A stretch of DNA of 64,000 nucleotides from Mogibacterium sp. GTDB lineage: Bacteria; Bacillota; Clostridia; Peptostreptococcales; Anaerovoracaceae. This document shows, piece after piece, positions 1 to 64,000 of the stretch. The first letter of the stretch is position 1. Each line of letters starts with the position of its first letter. The stretch lies in contig JAFRDH010000004.1 of the NCBI GenBank assembly GCA_017403955.1, forward strand, positions 1 to 64,000, in the 5' to 3' direction. A program made the translations under genes and the position numbers. The notes beneath the pieces were generated by a model. It had not been told where the DNA came from. It did not search any database and saw nothing but the letters and a program-made list of their open reading frames with translations.

Positions 1-93
1 TTCTACCGCAAATGCGGCTTTTCGGAGGAGAAGATCGTCATTGAATACCCTGACGGGCCAGCAGTTCGATATAACTGCGTTCTGTATAAATAG
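1..93 (+). CDS. C-terminal end of a GNAT-type acetyltransferase (partial)
   Basis: The window opens inside a gene; 30 codons are read in frame before a TAG stop. The visible peptide starts FYRKCGF and ends in a hydrophobic beta-strand-like segment. A 'FYxKxGF' motif is typical of the last conserved part of the GNAT acetyltransferase fold, where the tyrosine lies near the acetyl-CoA thiol. The substrate cannot be deduced. A second GNAT gene starts 44 bases downstream. Confidence is limited because only the tail is present. Confidence 0.6.
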   Translation, partial: FYRKCGFSEEKIVIEYPDGPAVRYNCVLYK

Positions 94-136
94 AAAAAAT
101 TCTGTTTCCCGATTCGTCAGACTGCAGGGAGGAACC

Positions 137-679
137 ATGGTTTATTACAATGATAACGAATTGATAATTCGTAATATGGAAGAAGCAGATGCCCGGGTCT
201 TTACCGATGAAGAGATCGCACAAGGTTGGCATACGGATATCTCCAAATATTTGGCAAGACTCCAGGATCAGTCTGCGGGAAAATGTGTTTCACTGACAGC
301 CGTATATCAAGGACAGCTTGCCGGGTATGTGAGTGTATACATAACAGGGCTCAGCGGTGCGTTCAGCGGAAAAGGATTGCCCGAGATTGTTGATTTCGGT
401 GTATTGGAAAAATACCAGAGAAAAGGAATCGGCGGCAGACTGATGGATACTGCGGAAGAGATTGCCGGGAAATATGCAGACACTGTATGGCTTGGCGTCG
501 GACTTCACAGCGGGTATGGAAGTGCCCAGCGAATGTATGTCAAACGAGGCTATATCCCGGATGGGACGGGTGTCTGGTATCAGAATAAACCTTGTGCGCA
601 ATACGAAACGGAAATTGCAAATGATGATAATCTCGTGCTTTTCCTATCTAAGAAATTAAAACGGCAAGACGAAAACTAA
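137..679 (+). CDS. GNAT family N-acetyltransferase
   Basis: This 180-residue protein has a GNAT layout: an N-terminal beta-strand/helix region, 'VVDFGVLEKYQRKGIGGRL' -like acetyl-CoA binding (the motif A core is QRKGIGGRLMD, about residue 95 onward), and a late 'GYGSAQRMYVKRGYIPDG' segment matching the conserved xYxKxGF region. It should transfer acetyl from acetyl-CoA to an unknown amine. I chose ATG 137 because a GGGAGGA ribosome binding site sits 4-5 bases upstream; the open frame continues back to 41 without a ribosome site. It follows another GNAT tail closely, so the two may be co-transcribed. Substrate unknown. Confidence 0.8.
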   Translation: MVYYNDNELIIRNMEEADARVFTDEEIAQGWHTDISKYLARLQDQSAGKCVSLTAVYQGQLAGYVSVYITGLSGAFSGKGLPEIVDFGVLEKYQRKGIGGRLMDTAEEIAGKYADTVWLGVGLHSGYGSAQRMYVKRGYIPDGTGVWYQNKPCAQYETEIANDDNLVLFLSKKLKRQDEN

Positions 680-694
680 TCTTACAAATTCAAA

Positions 695-740
695 TTTGCA
701 GATGAATAACACGTGGTTGGATGAGTGGTTGGATGGAAAA
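695..740 (+). repeat. 46-bp direct repeat, copy 1
   Basis: This segment just after the GNAT stop is nearly identical (about four differences) to 2004-2049, just after the next gene's stop. The core contains two tandem copies of GTGGTTGGATGA/G. No open frame crosses it. The two copies bracket a 1.26-kb segment carrying the DMT transporter. Confidence 0.85.
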
Positions 741-793
741 TGATGGCGTGCTGTCCTCCTTTCATTTCAACGTGTTCAGCGATAGCTTGAGAA

Positions 794-816
794 TTCGATC
801 CCCCTACGCTCCACCA
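794..816 (+). other. Fragment resembling the 3' end of a tRNA or tmRNA (possible attachment-site remnant)
   Basis: The sequence reads as a T-loop (TTCGATC), the 3' side of a T-stem (CCCCT), a seven-base acceptor strand (ACGCTCC), discriminator A and CCA. The bases before it cannot form the 5' half of the T-stem and no tRNA body lies upstream, so this is not a functional RNA gene here. Fragments of this kind are left by tyrosine integrases that insert into tRNA or ssrA 3' ends. The resemblance is clear; the att interpretation is inference. Confidence 0.45.
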
Positions 817-825
817 CATAACAAA

Positions 826-852
826 AGAGATGCCGAAAGGCATCTCTCATTT
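826..852 (+). terminator. Bidirectional rho-independent terminator
   Basis: A nine-base-pair stem AGAGATGCC / GGCATCTCT with a GAAA tetraloop is preceded by an A-run and followed by a T-rich tail. Confidence 0.75.
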
Positions 853-860
853 TCTGATTA

Positions 861-889
861 TTGAAGAATAAATAAATGAGAAATAAACT
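861..889 (+). promoter_or_regulatory. Promoter of the DMT transporter gene
   Basis: The -35 TTGAAG (861-866) and -10 TAAACT (884-889) are separated by 17 bases. The palindrome at 890-914 begins at the base after the -10, so it would cover the transcription start. Confidence 0.55.
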
Positions 890-914
890 GTTATCGAACA
901 CTGTGTTCGGTAAC
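890..914 (+). promoter_or_regulatory. 25-bp palindrome, probable operator
   Basis: GTTATCGAACAC-T-GTGTTCGGTAAC has 11 of 12 symmetric positions matching around a central T. Its position directly after the -10 box fits a repressor site. A hairpin role is less likely because the loop would be too tight and no T-run follows. The spacing differs by one base from a Gram-positive LexA box. Confidence 0.6.
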
Positions 915-952
915 AAATATATGATACATATATCAGGAAAAGTGGTCAACCA

Positions 953-1996
953 ATGTCTAATATGAAAATGAGTAAATCCAAAGCTATAATCTACGCACTG
1001 CTCGCGGCTGCTTTTTATGCCGTCAATGTGCCTGCTTCGAAACTGCTGCTTTCGCAGGTAAGCCCTACAATGATGGCTGCCTTGCTGTATCTGGGAGCTG
1101 GCATCGGAATGGCAGGACTGTCGCTTGCTGATAAGGGAGAGAAAGGAGTCCGGCTTGACAGAAATGATCTGCCTTATGTGATAGACATGATCGTCCTCGA
1201 TATTGCTGCACCTATTTTTCTTATGCTTGGTATCAGCTATGGGACATCTGCCAACGCTTCTCTTCTTGGAAATTTCGAGATTGTCGCAACGACTGTCATA
1301 GCGCTCTTTATATTCAAAGAAAAAGTAAGCAGAAGACTGTGGGGTGCCATTATCCTCATAACACTGTCGAGCATTCTTCTTTCATTTGAGGGAAAAGGAA
1401 GTTTCAGATTTTCATACGGTTCGCTGTTTGTCATAGCTGCCACTATATGCTGGGGCCTGGAAAACAACTGCACCAGAAGCATATCTTCTAAAGACACATA
1501 CCAGATAGTGGTACTCAAAGGAATCTTTTCGGGATTGGGAGCACTGGGCATAGCCTTTTTCAGGCTGGAGTCATTGCCTGGACTCAAATATGCTGCGATC
1601 GCGCTTGCACTCGGATTCGCGTCATATGGTCTGAGCATATTCCTTTATGTGCGTGCTCAGAATGTCATCGGGGCCGCCAAGACAAGTGCCTATTATGCCG
1701 TTGCTCCGTTTATCGGGGCATTCCTTTCGTTCGTATTCTTACACGAGAAGCTGACATGGATCTACCTGGCTGCTCTTGCTATTATGGCAGCAGGCACATC
1801 TGTAGTGGCAGCAGACACTTTGATCCGCAGCCATGACCATGAACATCAACACACATATATGCATTTTCATGATGGGCATATACATACACACACAATAGTC
1901 CACTCTCATGCTCATGATCACTATGCAGCAGGCACAAAACACAGCCATCATCATTCTATGACAGAACTCGAAAGGGCAAACATCGCACACAAATAA
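953..1996 (+). CDS. DMT-superfamily (EamA) transporter with histidine-rich C-terminal tail
   Basis: A 347-residue integral membrane protein with about ten hydrophobic segments arranged as two EamA-type halves (roughly residues 10-145 and 155-285). The second half carries the typical 'YYAVAPFIGAFLSFVFLHE' ending of EamA proteins. After the last helix, residues ~290-335 form a tail with many His residues in HDH, HEHQH, HFHDGH, HTHT and HSHHH patterns. Such tails bind transition metals such as nickel, cobalt or zinc, so a metal or metal-regulated substrate is plausible but not shown. A promoter and a 25-bp palindromic operator candidate lie upstream. The gene is bracketed by two 46-bp direct repeats. 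Confidence 0.85.
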   Translation: MSNMKMSKSKAIIYALLAAAFYAVNVPASKLLLSQVSPTMMAALLYLGAGIGMAGLSLADKGEKGVRLDRNDLPYVIDMIVLDIAAPIFLMLGISYGTSANASLLGNFEIVATTVIALFIFKEKVSRRLWGAIILITLSSILLSFEGKGSFRFSYGSLFVIAATICWGLENNCTRSISSKDTYQIVVLKGIFSGLGALGIAFFRLESLPGLKYAAIALALGFASYGLSIFLYVRAQNVIGAAKTSAYYAVAPFIGAFLSFVFLHEKLTWIYLAALAIMAAGTSVVAADTLIRSHDHEHQHTYMHFHDGHIHTHTIVHSHAHDHYAAGTKHSHHHSMTELERANIAHK

Positions 1997-2003
1997 ATAG
2001 TTG

Positions 2004-2049
2004 TTTGCCGATGAATATCAGGTGGTTGGATGAGTGGTTGGATGGAAAA
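2004..2049 (+). repeat. 46-bp direct repeat, copy 2
   Basis: Second copy of the repeat at 695-740, beginning eight bases after the DMT transporter stop codon, with the same tandem GTGGTTGGATG core. Confidence 0.85.
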
Positions 2050-2159
2050 GATAATCTAATTGCCCAAATTTTCGGTCTTTTGTAAATGTGATACAATATG
2101 ATATATTGATTACATACAGTAATTCAAACTTAATTAAGTAACAATCGAAGGGGGATGTT

Positions 2160-2371
2160 ATGGCACTTACATTTGACAGCTCAATAAAGAACTGTTGGGA
2201 AGCCCGGAAGCAGTAGAGATCTGTAAGAAACATGGCATGGATCTGACTGATAAGAGGATCAAGATCGTACATGGCTGGAGCGCGAGAAAGCTTGCTGAAC
2301 TTCCTGGTACAGGCATGAGTGAAGAACAGGCCAAAGCATTCGAGGAAGAACTGAACGCTGCAAATCTCTAG
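2160..2371 (+). pseudogene. Frameshifted small protein gene of unknown function
   Basis: An ATG with a good AAGGGGGA ribosome site opens MALTFDSSIK and then hits a stop after 18 codons. Shifting by one base near 2190 restores a frame that runs to TAG 2369-2371 and reads ...LLGSPEAVEICKKHG...GWSARKLAELPG...EEELNAANL, a coherent acidic-helical protein of about 70 residues. One base, probably an A in the run after 'TCAATAA', seems to be missing. A terminator follows directly, so the unit has a complete gene layout. It could be a pseudogene, a phase-variable gene or a sequencing error. I do not recognise the family. Confidence 0.6.
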
Positions 2372-2388
2372 AGATGATCTATGGACAG

Positions 2389-2417
2389 AAAACCGTTGAA
2401 TTCCAACGGTTTTTTTT
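2389..2417 (+). terminator. Rho-independent terminator
   Basis: Ten-base-pair stem AAAACCGTTG / CAACGGTTTT with a five-base loop, followed by more T residues. Confidence 0.85.
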
Positions 2418-2494
2418 ATGTTTTTGGCGTACTTCGATCATTTGACCATGCGTGCCCAAATAATAATTTGGTGATGGGTATTTTTCATCATAAC

Positions 2495-2503
2495 TGATAT
2501 ACT
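2495..2503 (+). promoter_or_regulatory. Extended -10 promoter element
   Basis: TGATATACT is an extended -10 (TG-n-TATACT) 49 bases before the start at 2552. No good -35 is visible, as is common with extended -10 promoters. Confidence 0.5.
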
Positions 2504-2551
2504 GTAAAAAAGGCGAGATCTATAGATGCTTGCAAATTGGAGTAATGTATT

Positions 2552-3085
2552 ATGACAATAGAAGTAAAAGAAAAGGGATCTGAAGAATTCTACAAGGAAG
2601 TGGTAAATGTCATCAGTCAGTACAGGCAATTTATCAAAAAGCCTGAGGCAAAACTGAGTGACAATTTCAAAACATATACCATTTTGATGGCAGCAATGGC
2701 GATCCTGTTCGTATTATGGGTCATGCGTGGTTTCTTTGACGGTTTCGATGCCTGGACAGGTGCGGTACTGGCATCTACTTTTATGGCATTCGTAGTTTTG
2801 TTCATTTATCGCAAAAATATGAATAACATGGTCGAGGCTTATCTTAATGATGGCAGAACCTCGATGATAACACTGGATGAAAAGGGAGTAGAGCTAAACA
2901 AGAATGGCTCTGAGATCATGAGAGTAGGCTGGGAAAGCGTGGCATTGGTCAGAACATTCAATGAATCCACATGTTTCATTGCGAAGAACGTAACCGGACT
3001 TGTGATAGCAGTCACTAATCTATACAAAGACGATATTATGAATTATCTGGAAGACAACAATATTGATGTAAAGATGATCAAATGA
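2552..3085 (+). CDS. YcxB-like membrane protein
   Basis: A 177-residue protein with a cytoplasmic N-terminus (~45 residues), two close transmembrane helices (~46-63 and ~70-87) and a C-terminal soluble domain. The latter (…GVELNKNGSEIMRVGWESV…CFIAKNVTGLVIA…) resembles the PH-like fold of YcxB-type proteins, in which a strand, a short helix and an 'I/V-IP'-like strand recur. Function is unknown in this family. A GGAG ribosome site precedes ATG 2552. The family call rests on pattern similarity only. Confidence 0.65.
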   Translation: MTIEVKEKGSEEFYKEVVNVISQYRQFIKKPEAKLSDNFKTYTILMAAMAILFVLWVMRGFFDGFDAWTGAVLASTFMAFVVLFIYRKNMNNMVEAYLNDGRTSMITLDEKGVELNKNGSEIMRVGWESVALVRTFNESTCFIAKNVTGLVIAVTNLYKDDIMNYLEDNNIDVKMIK

Positions 3086-3114
3086 CCGATGGGTGACAAT
3101 GAAGAAGGTGTGAC

Positions 3115-4005
3115 ATGTTAGAACAGATACTGCAAACGAATAAAGGCAAAGTCTTTTATTGGCGATCGGAACAGTGGGATATCGGTAAAGATACGCTTTT
3201 CTTTCTGCACGGACTTACTGCTGACCACAGTATGTTTGATGGACAGATCCCGGCCTTTGAAGAAGACTATAATCTGCTGACCTGGGATACGCCTGCACAT
3301 GGAAAATCCAGACCTTTTGAGAAGTTCGATTTTGGGGATACTTCTGAATATATCAAGAGGATCCTTGATGAACACTCTGTAAAACAGGTCATTTTTGTCG
3401 GTCAGTCATTGGGCGGCTTTCTTGCGCAATCATTCATAAAACGATATCCGGATCGTGTGAAGGGTTTTGTTTCGATTGACAGCACTCCATATGGATCCGG
3501 CTATTATTCACGATTTGATATCTGGATCCTGAAGCAGGTCGAGTGGATGGCCCATTTGTATCCATTCCGTTTGATGAAGGAAGCGATGGCGAGGCAGGTA
3601 TCGACGACTCAGAGATCCTATGAGAATATGATGCAAATGCTTTCCCCGTATAACAAAAAAGAACTATGCCATTTGATGGGACTGGGTTATGCAGGCTTCC
3701 TGAAAGATAATTGCGAGTTAACAATTTCGTGTCCGGTATTATTGATCCTTGGGGAGAAGGACCGCACGGGCAAGGTCGTACAGTATAATAAAGCATGGAC
3801 ACAGAAAACCGGGTTTCCGCTGAAAATCGTCAGGGGAGCGGCGCATAATGTGAACGTCGATATACCCGAAGAAGTAAACGCATATATCAGAGAATTTCTG
3901 ACAGAGTCTGTCCGCTCGGAGCAAATCGCTGAGAATGAAACTGCGCCGGACTTTGATGACTTCGAAGAAGACATTCATGATCCGTGTCTGCGTTTTCAGA
4001 GATAA
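3115..4005 (+). CDS. Alpha/beta hydrolase
   Basis: A 296-residue alpha/beta-hydrolase-fold protein. The oxyanion-hole HGLT motif is near residue 32, the nucleophile elbow GQSLGG near residue 95 (catalytic Ser), the acid in 'LGEKDRTG' near 220, and the catalytic His in 'GAAHNVNVD' near 245. It ends with an extra acidic tail (about 30 residues). Likely a cytoplasmic esterase or C-C hydrolase; substrate unknown. It begins 29 bases after the preceding membrane-protein gene and is probably co-transcribed with it. Confidence 0.88.
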   Translation: MLEQILQTNKGKVFYWRSEQWDIGKDTLFFLHGLTADHSMFDGQIPAFEEDYNLLTWDTPAHGKSRPFEKFDFGDTSEYIKRILDEHSVKQVIFVGQSLGGFLAQSFIKRYPDRVKGFVSIDSTPYGSGYYSRFDIWILKQVEWMAHLYPFRLMKEAMARQVSTTQRSYENMMQMLSPYNKKELCHLMGLGYAGFLKDNCELTISCPVLLILGEKDRTGKVVQYNKAWTQKTGFPLKIVRGAAHNVNVDIPEEVNAYIREFLTESVRSEQIAENETAPDFDDFEEDIHDPCLRFQR

Positions 4006-4037
4006 ATTTGAAGAAGTTTGTAAAAGGAGTGTGTTGT

Positions 4038-4076
4038 TTGAGAAAACTACATAACAGAATGGAGATTGTCGGCTGA
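4038..4076 (+). CDS. Possible 12-residue leader peptide
   Basis: A TTG-started frame (MRKLHNRMEIVG) has an AAGGAG site eight bases upstream and stops one base before a strong inverted repeat. Its position ahead of a GNAT gene resembles leader peptides that control drug-modifying enzymes by ribosome stalling. It is short enough to arise by chance. Confidence 0.3.
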   Translation: MRKLHNRMEIVG

Positions 4077-4077
4077 C

Positions 4078-4112
4078 CGGGAGGTTTGCAGACGATCACG
4101 ACAAACCTCCCG
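4078..4112 (+). promoter_or_regulatory. Leader hairpin able to pair with the downstream ribosome site
   Basis: An 11-base-pair stem CGGGAGGTTTG / CAAACCTCCCG encloses a 13-base loop. No T-run follows, so it is not a terminator. Its 3' arm contains ACCTCC, complementary to the AGGAGGT ribosome site (4142-4148) of the next gene, which would allow two alternative structures. Confidence 0.45.
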
Positions 4113-4154
4113 CCTAAGAGCAATTGAAGTCAACAATTTTCAGGAGGTAAAACA

Positions 4155-4781
4155 ATGAATATAAATGACGTTACGATACGCATAGAGAAGAAAGAGGAAT
4201 ACAGAGAGGTCGAGAACCTTATAAGAGAGTCGTTCTGGAATGTTTACAGGCCAGGATGCAGTGAGCATTATGTGATCCATGTGCTTCGCGATGATCCGGC
4301 TTTCGTGAAAGAACTTGATTTTGTCATGGAACTGAATGGCAGACTGATCGGGCAGAACATGTTCATGAGAACTGTGATCAATTCTGATGACGGCAGAGAT
4401 ATCGATGTGCTGACGATGGGGCCGATATGCATCACACCCGACCTTAAACGCAAAGGATATGGCAAGGTGATTCTTGATTATTCCCTGAAAAAGGCAACTG
4501 AGATGGGCTTTGGAGCCGTACTGTTTGAAGGCAATATCGACTTTTATGGCAAGAGCGGCTTTGTTCACGCCCGGAATTTTGGCATCAGATACCATGATCT
4601 GCCGGAAGATGCTGATGACTCGTTCTTTCTGTGCAAAGAATTGATTCCGGGATATCTTGAAGGCGTCACCGGTGTATATCAAACGCCTTCGGGTTATTAT
4701 GTTGATGACAGGGATGTTGAAGAATTCGACAGATCATTCCAGCATAAGGATAAGCTGAAACTGCCGGGGCAGATTTTTTAA
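4155..4781 (+). CDS. GNAT family N-acetyltransferase (YhbS-like)
   Basis: A 208-residue GNAT protein. The acetyl-CoA-binding motif 'ITPDLKRKGYGKVILDYSLKKA' core (RKGYGK near residue 98) and the downstream 'DFYGKSGFV' (Y/F-x-K-x-GF, near 135) are clear, and 'GPICITP' before motif A matches YhbS-type enzymes. After the fold is a C-terminal extension of ~60 residues. ATG 4155 follows a strong AGGAGGT site. The preceding leader region may sequester that site, suggesting regulated translation. Substrate unknown; a small-molecule or antibiotic substrate would fit the leader arrangement but is unproven. Confidence 0.85.
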   Translation: MNINDVTIRIEKKEEYREVENLIRESFWNVYRPGCSEHYVIHVLRDDPAFVKELDFVMELNGRLIGQNMFMRTVINSDDGRDIDVLTMGPICITPDLKRKGYGKVILDYSLKKATEMGFGAVLFEGNIDFYGKSGFVHARNFGIRYHDLPEDADDSFFLCKELIPGYLEGVTGVYQTPSGYYVDDRDVEEFDRSFQHKDKLKLPGQIF

Positions 4782-4796
4782 ATATGGAGAGTCAAA

Positions 4797-5312
4797 ATGA
4801 TATATGTTGTAAGGCATGGAGAGACCGAGTGGAATGCCGATAATAAGGTCGTAGGACGAACTGATGTGCCGCTTAACGCGAAAGGCATTGAACAGGCGAA
4901 GGAAACTGCTCGTTTGCTGAAAGGTTCAAATATAGATGTCTTCCTGTGCTCGCCAATGCTGAGAACCAGGCAAACTGCTGATGTAATCTCAAGTGAATTA
5001 GGTATACCATATAAAATCGACGACAGATTGATCGAGACGGACTTCGGCAGTTTTGAATGTGCTGACAGAGATGATGAGGAATATCAGAAAGCAAAGAGAG
5101 AATACTTTGTCAGGTTTCCGGGCGGAGAATCTTATTTTGATCTGGCTGCCCGGGTATTTCCACTATTAAAAGAACTGGGCGAAGTCAACGCTCTTCTTGT
5201 GACACATGGCGGAATTTGCAGAATAATCCGCAGCTACTTTGAAGACCTCGGCAATGAACAATTTGTGCAATTCTCTCAAGGAAACTGTGAAGTCAGAATG
5301 TATCCGTATTGA
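4797..5312 (+). CDS. Histidine phosphatase family protein (phosphoglycerate mutase-like)
   Basis: A 171-residue histidine phosphatase. The N-terminal RHGETEWN motif (residues 6-13) supplies the phospho-accepting His, 'SPMLRTRQTA' (~52) the second Arg region, and 'LVTHGGICR' (~139) the second His. Members remove phosphate from small phosphoesters (alpha-ribazole phosphate, phosphosugars) rather than acting as true glycolytic mutases when this short. It starts 15 bases after the GNAT stop and is probably in the same operon. Confidence 0.9.
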   Translation: MIYVVRHGETEWNADNKVVGRTDVPLNAKGIEQAKETARLLKGSNIDVFLCSPMLRTRQTADVISSELGIPYKIDDRLIETDFGSFECADRDDEEYQKAKREYFVRFPGGESYFDLAARVFPLLKELGEVNALLVTHGGICRIIRSYFEDLGNEQFVQFSQGNCEVRMYPY

Positions 5313-5447
5313 TTTATTTAGGCGTCCTTTTTATCAGTTATAAGATGGACATGAAGACGGCAGAGAAAATGACTGATCAGCTGAAGGCATTTCAGAACAA
5401 AGCAATATAAAGAGGCAGACGCCTGGCGATTCGGCTCAGCAATTAGG

Positions 5448-5742
5448 CCGGAGTTCAACTTTACTGAAAAACAGCATACTGAGTGTGTGATTTCAGTAAT
5501 GGCGTTGAACCGGAGAATGCGAGAATTAGCAATATTCATACAAATGAATCATTATACATTGGCATTAAGCCTCAAATCACCAAAGTTCAAGATTTCCATG
5601 TTCACTATTGGGCTTTCAGTTCAGCTGAAAGCCTTTTTTTAATGTCGCAGCTCGTTTTCACGTGTTCATATCATTAGAATGATTGTTCCATTACTGAAAA
5701 TAGGAAGTGTTAATGCGATTTTTCAGTAAAAATGAACTCCGG
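5448..5742. repeat. MITE-like element with 52-bp imperfect terminal inverted repeats
   Basis: The left end (5448-5499) and the right end (5691-5742) are inverted copies: CCGGAGTTCA... on one side and ...TGAACTCCGG on the other. Each end contains a 39-base dyad TTACTGAAA-N21-TTTCAGTAA (5461-5499 and 5691-5729). The 191-base middle has no convincing open frame and includes a terminator. The right dyad shares TTTTCAGTAAAAATGA with position 14454. No transposase gene is present, so it would be non-autonomous. From 5313 to 5447 I see only a possible 21-codon frame without support. Confidence 0.6.
5611..5640 (+). terminator. Rho-independent terminator inside the MITE-like element
   Basis: Stem GGCTTTCAG / CTGAAAGCC with a five-base loop and seven T residues. 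Confidence 0.85.
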
Positions 5743-5867
5743 ATGCTTTCCGAAGGGCTAAATAGGAAATGAATACTCTGTATATCAGCTTGCTATTTTT
5801 CCGCTATGAGATCGAGCAGATTGTGTTAAGATTAAACAAAGATGACTCATAATCAGGAGCTGAATTC

Positions 5868-6104
5868 ATGATAGAAGCATTGGAAATGATCGCAGACAGA
5901 ATCGAAGTGATAATAGGTGTCGCACTTGGCATTATTATTGCTGTTGCAGTGATAAGAACAATAATCAGAATGTCGAGAGGTGAGTCTATAAATGTGCCGC
6001 CAGTTGGTGTGATGAATGATCTTCCGAGCAGTGTTACAGGAATCAGCAAACACAATGACATTTCGGAAAGATCTGAAGAAAGGTCGGACCGGAAGATAGA
6101 CTAG
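5868..6104 (+). CDS. Small single-pass membrane protein
   Basis: A 78-residue protein with one hydrophobic helix (IIIGVALGIIIAVAVI region, residues ~13-31) and a polar, charged C-terminal half. An AGGAG ribosome site precedes ATG 5868. It starts 16 bases before the pyrophosphatase-like gene and is likely co-transcribed. I do not recognise the family; function unknown. Confidence 0.6.
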   Translation: MIEALEMIADRIEVIIGVALGIIIAVAVIRTIIRMSRGESINVPPVGVMNDLPSSVTGISKHNDISERSEERSDRKID

Positions 6105-6120
6105 AAAAAAGGGTGATAAT

Positions 6121-6468
6121 ATGAACGGCTGCAATGAAGAGTTCTGGACCGCGTTAGATGAGCTGGTGAATAATTCTGAAATAATAATAGACAGACCTAA
6201 GGGAACCGTACACCCGAAGTATCCGGATTTCATATATCAAGTTGATTACGGGTATCTGAAAGATACTTCGTCAATGGATGGTGCGGGGATAGATGTCTGG
6301 GTAGGAAGTGCCGGCAAAAAGGTCGATGCCGTTATGTGCATTGTCGATCTTATGAAAAAGGACTCAGAAATAAAAATCCTGATCGGATGCACCGAAGAAG
6401 AGAAGTCGATCATATATGAAACGCACAACAGAACCGATTTTATGAAAGGGATCTTGATATGTCGATGA
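6121..6468 (+). CDS. Inorganic pyrophosphatase-like protein
   Basis: A 115-residue protein with the 'IIIDRPKGTVHPKYPD' and 'QVDYGYLKDTSSMDGAGID' signatures of soluble family I inorganic pyrophosphatases: the Arg/Lys pair, Tyr in DYGY and the Asp of DGxGID that coordinates metal. It lacks about a third of a full-length enzyme (usually ~175 residues), including most later metal-binding acids. It is either a minimal variant or a relative with another substrate. Its end overlaps the next gene by ten bases, indicating translational coupling. Confidence 0.8.
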   Translation: MNGCNEEFWTALDELVNNSEIIIDRPKGTVHPKYPDFIYQVDYGYLKDTSSMDGAGIDVWVGSAGKKVDAVMCIVDLMKKDSEIKILIGCTEEEKSIIYETHNRTDFMKGILICR

Positions 6469-7430
6469 ATTCATTATTTGAATATATTTCCTCTGCAGTA
6501 GTAGACGGCGAGCTTCCACGAGATTTCTCATTGCCTGATATTACTGACGAAAACGAGCTGCGATGGGCAGACGGGGCACAGGACGGTGTCGCTATATACC
6601 ATATGAGTATCCCTGAAGTCAGCAAAGATGACCGGACACTGATTTCGGATGCATTAAGAGCGGCAAGCATAGGGGTCTACAGCCTTGCGGATGAGATATT
6701 TGAGATGCTAGGCAGACACACTCCGGCGATCATTTTGATCGATGATCTGCAGTCATATATTCTTGAGAATAAGAGCAAGCTGAATGCTGAAAATCTATTC
6801 GAATATGCAATGCACCTTCTCTTTGAATCGGATGACAGGGAGTGCGTGAAGTTCGGATTGTCGGTGCTTGAGCTATTCAAAACGGATAGGAAGAAGGATC
6901 TCAAAGGTGCGATCAGAACGATAGGTCTCAGTGATGAATTTGCGCTTTTCGCTATCTTTGTGATGCTCCACTGGGAGAATAGCAATCAAGAGATCTGGGA
7001 GCTGGCAAAGAGAGTCCACGGTTGGGGACGGATCCATGCAATAGAGAGGATAGAGCCGGATACAGAGGAGATCCGTCACTGGTTATTGATGGAAGGTGTT
7101 CATAATGATGTGATGCCTGCGTATTCAGCGCTGACGTGCTGGGAGAAGTCTGATGCCGGAACTGTCCTCAGAAACGGCCCGTCAAAGGAAGAATTCAGTG
7201 CTATAGGGGACATTATTGCCGGACTTCTTGATGAAGGCCCGGTGACCGGGATATCTGAGCTGCCTGACTGCGAAGAAATCATATCTGTTTATCTCGATGT
7301 TGCCGGTAAAATGGTTCTGACAGAGGCTGATCGTGAAGTAGTGAATATGATTTTGGAATTTTACAGAGAAAAATTATCGGACACCTGCCCGATAGCTGTG
7401 AAATGCAGGGAACTTCTGCATTTAGATTGA
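6459..7430 (+). CDS. Uncharacterised protein (323 aa), helical
   Basis: No family recognised with certainty. The protein is soluble, acidic and predicted mostly helical, with a run of short amphipathic helices from ~60 to 320 suggestive of HEAT/armadillo-like repeats. A striking conserved-looking block is HGWGRIHAIERIEPDTEEIR (about residues 186-205) followed by 'LLMEGVHNDVMPAYSALTCW'. It overlaps the pyrophosphatase-like gene by ten bases and precedes another unknown gene by 19 bases, so the three form one unit. No signal peptide or membrane segment. Confidence 0.6.
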   Translation: MSMNSLFEYISSAVVDGELPRDFSLPDITDENELRWADGAQDGVAIYHMSIPEVSKDDRTLISDALRAASIGVYSLADEIFEMLGRHTPAIILIDDLQSYILENKSKLNAENLFEYAMHLLFESDDRECVKFGLSVLELFKTDRKKDLKGAIRTIGLSDEFALFAIFVMLHWENSNQEIWELAKRVHGWGRIHAIERIEPDTEEIRHWLLMEGVHNDVMPAYSALTCWEKSDAGTVLRNGPSKEEFSAIGDIIAGLLDEGPVTGISELPDCEEIISVYLDVAGKMVLTEADREVVNMILEFYREKLSDTCPIAVKCRELLHLD

Positions 7431-7449
7431 TCAAAGAGGCGTCCGGTCT

Positions 7450-8148
7450 ATGAAAATCACGAATCATTATTTTGAAATATTAAGAGATAAGTTCGCAGTA
7501 ACCGATGGATCTATAGATTCTTTCCGTGATATTCTGGATGCTTTGATCATGTCCGCATATCTCGATAGAGAAGATGTCAGGAAGCACAATGAATTACTGT
7601 TTTCAAGTAATCCGGAATATATTCACAGATCGTTTGAAGACATAGAATTACTGGAAATAACTATAAAAGTGCTGGACTCCGGCCGATTCAGTTCGTTCGG
7701 TGGAATTTGCTCATTCATTGGTTTTATAGCAGCCAACGATTCCTTTGCAGAGATGGTTTCTTGTTTTAAAGGCCTGGATATGAGTAACCGGATCTTGGCT
7801 GTTGAAGGTCGATACGCTGCTGATTTTTCAGAAAGATACAGGGCGAAAACCGACACTCTGTTCAATGAACTGAGTCTGAATGATAACAACAAGGCTCAAT
7901 TCCTTAACTTATTTCCTGACAGCAATTCGCTGTATAGCGGAGAGGCAATATGGAGATTGATTGATTTTCTGGAAGAAAAGAAGGAAGAATCATATTTGCT
8001 GTTCAGGAGTGATGTCATTTCAAATGATCAGGAGTTTGATATCTCAACTATTGATCGTTATCATGACAATGGTCATTTAGAAGAATTTTGTATGACTGCT
8101 AATGAGTTTTGGAAAGCTTTCGCGATTGGTACGAGTATGACAAATTAA
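7450..8148 (+). CDS. Uncharacterised protein (232 aa)
   Basis: No recognisable family. A soluble, acidic protein without signal peptide or transmembrane helices; predicted mixed but mainly helical, with a Gly/Phe-rich stretch 'SSFGGICSFIGFIAANDSF' near residues 80-98. It starts 19 bases after the previous unknown gene and ends 13 bases before a TfoX-N gene. Small unknown soluble proteins in such runs are sometimes immunity or stress factors, but nothing here proves that. Confidence 0.55.
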   Translation: MKITNHYFEILRDKFAVTDGSIDSFRDILDALIMSAYLDREDVRKHNELLFSSNPEYIHRSFEDIELLEITIKVLDSGRFSSFGGICSFIGFIAANDSFAEMVSCFKGLDMSNRILAVEGRYAADFSERYRAKTDTLFNELSLNDNNKAQFLNLFPDSNSLYSGEAIWRLIDFLEEKKEESYLLFRSDVISNDQEFDISTIDRYHDNGHLEEFCMTANEFWKAFAIGTSMTN

Positions 8149-8161
8149 AACAGGAGAGTGT

Positions 8162-8479
8162 ATGGCATCGAGTAAAGAATATCTGGATTTTATCCTGGAG
8201 CAGCTCTCTGAACTTGAGAGCATTACATATCGCGCAATGATGGGGGAGTACATAATTTATTACGGTGGCAAAGTTATTGGAGGAATATATGATGACAGGT
8301 TCCTTGTCAAACCGACGAAATCTGCTGTCGCAATGATGCCGCATGCTCTGAAGGAGATCCCGTATGAAGGAGCAAAGGAAATGCTGCTTGTTGATGATGT
8401 AGAGAACAAAGCGTTCCTGAAAGACCTTTTTGAAGCAATGTTTGGCGAATTGCCTGCACCCAAAAAGAAAAATAAGTGA
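8162..8479 (+). CDS. TfoX N-terminal domain protein
   Basis: A 105-residue protein consisting only of the TfoX/Sxy N-terminal domain: 'ITYRAMMGEYIIYYGGKVIGGIYDDRFLVK' spans the usual M-F/M-G-x-x-(L/I)Y core with a Tyr/Gly pair. It lacks the C-terminal half found in competence regulators. Stand-alone versions are common in Clostridia and their role is unknown. The C-terminus is a Lys-rich tail. ATG 8162 is preceded by GGAGAG. Confidence 0.85.
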   Translation: MASSKEYLDFILEQLSELESITYRAMMGEYIIYYGGKVIGGIYDDRFLVKPTKSAVAMMPHALKEIPYEGAKEMLLVDDVENKAFLKDLFEAMFGELPAPKKKNK

Positions 8480-8523
8480 ATCTGATTTTCAATTTGCAGG
8501 ACCGGACAGAAGGGAGCTTTGGG

Positions 8524-9813
8524 ATGAAATATGCATTTGTAAATGGGACCATCCTCGATGGTAAGAAAGACATGCAGCCGGTAACGGGCAAAGCAGTACT
8601 GACAGATGGAGACCGCATCGTTGATATAGTTTCTGATCTGAAATCGATTCAGGGGTTCGAGATCATTGATCTGAAAGGGTCATATCTACTCCCGGGACTG
8701 ATCGATCTTCATGTACATCTGGCGCTGAGCGGTAAACCGCCTAAAACAGATAGCAAACCAAAGGACTACAGCAAGCTATACAGGATGCTCACCGGCAACA
8801 GCATCGTCAGGGCTGCTGCAAAAAGACTGGTAACAGGCTATGCAAGAACAGAACTGATGAGCGGAGTCACGACGATCAGGACTGTCGGAGGGGTACTTGA
8901 TTTCGATGCACAGGTGCGTGACCTCATTAATGAAGGGAAAATAGCAGGACCGCGCATCATAGCGTCTAATACAGGCATATCAGTTCCCGGTGGGCATTTT
9001 GCCGGATCGATCGCAATGGCTGTCAGTTCTCCTGAAGAAGCCGCCAAGCTTGTCCGCCGGATAGCAGAAACAAAACCTGATCTTATTAAACTGATGATTA
9101 CCGGAGGTGTCATGGATTCCGATTCGGAAGGCATGCCGGGCATGCTCAAGATGCCGCCTGAGATCGTCAAAGCCGCGTGTGATGAAGCGCATAAACTCGG
9201 GTATATAGTTGCTGCTCATGTTGAGAGCTCTGAGGGTGTTAAAGTAGCACTCGAGAATGGTGTGGACACAATTGAGCACGGGGCACAACTTACAGACGAA
9301 ACAATAAAACTTTTCAAAGAAAGAAAGGCCGCAGATATCTGTACATTGTCACCTGCGATACCTTACGCATTGTTCGAACTTGAGGAGAGCCATGCATCTC
9401 AGACAGCCAAGAACAACGGCCGTGTCGTTATGGACGGGATAATAGAATGCGCGAAAACATGCATCGAAAATGATATTCCTGTAGGTCTGGGAAGTGATGT
9501 CAGCTGCCCGTTCGTTGTTCATTATAACTTCTGGAGAGAACTGTGTTTCTTCAACAAATATATTGGCAGATCTACACAGGAAACACTTCACAGAGCAACT
9601 GCCGGTAATGCTGCCATCATAGGGATCGATAAAGAAACCGGTACGATAGAACCCGGAAAATGCGCTGATATGATAGTTGTCAAGGAAGATCCGCTCAAGG
9701 ATCTGTCGTCTCTCAGAAACGTTTCCATGGTCATAGCAAGGGGAAATCTGATCCGCAGACCAAGGCACAAACAGATGAAGGATATTGATGAAGTATTAGA
9801 CAAATACATGTAA
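8524..9813 (+). CDS. Amidohydrolase family protein (imidazolonepropionase-like)
   Basis: A 429-residue metal-dependent hydrolase with a composite beta-sandwich (residues 1-55 and ~370-429) and a TIM barrel. The HVHL metal site is near residue 65, 'GVTTIRTVGG' near 115, the candidate bridging Lys in 'LIKLMITGG' near 190, His in 'VAAHVES' near 228, 'IEHGAQ' near 250 and the catalytic Asp in 'GLGSDVS' near 323. This pattern fits imidazolonepropionase-related and Xaa-Pro-type amidohydrolases; the substrate is unknown. I chose ATG 8524, with GAAGGGAG upstream, over the frame beginning at 8476 that overlaps the TfoX gene. Confidence 0.87.
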   Translation: MKYAFVNGTILDGKKDMQPVTGKAVLTDGDRIVDIVSDLKSIQGFEIIDLKGSYLLPGLIDLHVHLALSGKPPKTDSKPKDYSKLYRMLTGNSIVRAAAKRLVTGYARTELMSGVTTIRTVGGVLDFDAQVRDLINEGKIAGPRIIASNTGISVPGGHFAGSIAMAVSSPEEAAKLVRRIAETKPDLIKLMITGGVMDSDSEGMPGMLKMPPEIVKAACDEAHKLGYIVAAHVESSEGVKVALENGVDTIEHGAQLTDETIKLFKERKAADICTLSPAIPYALFELEESHASQTAKNNGRVVMDGIIECAKTCIENDIPVGLGSDVSCPFVVHYNFWRELCFFNKYIGRSTQETLHRATAGNAAIIGIDKETGTIEPGKCADMIVVKEDPLKDLSSLRNVSMVIARGNLIRRPRHKQMKDIDEVLDKYM

Positions 9814-9818
9814 ACAAT

Positions 9819-10541
9819 ATGGAAAAGTCCAAGGCCTTGATAATACAGGGAATAAGAATAGACTGGAGCAAAATCCCTGAAGATAATTACGTGCGGGAGA
9901 TTCCGGCTGTCTCAGGGATCAAGACTCTGGAGTTCAGTTCGCCTGTGACTTTTTTTGTCGGCGAAAATGGTTCAGGCAAATCTACGTTGCTTGAATCTAT
10001 TGCAGTTCAGTACGGATTCAACCCTGAGGGAGGAACTAAGAACTATAGCTTCGCGACCTATAATTCTCATTCTGAATTATACAGAGCTTTGACCTTGATC
10101 AAGGGAACGAACAGGGCAAGGTGGGGATACTTCCTTCGCGCAGAGAGCTTCTACAATGTTGCAACCGCGGAGGAAAAGTACAGCCGGGAAGGCGGTACAC
10201 CACAGTTTCTACATGAAAAATCCCACGGAGAGAGCTTTCTTGCTACGGCTCAGGAGAATTTCAGACCCGGTGGTCTGTACCTCCTCGATGAGCCTGAAGC
10301 AGCGCTCTCTCCGCAGAGACAGATGACTATGCTTATGGAAATCTATGAATGTGCAAAGCAGGGTTCACAGTTCATAATAGCAACGCATTCGCCGGTACTT
10401 CTTGCGATGCCGGATGCAGTGATCCTGAGTTTTGATGGTGAACAGATACATCCGTGCCAATATGAGGATACTGAAAGCTACAGGATCACTGAGATGTTCA
10501 TCAACAATAGAGAACAGATCCTTAATTACCTGCTCAAATAG
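9819..10541 (+). CDS. AAA-family ATPase, stand-alone ABC/SMC-like (COG3910 type)
   Basis: A 240-residue single nucleotide-binding domain. Walker A GENGSGKST is near residue 50, a signature-like 'SHGESFL' near 140, Walker B 'LYLLDEPEAALSP' near 155 and an H-switch 'IIATHSP' near 190. No membrane partner is adjacent. Stand-alone proteins of this type resemble RecF/OLD-type ATPases; their role is not established. It starts five bases after the amidohydrolase and its end overlaps the convergent gene by eight bases. Confidence 0.85.
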   Translation: MEKSKALIIQGIRIDWSKIPEDNYVREIPAVSGIKTLEFSSPVTFFVGENGSGKSTLLESIAVQYGFNPEGGTKNYSFATYNSHSELYRALTLIKGTNRARWGYFLRAESFYNVATAEEKYSREGGTPQFLHEKSHGESFLATAQENFRPGGLYLLDEPEAALSPQRQMTMLMEIYECAKQGSQFIIATHSPVLLAMPDAVILSFDGEQIHPCQYEDTESYRITEMFINNREQILNYLLK

Positions 10542-11180
10542 CCTGTTTCAAGCAGGCTTTGATATTCATTTCATTAGCAATCATGTAATAGAGCGTTTCG
10601 TCGTTCAAGATCCGAACGCCCATAACAGCCTCTAATGAAGTGATAATAATTGCAGCATCTTCGTATTCTTCGTTTGCAAGAAGCTCATCAATTCTGTCAA
10701 AATTGCTATTGATCAGATTCAAGTCTGAATTGCTGTAGCAACAGCCGTTGGATAACATATCAATGAAGAATCCGGTCAATATCCTACGATCATTTCTTAA
10801 TTTCTCGATCTCTTCTGACCTGTTCTTGTTATCCGGGCTGTATAAATGACGGAAACTGTCGCAACACTCTTTTTTGCGTTTTTCTGACATCCTGAATTTC
10901 CGTCTATAGCCAAGCAGACTATAAATAGAAATATTCAGCTGGAGACCTTCATTGTCATCATCATCATCTTCATCATCCTGATCCCACCTATCGAAATCAA
11001 GGTCAGCCAGATCGTCAATATCGAGACCCAGCTTTTCAAGTATTGCTTTTAATTCATCATCATCATCTTCATCATTGTGATCCCATCTATCGAAATCAAG
11101 GTCATCTTGATCGACAATATCGAGATCCAGATCTTCATGAATTGCTTTTATTTCATCGTTTGGAAATGTGCTCGTTTCAT
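10534..11180 (-). pseudogene. Acidic tandem-repeat protein gene with apparent frameshift near the start
   Basis: On the minus strand an ATG at 11180 with AGGAGG directly upstream gives only MKRAHFQTMK before a stop. One base further along, a frame stays open for more than 200 codons to TGA at 10534. It encodes two 33-residue acidic repeats (core DLDFDRWD followed by DEDDDD) and then a helical region of ~125 residues (…SEKRKKECCDSF…). Restoring one base in the A-run after the ATG would give an intact ~215-residue protein. Otherwise translation could begin at an internal ATG near 10890 giving 118 residues. Pseudogene, phase variation and sequencing error remain possible. Family unknown. Confidence 0.6.
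10957..11154 (-). repeat. Tandem duplication of a 99-bp coding unit
   Basis: Units 11056-11154 and 10957-11055 encode 33-residue repeats that match at about 24 positions, both containing LDFDRWD and a poly-Asp end. They lie in the frameshifted acidic-protein gene. Confidence 0.85.
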
Positions 11181-11260
11181 TTACCTCCTGTCATTCATCT
11201 TGATTTAACTTTCTACATCTATAGTACCTGCAATCATTGACCCGTTCAGGAAGAGGGGGT

Positions 11261-11291
11261 AAAAAAGGCAGCGGGTCAAATTGCCGTTGCC
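11261..11291 (-). terminator. Terminator of the AI-2E transporter gene
   Basis: On the minus strand an imperfect stem GGCAACGG / CCGCTGCC is followed by six T residues, ten bases after the stop codon. Confidence 0.65.
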
Positions 11292-11300
11292 TGGTATCGT

Positions 11301-12515
11301 TTATTTGGACTCAGTTTTCTTACGACGTTTCCGTTTGCCGGTCTCGTTCTTTTCCATTAATTCTTTGTGTGCTTCATCAGCTATCTGCGTTGTTTTCTCG
11401 CCGCCTTCCTGGATCGCATGAAGTGTGGCTTCTTTGCTGTCGAGGTATCTGTCAAGCTGTAATTTGATCAATGCAGCTATAGGTACACCTACGATCATTC
11501 CGACGAATCCGCCTATCGCACCGCCTCCGATCAAAGCCAGTATTACCAGCAGCGGATGGATCTTGATATTGTTGCTGAGGAGCTTTGGGTTGAGTATGTT
11601 GCCGTCAACAAAGAGTATCAAGGCCAGACATACTGCACCGATCGCAAGTTTGACATAAGCACCGGATGAAAGGCATATAAGAGTCAATGTCAAATAGCCG
11701 ACTATCGGTCCTACATAAGGAATCAGATTTCCGAATCCGGTAAGGATACCGATGATCACAGCGCTCGGAATGTCAACTATAGAAAGGATAAGGCTTGTAA
11801 GGACACCGACGATGGATGCATCGATGAACTGCCCGCGTATATAACCGGAGAAAACGGTGTCGGCATCTTTGCAGAACTGAAGGAACTGTGCTTCCGCTTT
11901 GTGTCCTGCGATGAGGTGATAAGCTCTTGACCAGTAACTGCTGATCCTGGTGGTATCCATAAGGAAGTATATCGAGAAGATGGCTCCGAAGAGCAGACCG
12001 GATGCGAGTTTCGTTACTGCGTTTGCAAATGCTGTAATGATCTGTCTGATCGTGCTGATAGACAGGCCAAAATCAAGCAGCTTCTTCTGAACGATGTCGA
12101 GGAATGCCGCAAAATCATTTTTCGCATATTCTATGAGTTCTCTGATCCCGTCGATCCTCATTGAGTTGATACTCTTATATACCAGAACTGCAACTACCGT
12201 CAGGAAGGCGGCAATAATGGCAACGAATATCAGTACTCCGACTATGACAGCGATAGGCCTCGCCGCCTTATCAAGCTGATAGATTCTGAAAGTGCCTTCA
12301 AGCTTGTCGACGATAGGCGTCAGTAAATAAGCAAAAATCAGTCCCAGTACTACCGGCCTCAGAACAGCACAGAACAAAGCCCACAGCTTGCTCCAGAACG
12401 GGCTGCTCGCATGGAGGAGAACTATAGTGATCAGGACTAATAATACCGTTGCACCGGCATATGCGCATACCTTGACAAATTTTGGATCAAGCTTGGATAG
12501 AAATTTCTTAATCAA
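11301..12515 (-). CDS. AI-2E family transporter / PerM-like permease
   Basis: A polytopic membrane protein of about 404 residues with seven to eight hydrophobic helices. It has paired N-terminal helices, a long soluble segment, and the family's C-terminal cluster 'GNLIPYVGPIVGYL' with 'GNILNPKLLSNNIKIHPLLVILALIGGGAIGGFVGM'-type helices near residues 270-345. Members are proposed exporters of AI-2 or ion antiporters; substrate unproven. The Lys/Arg-rich tail is cytoplasmic. I chose TTG 12515 because AGGAGGG lies eight bases upstream; an ATG at 12539 in the same frame has no ribosome site. Confidence 0.85.
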   Translation of the reverse strand: MIKKFLSKLDPKFVKVCAYAGATVLLVLITIVLLHASSPFWSKLWALFCAVLRPVVLGLIFAYLLTPIVDKLEGTFRIYQLDKAARPIAVIVGVLIFVAIIAAFLTVVAVLVYKSINSMRIDGIRELIEYAKNDFAAFLDIVQKKLLDFGLSISTIRQIITAFANAVTKLASGLLFGAIFSIYFLMDTTRISSYWSRAYHLIAGHKAEAQFLQFCKDADTVFSGYIRGQFIDASIVGVLTSLILSIVDIPSAVIIGILTGFGNLIPYVGPIVGYLTLTLICLSSGAYVKLAIGAVCLALILFVDGNILNPKLLSNNIKIHPLLVILALIGGGAIGGFVGMIVGVPIAALIKLQLDRYLDSKEATLHAIQEGGEKTTQIADEAHKELMEKNETGKRKRRKKTESK

Positions 12516-12566
12516 GGATCCGACCCTCCTGAATATCATAATCTATGGAATATTCTATTAGATGCA

Positions 12567-12596
12567 ATTATAAATCCAACTGTTTACATTTATCAA
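12567..12596 (-). promoter_or_regulatory. Promoter of the AI-2E transporter gene
   Basis: On the minus strand TTGATA (12591-12596) and TATAAT (12567-12572) are separated by 18 bases. Confidence 0.65.
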
Positions 12597-12626
12597 TGAA
12601 AACACCTCATTTTCGCTGTTCCGAAG

Positions 12627-12655
12627 TTGCTATTAAAATGCGAAAATGATAATGT
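12627..12655 (+). promoter_or_regulatory. Promoter of the MATE gene
   Basis: TTGCTA (12627-12632), 17 bases, TAATGT (12650-12655). It diverges from the AI-2E promoter. Confidence 0.5.
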
Positions 12656-12699
12656 TGTATGGATTGGGCCATGCAGCCCGAACCGGAAGGAACTGAAAC

Positions 12700-14076
12700 T
12701 TGAGCATAAAATCGAAATACTTCGGAAACAGAATATTCTATAAACGCGCGCTCGGGATAGCTTTGCCGATCATGCTTCAGCAGCTGATCCAGAGCATGGT
12801 TTCGCTTATAGATAATTTCATGGTCGCGGGACTTGGTGATGTCTGCATGTCAGGCGTAAATGTCGCTAACCAGGTCCTGTTTGTGTTCATGATTTTCCTG
12901 AACACGATCTGCATGTCCGGAGGTATTTATCTTACACAGTACTTCGGCGCAAACGATGCAGAAGGAATGAAGCAGGCGTTCAGGTTTAAAGTAATAGTAG
13001 CTTTGCTTGCATTCATCCCTTACTTTCTGGTCTGTGTCGTTTTCCCAAGGCAGATCCTGTCCCTGATGCTGATAGGCAATACCGAAGCGCCTGCGATCCT
13101 TGATCAGGGAGTAGCATATATAAGGCTGATGATTTTCATGGGGCTGCAAATGAGTATTTCCATGAGCATCGCAACATCTCTCCGAGACACCGGGCAGGTA
13201 AGGATACCTCTGGTCGTTTCGATCGTCGCGACACTCACAAATACATTTTTCAACTGGGTCTTTATTTACGGCAATCTTGGAGCGCCGTCTCTTGGTGTCC
13301 GCGGTGCGGCTATCGCAACAGTCATCGCAAGGACAGTTGAACTGCTCATTTATTTTGCGGTCTGCTCGAAGAAGCGTCCCGCATTTATTTTCATGCCATG
13401 GAAGCTTTTAAAAGTCAATAAGTCTCTCTTCATAGAGATTATGAAGAAGGGGGCAATGGTACTTGTCAGCGAGATGACCTGGGTCATAGCTGAAACGATC
13501 ACTACTGCGCTGTATAACGGAAGAGGGGGAGCGGACGTCGTTTCCGGAATGGCAGCCAGCTTTGCCATAGCGAATCTGTTCTTTGTCGCATTTGGCGCTA
13601 CCACTGCCGCGACCAGTGTAATAATGGGAAGCACTCTAGGCGCAGGCAAACTTGAAGAAGCCAGGAAACAGAGCAAGTGGCTCCTCAGCGGAGGTTTTAT
13701 CCTCGGCACCGTCATGATGTTCGTTGCCATGGGATCGACACTGCTGGTACCGGTAGTTTTCGGCAGATTGAGTACCGAAGCCACAACGATCTGCAGGAAT
13801 ATGATTATGCTCATGGCAGTATTCATGCCTGTCTGGATCTATATGAATGTGCAGCTCGCGATCGCCAGATCAGGAGGAGACACCGCAATGGGAGCATATG
13901 CAGATGCATTCCTTACAGTATTTGTCATGATCCCGCTGGTATTCCTTCTTGCGATATTTACAGACATCGGACCGATAGGCCTTTACTTCTATGTCAAGAT
14001 CATAGACATAGTCAGAATAATCGTCTTCCACCTCTGGCTCAAAAGAGAACGCTGGCTCCGTAACCTCGCGGAATAA
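12700..14076 (+). CDS. MATE family efflux transporter
   Basis: A 458-residue membrane protein with 12 hydrophobic helices in two homologous six-helix halves, the MATE layout. The N-terminal 'ALPIMLQQLIQSMVSLIDNFMVAGLGD' (residues ~18-45) is the family's TM1 signature. These sodium- or proton-coupled antiporters export cationic drugs and metabolites. Translation likely starts at TTG 12700, five bases after GGAAGGA. The gene has its own promoter and diverges from the AI-2E gene. Substrate unknown. Confidence 0.92.
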   Translation: MSIKSKYFGNRIFYKRALGIALPIMLQQLIQSMVSLIDNFMVAGLGDVCMSGVNVANQVLFVFMIFLNTICMSGGIYLTQYFGANDAEGMKQAFRFKVIVALLAFIPYFLVCVVFPRQILSLMLIGNTEAPAILDQGVAYIRLMIFMGLQMSISMSIATSLRDTGQVRIPLVVSIVATLTNTFFNWVFIYGNLGAPSLGVRGAAIATVIARTVELLIYFAVCSKKRPAFIFMPWKLLKVNKSLFIEIMKKGAMVLVSEMTWVIAETITTALYNGRGGADVVSGMAASFAIANLFFVAFGATTAATSVIMGSTLGAGKLEEARKQSKWLLSGGFILGTVMMFVAMGSTLLVPVVFGRLSTEATTICRNMIMLMAVFMPVWIYMNVQLAIARSGGDTAMGAYADAFLTVFVMIPLVFLLAIFTDIGPIGLYFYVKIIDIVRIIVFHLWLKRERWLRNLAE

Positions 14077-14086
14077 CATGCCGCAG

Positions 14087-14120
14087 GTGTGTCACCGGGG
14101 ACGGTTCTTCCTGACACACT
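14087..14120. repeat. 34-bp palindromic repeat (GTGTGTCACCGGGGACGG family), left copy
   Basis: Begins 11 bases after the MATE stop. Its outer parts GTGTGTCA / TGACACAC pair. An inverted copy lies at 14717-14750. Repeats with this CACCGGGGACGGTTCT core are, as I recall, widespread in Bacillota near RAYT-type transposases; none is visible here. Confidence 0.75.
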
Positions 14121-14191
14121 TCTTTTCGCGGATCGCATAGTGAATCTATCTTCGAATAGCACAGATAAAAAAAGAATTGAAAAAGCTTTTT

Positions 14192-14315
14192 ATGTAAAGA
14201 ACTCTTTATATAACGAGAGAGGGCAAACCACTGCATGTAAAGTCAACTTTACATAATCAAAGATGGATAAAAAATGCTGAGTTTTACGCACAGGAATGTA
14301 AAGAGAACTTTACGT
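14192..14315. repeat. Three ATGTAAAG-N4-CTTTACAT dyads
   Basis: Dyads at 14192-14211 (degenerate right half CTTTATAT), 14235-14254 (exact, spacer TCAA) and 14296-14315 (right half CTTTACGT). The same 20-base dyad recurs at 14568, 29158, 50831 and 50882, always between genes. Confidence 0.85.
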
Positions 14316-14359
14316 TTTTAATTGCGTTGAAAGACGTAAGGATAATCTCCTTCAGATCC

Positions 14360-14556
14360 CGGAACCCAATTACTGTAAAAAGATAAGCGAGATGATAGAA
14401 TTGTCATGAAAATAGGCTGTATTTCATGACAATATAGATGATCAAGGCTTCGGTTTTCAGTAAAAATGATGTTTTTTGGCGCTTTTTCCTGAAAAAAAGT
14501 GGCATTTCATGACAAATCACTTCAATTATTGAGTGCGTTACAGTAAAAGCCGGAGT
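14360..14556. repeat. Second MITE-like palindromic element
   Basis: Left end CCGGAACCCAATTACTGTAA and right end TTACAGTAAAAGCCGGA are roughly inverted, like the ends of the element at 5448-5742. The two elements share TTTTCAGTAAAAATGA (14454-14469 and 5720-5735). Inside is a separate dyad TTGTCATGAAA-N10-TTTCATGACAA (14401-14432), whose right arm recurs at 14505-14515. No gene is visible. Confidence 0.5.
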
Positions 14557-14567
14557 CAATATGTAAT

Positions 14568-14587
14568 ATGTAAAGGAAGCTTTACAT
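14568..14587. repeat. ATGTAAAG-N4-CTTTACAT dyad
   Basis: Exact copy with spacer GAAG, part of the dyad family listed at 14192. Confidence 0.85.
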
Positions 14588-14655
14588 ATCGTTACTCTTC
14601 ATCTACATATGGCTTTTAATTACATATGGCTTTTAATGAAACATTCCTAACAATG

Positions 14656-14699
14656 AAAAGGGGACGGATCTCTCTATATAAGAGAAAACCGTCCCTTTT
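14656..14699 (-). terminator. Terminator-like hairpin downstream of thrS
   Basis: AAAAGGGGACGG and CCGTCCCTTTT pair with one bulge, around an inner TCTCT/AGAGA stem. Read on the minus strand the stem ends in CCCCTTTT, about 50 bases after the thrS stop. Confidence 0.65.
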
Positions 14700-14716
14700 G
14701 CTTCGTTCATCTTATT

Positions 14717-14750
14717 AGTGTGTCAAAGAGAACCGTCTCCGGTGACACAT
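14717..14750. repeat. 34-bp palindromic repeat, right (inverted) copy
   Basis: Inverted copy of 14087-14120 with a few differences. It touches the thrS stop codon. Together the two copies frame the whole gene-free region 14087-14750. Confidence 0.75.
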
Positions 14751-16786
14751 TAGTCTTCTTTCTTTTCGATTTTGCGGATCGCTTTTGTGCGGATCTCTTC
14801 GCAAAGTTCGTTTACGAATACGCCGAGTGGCTTAACGCCTTCATCGCCAAGGTATCTTGAACGTACAGATACGTTGCCGTCTTCCGCTTCCTTAGCTCCG
14901 AGTACGAGCATATAAGGAACTTTTTCCATCTGAGCCTTACGTACTTTGTAGCCGATACGCTCGCTGCTGTTATCGATAGTGACGTCAACACCGTTTCTGC
15001 GGAGTTCTTTGCGGACTTCCTCAGCATAATCTGCGATCTTGTCGGAGATAGGGAGGATCCTGACCTGCTCAGGGCAAAGCCATGTTGGCAGGTTGCCGGA
15101 GTATTTCTCGATGAGCCATGCAAGTGTACGCTCATAGCATCCGATCGAAGTACGGTGAATGATGTACGGACGCTTTCTCTGACCATCCTTATCGATATAG
15201 TACATGTCGTATCTCTCTGAGAGGAACATGTCGAGCTGGATGGTGATCATTGTGTCTTCCTTGCCGTAAACGTTCTTTGCCTGGATATCGAGTTTTGGTC
15301 CGTAGAATGCTGCCTCGCCGGCTGCCTCTGTATACTCGAGTCCGATATCATCGAGGATCTCCTTCATGAGACCCTGAACGCGCTCCCAGGATTCTGCATC
15401 GCCGAGGTAGTGATCAGCATTTTCAGGATCCCACTTGGAGAATCTGTAGGTTACATCTTCCTCAAGTCCGAGAGTTGTCAGGCAGTATCTTGCAAGATCA
15501 ACGCATCCCTTGAATTCGTCCTTGATCTGCTCAGGTGTGCAGACAAGGTGACCTTCGGAAATAGTGAACTGACGAACTCTTGTGAGTCCATGCATTTCGC
15601 CGGCCTGCTCGTTACGGAAGAGGGTAGATGTTTCGCCCATTCTGTAAGGGAGATCTCTGTAGCTCTTCTGACGTGCCTTATATACATAGTACTGGAACGG
15701 GCATGTCATAGGTCTCAGTGCCATAACATCACTGTCAGCATCGTTTTCGATGAGATTGATGTCCTGTACTCCGTTGATCTCCTGAGAACGGTCCTCTGCA
15801 GCCATCAGATCGTCAATATTGTCGTATCCGAGAAGGAACATACCATCCTTGTAGTGATACCAGTGGTCCGAAATCTTGTAGAGTGTGGACTTTGCCATGA
15901 GAGGTGTTCTGGTACGTACATAACCCCATTCATACTCCTCGAGGTCTTCGATCCATCTCTGCATCTTCTGGATGATCTTTGTGCCCTTAGGCATGAAGAG
16001 AGGGAGTCCCTGGCCGATGACATCGACTGTTGTGAAAATATCCATCTCTCTTCCGAGACGGTTGTGGTCACGGTTCTTGATATCTGCAAGGTACTCGAGG
16101 TACTCATTCAGGTCATCCTTCTTTGTATAAGCGGTACCATAGATACGTGTGAGCATCTTGTTGTGCTCATCGCCTCTCCAGTAAGCGCCTGAACTTGAAG
16201 TGAGAGCGAAAGCTTTGATCGGTCTTGTGCTCATGAGGTGAGGACCTGCGCAAAGCTCAATGAAATCGCCCTGCTGATAGAATGAGATTTTCTCGTCTTC
16301 AGGAAGATCCTCGATAAGCTGTACTTTGTACGGCTCATCACGATCCTTCATCATCTGGATAGCTTCTTCTCTAGGAAGTTCGAAATATTCAAGACGGTCG
16401 CCTTTCTTGATGATCTTCTTCATCTCTGCTTCGATCTTGTCAAGATCCTCTCTTGTAAGAGGCGGCATGTCAAAGTCATAGTAGAAACCGTTATCGATCG
16501 AAGGTCCGATGGCGAGTTTTGCCTCTGGATAGAGATGCTTTACAGCTTCTGCGAGTACGTGAGAGCAAGTGTGGCGATAAGCGTGCTTGCCTGCAGGTGA
16601 GTCAAAAGTCAGGATGTTCAGCTCGCAGTCATGGTCGATCATAGTTCTGAGATCACATGTTTTGCCGTCTACTTCTGCGATGCATGCAACTCTTGCAAGT
16701 CCGTCACTGAGGTCTCTGGCGATGTCATAAGCGGACATCGGCTGATCGTATTCTTTCTTGCTTCCGTCTTTAAGTGTGATAATCAA
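14750..16786 (-). CDS. thrS: Threonine--tRNA ligase
   Basis: A 678-residue threonyl-tRNA synthetase. It has an N-terminal TGS domain (residues ~1-60), an editing domain with 'HTCSHVLAEAVKHLYPEAK' (~75-95), the class II core with motif 2 'RNEQAGEMHGLTRVRQF' and the zinc-site Cys in 'MTCPFQYYVYK', and a C-terminal anticodon-binding domain. It charges tRNA-Thr with threonine in the cytoplasm. I chose TTG 16786 because AGGAGG lies nine bases upstream; the open frame continues back into the leader RNA but lacks a ribosome site there. A T-box leader precedes it, so expression should rise when tRNA-Thr is uncharged. Confidence 0.96.
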   Translation of the reverse strand: MIITLKDGSKKEYDQPMSAYDIARDLSDGLARVACIAEVDGKTCDLRTMIDHDCELNILTFDSPAGKHAYRHTCSHVLAEAVKHLYPEAKLAIGPSIDNGFYYDFDMPPLTREDLDKIEAEMKKIIKKGDRLEYFELPREEAIQMMKDRDEPYKVQLIEDLPEDEKISFYQQGDFIELCAGPHLMSTRPIKAFALTSSSGAYWRGDEHNKMLTRIYGTAYTKKDDLNEYLEYLADIKNRDHNRLGREMDIFTTVDVIGQGLPLFMPKGTKIIQKMQRWIEDLEEYEWGYVRTRTPLMAKSTLYKISDHWYHYKDGMFLLGYDNIDDLMAAEDRSQEINGVQDINLIENDADSDVMALRPMTCPFQYYVYKARQKSYRDLPYRMGETSTLFRNEQAGEMHGLTRVRQFTISEGHLVCTPEQIKDEFKGCVDLARYCLTTLGLEEDVTYRFSKWDPENADHYLGDAESWERVQGLMKEILDDIGLEYTEAAGEAAFYGPKLDIQAKNVYGKEDTMITIQLDMFLSERYDMYYIDKDGQRKRPYIIHRTSIGCYERTLAWLIEKYSGNLPTWLCPEQVRILPISDKIADYAEEVRKELRRNGVDVTIDNSSERIGYKVRKAQMEKVPYMLVLGAKEAEDGNVSVRSRYLGDEGVKPLGVFVNELCEEIRTKAIRKIEKKED

Positions 16787-16862
16787 TTGTGTATTCCTCC
16801 TTTTTTTCTGTTTACCGTCCGCCATACGAGAGCGGGCAGCAGTCTGTTCTTCGGAAAGGGAC

Positions 16863-17118
16863 AAAAAATAGTCCCCTCCGACGATTGTGTCAGAAGGGAC
16901 GCATACTCGTGTATTGTTCAGTATACGTGGTTCCACCCATCTTCCGGTCAGATCATATGATCTTGCCGGCACTCATTAAGGCTTTTAACGCGGCCAAAGC
17001 GGGCAGGATTGGTGCCGCTCAGAGGTGGTGTTCGGTTCGCCAGGCCCGGGATGATTCCAGCTGCCATCCCTCTCTCGAGAGCCATCCGGTGAACTTACTG
17101 TCCTCGTCAACGCTTTAC
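16863..17118 (-). ncRNA. T-box leader of thrS
   Basis: Read on the minus strand, the leader has the T-box sequence TGGGTGGAACCACG (16926-16939), then a terminator (16863-16900) with GTCCCTTCTGAC pairing to GTCGGAGGGGAC and six T residues. Upstream, two adjacent ACC (Thr) triplets at 17024-17029 precede CTCTGAGC, the position where the specifier codon normally sits in stem I. Uncharged tRNA-Thr would pair with the specifier and the T-box bulge and favour the antiterminator. Boundaries are approximate. Confidence 0.92.
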
Positions 17119-17124
17119 CCGCCA

Positions 17125-17153
17125 ATGTTATCACCAGAAATCTCAAAAGTCAA
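17125..17153 (-). promoter_or_regulatory. Promoter of the thrS T-box transcript
   Basis: On the minus strand TTGACT (17148-17153), 17 bases, TAACAT (17125-17130), placing the start near 17118. Confidence 0.7.
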
Positions 17154-17270
17154 CGCAAAGAGAACAAAAGTAATAATAAAAGGATACAACGGGAGCTGTT
17201 GTGTATTATAATGTTCGTGGAGCCATTAGAAGGGCATTTTCAGAACAACAGATGAAGGATGGAATCAATT

Positions 17271-18209
17271 ATGATCAACAGATATATTGGAGCGGATATT
17301 GGCGGAACGTCAATCAAACTCGGGATCATAGATGAGGAAGGCAATATTTCCGAACGCAGAGAGATCCCTTACAGATCGATGGAGGAACACCCTGACGTAA
17401 TGAAATACCTGATCAAGGGGATCAGAGACCTGATGGATACATGCGGTCAGGAGACAGGAGCATTCTCAGGGATAGGAGTGTCAGCAGCAGGATGCATCAA
17501 TTCTGTTACCGGCAGTGTTGCTGATAACGGGGGCAATATCCCGGGATGGTCACATACAGAAGTCGTAAAAACTCTCAGAGAAGAATTCGGGATACCTGCA
17601 TCTCTTGCTAATGACGGCAATTGCGCGATCCTCGGAGAGCAGTGGATCGGCGCTGCTGAAGGCTTCAGTGACGTCCTCGGCGTTACACTCGGTACAGGAG
17701 TAGGCGGAGGCATAATCACCGGGGGCAGGCTCCTCGAGGGCTCAAGAGGTTATGCAGGGGAGATAGGGCATTTTCCTACTCATGCGGGCGGAGCACATTG
17801 TATCTGCGGACTTGACGGATGCTTTGAGCGATATGCTTCAACTTCCGCGCTCACACGGAAAGCTTCAACAGCTGACCCTGACTGGGATAACGGCAGAGCG
17901 TTTTTTGAGGCTGTTTCGAGAGGAGATGAGACTGCCAAAGCCATTCTTGATGAATGGATAACTGATATTGCATATGGTATTGCAGGCCTTATCCATGTTT
18001 TCGACCCTCAGATCATATTGATCGGCGGCGGTGTTTCCAAACAGGAAGACCTGCTGATCAGCCCACTGAGAGATAAAGTGCTCTCGATGGTAATGCCTGA
18101 TTTTGCTGACGGTATCACGTTCCGCGCGGCACAGCTCAGTAATGATGCCGGGATAGCGGGAGCTGTCAGATACCTGATCAGCAAAGAAGAATTCAGCAAT
18201 AAGATGTAG
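17271..18209 (+). CDS. ROK family glucokinase-like protein
   Basis: A 312-residue ROK kinase. The phosphate-loop 'GADIGGTSIKLG' is at the N-terminus, the sugar-site 'NDGNCAILGE' near residue 105, 'GTGVGGGII' near 140, and the ROK zinc motif HCICGLDGC near 178, preceded by 'EIGHFPTH'. These features fit glucokinase or another hexose kinase phosphorylating glucose with ATP. ATG 17271 is preferred because an AAGGATGGA site lies before it; an upstream ATG at 17259 overlaps that site. No sugar transporter is adjacent. Confidence 0.88.
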   Translation: MINRYIGADIGGTSIKLGIIDEEGNISERREIPYRSMEEHPDVMKYLIKGIRDLMDTCGQETGAFSGIGVSAAGCINSVTGSVADNGGNIPGWSHTEVVKTLREEFGIPASLANDGNCAILGEQWIGAAEGFSDVLGVTLGTGVGGGIITGGRLLEGSRGYAGEIGHFPTHAGGAHCICGLDGCFERYASTSALTRKASTADPDWDNGRAFFEAVSRGDETAKAILDEWITDIAYGIAGLIHVFDPQIILIGGGVSKQEDLLISPLRDKVLSMVMPDFADGITFRAAQLSNDAGIAGAVRYLISKEEFSNKM

Positions 18210-18225
18210 GAGATAAATAATAAGA

Positions 18226-18768
18226 ATGTCACTAGTTTTATATAACGGAAGACCGGAAGATGAGACCGGAAGACTCGAGAAAGAAATAAGGACTTATGAT
18301 CTTCTGGATCAGCTCGGAATAGAGTACAGAAGACTTGACCATGAACCCGCGGAAGGACCGGAGATCTGTGCCGAAATAGAGGAGAGCCTCGGAGCGAAGA
18401 TATGCAAAAATCTTTTCCTCGCCAACAGACAGAGAACCAAGTTCTACATGCTGATGATCCCTGAAGAAAAGGTGTTCAGAAGCAGCGATATATCAAAGCA
18501 GGCGGGCAGCTCGAGACTGCATTTCGCTGAACCCGAATACATGGAAGAGATGATAGGAACGACTCCCGGCTCTGCGAGCGTCATGGGCCTTATGAATGAT
18601 AAAGAGCACAGGGTGCAGCTCCTTGTCGATGAGGATGTATTGAATTCAGAATACATAGGATGCCATCCTTGTATCAATACCTCCAGTCTGAGGATCAGAA
18701 AAGAGGATATTTTCGGTAAATTCCTTGAATATACCGGTCACAACTGGATAACAGTCCATGCAGAATAA
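18226..18768 (+). CDS. proX: Prolyl-tRNA editing protein (ProX/YbaK-like deacylase)
   Basis: A 180-residue single-domain aminoacyl-tRNA deacylase. The conserved 'GAKICKNLFLANR' (Lys needed in the YbaK/ProX family, near residue 60), 'RLHFAEPEYMEEMIGTTPGSASVMGL' region (~100-125) and the C-terminal 'GCHPCINTSSLRI' (~145) match the ProX/PrdX type, which hydrolyses mis-charged Ala- or Cys-tRNA-Pro. It starts 17 bases after the ROK kinase, probably in the same operon, and ends at a shared terminator. Confidence 0.88.
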   Translation: MSLVLYNGRPEDETGRLEKEIRTYDLLDQLGIEYRRLDHEPAEGPEICAEIEESLGAKICKNLFLANRQRTKFYMLMIPEEKVFRSSDISKQAGSSRLHFAEPEYMEEMIGTTPGSASVMGLMNDKEHRVQLLVDEDVLNSEYIGCHPCINTSSLRIRKEDIFGKFLEYTGHNWITVHAE

Positions 18769-18770
18769 AA

Positions 18771-18794
18771 TAGAGGCTGCCGCGGCAGCCTCTA
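18771..18794. terminator. Bidirectional terminator
   Basis: Perfect 12-base-pair stem TAGAGGCTGCCG / CGGCAGCCTCTA between convergent genes, with A/T-rich flanks on both sides. Confidence 0.75.
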
Positions 18795-18811
18795 TTATTA
18801 CTTTTTGTCAA

Positions 18812-20662
18812 TTATGCGTTTGCATCTTCCTCTTCATCTTCGTCATCGACATCGCCGAAGATCCTTACATAATCCTCTTTGGATATTTCACCTGTCTTTG
18901 ACTTAGGAACGATCGTGTATTTCGTGCCTTTGTAGGTATAAGTGAACTTTGATGTTTTGACAGCTCCGCCGGACCCAACGTAGTAGTATTTGCCGTGATC
19001 CTCAACGAATGAGTCTGTCATGAGTCCGCCGCCGCTCTTGTTGTAATAATACTTCTTAGTTGCAGGGTCATAGAAAATACCCTTAGCAGTCCTCAGTGCG
19101 CCTTTTTCATTAGCGTAATAGTATTTGTTCTTCCACAGATAATATCCTGTCAGGATGGAACCATCAGTGTAAGCGCGGTATGTCTTGCCGCCGACTTTGA
19201 ATGACTTGTTCTTGTAGATCTTGGCTCCGCCGCCAACATAATACCTGTTGCCGGAGTTCTTGAAGAAACCTTTCTTTGTTCTGAGAACTCCCTTGGATGT
19301 TGAATAATACAGACCTTTCTTCCAGGTGAAGAATCCTGTATATATCACACCTTTCTTATTGGAGATATAGGATTTCTTCTTGGCCTTGAACTTCTTGTTG
19401 GTAACGATCTTGCCGCCTTTTTTGACGTAATAGTATTTGCCGTTGTATTTGACGATTCCGGCTTTGACTTTAACTACGCCTTTAGCATCAGAGTAGTAAT
19501 AATAGCCACTCCATTTGTGGACTCCGGTTATGACAACTGCATTAGTTCCTGCGTGATAGAGCTTTTTGCCGATCTTAAATTTCTTGTTGATAGTGAGGGC
19601 ACCGCTTGAATTCTTTACGTGATACCACTTACCGGAAACCTTCACAAGACCGGTCGTAGTACGGATCACTCCGCCGCTCTGAACGATATACTTGTTACTT
19701 CCGACGTTGAACGGTCCGACAGCTGTGCGGACAACACCATTTGCGTTCTGGATATAATAGGTCTTGTTTCCGACTTTGGTGAAGCCTACTTTAGTTACCA
19801 GTGAACCATCACTTGATGCGCAATAGTAGTAGCTTCCTGACTTGAAAACACCTGCGGTCGTGCGGATCTTTCCGTCAGCGCCAACATGCCATTTCTTATT
19901 CTGATATGTGATGTTAGCATCTTTGGTAAGGATCTTGCCGCCTGCGTTTGCAGGAATATAGTACTTTGAGCCGTCCTTGTCATAGACGAATCCTTCAGCA
20001 GTTCTGATAGCGCCGCCTTCCTCGGAATAATACTTAACATTCTTGTTGTCAGTAAATACGCCTTTCTCAGTTCTTATAGTCCCGTCAGGCTGCAGATAGT
20101 ATCCGGATACGATCCCCGGTTCGTGCTCGAAGTAAAAATCTCCATCCGGTCTGGACGGAATGTAGTATTTGACTTCAACGTCTGTTAATTTTGCGTCTGC
20201 GCCTGTCCAGCCTTTTTTGTCTGTGTCATAGATGAACTTGTCTTCACCTGCAGGTACAGAACAAATGCCGACAGTCTTTTCGACCCTGCCTGAAGGGGAG
20301 TGTGCATAGTACAGGCTGATAAAATCAGCATCCGCTATTGTCGGGGCTTTAAATAAGCCTGTAACAACGTTACCTTGACTGTCATAGATGAAGTCTCTGT
20401 TTTCACCCCAATCAGTGTAGATCCTTGACTCGCTGCCTGCGGCAGTAAGTACCGGTGCTGATACTGCGTCTTCATCATCTTCATTTACAAGGAGTTGATC
20501 TTCAGGCTCCTGCACTGCTTCCTGTTCATCGATGAGCAATTCTGCCTGCGGATTTTCATCCGGTGTCTCTCCATCTGCCGGAACAGTGTCTGCAAATGCA
20601 GCAGCAGGGCTGAGCATCAGAACCAGAGTCAGCAGATATATAAATGTTTTTCTCTTCATCAT
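18812..20662 (-). CDS. Secreted protein with cell-wall-binding-type repeats
   Basis: A 616-residue exported protein. Residues 1-24 form a signal peptide (KRK, hydrophobic stretch, AAAFA). An acidic linker follows to ~85. The rest is about 25 aromatic repeats of roughly 20 residues with a 'G(K/T)YYY...G..RT..G.F' pattern, typical of choline-binding-like cell-wall-binding repeats. The tail is very acidic (DDEDEEEDANA). No enzymatic domain is visible, so it may be a purely structural or adhesive surface protein. An extended -10 promoter is upstream, and the gene converges on the proX operon. Confidence 0.85.
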   Translation of the reverse strand: MMKRKTFIYLLTLVLMLSPAAAFADTVPADGETPDENPQAELLIDEQEAVQEPEDQLLVNEDDEDAVSAPVLTAAGSESRIYTDWGENRDFIYDSQGNVVTGLFKAPTIADADFISLYYAHSPSGRVEKTVGICSVPAGEDKFIYDTDKKGWTGADAKLTDVEVKYYIPSRPDGDFYFEHEPGIVSGYYLQPDGTIRTEKGVFTDNKNVKYYSEEGGAIRTAEGFVYDKDGSKYYIPANAGGKILTKDANITYQNKKWHVGADGKIRTTAGVFKSGSYYYCASSDGSLVTKVGFTKVGNKTYYIQNANGVVRTAVGPFNVGSNKYIVQSGGVIRTTTGLVKVSGKWYHVKNSSGALTINKKFKIGKKLYHAGTNAVVITGVHKWSGYYYYSDAKGVVKVKAGIVKYNGKYYYVKKGGKIVTNKKFKAKKKSYISNKKGVIYTGFFTWKKGLYYSTSKGVLRTKKGFFKNSGNRYYVGGGAKIYKNKSFKVGGKTYRAYTDGSILTGYYLWKNKYYYANEKGALRTAKGIFYDPATKKYYYNKSGGGLMTDSFVEDHGKYYYVGSGGAVKTSKFTYTYKGTKYTIVPKSKTGEISKEDYVRIFGDVDDEDEEEDANA

Positions 20663-20695
20663 AATGCTTCCTTTCTATGAACAAATATTGAATTA

Positions 20696-20704
20696 ATTAT
20701 ATCA
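20696..20704 (-). promoter_or_regulatory. Extended -10 promoter of the repeat-protein gene
   Basis: TGATATAAT on the minus strand, 33 bases before the start codon. The same nine-base extended -10 occurs at 38797 and 48103. Confidence 0.55.
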
Positions 20705-20809
20705 TATTGCTGAACTCAACTATCGTTTCATCACCAATAATTCAGAAATGATTAAGAGTTCCGGGCAATTACGGTATCTTGGATTAAAAGAAAAACAAAA
20801 GCTATTTTG

Positions 20810-20838
20810 TTGCTTTTGACAAAAAATGATAGTAATAT
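20810..20838 (+). promoter_or_regulatory. Possible promoter of the leader-lyase transcript
   Basis: TTGCTT (20810-20815), 17 bases, TAATAT (20833-20838). A perfect TTGACA at 20816 lacks a matching -10, so the assignment is tentative. Confidence 0.4.
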
Positions 20839-20893
20839 TGTGCTCAAGTTCAAAAAACCCACAAATACTATTTATGAACAGGTGAACACGAAC

Positions 20894-20992
20894 ATGACAA
20901 AGATCAGAGTTAACACAGCAAAATATTATTACTACTATTACCGCTCATCAAGCGGCTGTTTTGCTGTGAGAAGTCGTCAAGTCATGAATTGA
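20894..20992 (+). CDS. Leader peptide with six consecutive tyrosine codons
   Basis: A 32-residue open frame, MTKIRVNTAK then YYYYYY then RSSSGCFAV..., sits between the promoter region and a strong terminator ahead of the beta-eliminating lyase gene. The tyrosine codons (20924-20941) are TAT TAT TAC TAC TAT TAC. They lie in the loop region of a hairpin whose stem is CACAGCAAAA (20914-20923) and TTTTGCTGTG (20959-20968), with an inner CCGC/GCGG stem. A run of one amino acid's codons, a hairpin and a downstream terminator form the classical layout of ribosome-mediated attenuation. A ribosome waiting for charged tRNA-Tyr would disrupt the hairpin. The start has a weak CAGGTG site nine bases upstream. 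Confidence 0.75.
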   Translation: MTKIRVNTAKYYYYYYRSSSGCFAVRSRQVMN

Positions 20993-21032
20993 TCCGGATC
21001 ATTATGCTTCCGAATCAGACAATGCAGATATG

Positions 21033-21065
21033 GCTCTTCCGGCAGACAGCCGGGAGAGCTTTTTT
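21033..21065 (+). terminator. Attenuator terminator before the lyase gene
   Basis: An 11-base-pair stem GCTCTTCCGGC / GCCGGGAGAGC (one G-U pair) with a five-base loop and six T residues. It lies 41 bases after the leader stop and 57 bases before the lyase start, so it must be read through for expression. Confidence 0.9.
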
Positions 21066-21122
21066 CATGTAATCAAGCAGTATTCACCCCTAGGGACTAA
21101 AGAAATCAGGAGGAACAAAACC

Positions 21123-22571
21123 ATGCCCGCTATTAAATTCTATGATCACGAACCTATTCCAATGGAGATGCACAAGGTAAAAATCGTGCAGCAGCTCACT
21201 CTTCTGCCTGCAGATCAGAGACTTCAGAAAATGAAAGAAGCCGGATTCAACACCTTCCAGCTCCACAATGGCGACATTTTTATGGATATGCTGACAGATT
21301 CCGGAGTAAATGCTATGAGCGACAAGCAGCTTGCAGGAATGATGACTCCTGACGATGCATATGCAGGGAGCGAGTCATTCTACCGTATGCAGGATAAGCT
21401 TGAAGAGATCTTCGGGATCAAAAATTGTCTGCCTGCACATCAGGGAAGAGCTTGCGAGAACATTCTGGCTACAAGATTCGTCAAGCCGGGCAACTGCGTG
21501 ATCATGAATTATCACTTCACAACTGCTAAAGCCCATATAACGAGGCTTGGCGGACATGTCGAAGAACTGGTAAAAGATGAAGGGCTTGTTTCGCACAGCG
21601 ACCTTCCGTTCAAAGGCGATATAGATATCGATAAGCTCGAAGCATGCATCGCAAAAGAAGGTGCAGACAATGTCTCATTCATGAGAATCGAATCAGGTAC
21701 AAACCTGATCGGCGGACAGCCTGTATCTCTGAAGAGCTTCAGAGAGGCTTGTGCAGTAGCGAAGAAGCATGGCATCATCTCGGTTCTTGACGCTTCACTT
21801 CTGCAGGACAATCTGTACTTCAATAAGATCCGTGAGGAAGAGTGCAAGGATATGACGATCAGGGAGATCACACGAGAGATCGCTGACCAGTTCGATATCA
21901 TCTATTTCTCAGCCCGCAAATTCGGCTTCGCACGTGGAGGAGCAATACTTGTCAGAGACGATGATCTTTTCCACTCTATGGAAGATCTGGTGCCTATGTT
22001 CGAAGGATTCCTGACATATGGCGGAATGTCTGTCAGAGAGATCGAGGCTATGACAGTAGGATTCGACGAGAGCATGGAGATGGATGTCATTTCGCAGGGA
22101 CCTCAGTTCATCGACTACACTGTCAAAAGACTTGATGAATATGGTGTGCCTGTTATAACTCCGGGAGGCGGACTCGGTGCGCATGTAGATGCAACCGAAT
22201 TTGTCAGCCATATCCCATCAGAAGAATATCCGGCAGGAGCTCTGACATGTGCTTTCTACCTTTGCGGAGGAATACGCGGTATGGAGAGAGGAACACTTTC
22301 TGAAGAAAGAAATCCGGACGGAAGTGAACGGATCGCTTCGATGGAACTTGTAAGACTCGCTCTCCCGAGACGTGTATTCACGCTTTCACAGGTCGAATAT
22401 GTTATCGACAGAGTCAAGTGGGTATTCGACCACAGACACCTTATCGGAGGACTCAGATTCGTCCATGAACCTGCAACACTGAGATTCTTTACCGGAAGAC
22501 TTGAAGCGACATCTGACTGGCCTGAAAAACTCGTTGAGGCATTCAAAGCTGATTTTGGAGAAGATCAATAG
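21123..22571 (+). CDS. Tryptophanase/tyrosine phenol-lyase family enzyme (divergent beta-eliminating lyase)
   Basis: A 482-residue PLP enzyme. It matches TnaA/Tpl along its length: 'LLTDSGVNAMSDKQLAGMM' (~57-74), 'YAGSESFY' (Tyr80), 'AHQGRACEN' (~102), Asp223 in 'LDAS', the PLP lysine in 'SARKFG' (Lys266), and 'GIRGMERG' (~380). TnaA/Tpl split tryptophan or tyrosine into indole or phenol, pyruvate and ammonia. Two usual residues differ: the Arg of the DATR motif is Leu226 (DASL) and the first Lys of KK is Arg265, so it is a distinct clade. The tyrosine-codon leader suggests tyrosine as substrate or signal. ATG 21123 follows AGGAGG. Confidence 0.85.
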   Translation: MPAIKFYDHEPIPMEMHKVKIVQQLTLLPADQRLQKMKEAGFNTFQLHNGDIFMDMLTDSGVNAMSDKQLAGMMTPDDAYAGSESFYRMQDKLEEIFGIKNCLPAHQGRACENILATRFVKPGNCVIMNYHFTTAKAHITRLGGHVEELVKDEGLVSHSDLPFKGDIDIDKLEACIAKEGADNVSFMRIESGTNLIGGQPVSLKSFREACAVAKKHGIISVLDASLLQDNLYFNKIREEECKDMTIREITREIADQFDIIYFSARKFGFARGGAILVRDDDLFHSMEDLVPMFEGFLTYGGMSVREIEAMTVGFDESMEMDVISQGPQFIDYTVKRLDEYGVPVITPGGGLGAHVDATEFVSHIPSEEYPAGALTCAFYLCGGIRGMERGTLSEERNPDGSERIASMELVRLALPRRVFTLSQVEYVIDRVKWVFDHRHLIGGLRFVHEPATLRFFTGRLEATSDWPEKLVEAFKADFGEDQ

Positions 22572-22647
22572 TCAATGAAGGCGATATGATGTATAATAAC
22601 CGGGAAAAGTTATTACACAAGTGTCGCAGTTCTTCGGAGGCAGGATC

Positions 22648-23067
22648 TTGAAAATCTACGAGAGAAAAGTCAACTATTACGAAACTGATCAGATGGGGAT
22701 AGTCCATCATTCCAATTATATAAGGTATTTCGAGGAGGCCAGAGTCTCCTTCATGGAGCAGGCCGGCTATCCGTATGAGCGGTTAGAGCGTGAAGATATC
22801 GTTAGCCCGGTCATCGGGATTACCTGCAAATACCTTCAGCCTGTGAAGTTTGGCGACAGGATACGCATAGAGGTCAGACTCATCAGAATGACCAAACTGA
22901 AATGCATGTTCAGTTACGAAATATCTGATGCAGAGACAGGAGAAATCCGTGCGCGGGGGACTTCGGAGCATGGTTTCATCACAAGAGAGGGAAAACCGGT
23001 CGTTATCCCGAGGGACAAACCGGAATTCCACGATGCGTTCCTTGCACAGCTTGAACCGGAGGAGTGA
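22648..23067 (+). CDS. Acyl-CoA thioesterase, YbgC/FadM type
   Basis: A 139-residue hotdog-fold protein with the 4HBT signature 'YYETDQMGIVHHSNYIRYFEEAR' near the N-terminus; the Asp and the following His-x-x-Tyr are the catalytic elements of the YbgC branch. It hydrolyses acyl-CoA esters in the cytoplasm. TTG 22648 has CGGAGG seven bases before it, so I prefer it to the GTG at 22621. Its stop overlaps the start of the next thioesterase by four bases (ATGA). Confidence 0.88.
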   Translation: MKIYERKVNYYETDQMGIVHHSNYIRYFEEARVSFMEQAGYPYERLEREDIVSPVIGITCKYLQPVKFGDRIRIEVRLIRMTKLKCMFSYEISDAETGEIRARGTSEHGFITREGKPVVIPRDKPEFHDAFLAQLEPEE

Positions 23068-23822
23068 TGATGGCAGTTGACAATGGGAAAAAGCCTGAGA
23101 TGGGCTGTAAGTTTTCAAGAAGTGTAAAAGTGCTTCCGAGTATGTGTGACGGGAAGTCACTCCTGAGCATCCCTGCTGCGCTCGATATGTTTCAGAATAC
23201 TGCGACGCTGCATGCTGATCATTTTGATATCGGGCCGGAAGGAATGAACCGAAGGAACTATTTCTGGATCATTACCAAGACCAGGATCCATATGAACAGG
23301 ATGCCGGAAATGATGGAAGATGTTTCGGCAAATACATGGATACAGGCTCCTGAAAGAGCAAGTTGCGAGAGAGATTATTCTATTACTGATCCTGACGGAG
23401 AAGTTTTGGCTTACGGCAGAAGTATATGGGCTGTGATCAGCAGAGACACAGGAAGACTTGTCCAGATGAAAGATCTTTATCCGGAGCTTGATTTCAACAA
23501 ACTGCCGCCTGATGACAAACCGTTTCTGAAGCTTGGCAAGAACTTTGAAGATGCAGAGGAGATAGGGAAGTACACGATAAGGTCTGTAGATATCGATCTT
23601 GGCGGACATATGAATAATGTCAATTATGTAAGATCAATGCTTGGCTGCTTCACATCAGAAGAACTGAGAGATATGAATATATGTGAACTGGAGCTTAATT
23701 TCATTTCGCAGAGTTACGAAGGAGATACGCTCAGGTTCCTCAGAAGAAAAACAGAAGAAGGGATCGATATCGGTGCGGTCAACCCTGAAGGGAAAGTCGC
23801 ATTTATCGCCAGGATCTCTTAA
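23064..23822 (+). CDS. Acyl-ACP thioesterase
   Basis: A 252-residue protein with two hotdog domains (~10-140 and ~155-250), the length and layout of bacterial acyl-ACP thioesterases. Near residue 177, 'VDIDLGGHMNNVNYVRSML' carries the His/Asn dyad seen in FatA/FatB-type enzymes; the N-terminal half holds 'TATLHADHFDIG'. It releases fatty acids from acyl carrier protein. It is translationally coupled (ATGA overlap) with the upstream thioesterase, so both likely act on acyl chains. Confidence 0.88.
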   Translation: MMMAVDNGKKPEMGCKFSRSVKVLPSMCDGKSLLSIPAALDMFQNTATLHADHFDIGPEGMNRRNYFWIITKTRIHMNRMPEMMEDVSANTWIQAPERASCERDYSITDPDGEVLAYGRSIWAVISRDTGRLVQMKDLYPELDFNKLPPDDKPFLKLGKNFEDAEEIGKYTIRSVDIDLGGHMNNVNYVRSMLGCFTSEELRDMNICELELNFISQSYEGDTLRFLRRKTEEGIDIGAVNPEGKVAFIARIS

Positions 23823-23843
23823 GAGGCAATCAAATGCAATATA

Positions 23844-23870
23844 AAATGCCCCTCAATGCGAGGGGCATTT
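23844..23870. terminator. Bidirectional terminator
   Basis: Eleven-base-pair stem AAATGCCCCTC / GAGGGGCATTT between convergent genes. Confidence 0.8.
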
Positions 23871-23881
23871 CGCATGTCTTG

Positions 23882-24439
23882 TCAGAATACTTTGCGGAGG
23901 ATGTATCTCTGCTTGCCGCCATACATTGTCCTTGTCTCTATGATCTCGAAGTTGAGAACAAGGAAATTCCTGTAACTGTACGGATTGTCAGGTGAGATCG
24001 TGCAGAGACCTTCGGAAGCACCCATTTCGACTGCTTTTCCTATACGGAGTTTATTGAAGATACGCTGGATCCCGCGTCCTCTGAATTCAGGGTGTACCAT
24101 GGTAAGATCGAGCGAAGCAGTACGTGCCAGCTGATCCCGGTCGTATCCGAGGTACAGTCCGTAATTCCTCGGGTTATCAGGGTCATTCGGGACCATGACA
24201 GAAAAACCTGCGACCTGACCGTTACATTCTGCAATAAAGCAAACGTCTTCTTTCAGCTGTGTGAGATATTCTTCTCTTGTCGAAGTTGAATAGAGATCCT
24301 TGTCAGGAAGGGCATTCACAATAGTCTCCTGGAGCTTGACTACTTCATCGATATCTTCAGGAACAGCAACCCTGAATTCGATACATTCAGGCTCTCCTTT
24401 GCCGTTAATAAGCTCTTGACTGAAAGGTAATTTGATCAT
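23882..24439 (-). CDS. GNAT family N-acetyltransferase
   Basis: A 185-residue GNAT protein. 'LDLTMVHPEFRGRGIQRIFNKL' (~108-128) is motif A with the R-G-R-G pyrophosphate loop; 'SPDNPYSYRNFLVLNFEI' near 150 is the late conserved segment; 'GFSVMVP' is the preceding strand. I prefer ATG 24439, eight bases after GGAGG, to a GTG three codons upstream that overlaps this site. Substrate unknown. Confidence 0.85.
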   Translation of the reverse strand: MIKLPFSQELINGKGEPECIEFRVAVPEDIDEVVKLQETIVNALPDKDLYSTSTREEYLTQLKEDVCFIAECNGQVAGFSVMVPNDPDNPRNYGLYLGYDRDQLARTASLDLTMVHPEFRGRGIQRIFNKLRIGKAVEMGASEGLCTISPDNPYSYRNFLVLNFEIIETRTMYGGKQRYILRKVF

Positions 24440-24540
24440 CTGATGCACCTCCGTTTTCCCAATATTTAGACTTATTTATCCCATTATACAGTAAGATCGA
24501 TTCCTTTTTTGAAGTATTCGTGAACGATTGAATCAAACGT

Positions 24541-24569
24541 TTGCCAAAGGCAGAATAATGTGGTAAAAG
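24541..24569 (+). promoter_or_regulatory. Possible promoter of the oxygen-defence genes
   Basis: TTGCCA (24541-24546), 17 bases, TAAAAG (24564-24569), about 90 bases before the superoxide reductase gene. Confidence 0.35.
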
Positions 24570-24662
24570 ATATTTGAAAGACTATGCTCTGACTAATATG
24601 CATAGAACTAGTTGATCAATCGAATGAACTAATTTGGATATTTAAAAAAGGAGAGAAATGCT

Positions 24663-25040
24663 ATGGAAATGAAGTTTTATAGATGCAAACATTGCGGACA
24701 GATCGTTGCAATAGTCAAGAAGACGGGCGTTCCTGTGATTTGCTGCGGAGAGCCTATGGAAGAAATCGTTGCCGGAACTACAGATGCATCAGTTGAAAAG
24801 CATGTTCCTGTATTCGAAGTTAAGGACAACACTGTATTTGTAACAGTAGGAGCTGCTGAGCATCCTATGATTCCTGAGCACTACATCGAATGGGTCGCAC
24901 TCAAGACTAAACAGGGCAACCAGAGAAAGTCTCTCGAACCGGGTATGGCTCCAAAGGTCTGCTTCAGCATTTGCGATGGCGATGAAGTCGAAGCTGTATA
25001 TGCATACTGCAACCTTCACTCACTTTGGAAAGCTGAATGA
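24663..25040 (+). CDS. dfx: Desulfoferrodoxin (superoxide reductase)
   Basis: A 125-residue two-iron superoxide reductase. The N-terminal desulforedoxin domain has C8xxC11 and C27C28 for Fe(SCys)4. The catalytic Fe(His)4Cys site is supplied by His47, His67, His73, Cys116 and His119, all present. It reduces superoxide to hydrogen peroxide without making oxygen, as strict anaerobes require. The strong GGAGAG ribosome site fits high expression. It leads a likely three-gene oxygen-defence cluster with the flavodiiron protein and rubrerythrin. Confidence 0.95.
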   Translation: MEMKFYRCKHCGQIVAIVKKTGVPVICCGEPMEEIVAGTTDASVEKHVPVFEVKDNTVFVTVGAAEHPMIPEHYIEWVALKTKQGNQRKSLEPGMAPKVCFSICDGDEVEAVYAYCNLHSLWKAE

Positions 25041-25102
25041 TCCGCTTGATCAGGTCTTAGACAACGACATATTTAAATTGAAACATAAAGGAGAACAATT
25101 TA

Positions 25103-26275
25103 ATGGAAATTACTAAAGATATCATCTTTGTAGGAGTCAACGATCATGATGTAGATCTTTTCGAGGGACATTATATCGTACCTGAAGGAATGGCATACAA
25201 CTCATATCTGATCGCAGATGATAAGATCGCAGTTATGGATTCTGTCGATGGTCATTTCACCGATGAATGGCTTGGCAATATCAAGGCTGTACTCGGAGAC
25301 AAAACACCTGATTATCTCATCGTTCAGCATATGGAACCGGATCATTCCGGCAGCATCAGAGGATTCCTCGCAGAGTTTCCTGAAGCTGTAGTCGTTTCAT
25401 CACAGAAGGCTTTCAACATGATGAAGAATTTCTATGAAGGTGAAGATTTTGCTGACAGAAGAGTCATCGTAGGTGAAGGCGTCGTTCTCGACCTTGGCAA
25501 GCATAAACTCAACTTTGTTGCTGCTCCGATGGTTCACTGGCCTGAAGTCATCATGACTTATGACAGCACTGACAAAGTTCTTTTCAGCGCTGACGGATTC
25601 GGTAAGTTCGGAGCTCATGACGTTGAAGAGCCTGAAGACTGGGCATGCGAAGCAAGACGTTACTATTTCGGTATCGTAGGCAAATACGGAATGCAGGTTC
25701 AGGCAGTACTCAAGAAGGCTGCTAAGCTTGATATCCAGATAATCTGCCCGCTTCACGGACCGGTTCTGAGCGAAAACCTCGGATACTATCTTGACCTTTA
25801 TAACACATGGTCATCATACGGTGTAGAAACAAAGGGTGTTGTTATTTCCTATACTTCTGTATACGGCAATACTAAGAAGGCAGTTGAACTGCTTGCGGAG
25901 AAGCTCGAAGCGAAGGGCGTTCCGAATGTTGTAGTTAATGACCTTGCACGCAGTGACATCGCGGAATGCGTTGAAGACGCTTTCAGATATGACACTATGG
26001 TATTTGCAACAACAACATTCAATAACGACATATTCCCGTTCATGAAGGAATTTCTCCATCATCTGACAGAGAGAAACTTCCAGAACAAGAGAGTTGCATT
26101 CATGGAGAACGGATCATGGGCGCCGGTAGCTACGAAGACCATGAAGGGCATCCTTGAGGGCTGCAAGAATCTTGACTATGCAGAGAATGGCGTAAAGATC
26201 GTTTCTGCACTGAACGATGACAGCAGAGCTCAGGTCGAGGCTCTGGCAGAGGAACTTGCCGCTGCTTACAAATAG
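25103..26275 (+). CDS. Flavodiiron protein (A-type flavoprotein)
   Basis: A 390-residue protein with an N-terminal metallo-beta-lactamase-like diiron domain (1-~245; 'HMEPDHSG' near 79 gives the H-x-E-x-D-H ligands, 'MVHWPE' near 146 and 'LHGP' near 222 further ligands) and a C-terminal flavodoxin domain with the FMN loop '[11 protein letters not shown]' near 255. It reduces oxygen to water, or nitric oxide to nitrous oxide, using electrons from rubredoxin-like donors. No fused rubredoxin is present. It lies 62 bases after the superoxide reductase gene. Confidence 0.95.
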
Positions 26276-26306
26276 CAACGTATTTAACAATTGCGGGAGG
26301 AATAAT

Positions 26307-26846
26307 ATGGCAAACAAATACGAAGGGACTAAAACTTACGATAATCTGCTGGCAGCTTTTGCCGGTGAATCACAGGCCAGGAACAAATACACATACTTTG
26401 CTTCCAAGGCAAAAAAAGAAGGTTTCGAGCAGATCGCTGCGCTTTTCCTCAAGACAGCTGACAATGAGAAGGAACATGCCAAGATGTGGTTCAAGGAACT
26501 TGACGGGATCGGAACTACTGCCGAGAATCTCCTTGAGGCTGCAGAAGGTGAGAACTATGAGTGGACCGACATGTACGAAGGCTTTGCAAAGACTGCAGAG
26601 GAGGAAGGCTTCAAAGCACTTGCTGCAAAGTTCCGTATGGTAGCAGCTATAGAAAAGCATCATGAAGAACGTTACCGTGCTCTTCTGCACAATGTAGAAG
26701 CACAGGAAGTGTTCGAAAAGAGCGAGGTCAAGGTCTGGGAATGCCGCAACTGCGGACATATCATCGTAGGGACAAAGGCTCCTCAGATGTGCCCTGTATG
26801 CGCACATCCGCAGAGCTATTTCGAGATCAACTGCGAGAACTACTGA
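26307..26846 (+). CDS. rbr: Rubrerythrin
   Basis: A 179-residue rubrerythrin. The N-terminal ferritin-like domain holds the two E-x-x-H diiron motifs (in '[11 protein letters not shown]...EKEHAKMW' and 'EEEGFKALA...EKHHEERY'), and the C-terminal rubredoxin-like domain has C-x-x-C pairs in 'CRNCGH' and 'CPVCAH'. It reduces hydrogen peroxide, the product of superoxide reductase, completing the detoxification chain. ATG 26307 follows GGGAGG; the longer open frame overlapping the upstream gene is not used. Confidence 0.95.
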
Positions 26847-26881
26847 TACTGAGACTTATCGATTGCAAACAACACACACGC

Positions 26882-26915
26882 AAAAACGCGCCGGACATGA
26901 TTCCGGCGCGTTTTT
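26882..26915. terminator. Bidirectional terminator
   Basis: Thirteen-base-pair stem AAAAACGCGCCGG / CCGGCGCGTTTTT with an eight-base loop, between convergent genes. Confidence 0.92.
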
Positions 26916-26926
26916 ATGTCCAATAT

Positions 26927-27316
26927 CTACTTGATGAATTTGTCTATAGCTTTGTTGAGCTCCTCGATAGAGTCAATATCATCATGCTTGACCGCATCGA
27001 CGATGCAGGTAGTCAGATGTTCTTTGAGAATGACTTTGCTGACAGAATTGATAGCAGATGAAATCGCTGAGAGCTGGATCAAAACTTCGGAACAGTCACG
27101 ACCGTCTTCTACCATTCGCTTGGTTGCTTCCATATGACCGATGATTCTGGACATCCTGTTGAGAACAGCCTTGGTGTGGTCGGCTGAATGAATATGACCG
27201 TGGTCGTGATGATGTATTCCGTCGCTGTGTACGTGAACGTGGGAATACACATTACCGTTCTCATCAACATGTGTATGCTCATGCATATTCTCGTCCTGAT
27301 GTTTGTGGTCTGACAT
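26927..27316 (-). CDS. CsoR/RcnR-type metal-sensing repressor with His-rich N-terminus
   Basis: A 129-residue protein. Residues ~45-129 form the all-helical CsoR/RcnR (DUF156) fold: 'VLNRMSRIIGHMEATKRMVEDGRDCSEVLIQLSAISSAI' with the metal-ligand Cys in DCSEVL and a His/Cys pair in 'KEHLTTC'. Residues 1-44 are an extension with about 16 His residues that is absent from typical family members and could buffer or select metal (nickel or cobalt favoured, copper possible). An operator-like palindrome overlaps its promoter, indicating autoregulation. No metal exporter is adjacent; the His-tailed DMT transporter at 953 is a possible but unproven target. Confidence 0.85.
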   Translation of the reverse strand: MSDHKHQDENMHEHTHVDENGNVYSHVHVHSDGIHHHDHGHIHSADHTKAVLNRMSRIIGHMEATKRMVEDGRDCSEVLIQLSAISSAINSVSKVILKEHLTTCIVDAVKHDDIDSIEELNKAIDKFIK

Positions 27317-27355
27317 TCCGATCCTCCGTTTACTGATTCGCTGATGTTTTATCAG

Positions 27356-27400
27356 ATTCTATCAGAAAAAGGCGATGCATGTAACCCTCTGAGGGGGATA
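27356..27400 (-). promoter_or_regulatory. Promoter and CsoR-type operator
   Basis: On the minus strand TTACAT (27379-27384), 17 bases, TAGAAT (27356-27361). The imperfect palindrome GTAACCCTCTGAGGGGGATA (27381-27400) overlaps the -35 and resembles the TACCCC...GGGGTA sites bound by CsoR/RcnR proteins. Confidence 0.6.
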
Positions 27401-27514
27401 GGGCAGAGCAGTGCCTCTGCATAGTCGGCTCTTTAATAATCAGTCCTTTTGATGTATAATTAACCATTAATTTAGATGATTTATATCATGGGTCGATAAC
27501 ACAGGAGAACAATC

Positions 27515-28555
27515 ATGCCAAACACACCGAATACTATCGAAAAACAATATCATCTGATAGAAACAGAGAAGTCTAAAGAGATTATCCAGAAAGCTATGGA
27601 TCTTGCGAGAGAAGAAATCCCTAAAGGCGCTGTAGCTACTTATATTCCTGAACTCAGCAAGATCGATCCGCACCAGCTTGGAATCTGTATCTACCCTCTG
27701 AGTGGTGAGAAAATATGCCTTGGCGACTATAATGTAAGATTCACGATGCAGTCAGTTTCTAAAGTACTGATGCTCATCGTAGCACTTGAGATCTGCGGCC
27801 GCAAAAAGGTGTTTGAGAAGGTCGGTGCTGAGCCATCAGGCGAAGCTTTTGACTCGCTGGTTGAGCTTGACATGAACAATGATTCAAGACCTTATAATCC
27901 GCTTATCAATTCCGGAGCGCTTGCTGTATGCGGCCTTCTTCTTCCGGAAGTATCATTCCAGGATATGCTCAGATACGCAAGAGAGATCTGCAGCGATCCG
28001 GGGATCACTATGAATGAGAAAGTCTTTGATTCGGAAATGAAGACATGTTCAAGGAACAGATCCATTGCATATCTTCTTGAGAGCAAAGGCATTATCACTA
28101 CAGATGTTGAGGACACTCTCAGGTTCTATACCAAGATGTGTTCACTGAACGTTACAGCAGAGTCTCTTGCAAACCTCGGTAAGAAACTCGCTAACGATGG
28201 TGTTTGCGCGATCACAGGCAAGAGATATCTATCATCACGTACGGCACGTATCGTCAAAACGCTGATGCTCACATGCGGAATGTATGATGGTTCGGGTACA
28301 TTTGCGATCATGGTCGGGATCCCGACAAAGTCCGGTGTCGGCGGCGGACTGCTTTCCGTATCCGACAAGAGAGCCGGTATCGGAGTTTTCGGACCTGCAC
28401 TTGATGCTCAGGGCAACAGTATAGCAGGCTGCAAACTTCTCAGAGAGATATCAAATGAACTGAGACTAAATCTGTTCTACGATCCTGAGTGGAACAAGGA
28501 TGATGATGATCATACTGTTGTCAATGAGATGATCGATGCTTCAGTAGGTATCTGA
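27515..28555 (+). CDS. glsA: Glutaminase A
   Basis: A 346-residue serine-dependent glutaminase, which hydrolyses glutamine to glutamate and ammonia. Family landmarks: 'GDYNVRFTMQSVSKVLMLIVAL' (catalytic Ser and Lys in S-x-S-K, ~70-92), 'RPYNPLINSGAL' (~125), 'YLLESKG', 'ARIVKTLMLTCGMYDGSG' (~245) and 'KSGVGGGLLSV' (~272). Length is slightly above the usual ~310 because of a C-terminal acidic tail. CAGGAG lies before the ATG. The next gene follows after five bases. Confidence 0.95.
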   Translation: MPNTPNTIEKQYHLIETEKSKEIIQKAMDLAREEIPKGAVATYIPELSKIDPHQLGICIYPLSGEKICLGDYNVRFTMQSVSKVLMLIVALEICGRKKVFEKVGAEPSGEAFDSLVELDMNNDSRPYNPLINSGALAVCGLLLPEVSFQDMLRYAREICSDPGITMNEKVFDSEMKTCSRNRSIAYLLESKGIITTDVEDTLRFYTKMCSLNVTAESLANLGKKLANDGVCAITGKRYLSSRTARIVKTLMLTCGMYDGSGTFAIMVGIPTKSGVGGGLLSVSDKRAGIGVFGPALDAQGNSIAGCKLLREISNELRLNLFYDPEWNKDDDDHTVVNEMIDASVGI

Positions 28556-28560
28556 TCCGT

Positions 28561-29157
28561 ATGAATATTACAGTTTATTGCGGAGCGCATTACGGAAAAG
28601 ATCCTGAATTCTCATACAGAGCCAAGGAACTCGGGACCTGGATAGCAGAGAATGGCCACAAGCTGATTTATGGTGCCGGCGATGTAGGGACCATGGGAGT
28701 TCTGGCGAATGCTGTTCTGGATGCAGGCGGAGAAGTCACAGGTGTCACACCTGACTTCTTTGTTTATGCTGAAGAAATACATGACAAACTGACTGAACTT
28801 CATGTCGTGCCGGATCTGCCCGAGAGGCGCCTCAAAATGATAGAACTCGGGGATGCTTTTATTGCTCTCCCGGGGGGAACGGGCACTCTCGATGAGATCA
28901 CAGAAGTCATTACACTCACAAGGCTCGGGAGACTCAGTGAGAATATCAAGCCTGTAATGATCTACAACATAAATGGGTTCTATGATCATCTTTTCAAATT
29001 CTTCGACAGAGTGGCCGCAGAACAATTCTTTGGAAAGAAAGACCGCGAGAATATCAAAGAAGTAAAGTCGATAGAAGATATAGAGAAGATACTTGAAACA
29101 GCCGGAATGGTAGACGAGAACAGAACCACGCTCTACGCCGGAAGAAAGGATGAATAA
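28561..29157 (+). CDS. LOG family protein (TIGR00730-type Rossmann fold)
   Basis: A 198-residue protein with the LOG hallmark 'ALPGGTGTLDEI' near 100 and 'ERRLKMIELGDAFI' just before it. Proteins of this family hydrolyse nucleoside 5'-monophosphates to base and ribose 5-phosphate. It starts five bases after glutaminase without a good ribosome site, so translation is probably coupled. It ends with a TGTAAAG-type dyad directly after the stop. Confidence 0.9.
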   Translation: MNITVYCGAHYGKDPEFSYRAKELGTWIAENGHKLIYGAGDVGTMGVLANAVLDAGGEVTGVTPDFFVYAEEIHDKLTELHVVPDLPERRLKMIELGDAFIALPGGTGTLDEITEVITLTRLGRLSENIKPVMIYNINGFYDHLFKFFDRVAAEQFFGKKDRENIKEVKSIEDIEKILETAGMVDENRTTLYAGRKDE

Positions 29158-29177
29158 ACGTAAAGAATACTTTACAT
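29158..29177. repeat. ACGTAAAG-AATA-CTTTACAT dyad
   Basis: Copy of the dyad family described at 14192, starting at the base after the LOG gene stop and ending 14 bases before the ABC exporter start codon. No ribosome binding site lies between it and the start. Confidence 0.85.
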
Positions 29178-29191
29178 CAATTACCTGATCT

Positions 29192-31255
29192 ATGAAAAAC
29201 CTGTTCAGAAACCTGATCCCATATAAGAAAACTGCATTGCTTGTTCTACTGTTAATGGTAGGACAAGCTTATTGTGAGATGAATTTGCCTATGTATACGC
29301 AGAATCTCATCGATACAGGGATCCAGAACAGGGGAATAGAGCATATACTTCCGGAAGCAGTTACCAACACCGATATGGGGCAGCTCAGGAATTATATGTC
29401 AGATGCCGAATATGAAGAACTGGAAGGTCTTTATGAGCCCGGCGATAATAATGTGCTTCACAGAAAGGTGCTTGATGAGGAGCAGCTCGATCATTATGAT
29501 GAGGTTTTCCTTGAGCCGGTAGTAAGATGCTATGCATCAGGCATAGGAGAGGAACTCCCGGCCGACATAGATCTTGAAGACCGCAATATAATGGCGATGG
29601 GAATACAGTTTGCGGGCAATTGCGATGAGAATGCCGGACTTGACATGCTGAGCATACAGAACCGTTACATGTGGCATTGCGGAGGACTTATGCTGCTGAT
29701 GGCAGTCATCGTGATGGTTTTCACAACAGGGATCTCGTTCCTGGCTGCAAGAGTCGGAGCCGGCATAGGAAAGAATCTCAGAGGTAAATTATTCAGGAAT
29801 GTAATGTCATTCTCATCTGCGGAGATATCGGGATTTCAGACATCATCACTGATCACAAGGGCTACCAATGATATACAGCAGGTCCAGATGACGTGCACCA
29901 TGATCCTCAGAATGATGCTTTTCGCTCCTTGTATCTGCACATGGTCCATCATCAAAGTTTACCAGACACATGCCCATATGAACTACATCGTGGTTGTCGG
30001 AGTCATCACGATCCTCCTGATGGTATTCACTTTGTTCAAGGTATCCATGCCAAAATTCAAAATAATGCAGACTCTTGTCGACGCACTCAATGCGGTTTCG
30101 AGAGAAATTATTACCGGTATCCAGGTAATAAGAGCGTTCGGAAGAGAAGAGACTGAAGAAAAACGTTTTGATAAGGCAAATAAGAACCTTTACAGGAACC
30201 AGTTATTCGTCAACAGGACGATGATCTCGATGTCGCCGTTCCTGATGATCATCATGTATGGTCTCACAGTCTGGATAACCTGGGCTGCATCAAAAAGAAT
30301 CGATCTCGGCATCCTTCAGGTCGGAACAATGACCGCTTTTATAGCGTATTCGATGGAGATCGTCTTCTCGTTCCTTATGATCGCGAGCATGGCGATATTC
30401 CTTCCGAGAGCAGGAGTTGCTGCGGACAGAATATATGAAGTCCTCAACACTAAGTCATCGATCGTTGATAAGGACGGAGCCGAGGAACTCAGCAAAGACA
30501 TAGATGGTACGATCAGATTCGAACATGTTTCCTTCATGTATCCTGATGCAGAAGAGAACGTACTGACAGATATAGATTTTGTCGCAAAGCCGGGCGAGAC
30601 TACGGCTATTATCGGTTCGACAGGCTGCGGCAAGACGACCCTTATCAGCCTTATCCCACGTTTCTTTGATGTTACTTCGGGCAGGATCACCATAGGAGGC
30701 AAAGATGTCAGAGATGTGACTCTCAGATCGCTCAGAGACACTATCGGATATGTACCGCAGAAGGGTGTTCTTTTCTCCGGAACGATCGGAGAGAATATAC
30801 GCTGGGGCAACGATCAGGCGACACTTGAAGAGGTCATGGAGGCAGCAGAGACTGCGCAGGCTGACGGGTTCATCAAAGATAAACCTGAAAGCTATGATAG
30901 TGAGATATCACAGGGCGGAGCGAATGTTTCGGGAGGACAGAAACAGAGGCTTGCTATCGCAAGAGCGGTCATAAAGAAACCGGCGATCTTCATCTTCGAT
31001 GACTCTTTTTCCGCTCTCGATATGAAAACAGATATAAATCTCAGGCGGGCTCTGGCAGAGAAGACTACGGAGTCGACCAAAATAATCGTAGCTCAGAGAG
31101 TAGGAACTATTCTCCATGCCGAGCAGATCATAGTGCTTGACGAGGGAAGGATCGCAGGTAAAGGAACTCACAGTGAATTGATGAAGACCTGCAGTGTATA
31201 CCGCGATATAGCAAAATCGCAGCTATCAGAGGCTGAACTTGAATCAGCAGGTTAA
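29192..31255 (+). CDS. ABC exporter half-transporter with degenerate ATPase site
   Basis: A 687-residue permease-ATPase fusion. Helix 1 (~15-35) is followed by an unusually long extracellular insert (~40-165), then five further helices to ~410. The NBD has Walker A GSTGCGKTT (~473), signature SGGQKQR (~580) and Walker B 'IFIFDDSFSALD' (~600). The catalytic Glu after Walker B is Asp and the H-switch His is Gln ('VAQRVG'), marking the non-catalytic half of a heterodimer. It starts two bases before its partner gene ends the pair arrangement. Drug, lipid or peptide export is possible; substrate unknown. Confidence 0.9.
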   Translation: MKNLFRNLIPYKKTALLVLLLMVGQAYCEMNLPMYTQNLIDTGIQNRGIEHILPEAVTNTDMGQLRNYMSDAEYEELEGLYEPGDNNVLHRKVLDEEQLDHYDEVFLEPVVRCYASGIGEELPADIDLEDRNIMAMGIQFAGNCDENAGLDMLSIQNRYMWHCGGLMLLMAVIVMVFTTGISFLAARVGAGIGKNLRGKLFRNVMSFSSAEISGFQTSSLITRATNDIQQVQMTCTMILRMMLFAPCICTWSIIKVYQTHAHMNYIVVVGVITILLMVFTLFKVSMPKFKIMQTLVDALNAVSREIITGIQVIRAFGREETEEKRFDKANKNLYRNQLFVNRTMISMSPFLMIIMYGLTVWITWAASKRIDLGILQVGTMTAFIAYSMEIVFSFLMIASMAIFLPRAGVAADRIYEVLNTKSSIVDKDGAEELSKDIDGTIRFEHVSFMYPDAEENVLTDIDFVAKPGETTAIIGSTGCGKTTLISLIPRFFDVTSGRITIGGKDVRDVTLRSLRDTIGYVPQKGVLFSGTIGENIRWGNDQATLEEVMEAAETAQADGFIKDKPESYDSEISQGGANVSGGQKQRLAIARAVIKKPAIFIFDDSFSALDMKTDINLRRALAEKTTESTKIIVAQRVGTILHAEQIIVLDEGRIAGKGTHSELMKTCSVYRDIAKSQLSEAELESAG

Positions 31256-31257
31256 TA

Positions 31258-33117
31258 ATGGCAGAGCAGAATAACGGATCACAACAGAATGTAAGACGGA
31301 AGAGGAGACACGGCGGTCCGTCCGGCATACTTGCCCCGGGAGAGAAGCCGAAGAATTTCCGTAAGGCGGTGAGCGATACCCTCAGTTATATGGGAGGGTA
31401 TAAGCTTGCTATTGTTCTCGTTGTCTTCATTGCTGCACTCGCTACTATCTTCGAGACGGTAGGTCCTAAGGTTATGGGCAGAGCCACAACACTCCTTGCA
31501 GAAGGTGTTATGGCAAAACTTCATGGAACCGGGGGGATAGATTTTGAAGCGGTCGGAAAGGTGCTGATCCTGACACTTGTGCTTTACTCTGTCGGGGCTT
31601 TCGCACAGTGGCTCCAGGCTTTCATCATGACGAATATCACACAGAAGATCGTCTACAGGATGAGACGGGATATATCAGAAAAGATAAGCAGGATGCCGGT
31701 AGGTTACTTCGAACGAGTCCAGACAGGTGAGATACTCTCAAGGATCACAAACGACGTAGATACTCTCGGACAGGCTCTCAGCCAGAGCATCTCAAACTTT
31801 ATCTGGGCTATCGTAAGTATGGTGGGTATAGTCGTAGTGATGCTCACCATCAACGTAACGATGACACTGATCGCTCTTCTTGTTATACCGCTTTCTGCAA
31901 TTGTTATGGGCGTTCTTATCAAAGTATCGCAGCCTTACTTCAAGGCACAGCAGGAGTATCTGGGCATTATCGACGGTCAGGTCGAAGAGAACTTTTCGGG
32001 GCATCTGGTCATTAAGGCTTTCAACAGAGAAGATCATATGACAGAAGAGTTCGACAAAGCGAATGAAAAGCTCTACGAGTCTGCGTGGAAGTCACAGTTC
32101 ATGTCCGGAATGATGAGACCTCTTATGAGGATCGTCAGCAATCTCGGATATGCTGCAGTCGCTATTTCAGGAGGAATATTCTGCGTCCGCGGCGCGATAG
32201 GCGTCGGAGACATACAGGCTTTCGTACAGTATGTCAAGAATATCGGGCAGCCTATACAGGAAATAGCTCAGATCATGAATCAGGTGCAGTCGATGGCTGC
32301 GGCGGCTGAAAGAGTATTTGATTTCCTCGAGGAGGAAGAAGAATATGATGTTCCGGGAGCACTGACAGATACAGCAGAAATCAAAGGAGCTGTCGAATTC
32401 GAGCATGTCACTTTCGGATATGATCCGGAGCATCCGGTCATCAAAGACTTCAGCGCTAAGATCGAACCGGGACAGAAAATCGCGATAGTCGGACCAACGG
32501 GCGCGGGCAAGACTACGATAGTAAAATTGCTGATGAGATTCTATGATGTAGACGGAGGAATGATAAAAATCGACGGACGGGATATCAGAGACTTCGCAAG
32601 GCACACACACAGAGAAAATTTTGCCATGGTTCTTCAGGATACATGGCTGTTTAAAGGCACTATTCGTGATAATATAAGATATGGGAAAGAAGATGCTACT
32701 AACGAAGAGATAATCTCTGCAGCCAAGGCTGCCAAGGCGCATCACTTCATCAAGACTTTGCCGGGAGGCTACAAAATGGTTCTTAATGAAGATGCGACCA
32801 ATATCTCAGAAGGGCAGAGACAGCTTCTTACCATCGCAAGAGCGATCCTCGCAGACAAGAAGCTTCTTATACTGGACGAAGCTACTTCATCAGTAGATAC
32901 AAGGACTGAAGAAGAGATCCAGAAGGCAATGGATACTCTTACTAAGGGAAGGACGAGTTTCATAATCGCTCACAGGCTCTCAACTATCAGGAATGCTGAT
33001 CTCATTCTCGTAATGGATCACGGAGATATCGTTGAACAGGGCACACATGAAGAGTTATTGGCACGTAAAGGATTCTATGCTGATCTGTATGAATCTCAGT
33101 TCGAAAAGATCGCATAA
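31258..33117 (+). CDS. ABC exporter half-transporter with canonical ATPase site
   Basis: A 619-residue partner of the preceding protein, starting two bases after its stop. A basic N-terminus (~40 residues) leads to six helices to ~340. The NBD has Walker A GPTGAGKTT (~411), signature 'NISEGQRQ' (~517), Walker B 'LLILDEATSSVD' with the catalytic Glu (~536), and H-switch 'IIAHRLSTI'. Together the two form a heterodimeric exporter with one consensus and one degenerate hydrolysis site, as in TM287/288 and LmrCD. Confidence 0.93.
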   Translation: MAEQNNGSQQNVRRKRRHGGPSGILAPGEKPKNFRKAVSDTLSYMGGYKLAIVLVVFIAALATIFETVGPKVMGRATTLLAEGVMAKLHGTGGIDFEAVGKVLILTLVLYSVGAFAQWLQAFIMTNITQKIVYRMRRDISEKISRMPVGYFERVQTGEILSRITNDVDTLGQALSQSISNFIWAIVSMVGIVVVMLTINVTMTLIALLVIPLSAIVMGVLIKVSQPYFKAQQEYLGIIDGQVEENFSGHLVIKAFNREDHMTEEFDKANEKLYESAWKSQFMSGMMRPLMRIVSNLGYAAVAISGGIFCVRGAIGVGDIQAFVQYVKNIGQPIQEIAQIMNQVQSMAAAAERVFDFLEEEEEYDVPGALTDTAEIKGAVEFEHVTFGYDPEHPVIKDFSAKIEPGQKIAIVGPTGAGKTTIVKLLMRFYDVDGGMIKIDGRDIRDFARHTHRENFAMVLQDTWLFKGTIRDNIRYGKEDATNEEIISAAKAAKAHHFIKTLPGGYKMVLNEDATNISEGQRQLLTIARAILADKKLLILDEATSSVDTRTEEEIQKAMDTLTKGRTSFIIAHRLSTIRNADLILVMDHGDIVEQGTHEELLARKGFYADLYESQFEKIA

Positions 33118-33147
33118 TTCATATAAACAAGAAGGGAGAGGCTTACA

Positions 33148-34857
33148 ATGAGAAATTACATGGAAGAGTACAAGTACTGGCTCGAATCAGATGTCATCGA
33201 CAGCAGGACCAGGGAGGAGCTCGAAGGCATTGCTTCAAATGAGGCAGAGATCGAAGGCAGATTCAAAGCGATGCTTACATTCGGTACTGCAGGACTCAGA
33301 GGAACGATGAAGGCCGGTATCGGCAATATGAACGTATACACAGTCCGCTATGCTACACAGGGATTCGCAAATCTGATCATTGCCAAGGGCGGCCAGATCG
33401 GCGGAGATTCTGAGGAGGGTAACGGCGTTGCTATCGCTCATGATTCAAGAATCAATTCAAGACTTTTTGCTAAGGAGGCAGCATCTGTTCTTGCTGCAAA
33501 TGGTATCAAGTCATATATCTTCGATGATATGAGACCTACACCTGAGCTTTCATTCGCTGTCAGAGAGACAGGCTCGATCGCAGGTATCAATATCACTGCA
33601 AGCCATAACCCTAAAGAATATAACGGCTACAAGGCATATTGGGCAGACGGCGCTCAGCTCGGACCAGAACATGCTGACGTTGTTTCTGCAGAGATCGCAA
33701 AAATCGATATTTTCAAAGATGTCAAGACTATGGACTTCGATGAGGCTGTTGAGAAGGGCCTTATTGAGATCCTCGGTGAGGAAATGGATGAAGTATACAT
33801 GGCAAAAGTCATGGAGACTTCGGTTACAAGGAAGTTCATCGAGCAGGTTGGTCCTGAGATGAAGATCGTCTTCACACCATTCCACGGCGCAGGCTACAAG
33901 CTGGTTCCTGAGATCCTGAGAAGACAGGGCTACGGAGCTATCATTCCTGTTAAGGAACAGATGATCCCTGACGGCAACTTCCCGACAGTCAAATCACCGA
34001 ACCCTGAGAATACCGAGGGTTTTGCACTCGCTATCGAATATGCTAAGAAGAACGGCGCTGAGCTGGTCATCGGTGTTGACCCTGACAGCGACAGAACCGG
34101 TGCAGTAGTCAAGGACGGGGATGATTACAAGGTTCTTTCAGGAAACCAGATCGCATGCCTCATGCTCGACTACATCATCACAATGAGAAGAGAACTCGGC
34201 ACAATGCCGGCTAATCCTTTCGTATGCAAATCCATCGTTTCCACAGTAATGGCAAACAAGATCTGCGAGATGAACGGAGTCAAGATGTTCGAAGTTCTCA
34301 CAGGATTCAAGTTCATCGGTGAGAAGATCAAACAGTATCATGAAACAGGCGAATACAGCTTCATCTTCGGATTCGAAGAAAGTATCGGATATCTCGGCGG
34401 AACATATGCAAGAGACAAGGATGCTGTTTACGGCGCTATGATGATGGCTGAAGTAGGCTGCTACTACAAGGCAAAGGGAATGTCTGTATACGAAGGACTT
34501 CAGGAACTCTATAAGAAGTACGGATACTTCATCGAAAAGACAGAGTCCAACGTATTCGAAGGCTATGATGCTCAGGACAAGATGAAAGCTGTAATGAGCA
34601 GGATCAGAGAGGATCAGCCGGAAGTTATCGGTCTGCCGGTAGCAAAGCTCACTGACTACATGACAGATGTACCGGGCTTCACCAAGAGCAATGTTCTCTT
34701 CTACGATCTTGAAGGAGGCTGTGCTGTTGCGATCAGACCATCGGGAACAGAGCCTAAGGTCAAGATCTACGAGATGGCAAGAGGCAGCAATGCTGAAGAG
34801 GCACAGGCAAATCTCGAATCCATCCGTGAATCTGTAAATAAGCTCTTTGAAGGTTAA
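33148..34857 (+). CDS. Phosphoglucomutase / phosphomannomutase
   Basis: A 569-residue alpha-D-phosphohexomutase. The phosphoserine loop 'TASHNPKEYNGYKAYW' (~150), the magnesium loop 'GVDPDSDRTGAV' (~310), the sugar-binding 'GFEESIGYLGG' (~410) and the phosphate-binding 'RPSGTEPKVKIY' (~530) appear in the expected order for the four domains. It interconverts glucose 1- and 6-phosphate (or mannose phosphates). GGGAGAG precedes the ATG and a terminator follows. The ~570-residue length fits the PgcA-like group. Confidence 0.93.
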   Translation: MRNYMEEYKYWLESDVIDSRTREELEGIASNEAEIEGRFKAMLTFGTAGLRGTMKAGIGNMNVYTVRYATQGFANLIIAKGGQIGGDSEEGNGVAIAHDSRINSRLFAKEAASVLAANGIKSYIFDDMRPTPELSFAVRETGSIAGINITASHNPKEYNGYKAYWADGAQLGPEHADVVSAEIAKIDIFKDVKTMDFDEAVEKGLIEILGEEMDEVYMAKVMETSVTRKFIEQVGPEMKIVFTPFHGAGYKLVPEILRRQGYGAIIPVKEQMIPDGNFPTVKSPNPENTEGFALAIEYAKKNGAELVIGVDPDSDRTGAVVKDGDDYKVLSGNQIACLMLDYIITMRRELGTMPANPFVCKSIVSTVMANKICEMNGVKMFEVLTGFKFIGEKIKQYHETGEYSFIFGFEESIGYLGGTYARDKDAVYGAMMMAEVGCYYKAKGMSVYEGLQELYKKYGYFIEKTESNVFEGYDAQDKMKAVMSRIREDQPEVIGLPVAKLTDYMTDVPGFTKSNVLFYDLEGGCAVAIRPSGTEPKVKIYEMARGSNAEEAQANLESIRESVNKLFEG

Positions 34858-34864
34858 TCGAACT

Positions 34865-34896
34865 GCCCGGAAGACTATAGGTCCTCCGGGCTTTTT
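34865..34896 (+). terminator. Rho-independent terminator
   Basis: GCCCGGA / TCCGGGC stem with a longer imperfectly paired loop and five T residues. Confidence 0.85.
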
Positions 34897-34913
34897 CATA
34901 AGGGGGTAAGTCG

Positions 34914-36242
34914 ATGGATGATAATAGACAGCAGCAATATCAGGAAGCACTTTCCCGGATGGTAAGAATGGAGACTGTATCTGACCCGGACGGGAACAAT
35001 GACATGGATAAATTCAACAGATTCCATGAACTTCTGAAAGAACTGTTTCCGAATATACATAATGCCTGCAAGATCAAAGAATTCGACGGTTCGCTCCTGC
35101 TCAGATGGAAGGGCACGGGAAGTGATAAACTCCCGGTCCTTTTTATGAATCATCATGATGTGGTCCCTGCCGGTGAAGACGGATGGAAGTATCCTCCATT
35201 CAGTGGTGAGATCGCGGAAGGAAAGATCTGGGGAAGAGGAACTCTGGATGATAAGGGTGGTCTGTGGGCTATGCTTCAGGCGGCTGATGAACTAGCTGCT
35301 GAGGGCTTCGTACCTGAACGGGATATATACTTTGAATCAGCGTGTACAGAAGAAACCACAGCCCATGGAGCGGATATGATTTCTCAATGGCTCAAGGATA
35401 ACGGGGTCAGATTTGAAATGGTATTTGACGAGGGCGGAGCGATACTTCATGAGCCTATAGGTGGGGCAAAAGGGACTTTCGCGATGGTAGGTGTCGGAGA
35501 AAAGAGTATCGTAAACCTCAAATTCACGGCGCGTTCCCGGGGAGGACATGCTTCTACACCGGGCAAAAACACTCCGCTTGTAAGGCTCGGCAAGTTCATG
35601 GCCTATGTCGATAAACATCAGGTGTTCGAGGTCAAACTGGCTCCGGCGATTACAGAGATGCTGATGCAGTTCGCTCCGTATATGGGCAGGCTCGGAAAGG
35701 TCGTAGAAAAGGCAGATAAACTCAGTCCTCTCCTGGAAGCGGCGCTCCCAAAGCTCGGTGCAACAGCAAATGCTCTTGTAACTACAACGATCGCATTTAC
35801 CATGGCCGGAGGCGGAGAAACAGTCAATGTCATCCCTATGGAAGCATGGGTCATCGGTGATATGAGATGCTCACATCATCAGGGCAAAGAGGGGTCGATC
35901 GCAGCAATAACCAGAGCCGCGAAGAAGTTCGACATTGAAGTATCCGTTCTGGATTCCGGTTATGAATCAGGTATTACTGATTACAATGGCAGCGCTTTCA
36001 GCCTTGTCAAAGAAGCGGTCAGAGAGACTTTTCCTGATGTCGATGCCTGTGCTCCTTATATAGTTACAGGCGCTTCGGATGCGAGATATTTCGACAGGGT
36101 ATGTGACCAGTGTATCAGGTTCATGCCGTTCAAGATAAGCGATCAGCAGATGGAGTCGATACACGGCATAAATGAATGCCTGGATCTCGACACTCTTATT
36201 CCTGCAGTAGATTATTACCGCTATATGATGACACACGCGTGA
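34914..36242 (+). CDS. M20 family metallopeptidase
   Basis: A 442-residue dizinc peptidase. 'LFMNHHDVVPAG' (~80) supplies the first His-x-Asp, 'WGRGTLDDKGG' (~108) the bridging Asp, 'ESACTEETTAHGA' (~143) the catalytic and metal Glu, and 'SRGGHASTPGKNTPL' (~208) starts the dimerisation lid. The final metal His is in 'SIHGINECL' (~420). It resembles carboxypeptidase Ss1/PM20D1-type enzymes that hydrolyse peptides or N-acyl amino acids. GGGGG precedes ATG 34914. A YfcC carrier follows after ten bases, suggesting that the pair takes up and cleaves the same substrate. Confidence 0.92.
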   Translation: MDDNRQQQYQEALSRMVRMETVSDPDGNNDMDKFNRFHELLKELFPNIHNACKIKEFDGSLLLRWKGTGSDKLPVLFMNHHDVVPAGEDGWKYPPFSGEIAEGKIWGRGTLDDKGGLWAMLQAADELAAEGFVPERDIYFESACTEETTAHGADMISQWLKDNGVRFEMVFDEGGAILHEPIGGAKGTFAMVGVGEKSIVNLKFTARSRGGHASTPGKNTPLVRLGKFMAYVDKHQVFEVKLAPAITEMLMQFAPYMGRLGKVVEKADKLSPLLEAALPKLGATANALVTTTIAFTMAGGGETVNVIPMEAWVIGDMRCSHHQGKEGSIAAITRAAKKFDIEVSVLDSGYESGITDYNGSAFSLVKEAVRETFPDVDACAPYIVTGASDARYFDRVCDQCIRFMPFKISDQQMESIHGINECLDLDTLIPAVDYYRYMMTHA

Positions 36243-36252
36243 TGGAGCAGAT

Positions 36253-37656
36253 ATGAAAGATAACAATAAAGGGATAAATATCGGGGTCAGATCATTTCTG
36301 GCGGCGATCGGTATCATTTTCATACTGATGGTCGTTACATATTTGCTGTCACTTTTTATACCGGGCGGTGAGTACCCGAGGATAGAAGACGCGAATGGCC
36401 ATATGATCATAGATACGGAATCCGGGTTCAGATATGTTGATGGCGGGATCTCGTTCTGGAAGTGGCTGCTTTCGCCATTGCTGGTACTGACTGCAGAGGG
36501 ATCAGGGACAATAATCGCGGTACTGATCTTCCTGCTCGTCATAGGCGGCGTGTTCAATTCACTCAGCACGAGCGGACTTATGAACTATATGCTGCACAAT
36601 ATTGTGGACAGATTCGGATCGGTCAAGTACAGACTCATGGCTGTCCTGATATTCTTCTTCATGGCCATGGGTTCGCTGGTCGGATCGTTCGAGGAAGTTA
36701 TCCCTATGGCTCCGATCGTAGTAGCGCTATGCATCGCGCTCGGATGGGATGCGGTCACCGGAGTAGGTGTTTCACTCCTCGCTACAGGATGCGGCTTTGC
36801 AGCAGGTATTGCGAATCCATTCACTGTAGGTGTAGCGCAGGGACTTGCCGGGCTTCCGATGTTCAGCGGTATCTGGCTGAGAGCTTTGTCGTTCATACTT
36901 ATTTATATTCTGCTGCTGTGGTTCATAAGAAGGCATGCAGCGGCTGTAGAAAAACCTGCAGATACAGGCAGCATCACTAATGACTTTGTCAGAGATGCGA
37001 AGATGGACAGAGGCCTGAGGCTTTTCGCGATAATACTCGGCGCAGGAATTCTTCTTGTCCTCAGTTCAAGCTTCATCACTGTACTCCAGGACTATACCAT
37101 GATAATCGTTGCTCTGATGTTCCTGGCTGCGGGGATATCTGCTGTACTGGTATCCGGAATGAGCCCGGGAGAACTCGGCAGCAGCTTTGTCCGCGGTATC
37201 GTAGTGATCTCGCCTTCGATCCTCATGATCCTCATGGCGTCATCGATCAAATATACTATGACTGAGGCGAAGATCCTCGATACGATCCTCCATTCTGCTC
37301 AGGAGATCGCCGGGGGAATGCCAAAATGGGGCGTGATCCTATTCATTTATCTGATTTGTCTGGTAATGAATTTCTTTATATCATCAGGTTCGGCCAAAGC
37401 TTTCCTCCTGATCCCAATAATCGCTCCTCTCGCGCAGCTTTTCGGGATCAGTACTCAGCTTGCTATAGTGGCGTTTGCATTCGGAGACGGTTTCAGCAAT
37501 GTAATTTATCCGACCAATGCAGGACTTCTCATTACGCTCGGACTATCAGATGTAAGCTATGGTGAATGGTTCAGATATTCATGGAAATTCCAGTGCCTCA
37601 ATCTGCTTCTGACATCTGCAATATTGATGTTCGGACTTGCTACAGGTTACTGCTAA
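36253..37656 (+). CDS. YfcC family basic amino acid/dicarboxylate carrier-like protein
   Basis: A 467-residue polytopic membrane protein with about 11-12 helices. The 'LFIPGGEYPR' loop after TM1, 'VFNSLSTSGLMNYML', 'EEVIPMAPIVVALCIALGWDAVTGVG' (~150) and 'GDGFSNVIYPTNAGLLITLG' (~412) near the C-terminus are hallmarks of the YfcC/C4-dicarboxylate anaerobic carrier group. Substrates are thought to be amino acids, peptides or dicarboxylates. It forms a unit with the M20 peptidase. Confidence 0.88.
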   Translation: MKDNNKGINIGVRSFLAAIGIIFILMVVTYLLSLFIPGGEYPRIEDANGHMIIDTESGFRYVDGGISFWKWLLSPLLVLTAEGSGTIIAVLIFLLVIGGVFNSLSTSGLMNYMLHNIVDRFGSVKYRLMAVLIFFFMAMGSLVGSFEEVIPMAPIVVALCIALGWDAVTGVGVSLLATGCGFAAGIANPFTVGVAQGLAGLPMFSGIWLRALSFILIYILLLWFIRRHAAAVEKPADTGSITNDFVRDAKMDRGLRLFAIILGAGILLVLSSSFITVLQDYTMIIVALMFLAAGISAVLVSGMSPGELGSSFVRGIVVISPSILMILMASSIKYTMTEAKILDTILHSAQEIAGGMPKWGVILFIYLICLVMNFFISSGSAKAFLLIPIIAPLAQLFGISTQLAIVAFAFGDGFSNVIYPTNAGLLITLGLSDVSYGEWFRYSWKFQCLNLLLTSAILMFGLATGYC

Positions 37657-37705
37657 TGCTAAAATATTCAATTGTGAATCAAAGATATTAACAGGAGTAT
37701 AAGAT

Positions 37706-38788
37706 ATGAAAGAAGACAGAATGATGACTTTGACCGGCATCCTGGCAGCCATTATGGGACTGCTGTCATTTTCAGTCGGAAAATGGATAATGGGAGGAGT
37801 CATTATGCTTCTTGCATTCGGAATATTCTGGAACAGGGGCTTCGGCAAGTTCAATGACCGGAGTATATATGAGAAGCTGATCAGCACTGACCTCGAGATA
37901 CCAGAAATCTATGAAAAGATCAAAGACACTCAGACCCCGCTCGGAAAAGCATGGATCGCAGAGCACAGAGGATTCAGCGGAGATAGCATTGTGTTCGGAC
38001 CGACTGTTTTCAAGGACTGTGTCGTGATCTCCCGGAAGGGCGGAAAAATAGATGTCAAACACATCACGCTTCTTGACAATATTATAAGAAAACCTGAAGA
38101 CGAGTATCGTTTCAGTGATTTTATCGATTCTAAGGAAACAGAGGTCACTCCTAAGAGATATTCGATTTTCGCTTCTTTCAAGATCGCGTCTGTTATGCTC
38201 GTTCAGCATCTGACTGATTTTATTGAGGCGCTTGACAGCGACAGGAGTGCTGAACCGCCTGAACGATATGACATTTTCAAATTCTACTATCACAATTCAT
38301 CGGAAGGATTTTTCAAAGATGAAGAGGACAACAAGCTTCTTAAAGTAGAGAACCGTTATGAGCCGTTCGCTGCCAGAGTACTCGATACTGACGGCGTTGA
38401 AATGGCTTCAGTGAAACCACGCGCGTTCAACGGAAAGGGTATCGTCACTGACAGTGCAGGTTATGACCTGTATGCTGACGGTGAGCATTTCGGCGATATT
38501 TCCAGATCGAAGATCAATGGCGCTGATGTCTTTAAAGCAGAGACAGATGCCGGCATTTTCACGATCAGGAGCTTTCCGTCATGCACAAGAGCCAATGTCG
38601 GATGCAATTATGTGATCGAGCAGGGCGATGAGATCAAAGCTGTGATAGGAGGGTCTCCTAACATCCTTTTCGATACTGCAGGACGCTGCCAGAATGATGT
38701 CATTCTTTCGTACGACGATGACTATCTGGTGCTGTATGCTGTACTCGAAATATTCATTATGACTCTCAACAAGAATTTCCTAAAGTAA
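37706..38788 (+). CDS. Uncharacterised protein with two N-terminal membrane helices
   Basis: A 360-residue protein. Two short hydrophobic segments (~8-26 and ~29-45) anchor a long soluble domain. The soluble part has an N-terminal region (~60-215) and a beta-rich C-terminal region (~235-345) with repeated 'YDLYADGEHFGDISRS' and 'GCNYVIEQGDEIKAVIGG' strands, reminiscent of tubby/LURP-like barrels. That comparison is weak. AGGAG lies before the ATG. Function unknown. Confidence 0.6.
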   Translation: MKEDRMMTLTGILAAIMGLLSFSVGKWIMGGVIMLLAFGIFWNRGFGKFNDRSIYEKLISTDLEIPEIYEKIKDTQTPLGKAWIAEHRGFSGDSIVFGPTVFKDCVVISRKGGKIDVKHITLLDNIIRKPEDEYRFSDFIDSKETEVTPKRYSIFASFKIASVMLVQHLTDFIEALDSDRSAEPPERYDIFKFYYHNSSEGFFKDEEDNKLLKVENRYEPFAARVLDTDGVEMASVKPRAFNGKGIVTDSAGYDLYADGEHFGDISRSKINGADVFKAETDAGIFTIRSFPSCTRANVGCNYVIEQGDEIKAVIGGSPNILFDTAGRCQNDVILSYDDDYLVLYAVLEIFIMTLNKNFLK

Positions 38789-38796
38789 ACTATTTG

Positions 38797-38805
38797 TGAT
38801 ATAAT
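38797..38805 (+). promoter_or_regulatory. Extended -10 promoter of the UspA-like gene
   Basis: TGATATAAT, 43 bases before ATG 38848. Confidence 0.6.
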
Positions 38806-38847
38806 TAGTCGGATTAAACCGCTATTTAAGCATGATTGGAGGAACGC

Positions 38848-39624
38848 ATGAAGAAAATACTTCTGCCGCTTGTAGAGACCGAGAGAAGTCTCAAGGCACT
38901 TCATTTTGTCAGCAAGCATTACAAACCTGAGGATGCCGAAGTAGTTCTTATGATGGTGGACGAGAGCCTCGGTTATTCCATCAAACCTGATGCGCAGGCT
39001 GCTTCACTTAAGGCGCTCGAAGATAAACTTGATACGATCGGCGAATCACTCGAAGGATTCAAACTTACCAAGAAACCTGCTATGGGCAAAGCCGGTCTGA
39101 GGATCACGAGAACTGCCAAGGAAGTCGGCGCAGACCTTATCGTTATGACCAAATCAGCCAAAGACGACATGCTTAGCAGTATCGGTTCTACAGCTGACTA
39201 TGTTATAAACAATGCTCCTTGTGAGGTCGTCATTGTAAGTGAGGCACACAATTCAAGAAATGAGTACAGAGGCCTTGTTTACAGAACGGCATCTGCTGTA
39301 GTCAATCTCAGAGGTCAGCTCGGTGATAAGCAGAGCGAGTGCCTGCTTCCGAGTGTGAATGTTGACTGCATCTATCATTTCGATGTAACTGTAGGAAAGA
39401 TCAGATTCTATCATACAGCATACAATCCGGACACAAGGAACTGGGATCAGCCGCCTGCACCGGGTCAGCAAGTGACTGTAGACATCGCAGCCGGAGAGAA
39501 GGTATCCATTCTTGTCAAGGCTGACAGCACAGACGGAAAGGCTGACAGGATCAGGATAGTCAACAGAGACATGAAGAAAGAAGCCGTATTTACATACAAG
39601 ATCACCAAGGCTTCCGATAACTAG
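38848..39624 (+). CDS. Universal stress protein with extra C-terminal domain
   Basis: A 258-residue protein. Residues 1-~130 are a UspA domain: 'KKILLPLVETERSLKAL' start, 'GADLIVMTKSAKDDMLSSIGSTADYVINNAPCEVVIV' end, although the ATP-binding G-x2-G-x9-G(S/T) pattern is only partly kept. Residues ~138-258 form a beta-rich domain I do not recognise, with Tyr/Trp-rich strands ('VDCIYHFDVTVGKIRFYH', 'NWDQPPAPGQQVTVD'). Start chosen at ATG 38848 with GGAGG five bases upstream; an in-frame TTG at 38836 overlaps that site. It is followed by the SCIFF genes. Confidence 0.78.
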   Translation: MKKILLPLVETERSLKALHFVSKHYKPEDAEVVLMMVDESLGYSIKPDAQAASLKALEDKLDTIGESLEGFKLTKKPAMGKAGLRITRTAKEVGADLIVMTKSAKDDMLSSIGSTADYVINNAPCEVVIVSEAHNSRNEYRGLVYRTASAVVNLRGQLGDKQSECLLPSVNVDCIYHFDVTVGKIRFYHTAYNPDTRNWDQPPAPGQQVTVDIAAGEKVSILVKADSTDGKADRIRIVNRDMKKEAVFTYKITKASDN

Positions 39625-39697
39625 GATACATTGACAGACAGACACGATGATGGTATCCTATCATTCAAGTTGTAATTACAATCAGGAGGAGACAAAC

Positions 39698-39847
39698 ATG
39701 AAGAGGATCAAGACAATCACTACAAGAGATATGGCTAAGTCACAGGTTACCGGCGGATGCGGAGAATGCCAGACATCCTGCCAGTCAGCAAGCAAGACTT
39801 CATGCAGCGTTGCTAATCAGCACTGCGAGCAGCGCAAAGAGAAATAA
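39698..39847 (+). CDS. scfA: SCIFF ribosomal peptide precursor (variant with five cysteines)
   Basis: A 49-residue precursor with the SCIFF leader (MKRIKTITTRDMAKSQVTGG) and core CGECQTSCQSASKTSCS followed by VANQHCEQ. SCIFF peptides normally have six cysteines; here only five remain (21, 24, 28, 36, 43). The usual Cys32 is Ser32 (AGC) and the usual Thr37 is Ser37. In characterised SCIFF peptides Cys32 and Thr37 form the thioether, so this one cannot make that exact link. AGGAGG precedes ATG 39698. The radical-SAM maturase gene follows a terminator. The peptide's role is unknown in all species. Confidence 0.93.
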   Translation: MKRIKTITTRDMAKSQVTGGCGECQTSCQSASKTSCSVANQHCEQRKEK

Positions 39848-39858
39848 TAGATTTGACC

Positions 39859-39887
39859 GGCGCTGCAATCGATGCAGCGCCTTTTTT
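39859..39887 (+). terminator. Terminator between SCIFF precursor and maturase
   Basis: Nine-base-pair stem GGCGCTGCA / TGCAGCGCC and six T residues. Partial read-through would give far more precursor than maturase mRNA. Confidence 0.9.
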
Positions 39888-39903
39888 AGTGAAAGATTAG
39901 AAA

Positions 39904-41361
39904 ATGATCCATCAATTCAAATTCAATGGTTTTAATATAGTAGTGGACGCTAACAGTGCGTCTGTTCATTCTGTAGACGATGCTGCATATGATGTTATCA
40001 GCCGCTGCGATGAACTTATTATGAGCCATCCCGGTAACAGCCTCAAGAAAAGAGCGCTTGAGATACTGGGAGATCCTGCTTTCCGGAACGATCTGGCTGC
40101 TGAATTATCTGCTGTATATGAAATCCCGCAATCAGACTTAAGTGAGGTCATGGATGATCTTATTGAGCTTTGCAGTGAAGGCCTCATATGGTCAGATGAC
40201 CCTTATGAAGAGGCTGCAGGAGATCTCAAACTCAAGCAGTCTGTCCTCAAGGCTATCTGCCTTCATGTTGCTCACGGATGCAATATGGACTGCGAGTACT
40301 GCTTCGCAGGCAAAGGCGACTATTCGGGAAAGAGCGGTATCATGAGCCTCGAAACAGGGAAAAAAGCTCTGGATTATCTTGTTGCCAATTCGGGTAACAG
40401 GAAGCATCTTGAAGTTGATTTCTTCGGCGGAGAGCCGCTCCTGAACTGGGATGTATGCAAAAAGCTCGTTGAATACGGAAGAGAGCTTGAGAAGACGCAC
40501 AACAAGATCTTCAATTTCACCCTGACCACCAACGGCGTGCTCATCGATGAAGACGTAATAGATTTTACCGACAGAGAGATGGGGAATGTCGTTCTCAGCA
40601 TGGACGGCAGGAGAGAGACTCATGACAGAATGAGACATACCAAGTCAGGTGACGGCACATATGACAGGATAATGGACAACTTCAAGGCACTTGTCAGATC
40701 CAGAACAGACGATACGAAGGATCACCGTTCCTCAGAGTATTATATGCGCGGTACTTATACTGCATATAACAAAGATTTTTCAAGAGACGTCATAGCTATG
40801 GCAGACCTCGGGTTCCGTGAGACATCGATCGAACCGGTCGTTTCATCTCCGGATGTTCCGTATGCTCTTCATGAGGAGGACCTGCCGCAGCTGTTCGATG
40901 AATATGAAAAGCTCGCTCTTGAAATGTATGACAGACGGAAAAGAGGCGAAGGATTCAACTTCTATCACTATACTGTCAATCTGACCGGCGGACCTTGCAT
41001 TTACAAAAGAGTCGCTGGCTGCGGCGTTGCAACTGAGTACCTTGCAGTAACGCCTACAGGGGATCTCTATCCATGTCACCAGTTTGTCGGTGATGATGAT
41101 ATGATCGTCGGCAATATCTACGAGGGTATCACACACCCTGAGACAGTAAAGATATTCAGCGCAGGCAACAACCTTTACACAAGAGACGAGTGCAGGGGCT
41201 GCTGGGCAAAGCTTTACTGTGCGGGAGGATGCGCGGCGAATAACTATCATTCAAACGGTGATATCAATAAGGTGTATAAATTCGGCTGTGAGCTTCAGCG
41301 CAAACGTATCGAATGTGCTTTGATGCTCGCGGTATCCGGATCAGAAGAGCGATCTGAATGA
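39904..41361 (+). CDS. scfB: SCIFF radical-SAM maturase (thioether-forming)
   Basis: A 485-residue radical SAM/SPASM enzyme. An N-terminal peptide-recognition region (1-~110) precedes the C126-x3-C130-x2-C133 cluster motif 'HGCNMDCEYCFAGKGDYSG'. 'FFGGEPLLNW' (~180) and 'TTNGVLID' are SAM-binding elements. The C-terminal SPASM domain has cysteines in 'GGPCIYKRVAGCGV', 'YPCHQF', 'CRGCWAKLYCAGGC' and 'FGCELQRKRIEC', binding two auxiliary clusters. It modifies the adjacent peptide. The sequence looks intact although the peptide lacks the usual linkage residues. It lies just before rdgB. Confidence 0.95.
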   Translation: MIHQFKFNGFNIVVDANSASVHSVDDAAYDVISRCDELIMSHPGNSLKKRALEILGDPAFRNDLAAELSAVYEIPQSDLSEVMDDLIELCSEGLIWSDDPYEEAAGDLKLKQSVLKAICLHVAHGCNMDCEYCFAGKGDYSGKSGIMSLETGKKALDYLVANSGNRKHLEVDFFGGEPLLNWDVCKKLVEYGRELEKTHNKIFNFTLTTNGVLIDEDVIDFTDREMGNVVLSMDGRRETHDRMRHTKSGDGTYDRIMDNFKALVRSRTDDTKDHRSSEYYMRGTYTAYNKDFSRDVIAMADLGFRETSIEPVVSSPDVPYALHEEDLPQLFDEYEKLALEMYDRRKRGEGFNFYHYTVNLTGGPCIYKRVAGCGVATEYLAVTPTGDLYPCHQFVGDDDMIVGNIYEGITHPETVKIFSAGNNLYTRDECRGCWAKLYCAGGCAANNYHSNGDINKVYKFGCELQRKRIECALMLAVSGSEERSE

Positions 41362-41381
41362 TCGTGATACAGGAGGACAAA

Positions 41382-42038
41382 ATGAGAACTGCTATTCTTG
41401 CATCTCAGAATAAGAACAAGATCATCGAAATAAGTGCTATACTTAACAAATACGGACTTGATGTCATTGCAAGAGATGACGCAGGTATTCCGACAGACGA
41501 CATCGAGGAGACAGGAGAGACTTTTGAGGATAACTCTTACCTCAAGGCTCGTACTATCTTCGATATGATCAGGGAGAACCCTGATCTTGCAAAGTACCTC
41601 GGAAGTCCTGTTATAGCTGATGACTCCGGCCTGATGGTCGATGCTCTTGACGGAGCACCGGGGGTCTATAGTGCAAGATATGCCGGAGAAGGCTGCACTT
41701 ATGCAGATAATAATGTGAAGCTCCTTGCAGCTCTTGAGGGCGTTCCTGAAGAGAGAAGAGGGGCGGAGTTCGTGACTGTCATCACGCTTATCTATCCTGA
41801 TGACATTGATGTACCGGCCGCTGCTGTACACGAAGGAGACGTTTATGTTCTGAGAGCTATTGGCAGACTCAGAGGAAAGATAGCAGCAGAATCCAGAGGA
41901 ACTCAGGGTTTTGGCTATGATCCTGTTTTCATTCCGGACGGATACGGGAATACCTTCGGCGAACTTGGTACAGATTTCAAGAATACTATAAGCCACAGGG
42001 CAAGAGCGTTAATGGAGCTTGAAAGATTATTGGGTTAA
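41382..42038 (+). CDS. rdgB: XTP/dITP diphosphatase (RdgB/HAM1)
   Basis: A 218-residue house-cleaning pyrophosphatase that removes non-canonical purine triphosphates. 'ILASQNKNKIIEI' is the N-terminal substrate loop, 'PVIADDSGLMVDALDGAPGVYSARYAG' (~68-95) holds the catalytic Asp, and 'GFGYDPVFIP' with 'SHRARAL' ends the fold. ATG 41382 follows AGGAGG; the frame extends upstream into scfB. There is an insert of ~15 residues after 'VTVITLIYPDDI'. Confidence 0.94.
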   Translation: MRTAILASQNKNKIIEISAILNKYGLDVIARDDAGIPTDDIEETGETFEDNSYLKARTIFDMIRENPDLAKYLGSPVIADDSGLMVDALDGAPGVYSARYAGEGCTYADNNVKLLAALEGVPEERRGAEFVTVITLIYPDDIDVPAAAVHEGDVYVLRAIGRLRGKIAAESRGTQGFGYDPVFIPDGYGNTFGELGTDFKNTISHRARALMELERLLG

Positions 42039-42044
42039 TCTGAT

Positions 42045-43265
42045 ATGAGTGACTTCTGGCGTAATACCGTACAAGAGAATAACGAAGAGAATCATGACAA
42101 ATTGCCGCTGACATGGGAACGTGCCCGCAAGATAGGCTTCCATCTGTGGAGGCAGTTTGATGATCCGTATTATGCAGGATTTGCTGCACAGATCGCTTAT
42201 TTCTTCTTTATGGCATCTGTGCCGATGCTCATCGTACTGACACAGGTCCTCGGTATCTTTGATATCTCGATGGATTTTATCAAGGATTGGCTGGAAGAGC
42301 ATCTTTCTACAGAAATGGGAAGTTTCCTTTCGAGCCTGTTCAATGCATCATCTACAGCTGCATCGAACATTTTCCTCATTATATTGGCGTTATGGGCGGC
42401 TTCATCACTCGCTTTTTCGCTTTCAAGGCTTACTACGTACACACTCAGCTACGGACGCTACCGATTCAATTTCTTTGTAGAAAGAGCCAAGGCGATCCCT
42501 ATGGCCATGCTCTCTATACTGGCTGTTGCCGTAACACTGCTCGTTTATGTTTATGGAACAATGATCGCCAAGAGCGTATTCCACAGCAAGTTCCTGGTAG
42601 ATCTGATAACGAGTCTGAGAACACCTCTGATGGGAGTTCTGTTTTTCGTCATCATTCTGGCAAATTACTATCTGCTCCCGAGAATAAGGGTGCCTCTTGC
42701 AGCAGTACTGCCGGGTGCGGTCATTGCAACTCTGGGTATCTTGCTCGTTACATGGATATATTCGCTTTACACCTCAAAGTCATCTAACTACAACCTTTTG
42801 TATGGCGCTTTTTCCAATATCGTAGCGATGATGCTCTGGTTCTATCTCATCAGCTGGGTGCTCTGTATCGGCATGATGTTCAATAAATCGTGGGATATAC
42901 ACATGAGAAGAGGCAGGCTGACACCTGCCAAGATCAGAAAATATATAATCAAAAGCCATCCTGCCAAAGGTGAAGAAATGTTCAACAAGCTCATAATCGG
43001 CGATTATGACATGACTGACAGATCGCTTGACAGTCTGGCTGTTAAAGCTTCAAGAAAATTCGATCCGGGATATGCTGAGAAGCGTGAGCGGGAGATCCGG
43101 GAACTCCAGGATGAACGCAGGATACGGCTCAGAATAGAAAAAGAGATCGCAGACGAGTTACATGAATATCCTCTGATAGAATCAGACCCTCCGGAGGATG
43201 AAATAACCAGAACGGAAGACAAAAATGCACACAAGACGGACACTTCTTCTGATAATGAATCCTAA
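42045..43265 (+). CDS. YihY/BrkB family membrane protein
   Basis: A 406-residue protein with six helices between ~45 and ~290 and the family landmark 'DPYYAGFAAQIAYFFFMASVPMLIVL' (~46-70), 'YNLLYGAFSNIVAMMLWFYLISWVLCIG' (~248-275). The ~110-residue C-terminal tail is charged and probably cytoplasmic. Function uncertain (formerly misnamed RNase BN). Its end overlaps the lipid kinase start by 41 bases, so the genes are coupled. Confidence 0.9.
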   Translation: MSDFWRNTVQENNEENHDKLPLTWERARKIGFHLWRQFDDPYYAGFAAQIAYFFFMASVPMLIVLTQVLGIFDISMDFIKDWLEEHLSTEMGSFLSSLFNASSTAASNIFLIILALWAASSLAFSLSRLTTYTLSYGRYRFNFFVERAKAIPMAMLSILAVAVTLLVYVYGTMIAKSVFHSKFLVDLITSLRTPLMGVLFFVIILANYYLLPRIRVPLAAVLPGAVIATLGILLVTWIYSLYTSKSSNYNLLYGAFSNIVAMMLWFYLISWVLCIGMMFNKSWDIHMRRGRLTPAKIRKYIIKSHPAKGEEMFNKLIIGDYDMTDRSLDSLAVKASRKFDPGYAEKREREIRELQDERRIRLRIEKEIADELHEYPLIESDPPEDEITRTEDKNAHKTDTSSDNES

Positions 43266-44130
43266 ATCGGGCGTGATGCTTGCGCCAAAGTATTTGTCAG
43301 AACTGGTAGAAAGGTTTTCAAAAGCCGGTTTTCTGACTCAGATACTCATGACAGCCAAAAGGGGCGATGCCAGAGATTTTGCCGCTGAATACGGCGGAGA
43401 ATCAGACATAATAGCAGTGTCAGGAGGAGACGGCACACTCAATGAAGTCATCAACGGGATGATTTCTGCCGGTCATAAGACCCCGATCGGCTATATTCCG
43501 TCAGGGTCGACCAACGACTTCGCTAATTCGATAGGACTTCCTGAGTCGATTTATGACTGCACAGATCTCATCATTGAAGGCAATTCCCAGAAGTACGACA
43601 TAGGCTGCTTTAACGGACGATACTTCAGCTATATCGCCAGCTTCGGAGCCTTTACTTCGACGAGCTATTCCGTTCCGCAGAACATCAAGAATATGCTTGG
43701 ACATACTGCATATATTCTCGCAGGGATCAAAGACATCATGACAATAAAACCGATCCACGCGAGGATCACAACGGATAAGGGGACCGACCATGAGCGTATC
43801 TGCGAAGGAGAATACCTTTTCGGTGCAGTATGCAATTCGAGATCAGTAGCCGGCATTCTCAAACTCCCTGCGAGTGAAGTTGATATGAGTGACGGACTGA
43901 TGGAGGTTTTCCTGATAAAGATGCCTAGAGATCCGATCGCGCTCAACGATATCGCTATCAATATGCTTAACGGGTCATTCAAATCAAATCAGATCGACTT
44001 TTTCTCAGCTAAGAATATCGAAGTCGAAGTCGACAAGGGAACTCACTGGACTCTTGACGGAGAATACGAAGAAGGAAATGACATTTGCCATATCAGTACG
44101 GTAGAATCTGCAATAACACTCATCAAATAG
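43225..44130 (+). CDS. Diacylglycerol kinase-like lipid kinase (YegS/DgkB type)
   Basis: A 301-residue protein with the DAGK catalytic domain: 'LLIMNPKSG' (~8), 'VSGGDGTLNEVINGM' (~71-85) with the GGDGT nucleotide loop, and 'YIPSGSTNDFANSIGLP' (~97). It phosphorylates diacylglycerol or a related lipid at the membrane. The start at 43225 lies inside yihY; an internal ATG at 43255 is an alternative. Confidence 0.9.
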   Translation: MHTRRTLLLIMNPKSGVMLAPKYLSELVERFSKAGFLTQILMTAKRGDARDFAAEYGGESDIIAVSGGDGTLNEVINGMISAGHKTPIGYIPSGSTNDFANSIGLPESIYDCTDLIIEGNSQKYDIGCFNGRYFSYIASFGAFTSTSYSVPQNIKNMLGHTAYILAGIKDIMTIKPIHARITTDKGTDHERICEGEYLFGAVCNSRSVAGILKLPASEVDMSDGLMEVFLIKMPRDPIALNDIAINMLNGSFKSNQIDFFSAKNIEVEVDKGTHWTLDGEYEEGNDICHISTVESAITLIK

Positions 44131-44158
44131 CTTGGTGGCGGCAGTAAAGGAGGACGGA

Positions 44159-44821
44159 ATGCTAATCAAATTTATCGGACATGCATGTTTCAAGATCAGA
44201 GATAATGAAACCGGTTATTCGGTCATCTTCGATCCGTATCAGCCTGACTCTGTACCGGGATTGAAGAAAATCGTAGATCTTGCCAGCGAAGTGCTTTGTT
44301 CTCATGAACATTTTGACCACAACAGCAGAGATTCTGTCAAGGTAGAGAAAGCTTCGGAGAGCCCATATCTGGTCGAGTATATCGATACATGGCATGACCC
44401 TGAGAAAGGTTCACTTAGAGGGCCGAACCGCATCCACATTCTGACGGACAAGAAGACCGGTGAAAAACTGATCCACTACGGAGATATCGGAGAGGTTCTC
44501 GACGATCTTCTGACAGAAGAAAATCTGGCTCTCCTCAAGGATGCCGATGTGGCGCTTATACCTGTAGGCGGCACATATACATATGATGCGGATGAAGCGC
44601 TTGCACTTATTGACCGGACAACACCTAAACTGACAATACCTATGCATTTCAGATCAGAAGATGCCGGATTCGGTTTTGATAATATAGGCAGCATTGAAAA
44701 CTTCCTCAGGAAAGCACATGAGACCGGGCATGCCGTCAATGTATCACGTGTGTGTTTCTATGATACAGCTGAGTATGATCTGAAGGACTGTATTTTAGCG
44801 ATCAGACCACAAAATATATAA
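44159..44821 (+). CDS. UPF0173-type metal-dependent hydrolase
   Basis: A 220-residue metallo-beta-lactamase-fold protein. 'HACFKI' near the start, the H-x-H-x-D-H motif in 'CSHEHFDHNS' (~50), 'YGDIGEVL' (~108) and 'IPMHFRS' (~160) supply the dizinc site in the order of the UlaG-like/UPF0173 group. Substrate unknown. ATG 44159 follows AAAGGAGG. Probably part of the yihY-dgk operon. Confidence 0.9.
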   Translation: MLIKFIGHACFKIRDNETGYSVIFDPYQPDSVPGLKKIVDLASEVLCSHEHFDHNSRDSVKVEKASESPYLVEYIDTWHDPEKGSLRGPNRIHILTDKKTGEKLIHYGDIGEVLDDLLTEENLALLKDADVALIPVGGTYTYDADEALALIDRTTPKLTIPMHFRSEDAGFGFDNIGSIENFLRKAHETGHAVNVSRVCFYDTAEYDLKDCILAIRPQNI

Positions 44822-44858
44822 TCAATCAAAAGAAAGAAAAAGAAAGGGGTTCAATCAA

Positions 44859-45245
44859 ATGATCAAGGAATTTAAAGAGTTTATCAACAAAGGAAACGTA
44901 ATGGATATGGCTGTCGGCATCATCATCGGCGGCGCATTCACAAAGATCGTAACAGCACTCGTTGAGAGTATCCTTATGCCTGTTATCGGCGTTATCAGCG
45001 GTGGAAAGAGCGTTGCTGATATGGCCGTTACAGTAGGAAATGCTGCTATCGGATACGGTGCATTCATTCAGGCTATCATCGACTTCCTGCTTGTAGCTAT
45101 CGTTCTCTTCCTCATCATCAGAGCTATCAACAAGGCTAAGAATGCAATGGTCAAGGAAGAAGAACCTGCTCCTGCAGAAGAGCCGGCAGTACCTGAAGAT
45201 ATCGCACTTCTCACAGAGATCAGAGACCTTCTCAAGATTAAGTAA
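44859..45245 (+). CDS. mscL: Large-conductance mechanosensitive channel MscL
   Basis: A 128-residue MscL. TM1 'NVMDMAVGIIIGGAFTKIVTALVESILMPVIG' (~13-44) holds the glycine-rich pore constriction, the periplasmic loop follows, then TM2 'AIIDFLLVAIVLFLIIRAINK' (~68-90) and a short cytoplasmic helix. It opens at high membrane tension to release solutes. The periplasmic loop is shorter than in E. coli, normal for Bacillota. Strong AAAGGGG site upstream. Confidence 0.96.
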   Translation: MIKEFKEFINKGNVMDMAVGIIIGGAFTKIVTALVESILMPVIGVISGGKSVADMAVTVGNAAIGYGAFIQAIIDFLLVAIVLFLIIRAINKAKNAMVKEEEPAPAEEPAVPEDIALLTEIRDLLKIK

Positions 45246-45269
45246 TGGATCTGCTCAGGGAGGATCAAT

Positions 45270-45419
45270 ATGGCTGACGAAATCAAAAAGAAAGAAGATG
45301 CCGAGCTTCGTGAATACATGAAGAAGTACATGGTCAGGCAGACTGTTGCTGCATTAGGAGGACTTATACTGACCGGTCTGATCGGATATCTCGGTAAAAG
45401 AAAAGAACTCAGAAAATGA
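45270..45419 (+). CDS. Small single-pass membrane protein (49 aa)
   Basis: A 49-residue open frame with GGGAGGA seven bases upstream. A charged helix (MADEIKKKEDAELREYMKKY) precedes a C-terminal hydrophobic segment (VAALGGLILTGLIGYLG) and a basic end, so it is probably anchored at the membrane. Its TGA overlaps the ATG of the next gene. Family unknown. Confidence 0.65.
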   Translation: MADEIKKKEDAELREYMKKYMVRQTVAALGGLILTGLIGYLGKRKELRK

Positions 45420-45736
45420 AGTTATATCTTGATGACTACCGGAGACCGCCAAGAGGAGAGGGATACGCATCTGCAGACAACTATGCAGACTTTCTGGCAC
45501 TTCTGGATCAATACAGAAGCTGCCTGGAACTTGTGGATCTTGACTATGATCTTGGCTGGGACAGCAGATTTACAGGCTTTGATGCACTCAAATATATGAA
45601 GAGGCATGACATCAGGCCGCAGCATATCAATATACATTCCACTCATATCACAGGACGTGATCTGATGATGCGATATGCTGCTGCAAACTTTCCGGATGCT
45701 CTGCTTACAGGAACAGTTACCAGGAGGAATTATTAA
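45416..45736 (+). CDS. Cyclic-phosphate-processing receiver-domain protein
   Basis: A 106-residue protein with 'LYLDDYRRPP' at the start and 'VDLDYDLG' near residue 40, the conserved acidic pocket of the receiver-like family linked to cyclic-phosphate processing. 'NIHSTHITGRDLM' near 75 adds a His pair. It overlaps the preceding small gene (ATGA) and abuts the next one. Biochemical role not established. Confidence 0.8.
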   Translation: MKLYLDDYRRPPRGEGYASADNYADFLALLDQYRSCLELVDLDYDLGWDSRFTGFDALKYMKRHDIRPQHINIHSTHITGRDLMMRYAAANFPDALLTGTVTRRNY

Positions 45737-46000
45737 ATGTTTACATTAATGGTAATACTTGCAGTTATTTATGTCTTCTTGAAGGTCAGCAATACCAGAG
45801 CGAAATTTGCTGAGGCTGATGCAAGAAGAGCAGCAGAGGAAGCTGCTCAGGCAGAGGCCGAGGCCATGGAAGAATTCGAAGAGGAAGAAGAAATCAGGAA
45901 TACAGCTATCGATGTCGATGCCGACACTATCGAGACATCTGAACCTGAAGATGTCGCATTCGTAGTAGAAGAGGTCGAAGAGGTAGAAGCAGTACACTGA
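45737..46000 (+). CDS. Small membrane-anchored acidic protein
   Basis: An 87-residue protein: one N-terminal helix (residues 1-16), then an Ala/Glu-rich helical stretch (~25-50, coiled-coil-like) and an acidic tail. AGGAGG precedes the ATG directly after the receiver gene. No family recognised. Confidence 0.65.
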   Translation: MFTLMVILAVIYVFLKVSNTRAKFAEADARRAAEEAAQAEAEAMEEFEEEEEIRNTAIDVDADTIETSEPEDVAFVVEEVEEVEAVH

Positions 46001-46025
46001 GATCCATATCATTAAGGTTGAAACA

Positions 46026-46064
46026 AAAAGGCGTTTGTCACTATGATGATGACAAACGCCTTTT
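46026..46064. terminator. Bidirectional terminator
   Basis: Fifteen-base-pair stem AAAAGGCGTTTGTCA / TGACAAACGCCTTTT between convergent genes. Confidence 0.93.
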
Positions 46065-46084
46065 GTTATTATGATTTTTGTTGT

Positions 46085-48004
46085 TTATTTCTTGAGTCCG
46101 TGTCTTCCTTTGATGCCATTGATAGGAGTCAGCTTGAGATATTCTTCAAGAGGAGCATCGTTGAGGCAAAGCTCAATGATCTGACGTCCGAGCGGATCCA
46201 GCTCAGGAACGAGGAACTTCTGCAGTTCTTCCTTGAAGAAATCAGTGAGAATCTTCGCGCACTCATCATAACCGTCTTCGCCGAGTTTGGACTGAAGCTC
46301 AGGTCTTAGGAATGTACGTCTTACATACTGACCGTCGAGCTTCATCTCATCGAGTGAATAACCGAAGAGTGGGCAGCGTGATTCAACAAGGTGACGGGCT
46401 TTGACAGTTCCGCCGTGTCTTGCGAGATACTCTCTCGAGATCCACTCAGCTGTAAAACCTACTTTGTAAGCGCCGATATGCTGGTTCGGAACAAGTATGT
46501 TGAGAGTGTTAGGAGTATCTATGATCTGATGCAGGAGCATGTTGGCCTGTGTTACCTTGAGCCCTGTTGCGAATGGCCAGTATGAGCCGACTCCTTCAGC
46601 CGAAAGGCCGCTTCCAGGAGAACTCTCTGCGATCGAAGGATTCTTGAATCCGCGAGGTGAGATCAGTCTCCAGAGCCATGCAAGTGATGGAGGAACGATC
46701 TGGACGAATCCCATGATACCGTAGTTAGGATTTTCTCTTGTGCTAGGCGGCATTCTTACACCGAATGAACGGATGTCTACATCGAGAGGCTCATCGCCGG
46801 GGATTATTCCGTCTATCATCTCACGAGGAATGATAACTCTCGGATTGGAGCAAGGTTTGCCGGATTTCTCGACAGTGTGCTCCCAGATAAGGCATGTAGC
46901 GCCCGGTGTTCCATCGATATTAAAGAATTCCAGAGGTTCACTCGGATGGATACTGATCCTCTCATAGAGAGGAATGTTGCCGTAATAATTGTCGCCGTCA
47001 ACTCTCAGGAACCAGCCGTTCTCAGCATCAGTTATTACAAGTTTGCCGGAACTATCCTGCATATCGCAGTGTGCCATTACCATATCGTCAGCGATAGGGA
47101 AAATTGAGCATGTATCACCGAGCGTGAGGTAATACTTCTCATCTGTTATTGTGTGGGTTGCAAGAAGAACTCTGTTGTCTTTTTCTCTTCTGATATGCTC
47201 GAGCATTTCACTCTTGCCTCCGCCGGAAGCACCTTCGTGCATGAAAACAAGCTCGTTTTCGTACGGTGTCTGGAGAAGGGCAGCTGATGCGTGGTTAGTT
47301 ATCCAGCCTTCGCGTTCTCCTATATCAAGAAGGATCGAGAAAACACCTTTCTTGGCACTTGGGCCCGGATAGAGGTTATAAGAGAAGACCTCATGGAGTT
47401 CTTCTGATCTGCAGTGGACTACAGCCTGCTTGCCGCCGAAGTGGGAATGTCTGAAAGGCGGAGCAACATAAATGATCGAGCGAGGCTTGTATCCGTCCTC
47501 GATGTCATTGATGCTGACAAAGTCCTGAATGTTCGCAAGAGCATAAGCGAAAAATGCTGCATTAGCAGGGCATACGACAAGGCATGAATAACCGTGATAT
47601 TTGCCTCCGATGCTTACAGGCATTACGATCAGCTGCTGCTCAGAGAGCCATTTCATTGTTGCTGCACGGAGTTCAGGGAATTCCATGTTCCATACATCCT
47701 TGAATTTCGGCTTGTCTGTCGGGAAGTCATCGCCTATGTACATGCAGTTAGGATCTCTGCGGCGCATATATTCCTCAGTGAAATTGACTGATGAGCCGTT
47801 CTTACAGCGGACTACTTCTGCTTCCTGGATATATCCGTTACCCGGAACAGTGTAACCTACAATATGTACAGCTCCTCCGGAAGTTCCGAAGCAAAGTTCG
47901 TAAAGTTCTTTCTTGTCCTCCGGTGAGATAACTCCCGGTGAAGCTGAAAGTGCTTTCATAAGATCATCCGGGATTATAAAATTCTTGTAACTATCTTTCT
48001 TCAT
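46085..48004 (-). CDS. DUF4914 family protein, PEP carboxykinase-like P-loop
   Basis: A 639-residue soluble protein matching, as far as I can tell, the DUF4914 family of Bacillota. A P-loop 'HEGASGGGKSEMLEHI' (~265) resembles the kinase-1a loop of phosphoenolpyruvate carboxykinase rather than a standard Walker A, followed by 'LVITDAENGWFLRVDGDNY' (~335-353), where PEPCK has its second Asp motif. A nucleotide-dependent kinase or carboxykinase-like activity is inference. It is monocistronic, with its own promoter (48054-48082), and divergent from the GH2-galactokinase gene. Confidence 0.75.
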   Translation of the reverse strand: MKKDSYKNFIIPDDLMKALSASPGVISPEDKKELYELCFGTSGGAVHIVGYTVPGNGYIQEAEVVRCKNGSSVNFTEEYMRRRDPNCMYIGDDFPTDKPKFKDVWNMEFPELRAATMKWLSEQQLIVMPVSIGGKYHGYSCLVVCPANAAFFAYALANIQDFVSINDIEDGYKPRSIIYVAPPFRHSHFGGKQAVVHCRSEELHEVFSYNLYPGPSAKKGVFSILLDIGEREGWITNHASAALLQTPYENELVFMHEGASGGGKSEMLEHIRREKDNRVLLATHTITDEKYYLTLGDTCSIFPIADDMVMAHCDMQDSSGKLVITDAENGWFLRVDGDNYYGNIPLYERISIHPSEPLEFFNIDGTPGATCLIWEHTVEKSGKPCSNPRVIIPREMIDGIIPGDEPLDVDIRSFGVRMPPSTRENPNYGIMGFVQIVPPSLAWLWRLISPRGFKNPSIAESSPGSGLSAEGVGSYWPFATGLKVTQANMLLHQIIDTPNTLNILVPNQHIGAYKVGFTAEWISREYLARHGGTVKARHLVESRCPLFGYSLDEMKLDGQYVRRTFLRPELQSKLGEDGYDECAKILTDFFKEELQKFLVPELDPLGRQIIELCLNDAPLEEYLKLTPINGIKGRHGLKK

Positions 48005-48053
48005 AAATCTTTGTCCTTAGCTTAATGTCTTTTTTGAAATACAAACTCCACAT

Positions 48054-48082
48054 ATTTTACTATTGTATTTTTGTGTATGCAA
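48054..48082 (-). promoter_or_regulatory. Promoter of the DUF4914 gene
   Basis: On the minus strand TTGCAT (48077-48082), 17 bases, TAAAAT (48054-48059). Confidence 0.65.
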
Positions 48083-48102
48083 GCTTTTGCTGCAATTGTT
48101 CA

Positions 48103-48111
48103 TGATATAAT
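48103..48111 (+). promoter_or_regulatory. Extended -10 promoter of the fusion gene
   Basis: TGATATAAT, 36 bases before ATG 48147. Confidence 0.6.
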
Positions 48112-48146
48112 TAATTATCTTTTGCATAATTCGGAGAATAATACAA

Positions 48147-50792
48147 ATGGATAACAAATGGACGACATATCCGAGGCCGCAGTTTGTCAGAGATGACTGG
48201 CTGTGTCTGAACGGCGAATGGCAGTTTGCTGTATCAGACGGGTCCTGGGAAACAATAAATGTGCCGTTCTGTCCTGAGAGCAGACTCTCGGGAATAGGAA
48301 GGCGAATAAAACCGGGTTCACGGATGACTTATCAGAAGTCCTTTGAGATTCCCGAAGCATGGGAAGGAAAGAGGATCCTTCTTCATTTTGGCGCAGTAGA
48401 TCAGATCGCTTTCGTATATGTTGACGGTTCAGCCGCAGGAAAGCATGAAGGCGGCTATCTTCCGTTCACTTTTGATATAACCGATCTCCTTGAAGAAAAT
48501 GAGAGAACACATTCCATAAGAGTCGAGGTGACTGACCCGCTTGATCACAAGTATCCGTGGGGCAAGCAGAAGGTCAATAACGGCGGGATGTGGTATACAC
48601 CTGTTTCAGGTATATGGCAGAGCGTATGGCTTGAACCTGTGGCGCAGGATCACATCACTTCACTGAGAATAGATAATGGTCTTGACTGGGTCAGAATAAC
48701 AGCATACGGAACTGATTCCGCAAAGCTTACGATCCAGGGCAGGGAATTTTTGCTTGCGCAAGTCAAAGACAGCGACCCTGTCTGCGCTTCGGTCCATATT
48801 GATATCCCGGGACCGCACCACTGGACACCTGAGGACCCGTTCCTCTACAGGTTCACGCTTGAAACCCAGTCAGACAAGGTTGAGTCTTACTTTGCGCTCA
48901 GGACTCTATCGATAGGTGAGATAGACGGGTATCAGAGACTTCTTCTGAACGGAAAGCCGTATTTCTTCAACGGACTGCTGGATCAGGGTTACTGGCAGGA
49001 CGGATTATACACACCGGAGTCTCCTTCGGGATTTGAGAGTGATATCCTGGCGATGAAGAGTCTGGGATTCAATACTCTGAGAAAACATATCAAGATCGAA
49101 CCTGAGCAGTTCTATTATGACTGTGACAGACTGGGGATGGTCGTATTCCAGGATATGGTGAACAACTCAGATTATTACTTTATGAGAGACACTGCATTCC
49201 CGACGATCGGGATCAGGAATATCAGCGACCTTAACAGGCACAAGAACAGTGAGAGCCGCAGGATCTTCCTTGAGTCTATGGACGAGACGGTAAGACATCT
49301 TTATAACCATCCGTCCATCTGCTACTGGACGATCTTCAATGAAGGATGGGGACAGTTCAGAGCTGATGATGCTTATGACAGGCTGAGGAGCATAGACAGC
49401 TCCAGATTCAAAGACAGTACTTCCGGCTGGTTCTGGCAGAATAAGAGTGATGTCGACAGCTATCACATTTACTTTAAACCGATCGAACTCACTGCAGGCA
49501 AAAGGCCGCTTGTGCTCTCTGAGTTCGGAGGCTATGCATGCAAGATCAAAGACCACTGCTTCAATAAAGATAAAACATACGGATACAAGAAGTGCGCAGA
49601 TGAGGCTGAACTTCTTGATGATCTGGCAAAATTATATACTAAAGAGGTATTACCAATGACAGAAAAAGGATTAAGTGCTGCTGTTTACACACAGGTTTCA
49701 GATGTAGAAGATGAGACGAACGGTATCCTGACATACGACAGAGATATTCTCAAGTTCAAATCTTATACCGGGACAGGAAGGATCGAGATAATCGGAAATC
49801 ACACCGATCATCAGGGCGGAAGAGTAATGGTCGCTCCTTCCCCTCATAAGATCAGAGCCTATGTCGCTGAGAACCACAGCGACCATATAAGGATCGTTTC
49901 AGAGGGCTTCGAACCGTTTGAAGTAAGCATCACCGACAGGTCGGACTTTGAGAAGGGAACGACGGCCGCGATCGTGACAGGTATTCTCGAAGGATTCGTT
50001 GATCTCTTCGGACCATTCAAGGGAAGCGGTAACGGATTCGATGCTCATATCAAGAGTGAAGTGCCTGTAGGAAGCGGACTCAGTTCGTCAGCTGCATTCG
50101 AAATTTTGCTGTGCAGGATCATAAACGACAGATATTTCGGAGGGAAGGCGGATGCTGTTCAGCTCGCTAAGATCGCTATGTTCGCTGAGAGAGAATTTTA
50201 CGGCAAACCATGCGGTATGATGGATCAGCTTGCGATCAGCCTGAGCAAACTCGCAATGATAGATTTTAACGGCAAAGAACCTGAGATAGAACTGCTTGAT
50301 TACGATTTCGATGCAGCCGGTTATGAGATCCAGATCGTACCAACAGAGTCAGATCATGCGGCACTTGATGATGACTACGCATCGATCCCGGCAGATATGT
50401 TCAAAGTAGCTGCTGCAATGGGAGTAAGCAGACTCGGTGATATGAACGAAGAACAGTTCAGAAGGAAACTTCCGGAACTTGAAAAACTGGTCGAAAAGGG
50501 CAACCTGACTGAGCTTCAGGTGAACAGGGCAAAACACTATTTCGATGAGAATGAGAGAGTGCTTGCCGCTGCAGTTGCACTCAAGACCGGCAAGATAGAA
50601 AGATTCCTCCAGTGTATCAACGAGTCGGGACTCAGTTCAGAGAATCTTCTCAAGAATGTTGTTCCGCCTTCAGTCACTGAGAATGACCTTTCTCGTACTC
50701 TTGATGAGTATAAAAAGAAACCTGACACAGCAGCTGTCAGACTCATTGGGGGCGGCTTCGGCGGAAGCGTTCTGGTTTTCAGACGTAAATAG
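48147..50792 (+). CDS. GH2 glycoside hydrolase fused to a galactokinase
   Basis: An 881-residue fusion in one uninterrupted frame. Residues 1-~537 are a GH2 glycosidase: sugar-binding sandwich (~15-170), linker domain and TIM barrel with acid/base Glu399 in 'FNEGW' and nucleophile Glu459 in 'LSEFGG'. Residues ~542-881 are a GHMP galactokinase beginning abruptly at 'GRIEIIGNHTDHQGG' and containing 'VPVGSGLSSSAA' (~641) and 'IGGGFGGSVLVF' near the end. About 40-50 N-terminal residues of a normal galactokinase and the last part of the GH2 barrel are missing at the joint. No signal peptide. It could release and phosphorylate galactose, or reflect a deletion joining two adjacent genes. Confidence 0.88.
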   Translation: MDNKWTTYPRPQFVRDDWLCLNGEWQFAVSDGSWETINVPFCPESRLSGIGRRIKPGSRMTYQKSFEIPEAWEGKRILLHFGAVDQIAFVYVDGSAAGKHEGGYLPFTFDITDLLEENERTHSIRVEVTDPLDHKYPWGKQKVNNGGMWYTPVSGIWQSVWLEPVAQDHITSLRIDNGLDWVRITAYGTDSAKLTIQGREFLLAQVKDSDPVCASVHIDIPGPHHWTPEDPFLYRFTLETQSDKVESYFALRTLSIGEIDGYQRLLLNGKPYFFNGLLDQGYWQDGLYTPESPSGFESDILAMKSLGFNTLRKHIKIEPEQFYYDCDRLGMVVFQDMVNNSDYYFMRDTAFPTIGIRNISDLNRHKNSESRRIFLESMDETVRHLYNHPSICYWTIFNEGWGQFRADDAYDRLRSIDSSRFKDSTSGWFWQNKSDVDSYHIYFKPIELTAGKRPLVLSEFGGYACKIKDHCFNKDKTYGYKKCADEAELLDDLAKLYTKEVLPMTEKGLSAAVYTQVSDVEDETNGILTYDRDILKFKSYTGTGRIEIIGNHTDHQGGRVMVAPSPHKIRAYVAENHSDHIRIVSEGFEPFEVSITDRSDFEKGTTAAIVTGILEGFVDLFGPFKGSGNGFDAHIKSEVPVGSGLSSSAAFEILLCRIINDRYFGGKADAVQLAKIAMFAEREFYGKPCGMMDQLAISLSKLAMIDFNGKEPEIELLDYDFDAAGYEIQIVPTESDHAALDDDYASIPADMFKVAAAMGVSRLGDMNEEQFRRKLPELEKLVEKGNLTELQVNRAKHYFDENERVLAAAVALKTGKIERFLQCINESGLSSENLLKNVVPPSVTENDLSRTLDEYKKKPDTAAVRLIGGGFGGSVLVFRRK

Positions 50793-50823
50793 ACATCTGT
50801 CAGCAATAATGGAAAGCAAAGAA

Positions 50824-50857
50824 AAGCGGTATGTAAAGTTAACTTTACATACCGCTT
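50824..50857. repeat. Long hairpin containing an ATGTAAAG dyad
   Basis: A near-perfect palindrome with outer arms AAGCGGT / ACCGCTT around ATGTAAAG-TTAA-CTTTACAT (50831-50850). It lies after the fusion gene and could act as a terminator for both convergent genes, although it lacks a long T-run. Confidence 0.8.
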
Positions 50858-50881
50858 CTTTCATTTGGTTCCCTGATAAGA

Positions 50882-50901
50882 ATGTAAAGAACTCTTTACA
50901 T
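50882..50901. repeat. ATGTAAAG-AACT-CTTTACAT dyad
   Basis: Exact member of the dyad family, 11 bases from the serA stop. Its spacer is identical to that of the copy at 14192. Confidence 0.85.
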
Positions 50902-50911
50902 CATCCGTGAA

Positions 50912-52048
50912 CTACAGAACTCTTGTCCTGATGATGCAGTCGCAGGAGAATGGTTCAGTTGCTTCAGCAAGATCTGCGATGAAGTATCCGAATTCATTGC
51001 CTCTCATCTTAGCGCCTGCGAATCCTACGAGCTTGTCTCCGTAGAACTCAGCCATCTTAGCCTTTACTTCGTCAGCTGTCTTGTCGTTCTTGAGGAGGAA
51101 GCAGTGTCTTGCTGCGCCTTTTCTCTCAAGCGTTACTCTCGGGAAGTTGACGGAGTTAACGATGTTGCCGTTCTCGAGGTAGTCCATGAGCTGATCTGTT
51201 GCCATTACAGCACAGTTTTCTTCTGCTTCTGCAGTGGATGCTCCCAGATGTGGTGTAGCAACGATTCCTTTCTTGCCGATATATTCAGGCTCGAGGAGGT
51301 CTGTCATGTACTTTCTCATCTTGCCGGACTCAAGCGCTTCGAGAACATCCTCAACTACGATGAGGTCAGGTCTTGCGTAGTTCATGAAGATAACGCCGTC
51401 CTTCATCTTGGCGATGAGGTCCTTATTGACCATACCCTTTGTAGTAGGGAGTGATGGAACGTGGATGGAAATGAAATCGCAGACAGGTACCATCTCTTCA
51501 ACGCTGTCATAAAGCTTAACATCAGCTTTCATGCATGGATGCGGTGTGAATGCTTCATAACCTACAACATTCATTCCGAGTGCTTCAGCAGCATTAGCGA
51601 TCTTAGCACCAATTGCTCCGAGACCGATGATGCCGACTGTCTTGCCCATGATCTCAGTTCCTGCAAACTGCTTTTTGCCTTTCTCTACGTTAGCAGCTAC
51701 GTCGCCTTCGAGTGTCTGACCCCATGCGATTCCCTCATACATGTTGCGGGCTCCCATGATCATACCTGCGATCGCGAGTTCCTTAACTGCGTTCGAGTTA
51801 GCACCAGGAGTATTGAATACTACGATGCCTTTCTCAGCACAGCGGTCAAGAGGAATGTTGTTGACGCCTGCGCCGGCTCTTCCGACAGCAAGAAGATTGT
51901 CAGAGAAATCCATATCGTGCATCTTGAAAGATCTTACGATGATTCCGTTAGCTTTATCGACATCTTCTGTCAGTTCATATCTGTCAGTGAGTCTGCAAAG
52001 GCCCTTCTTGGAGATGTTGTTAAGAGTACCGATATAATACTTATCCAT
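50912..52048 (-). CDS. serA: D-3-phosphoglycerate dehydrogenase
   Basis: A 378-residue enzyme catalysing the first step of serine synthesis. The NAD-binding 'GKTVGIIGLGAIGAKIANAAEALGM' (~135-160), 'VGRAGAGVNNIPLDRC' substrate loop (~55), 'YARPDLIV' and the catalytic His in 'TPHLGASTAEAEENC' are present. The usual Arg/Asp/Glu/His set is consistent with the D-2-hydroxyacid dehydrogenases. A short ~80-residue C-terminal part follows. ATG 52048 follows GGAGGA. It is divergent from serC, so the two steps are co-located. Confidence 0.94.
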   Translation of the reverse strand: MDKYYIGTLNNISKKGLCRLTDRYELTEDVDKANGIIVRSFKMHDMDFSDNLLAVGRAGAGVNNIPLDRCAEKGIVVFNTPGANSNAVKELAIAGMIMGARNMYEGIAWGQTLEGDVAANVEKGKKQFAGTEIMGKTVGIIGLGAIGAKIANAAEALGMNVVGYEAFTPHPCMKADVKLYDSVEEMVPVCDFISIHVPSLPTTKGMVNKDLIAKMKDGVIFMNYARPDLIVVEDVLEALESGKMRKYMTDLLEPEYIGKKGIVATPHLGASTAEAEENCAVMATDQLMDYLENGNIVNSVNFPRVTLERKGAARHCFLLKNDKTADEVKAKMAEFYGDKLVGFAGAKMRGNEFGYFIADLAEATEPFSCDCIIRTRVL

Positions 52049-52157
52049 TATGTCCTCCGTTAATTGTGAATTAGATTGTTGTGAAGTAAAAGGGAATGAT
52101 CCGAGTTTCCGCGAGTATTGTGCATAACAAAAACAACACGGTTTTCCGGTCGCCATA

Positions 52158-52186
52158 ATTATACACCTGAGACATGTACCTTTCAA
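52158..52186 (-). promoter_or_regulatory. serA promoter
   Basis: On the minus strand TTGAAA (52181-52186), 17 bases, TATAAT (52158-52163). Confidence 0.75.
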
Positions 52187-52206
52187 TAATTGAGACATCC
52201 TTATCA

Positions 52207-52235
52207 TTGCGAAATGATTGCTGTTGAAGTATAAT
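52207..52235 (+). promoter_or_regulatory. serC promoter
   Basis: TTGCGA (52207-52212), 17 bases, TATAAT (52230-52235), facing away from the serA promoter. Confidence 0.7.
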
Positions 52236-52241
52236 TTATTT

Positions 52242-52276
52242 GGCAAATACCGTCCGGAATAATCCGGTACTTTGCC
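52242..52276 (+). promoter_or_regulatory. Hairpin at the 5' end of the serC mRNA
   Basis: GGCAAATACCG pairs with CGGTACTTTGCC (one bulge), enclosing a smaller TCCGGA-containing stem. It starts at the predicted transcription start and may stabilise or regulate the message. Confidence 0.5.
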
Positions 52277-52325
52277 GAATACCCTTTTGCTTTTATACGT
52301 TTTTATTTTTTGGAGGTACAGACCA

Positions 52326-53417
52326 ATGGCTGATGAATATCGCGTATTTAACTTTTCCGCTGGCCCATCCGTTCTTCCTGAGCCGGTACTCAGAAAGTGC
52401 GCTGAAGAGATGCTCAACTACGAAGGAACCGGCGAATCCGTAATGGAAATGAGCCACAGATCCCCTGAGTATCAAAAGATCATTGATGATGCGGAAGCTA
52501 ATCTGCGCAAACTCATGAATATTCCGGATGATTACTATGTGCTCTTCCTTCAGGGCGGCGGCACACTGCAGTTCTCAATGGTTCCTATCAACCTGATGAC
52601 AGGAAGCCACAAGGCTGACTATATCGTAGCAGGTCAGTGGGGCAAGAAGGCTTATGAAGAAGCCTGCAAGTTCGGTGATGCAAGATGCGTTGCTTCTTCC
52701 GAGGATGCTGTTTTCACATACATCCCTAAGGTAACAAAGGAAGACATCAGAGAAGACGTAGACTACGTTTACATCTGCTATAACAATACAGTATTCGGAA
52801 CACACTACAACGAAGTTCCTGATTTCGGCGATCATCTGCTCGTAGCTGATATGTCATCCTGCATCCTCTCAGAGGAAATCGATGTTACCAAGTTCGGTCT
52901 CATCTATGCCGGAGCTCAGAAGAACGTAGCTCCTGCCGGTGTTACGATCGTCATCGTCAGAAAGGATCTCGTAGGCAAGGCTCCTGCGAATACTCCTATC
53001 TATCTTGACTATAAGACACATGCAGCTAAGGGATCGATGTACAACACTCCTCCTTGCTATGCTATCTACGTTGCAGGTGAAGTATTCAAGTATCTGCTCG
53101 CTAACGGCGGAGTAGCTGCAATGCATGAAAAGGATGTACGCAAGGCAGGCAAGCTGTATGACTTCCTTGACAGCTCAGAGCTCTTCAAAGCAACTGTTGC
53201 TAAAGAAGACAGATCCCTCATGAACGTAACATTCGTTACAGGTGATGCAGATCTTGACAAGAAGTTCATCGCAGGCGCAAAGGAAAGAGGAATGATCAAC
53301 CTCAAGGGACACAGAAATGCAGGCGGAATGAGAGCTTCCATTTACAATGCATTCCCTGAAGAAGGTGTTGATGCTCTGATCGAGTACATGAAGGAATTCG
53401 AAGCAGAGAATAAGTAG
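52326..53417 (+). CDS. serC: Phosphoserine aminotransferase
   Basis: A 363-residue class V aminotransferase. 'VFNFSAGPSVLPEPVL' at the start, 'MEMSHRSPEYQKI' (~40), 'FLQGGGTLQFSMVPINL' (~75-92) and the PLP lysine in 'YAGAQKNVAPAG' (~195) are diagnostic. It makes phosphoserine from 3-phosphohydroxypyruvate and glutamate, the step after SerA. ATG 52326 follows TGGAGG. The next gene begins 19 bases downstream. Confidence 0.96.
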   Translation: MADEYRVFNFSAGPSVLPEPVLRKCAEEMLNYEGTGESVMEMSHRSPEYQKIIDDAEANLRKLMNIPDDYYVLFLQGGGTLQFSMVPINLMTGSHKADYIVAGQWGKKAYEEACKFGDARCVASSEDAVFTYIPKVTKEDIREDVDYVYICYNNTVFGTHYNEVPDFGDHLLVADMSSCILSEEIDVTKFGLIYAGAQKNVAPAGVTIVIVRKDLVGKAPANTPIYLDYKTHAAKGSMYNTPPCYAIYVAGEVFKYLLANGGVAAMHEKDVRKAGKLYDFLDSSELFKATVAKEDRSLMNVTFVTGDADLDKKFIAGAKERGMINLKGHRNAGGMRASIYNAFPEEGVDALIEYMKEFEAENK

Positions 53418-53436
53418 TTTAACGGAGTAATTGCCA

Positions 53437-55353
53437 GTGTCTAAGGAAAGACTTAACCGTACACTGCGAATTAAGAAAAGATTGGTGGCCATCACATCGG
53501 TGCTGCTTGCGCTGACACTGATGACCACCATCGGTTTTAATGCTGATTTCGCAGCATATGCCGAAGGAGAGAATAATACAGAAACGACTCAGGCGGCAGA
53601 ACAGACAACAACAGAACAGACAACAACAGAACAGAAAGATACAGAACAGACTCAGGCTGCTCAGACGGGCGAAACGCAAACGACTGATACACAGAATGCA
53701 GAAGCCGCAGGGGAAACTCAGCCTGCAAACGGTACTGAAGCAGGTACTGCTCAGCCTGCTGAACAGGCACCTGCAGAAGGCGGGGCAGTTACAGAAGATG
53801 AGGTCGATCCTGCGGAATTCACAGATGATATCCCGACGGATCTTGACTATACCAGGACCGCTTCGATGCCTGAAGTTTCTTCTTCATCATATATTGTCAT
53901 GTCCGGATCCACGAGCGAAGTAGTGATCAAACATCACGCTCAGCGCAAAATGTCTCCGGGAAGGATGACCATGCTCATGACTGCTATGGTCGTTCTTGAC
54001 AACATGTATAACGACAGAGAACTCGAGAACACGGTCGAAATAACAGACAAGATCGCTGAATACGGAACTTCGTTCAAGGTAGGCGAGTCTGTTAAAGTCG
54101 GTGATCTTCTGAGTGCGATGCTTGTAGGAGGATCGGAGGAGGCAGCTGAAGCCCTTTCAAGATACAGTGCCTCCAAGCGCAAGATATTCATCAAAATGAT
54201 GAACTCCAAGGCTATGGAGCTTGGCCTTATGGATACGCAGTTCGCAAATCCGACCGGAGAATACAGTACCAAGCAGTATTCAACGGCTGCAGACTGCGCT
54301 GTAATAGCTCAGGCAGCTATCAGATATCAGAAGATCCAGAAGATATTCGAGCTTCCTAGTGTTGAATTTGAAGTCACAAGTAAAGACGTGAGCAGAGCTG
54401 TAGGTTTCAGGAGCACGAACCCGCTTCTGGTCGCAGACAGACCGTCAACACTTTATAAATATACCAAGGGCGGCATTTCAGGAGCACTCGGCGCTCCTGT
54501 GAAGGCATCACAGTTTGCCGGTATTGCTACTGTAGATGATATGCAGCTGATAGTCATTCTTATGGACTCGAAGGCAGACAAACTTGCTCAGGAGGCAAAA
54601 GGTCTGCTCGAATACGGAGATACCAAAGTCACCAAGAATGTGATCGTTGAAGCTAATACCAAAGTCGGGACTGTCAGGATCAAGGGCGGTCAGGAGACAA
54701 AGGCGGCAGTATATACTGCTACCAAAGGCTTCGCGTACGTTCCGCCTGAAGGGAGCGAGGATCTCATCAGTAAAGAAGTATATGTGTACAACGATCTTGT
54801 CGCACCGGTCAAGGACGGAGACAAAGTCGGAGAATACAAGATATATGTTGCTGACGAACTAAAAGGAACAGTTGACCTGATCGTCAAGAAGAATATTTCA
54901 ACAGGATGGTTCCCGTCACAATACTATATATCCAACAGACAGACGGTCATCATCTGTGTAGTTTTAGCTCTTATTCTGCTGCTCGTTGCACGTATCCTTT
55001 ATGTAAGATGGCGCAAGCGCAAAATGCGTGAAGCAAGAAGAGAGCGCAAGCTCCAGGAGATCGCACTGCAGCAGCTTGAGATCGATGAAGACAGGAAGAG
55101 ACGCAACTGGACCTATACTTCATCGTACGATAAAGTCGCTCCTCGTACAGGGGACCTCAGAAGGGAAGCCGAAGAAGAAGCCGAGAAAGCCAAGGAGCTC
55201 AAGAAACAGAAACGCGCTACAAGAGCTACAAGAGCTGAGAGGAGAAAAGCTGCCAAGGCAAGAAAAACCATGCAGACACAGGCTGTCGATAATACGACCG
55301 CTAATACTGATAAGGCTACCCGAACCGTTATCACTGACAAGCCGGATGAATAA
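53437..55353 (+). CDS. DacA-like (peptidase S11) pseudoenzyme, membrane-anchored
   Basis: A ~638-residue exported protein. An N-terminal signal/anchor helix (~18-40) is followed by a Thr/Glu/Gln-rich linker (~45-125), a D-Ala-D-Ala carboxypeptidase-like domain (~140-480), a transmembrane helix (~505-527) and a basic cytoplasmic tail (~110 residues). All three catalytic motifs are altered: SxxK reads R-M-T-M (Ser to Arg176, Lys to Met179), SxN reads GSE, and KTG reads KGG. It is therefore probably inactive and may bind peptidoglycan or a partner. Start GTG 53437 has GGAG nine bases upstream; TTG 53431 is an alternative. It lies between serC and uvrC. Confidence 0.8.
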   Translation: MSKERLNRTLRIKKRLVAITSVLLALTLMTTIGFNADFAAYAEGENNTETTQAAEQTTTEQTTTEQKDTEQTQAAQTGETQTTDTQNAEAAGETQPANGTEAGTAQPAEQAPAEGGAVTEDEVDPAEFTDDIPTDLDYTRTASMPEVSSSSYIVMSGSTSEVVIKHHAQRKMSPGRMTMLMTAMVVLDNMYNDRELENTVEITDKIAEYGTSFKVGESVKVGDLLSAMLVGGSEEAAEALSRYSASKRKIFIKMMNSKAMELGLMDTQFANPTGEYSTKQYSTAADCAVIAQAAIRYQKIQKIFELPSVEFEVTSKDVSRAVGFRSTNPLLVADRPSTLYKYTKGGISGALGAPVKASQFAGIATVDDMQLIVILMDSKADKLAQEAKGLLEYGDTKVTKNVIVEANTKVGTVRIKGGQETKAAVYTATKGFAYVPPEGSEDLISKEVYVYNDLVAPVKDGDKVGEYKIYVADELKGTVDLIVKKNISTGWFPSQYYISNRQTVIICVVLALILLLVARILYVRWRKRKMREARRERKLQEIALQQLEIDEDRKRRNWTYTSSYDKVAPRTGDLRREAEEEAEKAKELKKQKRATRATRAERRKAAKARKTMQTQAVDNTTANTDKATRTVITDKPDE

Positions 55354-55359
55354 CTAACA

Positions 55360-57297
55360 GTGTTTGTAATAGAAGAAGAACTCAAAAAACTCCCGGCTAC
55401 GCCGGGAGTTTATCTGCATAAGGACAGTCTCGGAGAGGTCATATATGTAGGAAAGGCCATCAACCTCAGGAACAGAGTAAGGTCGTATTTCCGCAAGACC
55501 TCTCAGGCTGACCCGAAAGTAAGAGCTATGGTCTCCAATATAGCGGAGTTTGAATATATCAGCTGCGCTACGGAGATGGAAGCTCTTGTTTTGGAATGCA
55601 ATCTTATCAAGAAATACATGCCGAGGTACAACATCCTTCTCAAGGATGACAAATCGTATCCGTTCATCGAAGTGACGACAACCGAAAGTTATCCGAGAGT
55701 CATCAGTACCAGGCGCCTTCTGAGAGACGGCAACAGATATTTCGGCCCTTACACTGACGGAGGTGCAGTCAGAAGGATCCTCAAAATGATAGATGAGATG
55801 TATCCTCTCAAGAAATGCAGGCAGCAGGAGTTTCGGCCGGGGATAAGACCGTGTCTTAATTATTTCATAGGTAAGTGTACCGGAGTCTGCATAGGCAAGG
55901 CTGATGATGCAAGGTATAAGGAGATGATCGATGAAATACTCGATATCCTGACCGGGCATGACGCGCATATCATCTCTTCACTGGAGTCAAAGATGAACGA
56001 GGCTTCTGAGAACCTTGAATATGAAGAGGCTGCAAGGTACAGAGACTATATCAGATCGCTCAAGGCCCTTGGAGAGACACAGAGAGCGTCGATGGTAAGA
56101 GACCGCGACATAGATGTGCTTCTGCCGGTTATTACCAACCAGACCAGAGTTGTCGCACAGTATAAAGTCAGAGAAGGCAAGATGATAGGCCGCGAGATCA
56201 CTTACATAAGAGGAGACGTTCTCACAGACGGCAATGACAAAGCAGAGGACATTCTTTCTTCTTTCATCAAGCAGCATTATCCGGAGATGTCCGTATTGCC
56301 TAGAGAAATAATCCTTCCTATGCATATCGAGGATGAGGAACTTCTGTCCTCGTTCCTTGATGCGGTGAATTCTGCCAATGCAGAGGGGAAGACTGATGTT
56401 ATGCACCGGACAAGAATAGTAGTTCCTGAGCGAGGTGAGAAAAAGGCTCTTCTCAAAATGGCCATGGATGATTCTCTCCAGCTTGTGAAATCTCTCGATG
56501 AAAGGGCGGAGAGAGAACGTGAACGGAAGGATGCTCTGAGGAATGCTATAGCCGGCCTTATAGTCTATGCTTCTGAGATAAATGGTCAGGAACCGATGCT
56601 GATCCCGCCCGACGATGACAGGGAGTACAGGGTAGAGGCATATGATATTTCAAATTTCAACGGCCTTGATACGGTTGGCGGAATGGTAGTTTATGAAGGC
56701 CGCAAACCGATGAGAAATGATTACAGAAAGTTTAAAGTGAGGACTGCGGAAGGCGATGATTACGGCAGCCTGCGTGAGGTGATTTACCGAAGACTCAAAA
56801 GAGCAAGAAATGGTGATGAAGGCTTCAGCACATATCCTGATATCATGTTCATTGACGGAGGTCTCGGGCAGGTGCATGCAGTCAAAACTATAGTCGATGC
56901 GTTCCGCATCGCGATACCTGTTGTAGGACTTGCCAAAGACGATTCCCACAGAACAAGGGCTATTGTCTTTGAAGACGGCCGTGAGATAGATCTGAGGGAC
57001 GACAGACTGCTTTTCAGCTATTGCGGCAATATCCAGGAAGAAGTGCACCGATTCGCCATAACATACATGTCGGGCGTCAAAGGCAAAAAGATGATCCACT
57101 CGGTTCTTGAAGACATCCCGGGGATCGGACCAAAGAGAAGGGCGGTCCTTCTTAACAAGTTCGGAAGCATCGACGCAATCAAAAAAGCATCCTTCGAAGA
57201 GCTTACTTCGCTGGACGGGATCAATGCTTCTGCTGCGGAGAGTATTATTGAGTTCTTCGCTTCAAGAGAGAAAAACTCAGAAGAAGGAACTGAATAA
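55360..57297 (+). CDS. uvrC: Excinuclease ABC subunit C
   Basis: A 645-residue UvrC. The GIY-YIG nuclease domain is at the N-terminus ('PATPGVYLHKDSLGEVIYVGKAINL', 12-36), the UVR domain near 205 ('ENLEYEEAARYRDYI'), the RNase H-like nuclease from ~395 ('YDISNFNG' and 'FIDGGLGQ'), and the helix-hairpin-helix pair at the end ('LEDIPGIGPKRRAVLLNKFGS'). It makes both cuts in nucleotide-excision repair. GTG 55360 starts six bases after the upstream stop, indicating coupling. Confidence 0.97.
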   Translation: MFVIEEELKKLPATPGVYLHKDSLGEVIYVGKAINLRNRVRSYFRKTSQADPKVRAMVSNIAEFEYISCATEMEALVLECNLIKKYMPRYNILLKDDKSYPFIEVTTTESYPRVISTRRLLRDGNRYFGPYTDGGAVRRILKMIDEMYPLKKCRQQEFRPGIRPCLNYFIGKCTGVCIGKADDARYKEMIDEILDILTGHDAHIISSLESKMNEASENLEYEEAARYRDYIRSLKALGETQRASMVRDRDIDVLLPVITNQTRVVAQYKVREGKMIGREITYIRGDVLTDGNDKAEDILSSFIKQHYPEMSVLPREIILPMHIEDEELLSSFLDAVNSANAEGKTDVMHRTRIVVPERGEKKALLKMAMDDSLQLVKSLDERAERERERKDALRNAIAGLIVYASEINGQEPMLIPPDDDREYRVEAYDISNFNGLDTVGGMVVYEGRKPMRNDYRKFKVRTAEGDDYGSLREVIYRRLKRARNGDEGFSTYPDIMFIDGGLGQVHAVKTIVDAFRIAIPVVGLAKDDSHRTRAIVFEDGREIDLRDDRLLFSYCGNIQEEVHRFAITYMSGVKGKKMIHSVLEDIPGIGPKRRAVLLNKFGSIDAIKKASFEELTSLDGINASAAESIIEFFASREKNSEEGTE

Positions 57298-57327
57298 TTG
57301 TCCTGCAACAAAATAGTATTACGACAC

Positions 57328-57356
57328 TTGAATAAATGAGTATTCCATGTTATATT
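57328..57356 (+). promoter_or_regulatory. Promoter of the DUF1292 gene
   Basis: TTGAAT (57328-57333), 17 bases, TATATT (57351-57356). Confidence 0.65.
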
Positions 57357-57390
57357 GATTAAGCATTTGCAGGAAAGGAGAATTAGCAAC

Positions 57391-57681
57391 ATGGCTGAGG
57401 ATATCAAGAACGTAAACGTTGAAGAAGAGGAAGAAGATATTATCACTCTGGAGTTTGATGATGACACAGCGGTTGACTGCTATGTAATGGGAACATTTGA
57501 ACTCGGTGACAAAGAGTATATCGCACTTGCACCGGAAGACGGAACTGATGATGTTTACATTTACGGCTATAAACAGCTTGCTGATGATGAATTTGAGATC
57601 CTTGAAATTGAATCCGAGGAAGAATTCGATGCTGCAGCTGCAGAGTTCGATGCTATCATGGCAGAGGATGACGAGAATTAA
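57391..57681 (+). CDS. DUF1292 domain protein
   Basis: A 96-residue, very acidic protein with the DUF1292 core 'DDDTAVDCYVMGTFELGDKEYIALAPEDGTDDVYIYGY' (~23-60) and 'EFEILEIESEEEFDAAAAEFDAIM' at the end. The family is widespread in Bacillota; function unknown. ATG 57391 follows AGGAAAGGAG. It has its own promoter. Confidence 0.92.
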   Translation: MAEDIKNVNVEEEEEDIITLEFDDDTAVDCYVMGTFELGDKEYIALAPEDGTDDVYIYGYKQLADDEFEILEIESEEEFDAAAAEFDAIMAEDDEN

Positions 57682-57704
57682 TTTAAAATAATTCAAATTA
57701 CCTC

Positions 57705-57733
57705 TCGACATCAGACAATAGTTTGTGTATAAT
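57705..57733 (+). promoter_or_regulatory. tRNA-Leu promoter
   Basis: TCGACA (57705-57710), 17 bases, TATAAT (57728-57733), 35 bases before the tRNA. Confidence 0.75.
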
Positions 57734-57768
57734 TTATGGCGTGCTGTGAACTTAGCAAGCCATATTAA

Positions 57769-57853
57769 GCGGATGTGGCGGAATTGGCAGACGCGCACGG
57801 TTCAGGTCCGTGTGAGTAACATCGTGAAGGTTCGAATCCTTTCATCCGCACCA
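57769..57853 (+). tRNA. tRNA-Leu (anticodon CAG)
   Basis: An 85-base tRNA with acceptor GCGGATG / CATCCGC, an anticodon stem GCACGG / CCGTGT enclosing TTCAGGT (anticodon CAG), a long variable arm typical of tRNA-Leu (GTGAGTAACATCGTG region), T-loop TTCGAAT and an encoded CCA end. Confidence 0.96.
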
Positions 57854-57861
57854 CGTTACAG

Positions 57862-57891
57862 ACCCTTGTACATCTGTGCAAGGGTTTTTTT
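57862..57891 (+). terminator. tRNA-Leu terminator
   Basis: ACCCTTG / CAAGGGT stem with a ten-base loop and seven T residues. Confidence 0.9.
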
Positions 57892-57972
57892 CTTTGGTTT
57901 TATTGCACTCTATTTATTGTACTGCGGTATAAACCCGATTAAAAAAATTTTAGCCAAATACCTAAAAAATAA

Positions 57973-58001
57973 TTGTGAATGGTAAATAAAAGATGTACAA
58001 T
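57973..58001 (+). promoter_or_regulatory. opp operon promoter
   Basis: TTGTGA (57973-57978), 17 bases, TACAAT (57996-58001), 55 bases before oppA. Confidence 0.65.
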
Positions 58002-58056
58002 TAATTTGTCTACACTGACACAAACCATAATTGGAAATTATTCTAAGGAGGCACTT

Positions 58057-59700
58057 ATGAAGAAAAGACTATTAGCTTTGGCTATGGTTGCTGCTCTTAT
58101 CATTGCGACTCTTGCAAGCTGCAGCACACCTGGCGGCGACAGCAGCTCCGGAGGAGAGAAAGTATTCAGGTATGCTACTAACACAGAGCCTACTACATTC
58201 GACCTCACCAAGGGCAACAGCATCGGAGACAATGAGATCCAGCATGCTATTTCAGAAGGACTTACCCGTAACACCGGTGGTAATGTAACTCCTGGTATCG
58301 CAGAATCCTGGGATATCTCAGAGGACGGATGTGTTTATACATTCCATCTCCGTGATGCTAACTGGAGCGACGGACAGCCAATCAAGGCACAGGATTTCGT
58401 TTACAGCTGGCAGAGACTCGTAGATCCTGCAGTTTCTTCACCTTATGCATGGTACCTCGATACCATCGGTGTAAAGAATGCTGCCGGCGTCAACTCCGGC
58501 GAACTGAAGCCTGAAGAACTCGGAATCAAGGCTATCGATGACAAGACTCTCGAGATCACCCTTGACAGACCAATGGCAGTACTTCTTTCAGCTCTTGGTA
58601 TGCAGAGCAACCTCAACCCACTGCGTCAGGACATCGTTGAGCAGTATGGTGATGAGTTCGCAGCTACAGCTGACAAGAACGTTTACTCCGGACCATTCGT
58701 TCTGACATCCACAGAGAACAATCTCTATGTATTCGAGAAGAACCCTGAATTCTGGGATGCAGACAACATCAAACTTGACAGAGTTGAGCTCAACTACATC
58801 GAGAAGGCTGACACAGCTCTCGGTCTGTATGAGAGTGGCGAACTCGACTATGTAAGACTCGATAACGCAGTTGTTGAGAACTACAAGGACAACGATGATT
58901 ACGGTATCTACCTCAATGGTAACGTAGACTACTGCTACATCAACCCTAACAGTGACAATCCGGTATGGGCAAACAAGAACTTCAGACTTGCTCTGAACTA
59001 TGCTCTTAACAGAGTTGAGTACAACCAGCTGGCTAACAGCGGACTGTACAACCCATACAACGCACTTTGCTTCCCTGGACTCACAGGTAAGGGCGGAAAG
59101 ACATACGGAGAGACATATGACGTAAATTCATATGCATATCCTATGGAAGGCGATGTAGAAAAGGCTCAGGCATACCTTGCTGACGCTATGAAAGAGCTCG
59201 GTATTGCTAACGCTTCCGACATTGAGATCGAATTCGTAACAACAGACGCTGAATCCAACAAGAAGATCGCTGAAGTACTTCAGGAACAGTGGCAGAATGC
59301 TCTCGGTATCAAGGTCAACATCCGTCAGGTAACATATGCTGACATTTACGGCGAAGTATATCCTAAGTTCGATTATGAAATCGGTTATGCAGGATGGGGC
59401 CCTGACTATGATGACCCTACTACATACCTCAACCTCTTCAGATCAGACGTTAACTGGTACACACCTTACGGAAACCCTGATTTCGATGCTAAACTGGATG
59501 CTGCACAGGCAATCACGGACGATCCGGACGCAAGAATGGATCTCCTGAACGAAGCTGAGCAGATTCTTATCGAAGATGGTGCATGGGTACCTCTGCAGGC
59601 TAGAAATCAGTCCTACCTGCTGAGCCCTAAGATGAAGGATGTAACATTCTATTCATTCAGCATCAATATTGACTGGGCATATGCTGATGTAGCTGAATAA
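58057..59700 (+). CDS. oppA: Oligopeptide ABC transporter substrate-binding lipoprotein
   Basis: A 547-residue extracytoplasmic binding protein. Residues 1-~22 are a lipoprotein signal peptide with lipobox LASC (Cys23). 'EPTTFDLTKGNSIGDNEI' and 'WDISEDGCVYTFHLRDANWSDGQPIKAQDFVYSWQRLVDP' match the family 5 (OppA/MppA) signature. It captures peptides and delivers them to OppBCDF. ATG 58057 follows AAGGAGG. A hairpin without a T-run after the gene probably raises oppA mRNA over the rest of the operon. Confidence 0.95.
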   Translation: MKKRLLALAMVAALIIATLASCSTPGGDSSSGGEKVFRYATNTEPTTFDLTKGNSIGDNEIQHAISEGLTRNTGGNVTPGIAESWDISEDGCVYTFHLRDANWSDGQPIKAQDFVYSWQRLVDPAVSSPYAWYLDTIGVKNAAGVNSGELKPEELGIKAIDDKTLEITLDRPMAVLLSALGMQSNLNPLRQDIVEQYGDEFAATADKNVYSGPFVLTSTENNLYVFEKNPEFWDADNIKLDRVELNYIEKADTALGLYESGELDYVRLDNAVVENYKDNDDYGIYLNGNVDYCYINPNSDNPVWANKNFRLALNYALNRVEYNQLANSGLYNPYNALCFPGLTGKGGKTYGETYDVNSYAYPMEGDVEKAQAYLADAMKELGIANASDIEIEFVTTDAESNKKIAEVLQEQWQNALGIKVNIRQVTYADIYGEVYPKFDYEIGYAGWGPDYDDPTTYLNLFRSDVNWYTPYGNPDFDAKLDAAQAITDDPDARMDLLNEAEQILIEDGAWVPLQARNQSYLLSPKMKDVTFYSFSINIDWAYADVAE

Positions 59701-59751
59701 TCAGTACTACAACACAATCAATCAGAACTACAAAGTTAAAGATTAATCATG

Positions 59752-59778
59752 TAAGCCCCGGCATTATACCGGGGCTTA
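59752..59778 (+). promoter_or_regulatory. Intercistronic hairpin after oppA
   Basis: Ten-base-pair stem TAAGCCCCGG / CCGGGGCTTA with a seven-base loop and no T-run. Likely an mRNA-stabilising or processing hairpin giving more OppA than permease. Confidence 0.75.
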
Positions 59779-59802
59779 TGTGGATATTCAGGAGGAAACC
59801 TG

Positions 59803-60723
59803 ATGACAAAATATGTAATAAAACGTGTTATAGCTGCCATCCTGACATTATGGGCGCTTATCACGATCGTGTTCTTCCTGGTAAGGCTGATGCCGGGTGA
59901 ACCTTTCACGAACCCGAAGCTGTCGCCTCAGGTAATTGAGAACATGACAAAGTATTATGGCTTCGACAAACCGCTGATCGTTCAGTATTTTCAGTATCTG
60001 GGCAATCTGCTTCACGGTAACTTCGGATTTTCGATGAAGTATACCAATAAAACCGTAAACTATATCATCGGTCAGACATTCCCGTTCTCTGCTGACCTCG
60101 GTCTCAGAGCTCTTACTCTGGCTATTTCCTTCGGCCTCGTGCTGGGTATTCTTGCGGCCAGAAAGAGGGGAACCAAGATCGATTTTGTTTGCGTATTGAT
60201 CGCTATTATCGGAACAAGTATTCCTGACTTCATCATGGGAGCTCTCTTGCAGTACTTCTTCGGTATCAAGTGGGGACTTCTGCCGATAGCGCTTTACAAA
60301 GGATTCAAGTACACGATACTTCCTGCTACGGCTCTGGCATTCTACACGCTGGCATCTGTATCCAGGATCATGCGTGCAAGCATGCTCGAGGTAACATCCC
60401 AGGACTACATCAAGACTGCGAGATCAAAGGGGCTTTCCGAACTCAGGATCACAGTCAAGCACCAGATCAGGAATGCTATTATGCCGGTAATGACGATTCT
60501 TGGCCCGACTGTAGCAGCGGTACTTACCGGTACATTCGTTATAGAAGCTATTTTTGCTATCCCTGGCATGGGTAAATACTATGTAGAGAGTGTCAACAAT
60601 AACGATTATTCAATGATCCTCGGCATGACATTGTTCTATGGTATTTTCCTTGTCACAGCAAATCTTATCGTTGATATTTTATACGGCGTAGCAGATCCGC
60701 GTGTCCGTATAGGAAAGAAGTAG
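59803..60723 (+). CDS. oppB: Oligopeptide ABC transporter permease OppB
   Basis: A 306-residue permease with six helices. The N-terminal 'VIKRVIAAILTLWALITIVFFLVRLMPGEPF' and the cytoplasmic EAA loop 'SQDYIKTARSKGLSELRITVKHQIRNAIMPVMT' (~200-232) are typical of OppB. AGGAGG precedes the ATG. It pairs with OppC to form the peptide channel. Confidence 0.95.
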   Translation: MTKYVIKRVIAAILTLWALITIVFFLVRLMPGEPFTNPKLSPQVIENMTKYYGFDKPLIVQYFQYLGNLLHGNFGFSMKYTNKTVNYIIGQTFPFSADLGLRALTLAISFGLVLGILAARKRGTKIDFVCVLIAIIGTSIPDFIMGALLQYFFGIKWGLLPIALYKGFKYTILPATALAFYTLASVSRIMRASMLEVTSQDYIKTARSKGLSELRITVKHQIRNAIMPVMTILGPTVAAVLTGTFVIEAIFAIPGMGKYYVESVNNNDYSMILGMTLFYGIFLVTANLIVDILYGVADPRVRIGKK

Positions 60724-60732
60724 GTGGCAGGC

Positions 60733-61656
60733 ATGGAAAATCTGAATAAAGAAATGTTTGTCATCAAAGGCAAAAACGCAGAAAAGATGGAATCTATCTC
60801 TCGTCCGTCTCTGTCATTCTGGCAGGATGCATGGAGAAGACTCCGTAAGAACAGAGCAGCATTCGTAGGACTCTGTATCATCATACTATATGTTCTTCTG
60901 GCTATTTTCGCTCCAATGCTGAGCAAATACGGATTCTCAACGATGGATGCCGCGAATCAGCATGCAGCACCGTCATTCCAGCACTGGTTCGGTACAGACG
61001 CTACCGGACGTGACCAGTGGGTGCGTACCTGGATGGGAGCCAGAGTTTCACTGTCGATCGGACTGTTCTCAGCGACTATCAATATGTGCGTAGGAGCTGT
61101 AATGGGCGGTCTCTGCGGTTTCTACGGCGGCAAGCTGGATATGATCATGATGCGTATCGTAGATATCCTCTACGGTATCCCGAGCCTGATCATTACACTC
61201 CTTGTTATGATCGTACTTGGCAAGGGCGTCGCTCCGCTGATCGTAGCTATGTGTGTAGTCGGCTGGATAGGAACGTGCCGTTTCGTCCGTGGAGAAGTCT
61301 ACAGACTTAAGGAGCAGGATTTCGTAATGGCAGCGAAGGTACTTGGAGTTTCAGACTTTGTGATCATTATGAAACACATCATCCCGAACATCGTCGGCAT
61401 GCTCGTTACTAACCTGTGCATGGCTATTCCGGGAGCTATTTTCCAGGAAGCATTCCTCTCATATATCGGACTTGGTATCGCACCTCCGAGATGCAGCTGG
61501 GGAATTCTGGCAAAAGAGGGAATCGCTTACCTTCGTGTTCATCCGCATGAAGTCGCAATCCCTGCGCTCATCATTTGTTCAACTATGCTAGCACTCAATC
61601 TGCTTGGCGATGGTCTCCGTGATGCGGTAGACCCTAAGCTGAGAGGAACCGAATAG
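60733..61656 (+). CDS. oppC: Oligopeptide ABC transporter permease OppC
   Basis: A ~307-residue permease. The N-terminal cytoplasmic part carries 'SFWQDAWRRLRKNRAAFVGL', followed by TM1 and 'HWFGTDATGRDQWVRTWMGARVSL' and the EAA loop 'KEQDFVMAAKVLGVSDFVIIMKHIIPNIVG', all typical of OppC/DppC. ATG 60733 has AGGTGG six bases upstream; GTG 60724, directly after the oppB stop, is an alternative. Confidence 0.94.
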   Translation: MENLNKEMFVIKGKNAEKMESISRPSLSFWQDAWRRLRKNRAAFVGLCIIILYVLLAIFAPMLSKYGFSTMDAANQHAAPSFQHWFGTDATGRDQWVRTWMGARVSLSIGLFSATINMCVGAVMGGLCGFYGGKLDMIMMRIVDILYGIPSLIITLLVMIVLGKGVAPLIVAMCVVGWIGTCRFVRGEVYRLKEQDFVMAAKVLGVSDFVIIMKHIIPNIVGMLVTNLCMAIPGAIFQEAFLSYIGLGIAPPRCSWGILAKEGIAYLRVHPHEVAIPALIICSTMLALNLLGDGLRDAVDPKLRGTE

Positions 61657-61670
61657 AAAGGAGGAGTTAC

Positions 61671-62699
61671 ATGGCAAGCAAGAAAGAAACCATTCTTGAA
61701 CTCAAGAATGTTGTGTACTCCTTCAAGACATACGGAGGAGAAGTCAAAGCAGTACGTGATGTCAGTTTTGACGTCCGCGCAGGAGAAGTACTTGGTATCG
61801 TAGGTGAATCCGGATGCGGAAAGAGTGTAACCGCTCAGTGCATCCTGAGACTCAACCCGGAACCTCCGGGGTTCTTCGAAGGCGGAGAGATCTACTATAA
61901 GGGTAAAGACATTCTCAAGATGTCCAACAAAGAGATCCGTGAGATCAGAGGCGGAGAAATCGGATTCGTTTTCCAGGACCCGATGACTTCCCTGAATCCG
62001 ACAATGAAAGTCGGAAAGCAGATCATGGAGGTATTCGTAGGACGTGAAGGATATTCCAAAGAAGAAGTCAAAGCTAAGGCTCTTGAGATCATGAAACTGG
62101 TTGGTATTTCTGATTCGGAAAAGAGATTCAACCAGTATCCGCATGAGCTTTCAGGTGGTATGAAGCAGCGTATCATGATCGCGATCGCACTTGTTTCCAG
62201 ACCAAGCGTTATTATCTGTGATGAGCCGACAACTTCACTCGACGTAACTATTGAGGCCCAGATCCTCGAATTATTGCTCGAACTCAAAGAGAAACTCGGA
62301 ACTTCGATCATCATGATCACTCATGACCTTGGTGTAATCGCTAAGATCTGCGACAGAGTAGTAGTAATGTACGGCGGCAAAGTCGTAGAAAAGGGAACAG
62401 TAAGAGAAATCTATTATCAGACCGCACATCCATACACGAGCGGACTGATGCACTCGATCGCAAGACTCGAGACCAACAGAGGCGAGAAGCTTTCACCGAT
62501 CGAAGGTACTCCGCCTGATCTGTTCTCACCGCCGATCGGTTGCCCGTTTGCTGCAAGATGCGATTATTGCATGGATGTATGCAACCAGATCCCGCCGGAA
62601 GAATATAAACTGTCAGATGAGCATACTACAAGATGCTGGCTCCAGCACAGTATGGCTCCTGTAACAGAATTCAAAAGAACGAAAGGAGAGGTGAAATGA
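61671..62699 (+). CDS. oppD: Oligopeptide ABC transporter ATPase OppD
   Basis: A 342-residue ATPase. Walker A 'GESGCGKSV' (~44), Q-loop 'FQDPMTSLNP', signature 'LSGGMKQR' (~160), Walker B 'VIICDEPTTSLD' (~182) and H-switch 'ITHDLG' are complete. The C-terminal oligopeptide domain includes 'PIGCPFAARCDYCMDVC' (~290), cysteines that bind an iron-sulfur cluster in this family. AAAGGAGG precedes it. Confidence 0.96.
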   Translation: MASKKETILELKNVVYSFKTYGGEVKAVRDVSFDVRAGEVLGIVGESGCGKSVTAQCILRLNPEPPGFFEGGEIYYKGKDILKMSNKEIREIRGGEIGFVFQDPMTSLNPTMKVGKQIMEVFVGREGYSKEEVKAKALEIMKLVGISDSEKRFNQYPHELSGGMKQRIMIAIALVSRPSVIICDEPTTSLDVTIEAQILELLLELKEKLGTSIIMITHDLGVIAKICDRVVVMYGGKVVEKGTVREIYYQTAHPYTSGLMHSIARLETNRGEKLSPIEGTPPDLFSPPIGCPFAARCDYCMDVCNQIPPEEYKLSDEHTTRCWLQHSMAPVTEFKRTKGEVK

Positions 62700-63670
62700 T
62701 AGTAGATTACAATGCAGAACCTCTCGTACAGGTCAAAGATCTGTGTAAATACTTTCAGGTAGGAAGACATGCTACACTCAAGGCTGTTGATGGCGTTTCG
62801 TTCAATATTTACAAAGGCGAGACTGTTGGTCTTGTAGGAGAATCGGGATGCGGTAAGTCTACTGCTGGAAGATGTCTTATTAGACTTTATGAGCCTACAA
62901 GCGGTCAGGTCATATATGACGGCAAGGATATCACAAAGCTCACTAAGGCTGAACAGAAGGAATTCTGCCACAGAGTACAGATGATCTTCCAGAACCCGTA
63001 TGCTTCACTGAACCCTCGTATGACGGTCAAAGAAATCGTAGGAGAGGGACTCAAGCTTCAGGGCAAGAGCAATGCGGAAATCGAAGCCAAAGTTGAAGAA
63101 CTTCTTGCAAGAGTAGGTCTCAACAAAGACCATATGTCGAGATTTCCGCATGAATTCTCAGGCGGACAGAGACAGCGTATCGGTATCGCAAGAGCTCTTT
63201 CAGTAGATCCTGAATTCATCATCTGTGATGAGCCGATCTCTGCTCTCGACGTATCTATTCAGGCTCAGGTACTGAACATGCTGAATGAGCTTCAGGATGA
63301 ACTGGGACTTACATATCTGTTCATTGCTCATGACTTATCAGTAGTCAAATATCTTTCTGAAAGAGTCGTGGTAATGTATCTCGGAACTATCGTTGAGATG
63401 GCAGATTCGGAAGAACTCTATGCTAATCCGATGCACCCTTATACTAAGGCGCTGCTCTCATCGATTCCTGAGGCAGACCCGGATAAGGCCAAGGCAAATA
63501 GACGTATCCCTATCAAAGGAGAGATACCTAGTCCGATCAATCCTAAGAACTGCTGCAGATTTGCCAACAGATGTGAATATGCAACAGAGAGATGCCACAA
63601 CGAGATGCCTGCCGCAAGAGAGGTATCACCTGGACATATCGTTGCGTGCCACCTTATGGATGAACAATAA
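62696..63670 (+). CDS. oppF: Oligopeptide ABC transporter ATPase OppF
   Basis: A 324-residue ATPase overlapping oppD by four bases (ATGA). Walker A 'GESGCGKST' (~55), 'FQNPYASLNPRM' Q-loop, signature 'FSGGQRQR' (~157), Walker B 'FIICDEPISALD' (~178) and the C-terminal 'INPKNCCRFANRCEYATERC' (~280) are typical of OppF/DppF. It forms the ATPase heterodimer with OppD. Confidence 0.96.
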   Translation: MIVDYNAEPLVQVKDLCKYFQVGRHATLKAVDGVSFNIYKGETVGLVGESGCGKSTAGRCLIRLYEPTSGQVIYDGKDITKLTKAEQKEFCHRVQMIFQNPYASLNPRMTVKEIVGEGLKLQGKSNAEIEAKVEELLARVGLNKDHMSRFPHEFSGGQRQRIGIARALSVDPEFIICDEPISALDVSIQAQVLNMLNELQDELGLTYLFIAHDLSVVKYLSERVVVMYLGTIVEMADSEELYANPMHPYTKALLSSIPEADPDKAKANRRIPIKGEIPSPINPKNCCRFANRCEYATERCHNEMPAAREVSPGHIVACHLMDEQ

Positions 63671-63703
63671 ATCAAATTCTTAAATTAAGAGAGAAATTAT
63701 ATT

Positions 63704-64000
63704 ATGCAAGCTTCATTTTACAAAGAAAACCGAGAGAAGCTGTATGCTATGCTGCCGGAAGGATCTCTTCTGGCAGTTTTCTCGGGAAGAGATATTATCA
63801 AAACAAACGATGAATATTATCCGTTTTTCGCCGACAGGAACTTTGTCTATCTGACAGGTCTTGAATGCAAAGAAGCAGTTCTTTTGGCTGCAAAGGACGG
63901 AGCGGGAAGAGTCAATGAGACTTTGTACATTCTTCCGCCTGATGCGCATGCCGAGAGATGGACCGGAGTCAGAGTCAAACCGGCTGAAGCGGAATCTGTT
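63704..64000 (+). CDS. pepP: Aminopeptidase P N-terminal part (partial)
   Basis: The window ends inside this gene; 99 residues are visible, starting MQASFYKENREKLYAMLPEGSLLAVFSG and continuing with 'YYPFFADRNFVYLTGL' and 'LPPDAHAERWTGVR', the N-terminal domain (AMP_N) of X-Pro aminopeptidase. The metal-binding C-terminal domain lies outside the window. The enzyme removes N-terminal residues preceding proline, suited to peptides imported by the adjacent Opp system. Confidence 0.88.
   Translation, partial: MQASFYKENREKLYAMLPEGSLLAVFSGRDIIKTNDEYYPFFADRNFVYLTGLECKEAVLLAAKDGAGRVNETLYILPPDAHAERWTGVRVKPAEAESV

Follow-up and report, generated by a model that had tools for sequence, protein, structure and literature searches.

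What is a leader peptide with a run of tyrosine codons doing in front of a gene for a lyase of the TnaA/TPL family (tryptophanase and tyrosine phenol-lyase), enzymes whose known physiology is degradative? The window, that is, the whole stretch of 64,000 nucleotides from Mogibacterium sp. analysed here, carries on its forward strand a leader ORF of 32 codons plus a stop (20894–20992; product MTKIRVNTAKYYYYYYRSSSGCFAVRSRQVMN), preceded by a Shine-Dalgarno-like AGGTGA (20880–20885; read from the sequence) 8 nt before the ATG and containing six consecutive Tyr codons (20924–20941), the putative control codons. Folding and conservation place a hairpin, 1:2, around these codons, with its 5′ arm, segment 1, at 20914–20925, overlapping the first Tyr codon, and its 3′ arm at 20957–20968. 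Farther downstream lie a hairpin predicted by folding (20990–21017), in a linker that varies among relatives, an intrinsic terminator, 3:4 (21032–21065; a 12-pair stem at 21032–21060 and a T run), indicated by terminator prediction and by covariation, an AGGAGG (21108–21113), and the gene for a PLP lyase of 482 aa (21123–22571). These features, all on the plus strand, agree with an earlier note on this DNA, which had described the 32-codon frame with its six Tyr codons, the hairpin around them, and the terminator between the leader and a TnaA/TPL-family lyase gene. The 201 nt at 20870–21070 fold 4.56 SD below shuffles (z −4.56; 0 of 200 shuffles reach this value), and a scan of 20700–21130 against Rfam at E ≤ 1 matched no family, the T-box (RF00230) included. 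Upstream of the locus, the window also encodes a protein with an aminoacyl-tRNA editing domain (PF04073; 18226–18768), and similar proteins are encoded close to the lyase gene at six other loci (neighbourhood cluster). The minus strand (18812–20662) encodes a repeat protein of 616 aa that looks secreted, is rich in Tyr, Gly, and Lys, and weakly matches choline-binding repeats.

Taken alone, in a single genome, the Tyr run is weak evidence. In the window's own genome (G000), the TAY × 5 pattern occurs at one site, against three for the backward control pattern, and by such counts Tyr codon runs of this length do arise by chance. It is conservation that makes the observation solid. The closest lyases come from Mogibacterium-titled and other Clostridiales MAGs of the family Anaerovoracaceae, many from rumen or goat gut, and a close lyase (at least 83% identity) is present in 22 of the 40 genus genomes sampled (G304, whose sole lyase is a 38% relative, was scored as lyase-negative and would otherwise be a 23rd). 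A run of at least five Tyr codons lies directly 5′ of the lyase in 19 of these 22 genomes, and in the remaining three (G296, G283, and G318) the contig ends less than 250 nt from the lyase. The earlier note had proposed a comparison of orthologous leaders in the expectation of conserved Tyr runs with variable flanks, and this is the pattern found: over all lyase leaders seen, the run measures four to eight codons, the peptide flanks vary, and the RNA segments are kept. Among the relatives analysed, the best 80 of 131 lyase orthologue loci, a Tyr run precedes the gene in 18, a T-box motif in 5, and neither in 51, and 6 have less than 250 nt of upstream sequence. At locus L030, a group II intron match (positions 107–172; Rfam RF00029, 44.9 bits) separates the lyase from the place where the leader would be expected; the upstream sequence of this locus is that of L153 (G318). 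No gene among the 24 commonest neighbourhood clusters is a fixed-position partner in most Tyr-leader loci, and the viral-contig scan found no relative.

The earlier note had seen no convincing antiterminator and had supposed that the logic of the switch may be new; neither view holds. When the leader was folded for alternative structures, as the same note had suggested, segment 2 (20955–20977; GGCTGTTTTGCTG and onward) was found to pair with segment 3 (21030–21050), which overlaps the terminator in its 5′ arm and its loop, and this antiterminator helix, 2:3, supported by ribosome-masked folding and by covariation, is mutually exclusive with both the leader hairpin 1:2 and the terminator 3:4. 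In alignment A1, which comprises 24 lyase leaders and from whose sequences the helices were themselves drawn, 97.9% of cells are paired in 2:3, four of its pairs show two-sided changes, and its covariation score is reached by 0 of 500 shuffles, which take no account of kinship among the leaders; controls in which the helix was slid gave pairing of only 19–61%. The terminator, which has segment 3 in common with 2:3, is paired in 97.7% of cells in the same 24 leaders, with two-sided changes at six pairs. For 1:2, 92.9% of cells are paired in the 24 leaders, among which segment 1 aligns poorly in L035, L046, and L057, and the covariation score is reached by 226 of 500 shuffles; because covariation is no greater than in shuffles, this hairpin rests on conservation and folding. 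A1 includes L129, which has no gene between it and its contig end and is presumed to be the leader of the G283 lyase; left out were L114, L115, L142, and L143, which have other genes downstream, and L128, in which the script found no terminator. In L046 and L057, from MAGs of 0.8–0.9 Mb titled Saccharibacteria that have the lyase with a Tyr leader, the 2:3 duplex is about 19 pairs long.

To simulate the translating ribosome, the window leader was folded with the ribosome-covered RNA left out. With the ribosome at the first Tyr codon, the antiterminator is the best fold even when the whole terminator is present (−45.4 kcal/mol); at the third or the sixth Tyr codon, it is the best fold until the 3′ arm of the terminator has been made, after which the terminator is best; and with no ribosome, 1:2 and 3:4 form. 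Trp-type attenuators work through alternative 1:2, 2:3, and 3:4 helices, and three elements of such an attenuator are found here: a short, potentially translated ORF carrying consecutive Tyr codons, an intrinsic terminator between leader and gene, and, by sequence and folding, a 2:3 helix that excludes the terminator and would be freed by stalling at the Tyr codons. The presence of a covarying antiterminator argues for the logic of classical ribosome-mediated attenuation, and the leader is, in our judgement, very likely to be such an attenuator sensing charged tRNA-Tyr, with stalling and antitermination to be expected in vivo. When Tyr-tRNA is scarce, the ribosome would stall at the Tyr codons and cover segment 1, and segment 2 would then pair with segment 3 ahead of the synthesis of segment 4, so that no terminator would form and the lyase would be transcribed. 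When Tyr-tRNA is ample, translation would pass through the run, 1:2 and 3:4 would form, and transcription would stop.

Two other accounts of the leader can be weighed on the same data. One is that a chance short ORF happens to precede the ordinary terminator of an upstream transcript. However readily Tyr runs of this length arise by chance, the comparative data already contradict this account, with the run retained in every lyase-positive genus genome except the three cut by contig ends, two-sided changes at paired bases, and matches of the leader RNA across the family (see below), and we give it next to no credence. The other borrows from E. coli tnaC-tnaA, which is governed by tryptophan-induced nascent-peptide arrest and Rho: free tyrosine would arrest the nascent leader peptide and thereby induce the lyase by its substrate. 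A leader peptide does stand upstream of a gene of the tnaA/tpl family, as in tnaC-tnaA, whose lyase belongs to the same superfamily, but the logic of tnaC is opposite to that of the Tyr leader. Moreover, leaders differ in their peptide flanks and, past the Tyr run, even in reading frame (FAVRS, VAVLL, and GCFVAE) while the RNA is conserved, the leader ORF of the window is without any Trp codon, and the locus has an intrinsic terminator together with a covarying antiterminator. Because the peptide outside the Tyr run is not conserved, a tnaC-type arrest leader was rejected, and arrest by free tyrosine appears highly improbable.

Attenuation is established for E. coli trp, pheA, and pheST, where, in the account given by PMC11802643, a leader peptide with control codons likewise turns expression on at low charged tRNA; the present system differs in its Tyr codons, in having a TPL-family lyase among its targets, and in its Anaerovoracaceae host. 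The same source treats Corynebacterium, where trp and aroF attenuation is established and the AroR peptide has Phe-Tyr-Phe. Aromatic codons of C. glutamicum aroR-aroF control DAHP synthase, like those of the Tyr/Phe aroF leaders described below, but that system belongs to another phylum, is raised in expression under Phe limitation, and is given no lyase target in the parts of the source that concern it (PMC11802643). A third comparison is the uORFC-13-1 motif 5′ of aroF in Acholeplasma, for which a uORF and a terminator led to a prediction of attenuation (PMC8632094); set beside our leader by description, it differs in having at least one Phe codon and in being described, in the portion of that source that deals with it, only before aroF.

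The genes that share the leader RNA bear on the role of the lyase. R1, a covariance model built from the 24 lyase leaders, has matches in 100 of 349 Anaerovoracaceae genomes at E ≤ 0.01, the E-values being rough. Of the 118 matches listed, 70, mainly higher-scoring ones, were examined for the gene downstream, with gene identities taken from NCBIfam for ten representatives. DAHP synthase follows 37 of the 70, in 33 cases with TyrA next; the lyase follows 22 (mostly the training leaders of R1 itself), TyrS 4 (one of them in G000), TyrA directly 3, other genes 3, and a contig end 1. Tyr and Phe codons occur together in the leaders of aroF, and those of tyrA and tyrS contain runs of Tyr. A second, predicted Tyr leader of the window genome (L187; G000:C20:16774–16904; E 4.4e-4), with three Tyr codons (MNVRRLVAAIYYYDRTSTIED), lies directly 5′ of tyrS. 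Four more of the 118 matches were seen through the Tyr-codon pattern; leaders recognised by this pattern also stand 5′ of tyrA (G316) and, in G288, 5′ of an ABC transporter with a binding protein that resembles TrpX but scores below the cut-off of that model. The 3 of the 70 matches that have no tyrosine gene downstream are L182, L189, and L220, the last of which lacks a Tyr leader and is probably a false match. Tyr-run leaders at L182/L143 and L189 (G316) precede genes without an obvious link to tyrosine, namely, an endonuclease IV-like ORF (by eye) and a gene for an HD-domain protein, and at L115/L155 (G316) the tyrA behind a Tyr leader has an in-frame stop near its start, which may be an assembly error or a genuine change. 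A regulator common to the lyase, tyrS, tyrA, and aroF places the lyase among genes that serve to supply tyrosine and to charge its tRNA.

T-boxes (RF00230), which sense uncharged tRNA directly and are on at low tRNA charging, are absent at the window locus and precede lyase orthologues in other lineages. Among the best 80 of the 131 loci, a T-box lies 40–190 nt 5′ of the lyase in five that have no Tyr leader; those of L045, L047, and L052 score above the Rfam gathering score, and those of L059 and L072 reach 87.0 and 86.1 bits against a gathering score of 93. All five have UAC in the alignment at the position that we take to be the specifier. On the lyase tree, the T-box lyases, from Bacilli-titled and Oscillospiraceae genomes, fall into two separate groups among the sensor-less lyases, and the Tyr-leader lyases comprise a Mogibacterium-like group and the two from the MAGs titled Saccharibacteria. 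What the lyase is for is most strongly indicated by the two unrelated kinds of Tyr-tRNA sensor that precede this one gene. An attenuator that is on at low Tyr-tRNA would make the lyase a tyrosine-starvation gene, and the enzyme probably serves to supply tyrosine, its direction being read from its regulation.

The protein itself matches the TnaA/TPL subfamily model PRK13238 with 565 bits (NCBIfam) and misses the cut-offs of both equivalogs, with 433.4 against 720.7 bits for TPL (TIGR02618) and 332.7 against 825.8 bits for tryptophanase (TIGR02617). The solved structures nearest to it are TPLs (E 1e-116), followed by tryptophanases. In an alignment of 81 lyases, to which we applied what we take to be the TPL residue numbering, Thr124, Arg381, Arg100, Arg404, Lys257, Asn185, Asp214, and Tyr71 are kept in all sequences; Leu, Arg, and Phe replace TPL Arg217, Lys256, and Asp258 in 81 of 81, and position 288 is Phe or Tyr throughout. 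Thr124 and Arg381 are presumably the residues that read the phenol hydroxyl in TPL, and Arg217, Lys256, and Asp258 those next to its PLP site. The residue pattern, together with the missed cut-offs, marks out a distinct subfamily with the phenol-recognition residues of TPL. Elsewhere, tyrosine phenol-lyase is regulated through TyrR; it belongs to the same superfamily as the lyase, which keeps its Thr124 and Arg381 and is here predicted to be on at tyrosine starvation.

The TPL reaction is reversible. Run in reverse, the lyase would form tyrosine from phenol, pyruvate, and ammonia, or from phenol and serine, and the chance that phenol is indeed its substrate seems about even. That TPL can be run synthetically is documented in the context of L-DOPA (PMC7508748). 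Under the same attenuator, the enzyme might instead act on another β-substituted or phenolic substrate and yield a product that relieves tyrosine shortage, for instance, in the salvage of modified tyrosine. Scores below both equivalog cut-offs and the invariant Leu, Arg, and Phe at 217, 256, and 258, with Phe or Tyr at 288, would fit such a substrate; since TPLs are nearest among the solved structures and Thr124 and Arg381 are invariant, we consider it unlikely.

The aromatic pathway genes also bear on the role of the enzyme. In G000, which is 95% complete, no chorismate synthase (AroC), DAHP synthase, or prephenate dehydratase was found, and TyrA gave sub-threshold hits only; the host is an apparent aromatic auxotroph, in which the lyase most likely makes tyrosine. 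Within the genus, AroC is present in 6 of 22 genomes with a close lyase and in 13 of 18 without one (Fisher p 0.010; p 0.0008 without three genomes that share an aro region), in tests that ignore phylogeny and on genomes that are mostly MAGs of uneven completeness. In these three genomes (G286, G283, and G270; L148, L149, and L150), a 9-kb aro operon region is 99.93–99.96% identical and the lyase loci only 79–80% identical, and the common region reflects either bin contamination or very recent transfer. Three others (G265, G313, and G294) also keep AroC beside the lyase, that of G294 being a fragment at a contig end. That life without AroC does not require the lyase is shown by five of the 40 genus genomes, in which both are missing. 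In G082, where AroC, TyrA, PDT, and DAHPS are all present, the Tyr leader (L128) is kept and the lyase behind it has decayed, with only residues 6–94, 332–385, and 452–482 recognised. Outside the genus, in a comparison covering 20 of the 51 sensor-less loci and subject to the same caveats, AroC occurs in 2 of 7 genomes whose lyase has a Tyr sensor (L059 and L072) versus 19 of 20 sensor-less ones (p 0.0014). Absence of AroC goes with the Tyr sensor, and the lyase itself is not confined to AroC-less genomes; indeed, sensor-less lyases accompanied by AroC in 19 of 20 cases indicate that a link of the enzyme with tyrosine starvation or with auxotrophy does not hold everywhere.

The sensor-less loci are also an argument for regarding the lyase as a catabolic, tyrosine-degrading enzyme that uses Tyr-tRNA starvation as a general starvation signal. 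Such a role would accord with the degradative physiology known for TPL and TnaA, with the 51 of 80 loci (best 80 of 131) that lack a Tyr sensor, and with the regular presence of AroC in the sensor-less genomes tested; the commonest neighbour of the lyase overall is a divergent gene, LysR-type by eye, which is found at 18 of these 51 loci. Yet destroying the limiting amino acid would be self-defeating, two unrelated Tyr sensor types precede the gene, its regulon includes tyrS, tyrA, and aroF, and AroC is rarer where the lyase has a Tyr sensor, all of which makes a catabolic role quite improbable. The earlier note was right to remark that classical attenuation runs opposite to what a degradative enzyme needs, and its assumption that the lyase is catabolic is to be revised: the regulator shared with tyrS, tyrA, and aroF, the Tyr T-boxes, and the missing chorismate synthase mean that it is the enzyme, and not the switch, that needs reinterpreting.

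The reading we prefer, to which we assign a probability of roughly 0.7, joins a classical Tyr attenuator to a lyase that would supply tyrosine by the reverse TPL reaction. The switch belongs to a known class, and its use on a TPL-family lyase appears to be new: among the matches listed in the open-access literature searched, none describes a TPL-family gene under a Tyr-codon attenuator or a Tyr T-box, and none describes TPL as a physiological source of tyrosine. On a wider scale, with the odds evenly balanced, gut bacteria may possess a shikimate-independent route to tyrosine, in which a TPL-family lyase is run from phenol under a Tyr attenuator or, separately, Tyr T-boxes, replacing aroF-tyrA in the majority of its host genomes, which are without AroC, and backing it up in the rest.

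In the gut, TPL is described as a producer of phenol from dietary tyrosine (PMC11259132, in the part concerned with this enzyme). If a widespread relative of it makes tyrosine in the starved cell, gut bacteria could be exchanging phenol as a nutrient, annotations of the "tryptophanase" type in such genomes would be misleading, and the absence of shikimate genes could be an unsafe basis for calling tyrosine auxotrophy. The regulator of a reversible enzyme can thus reveal the direction in which the enzyme is used.
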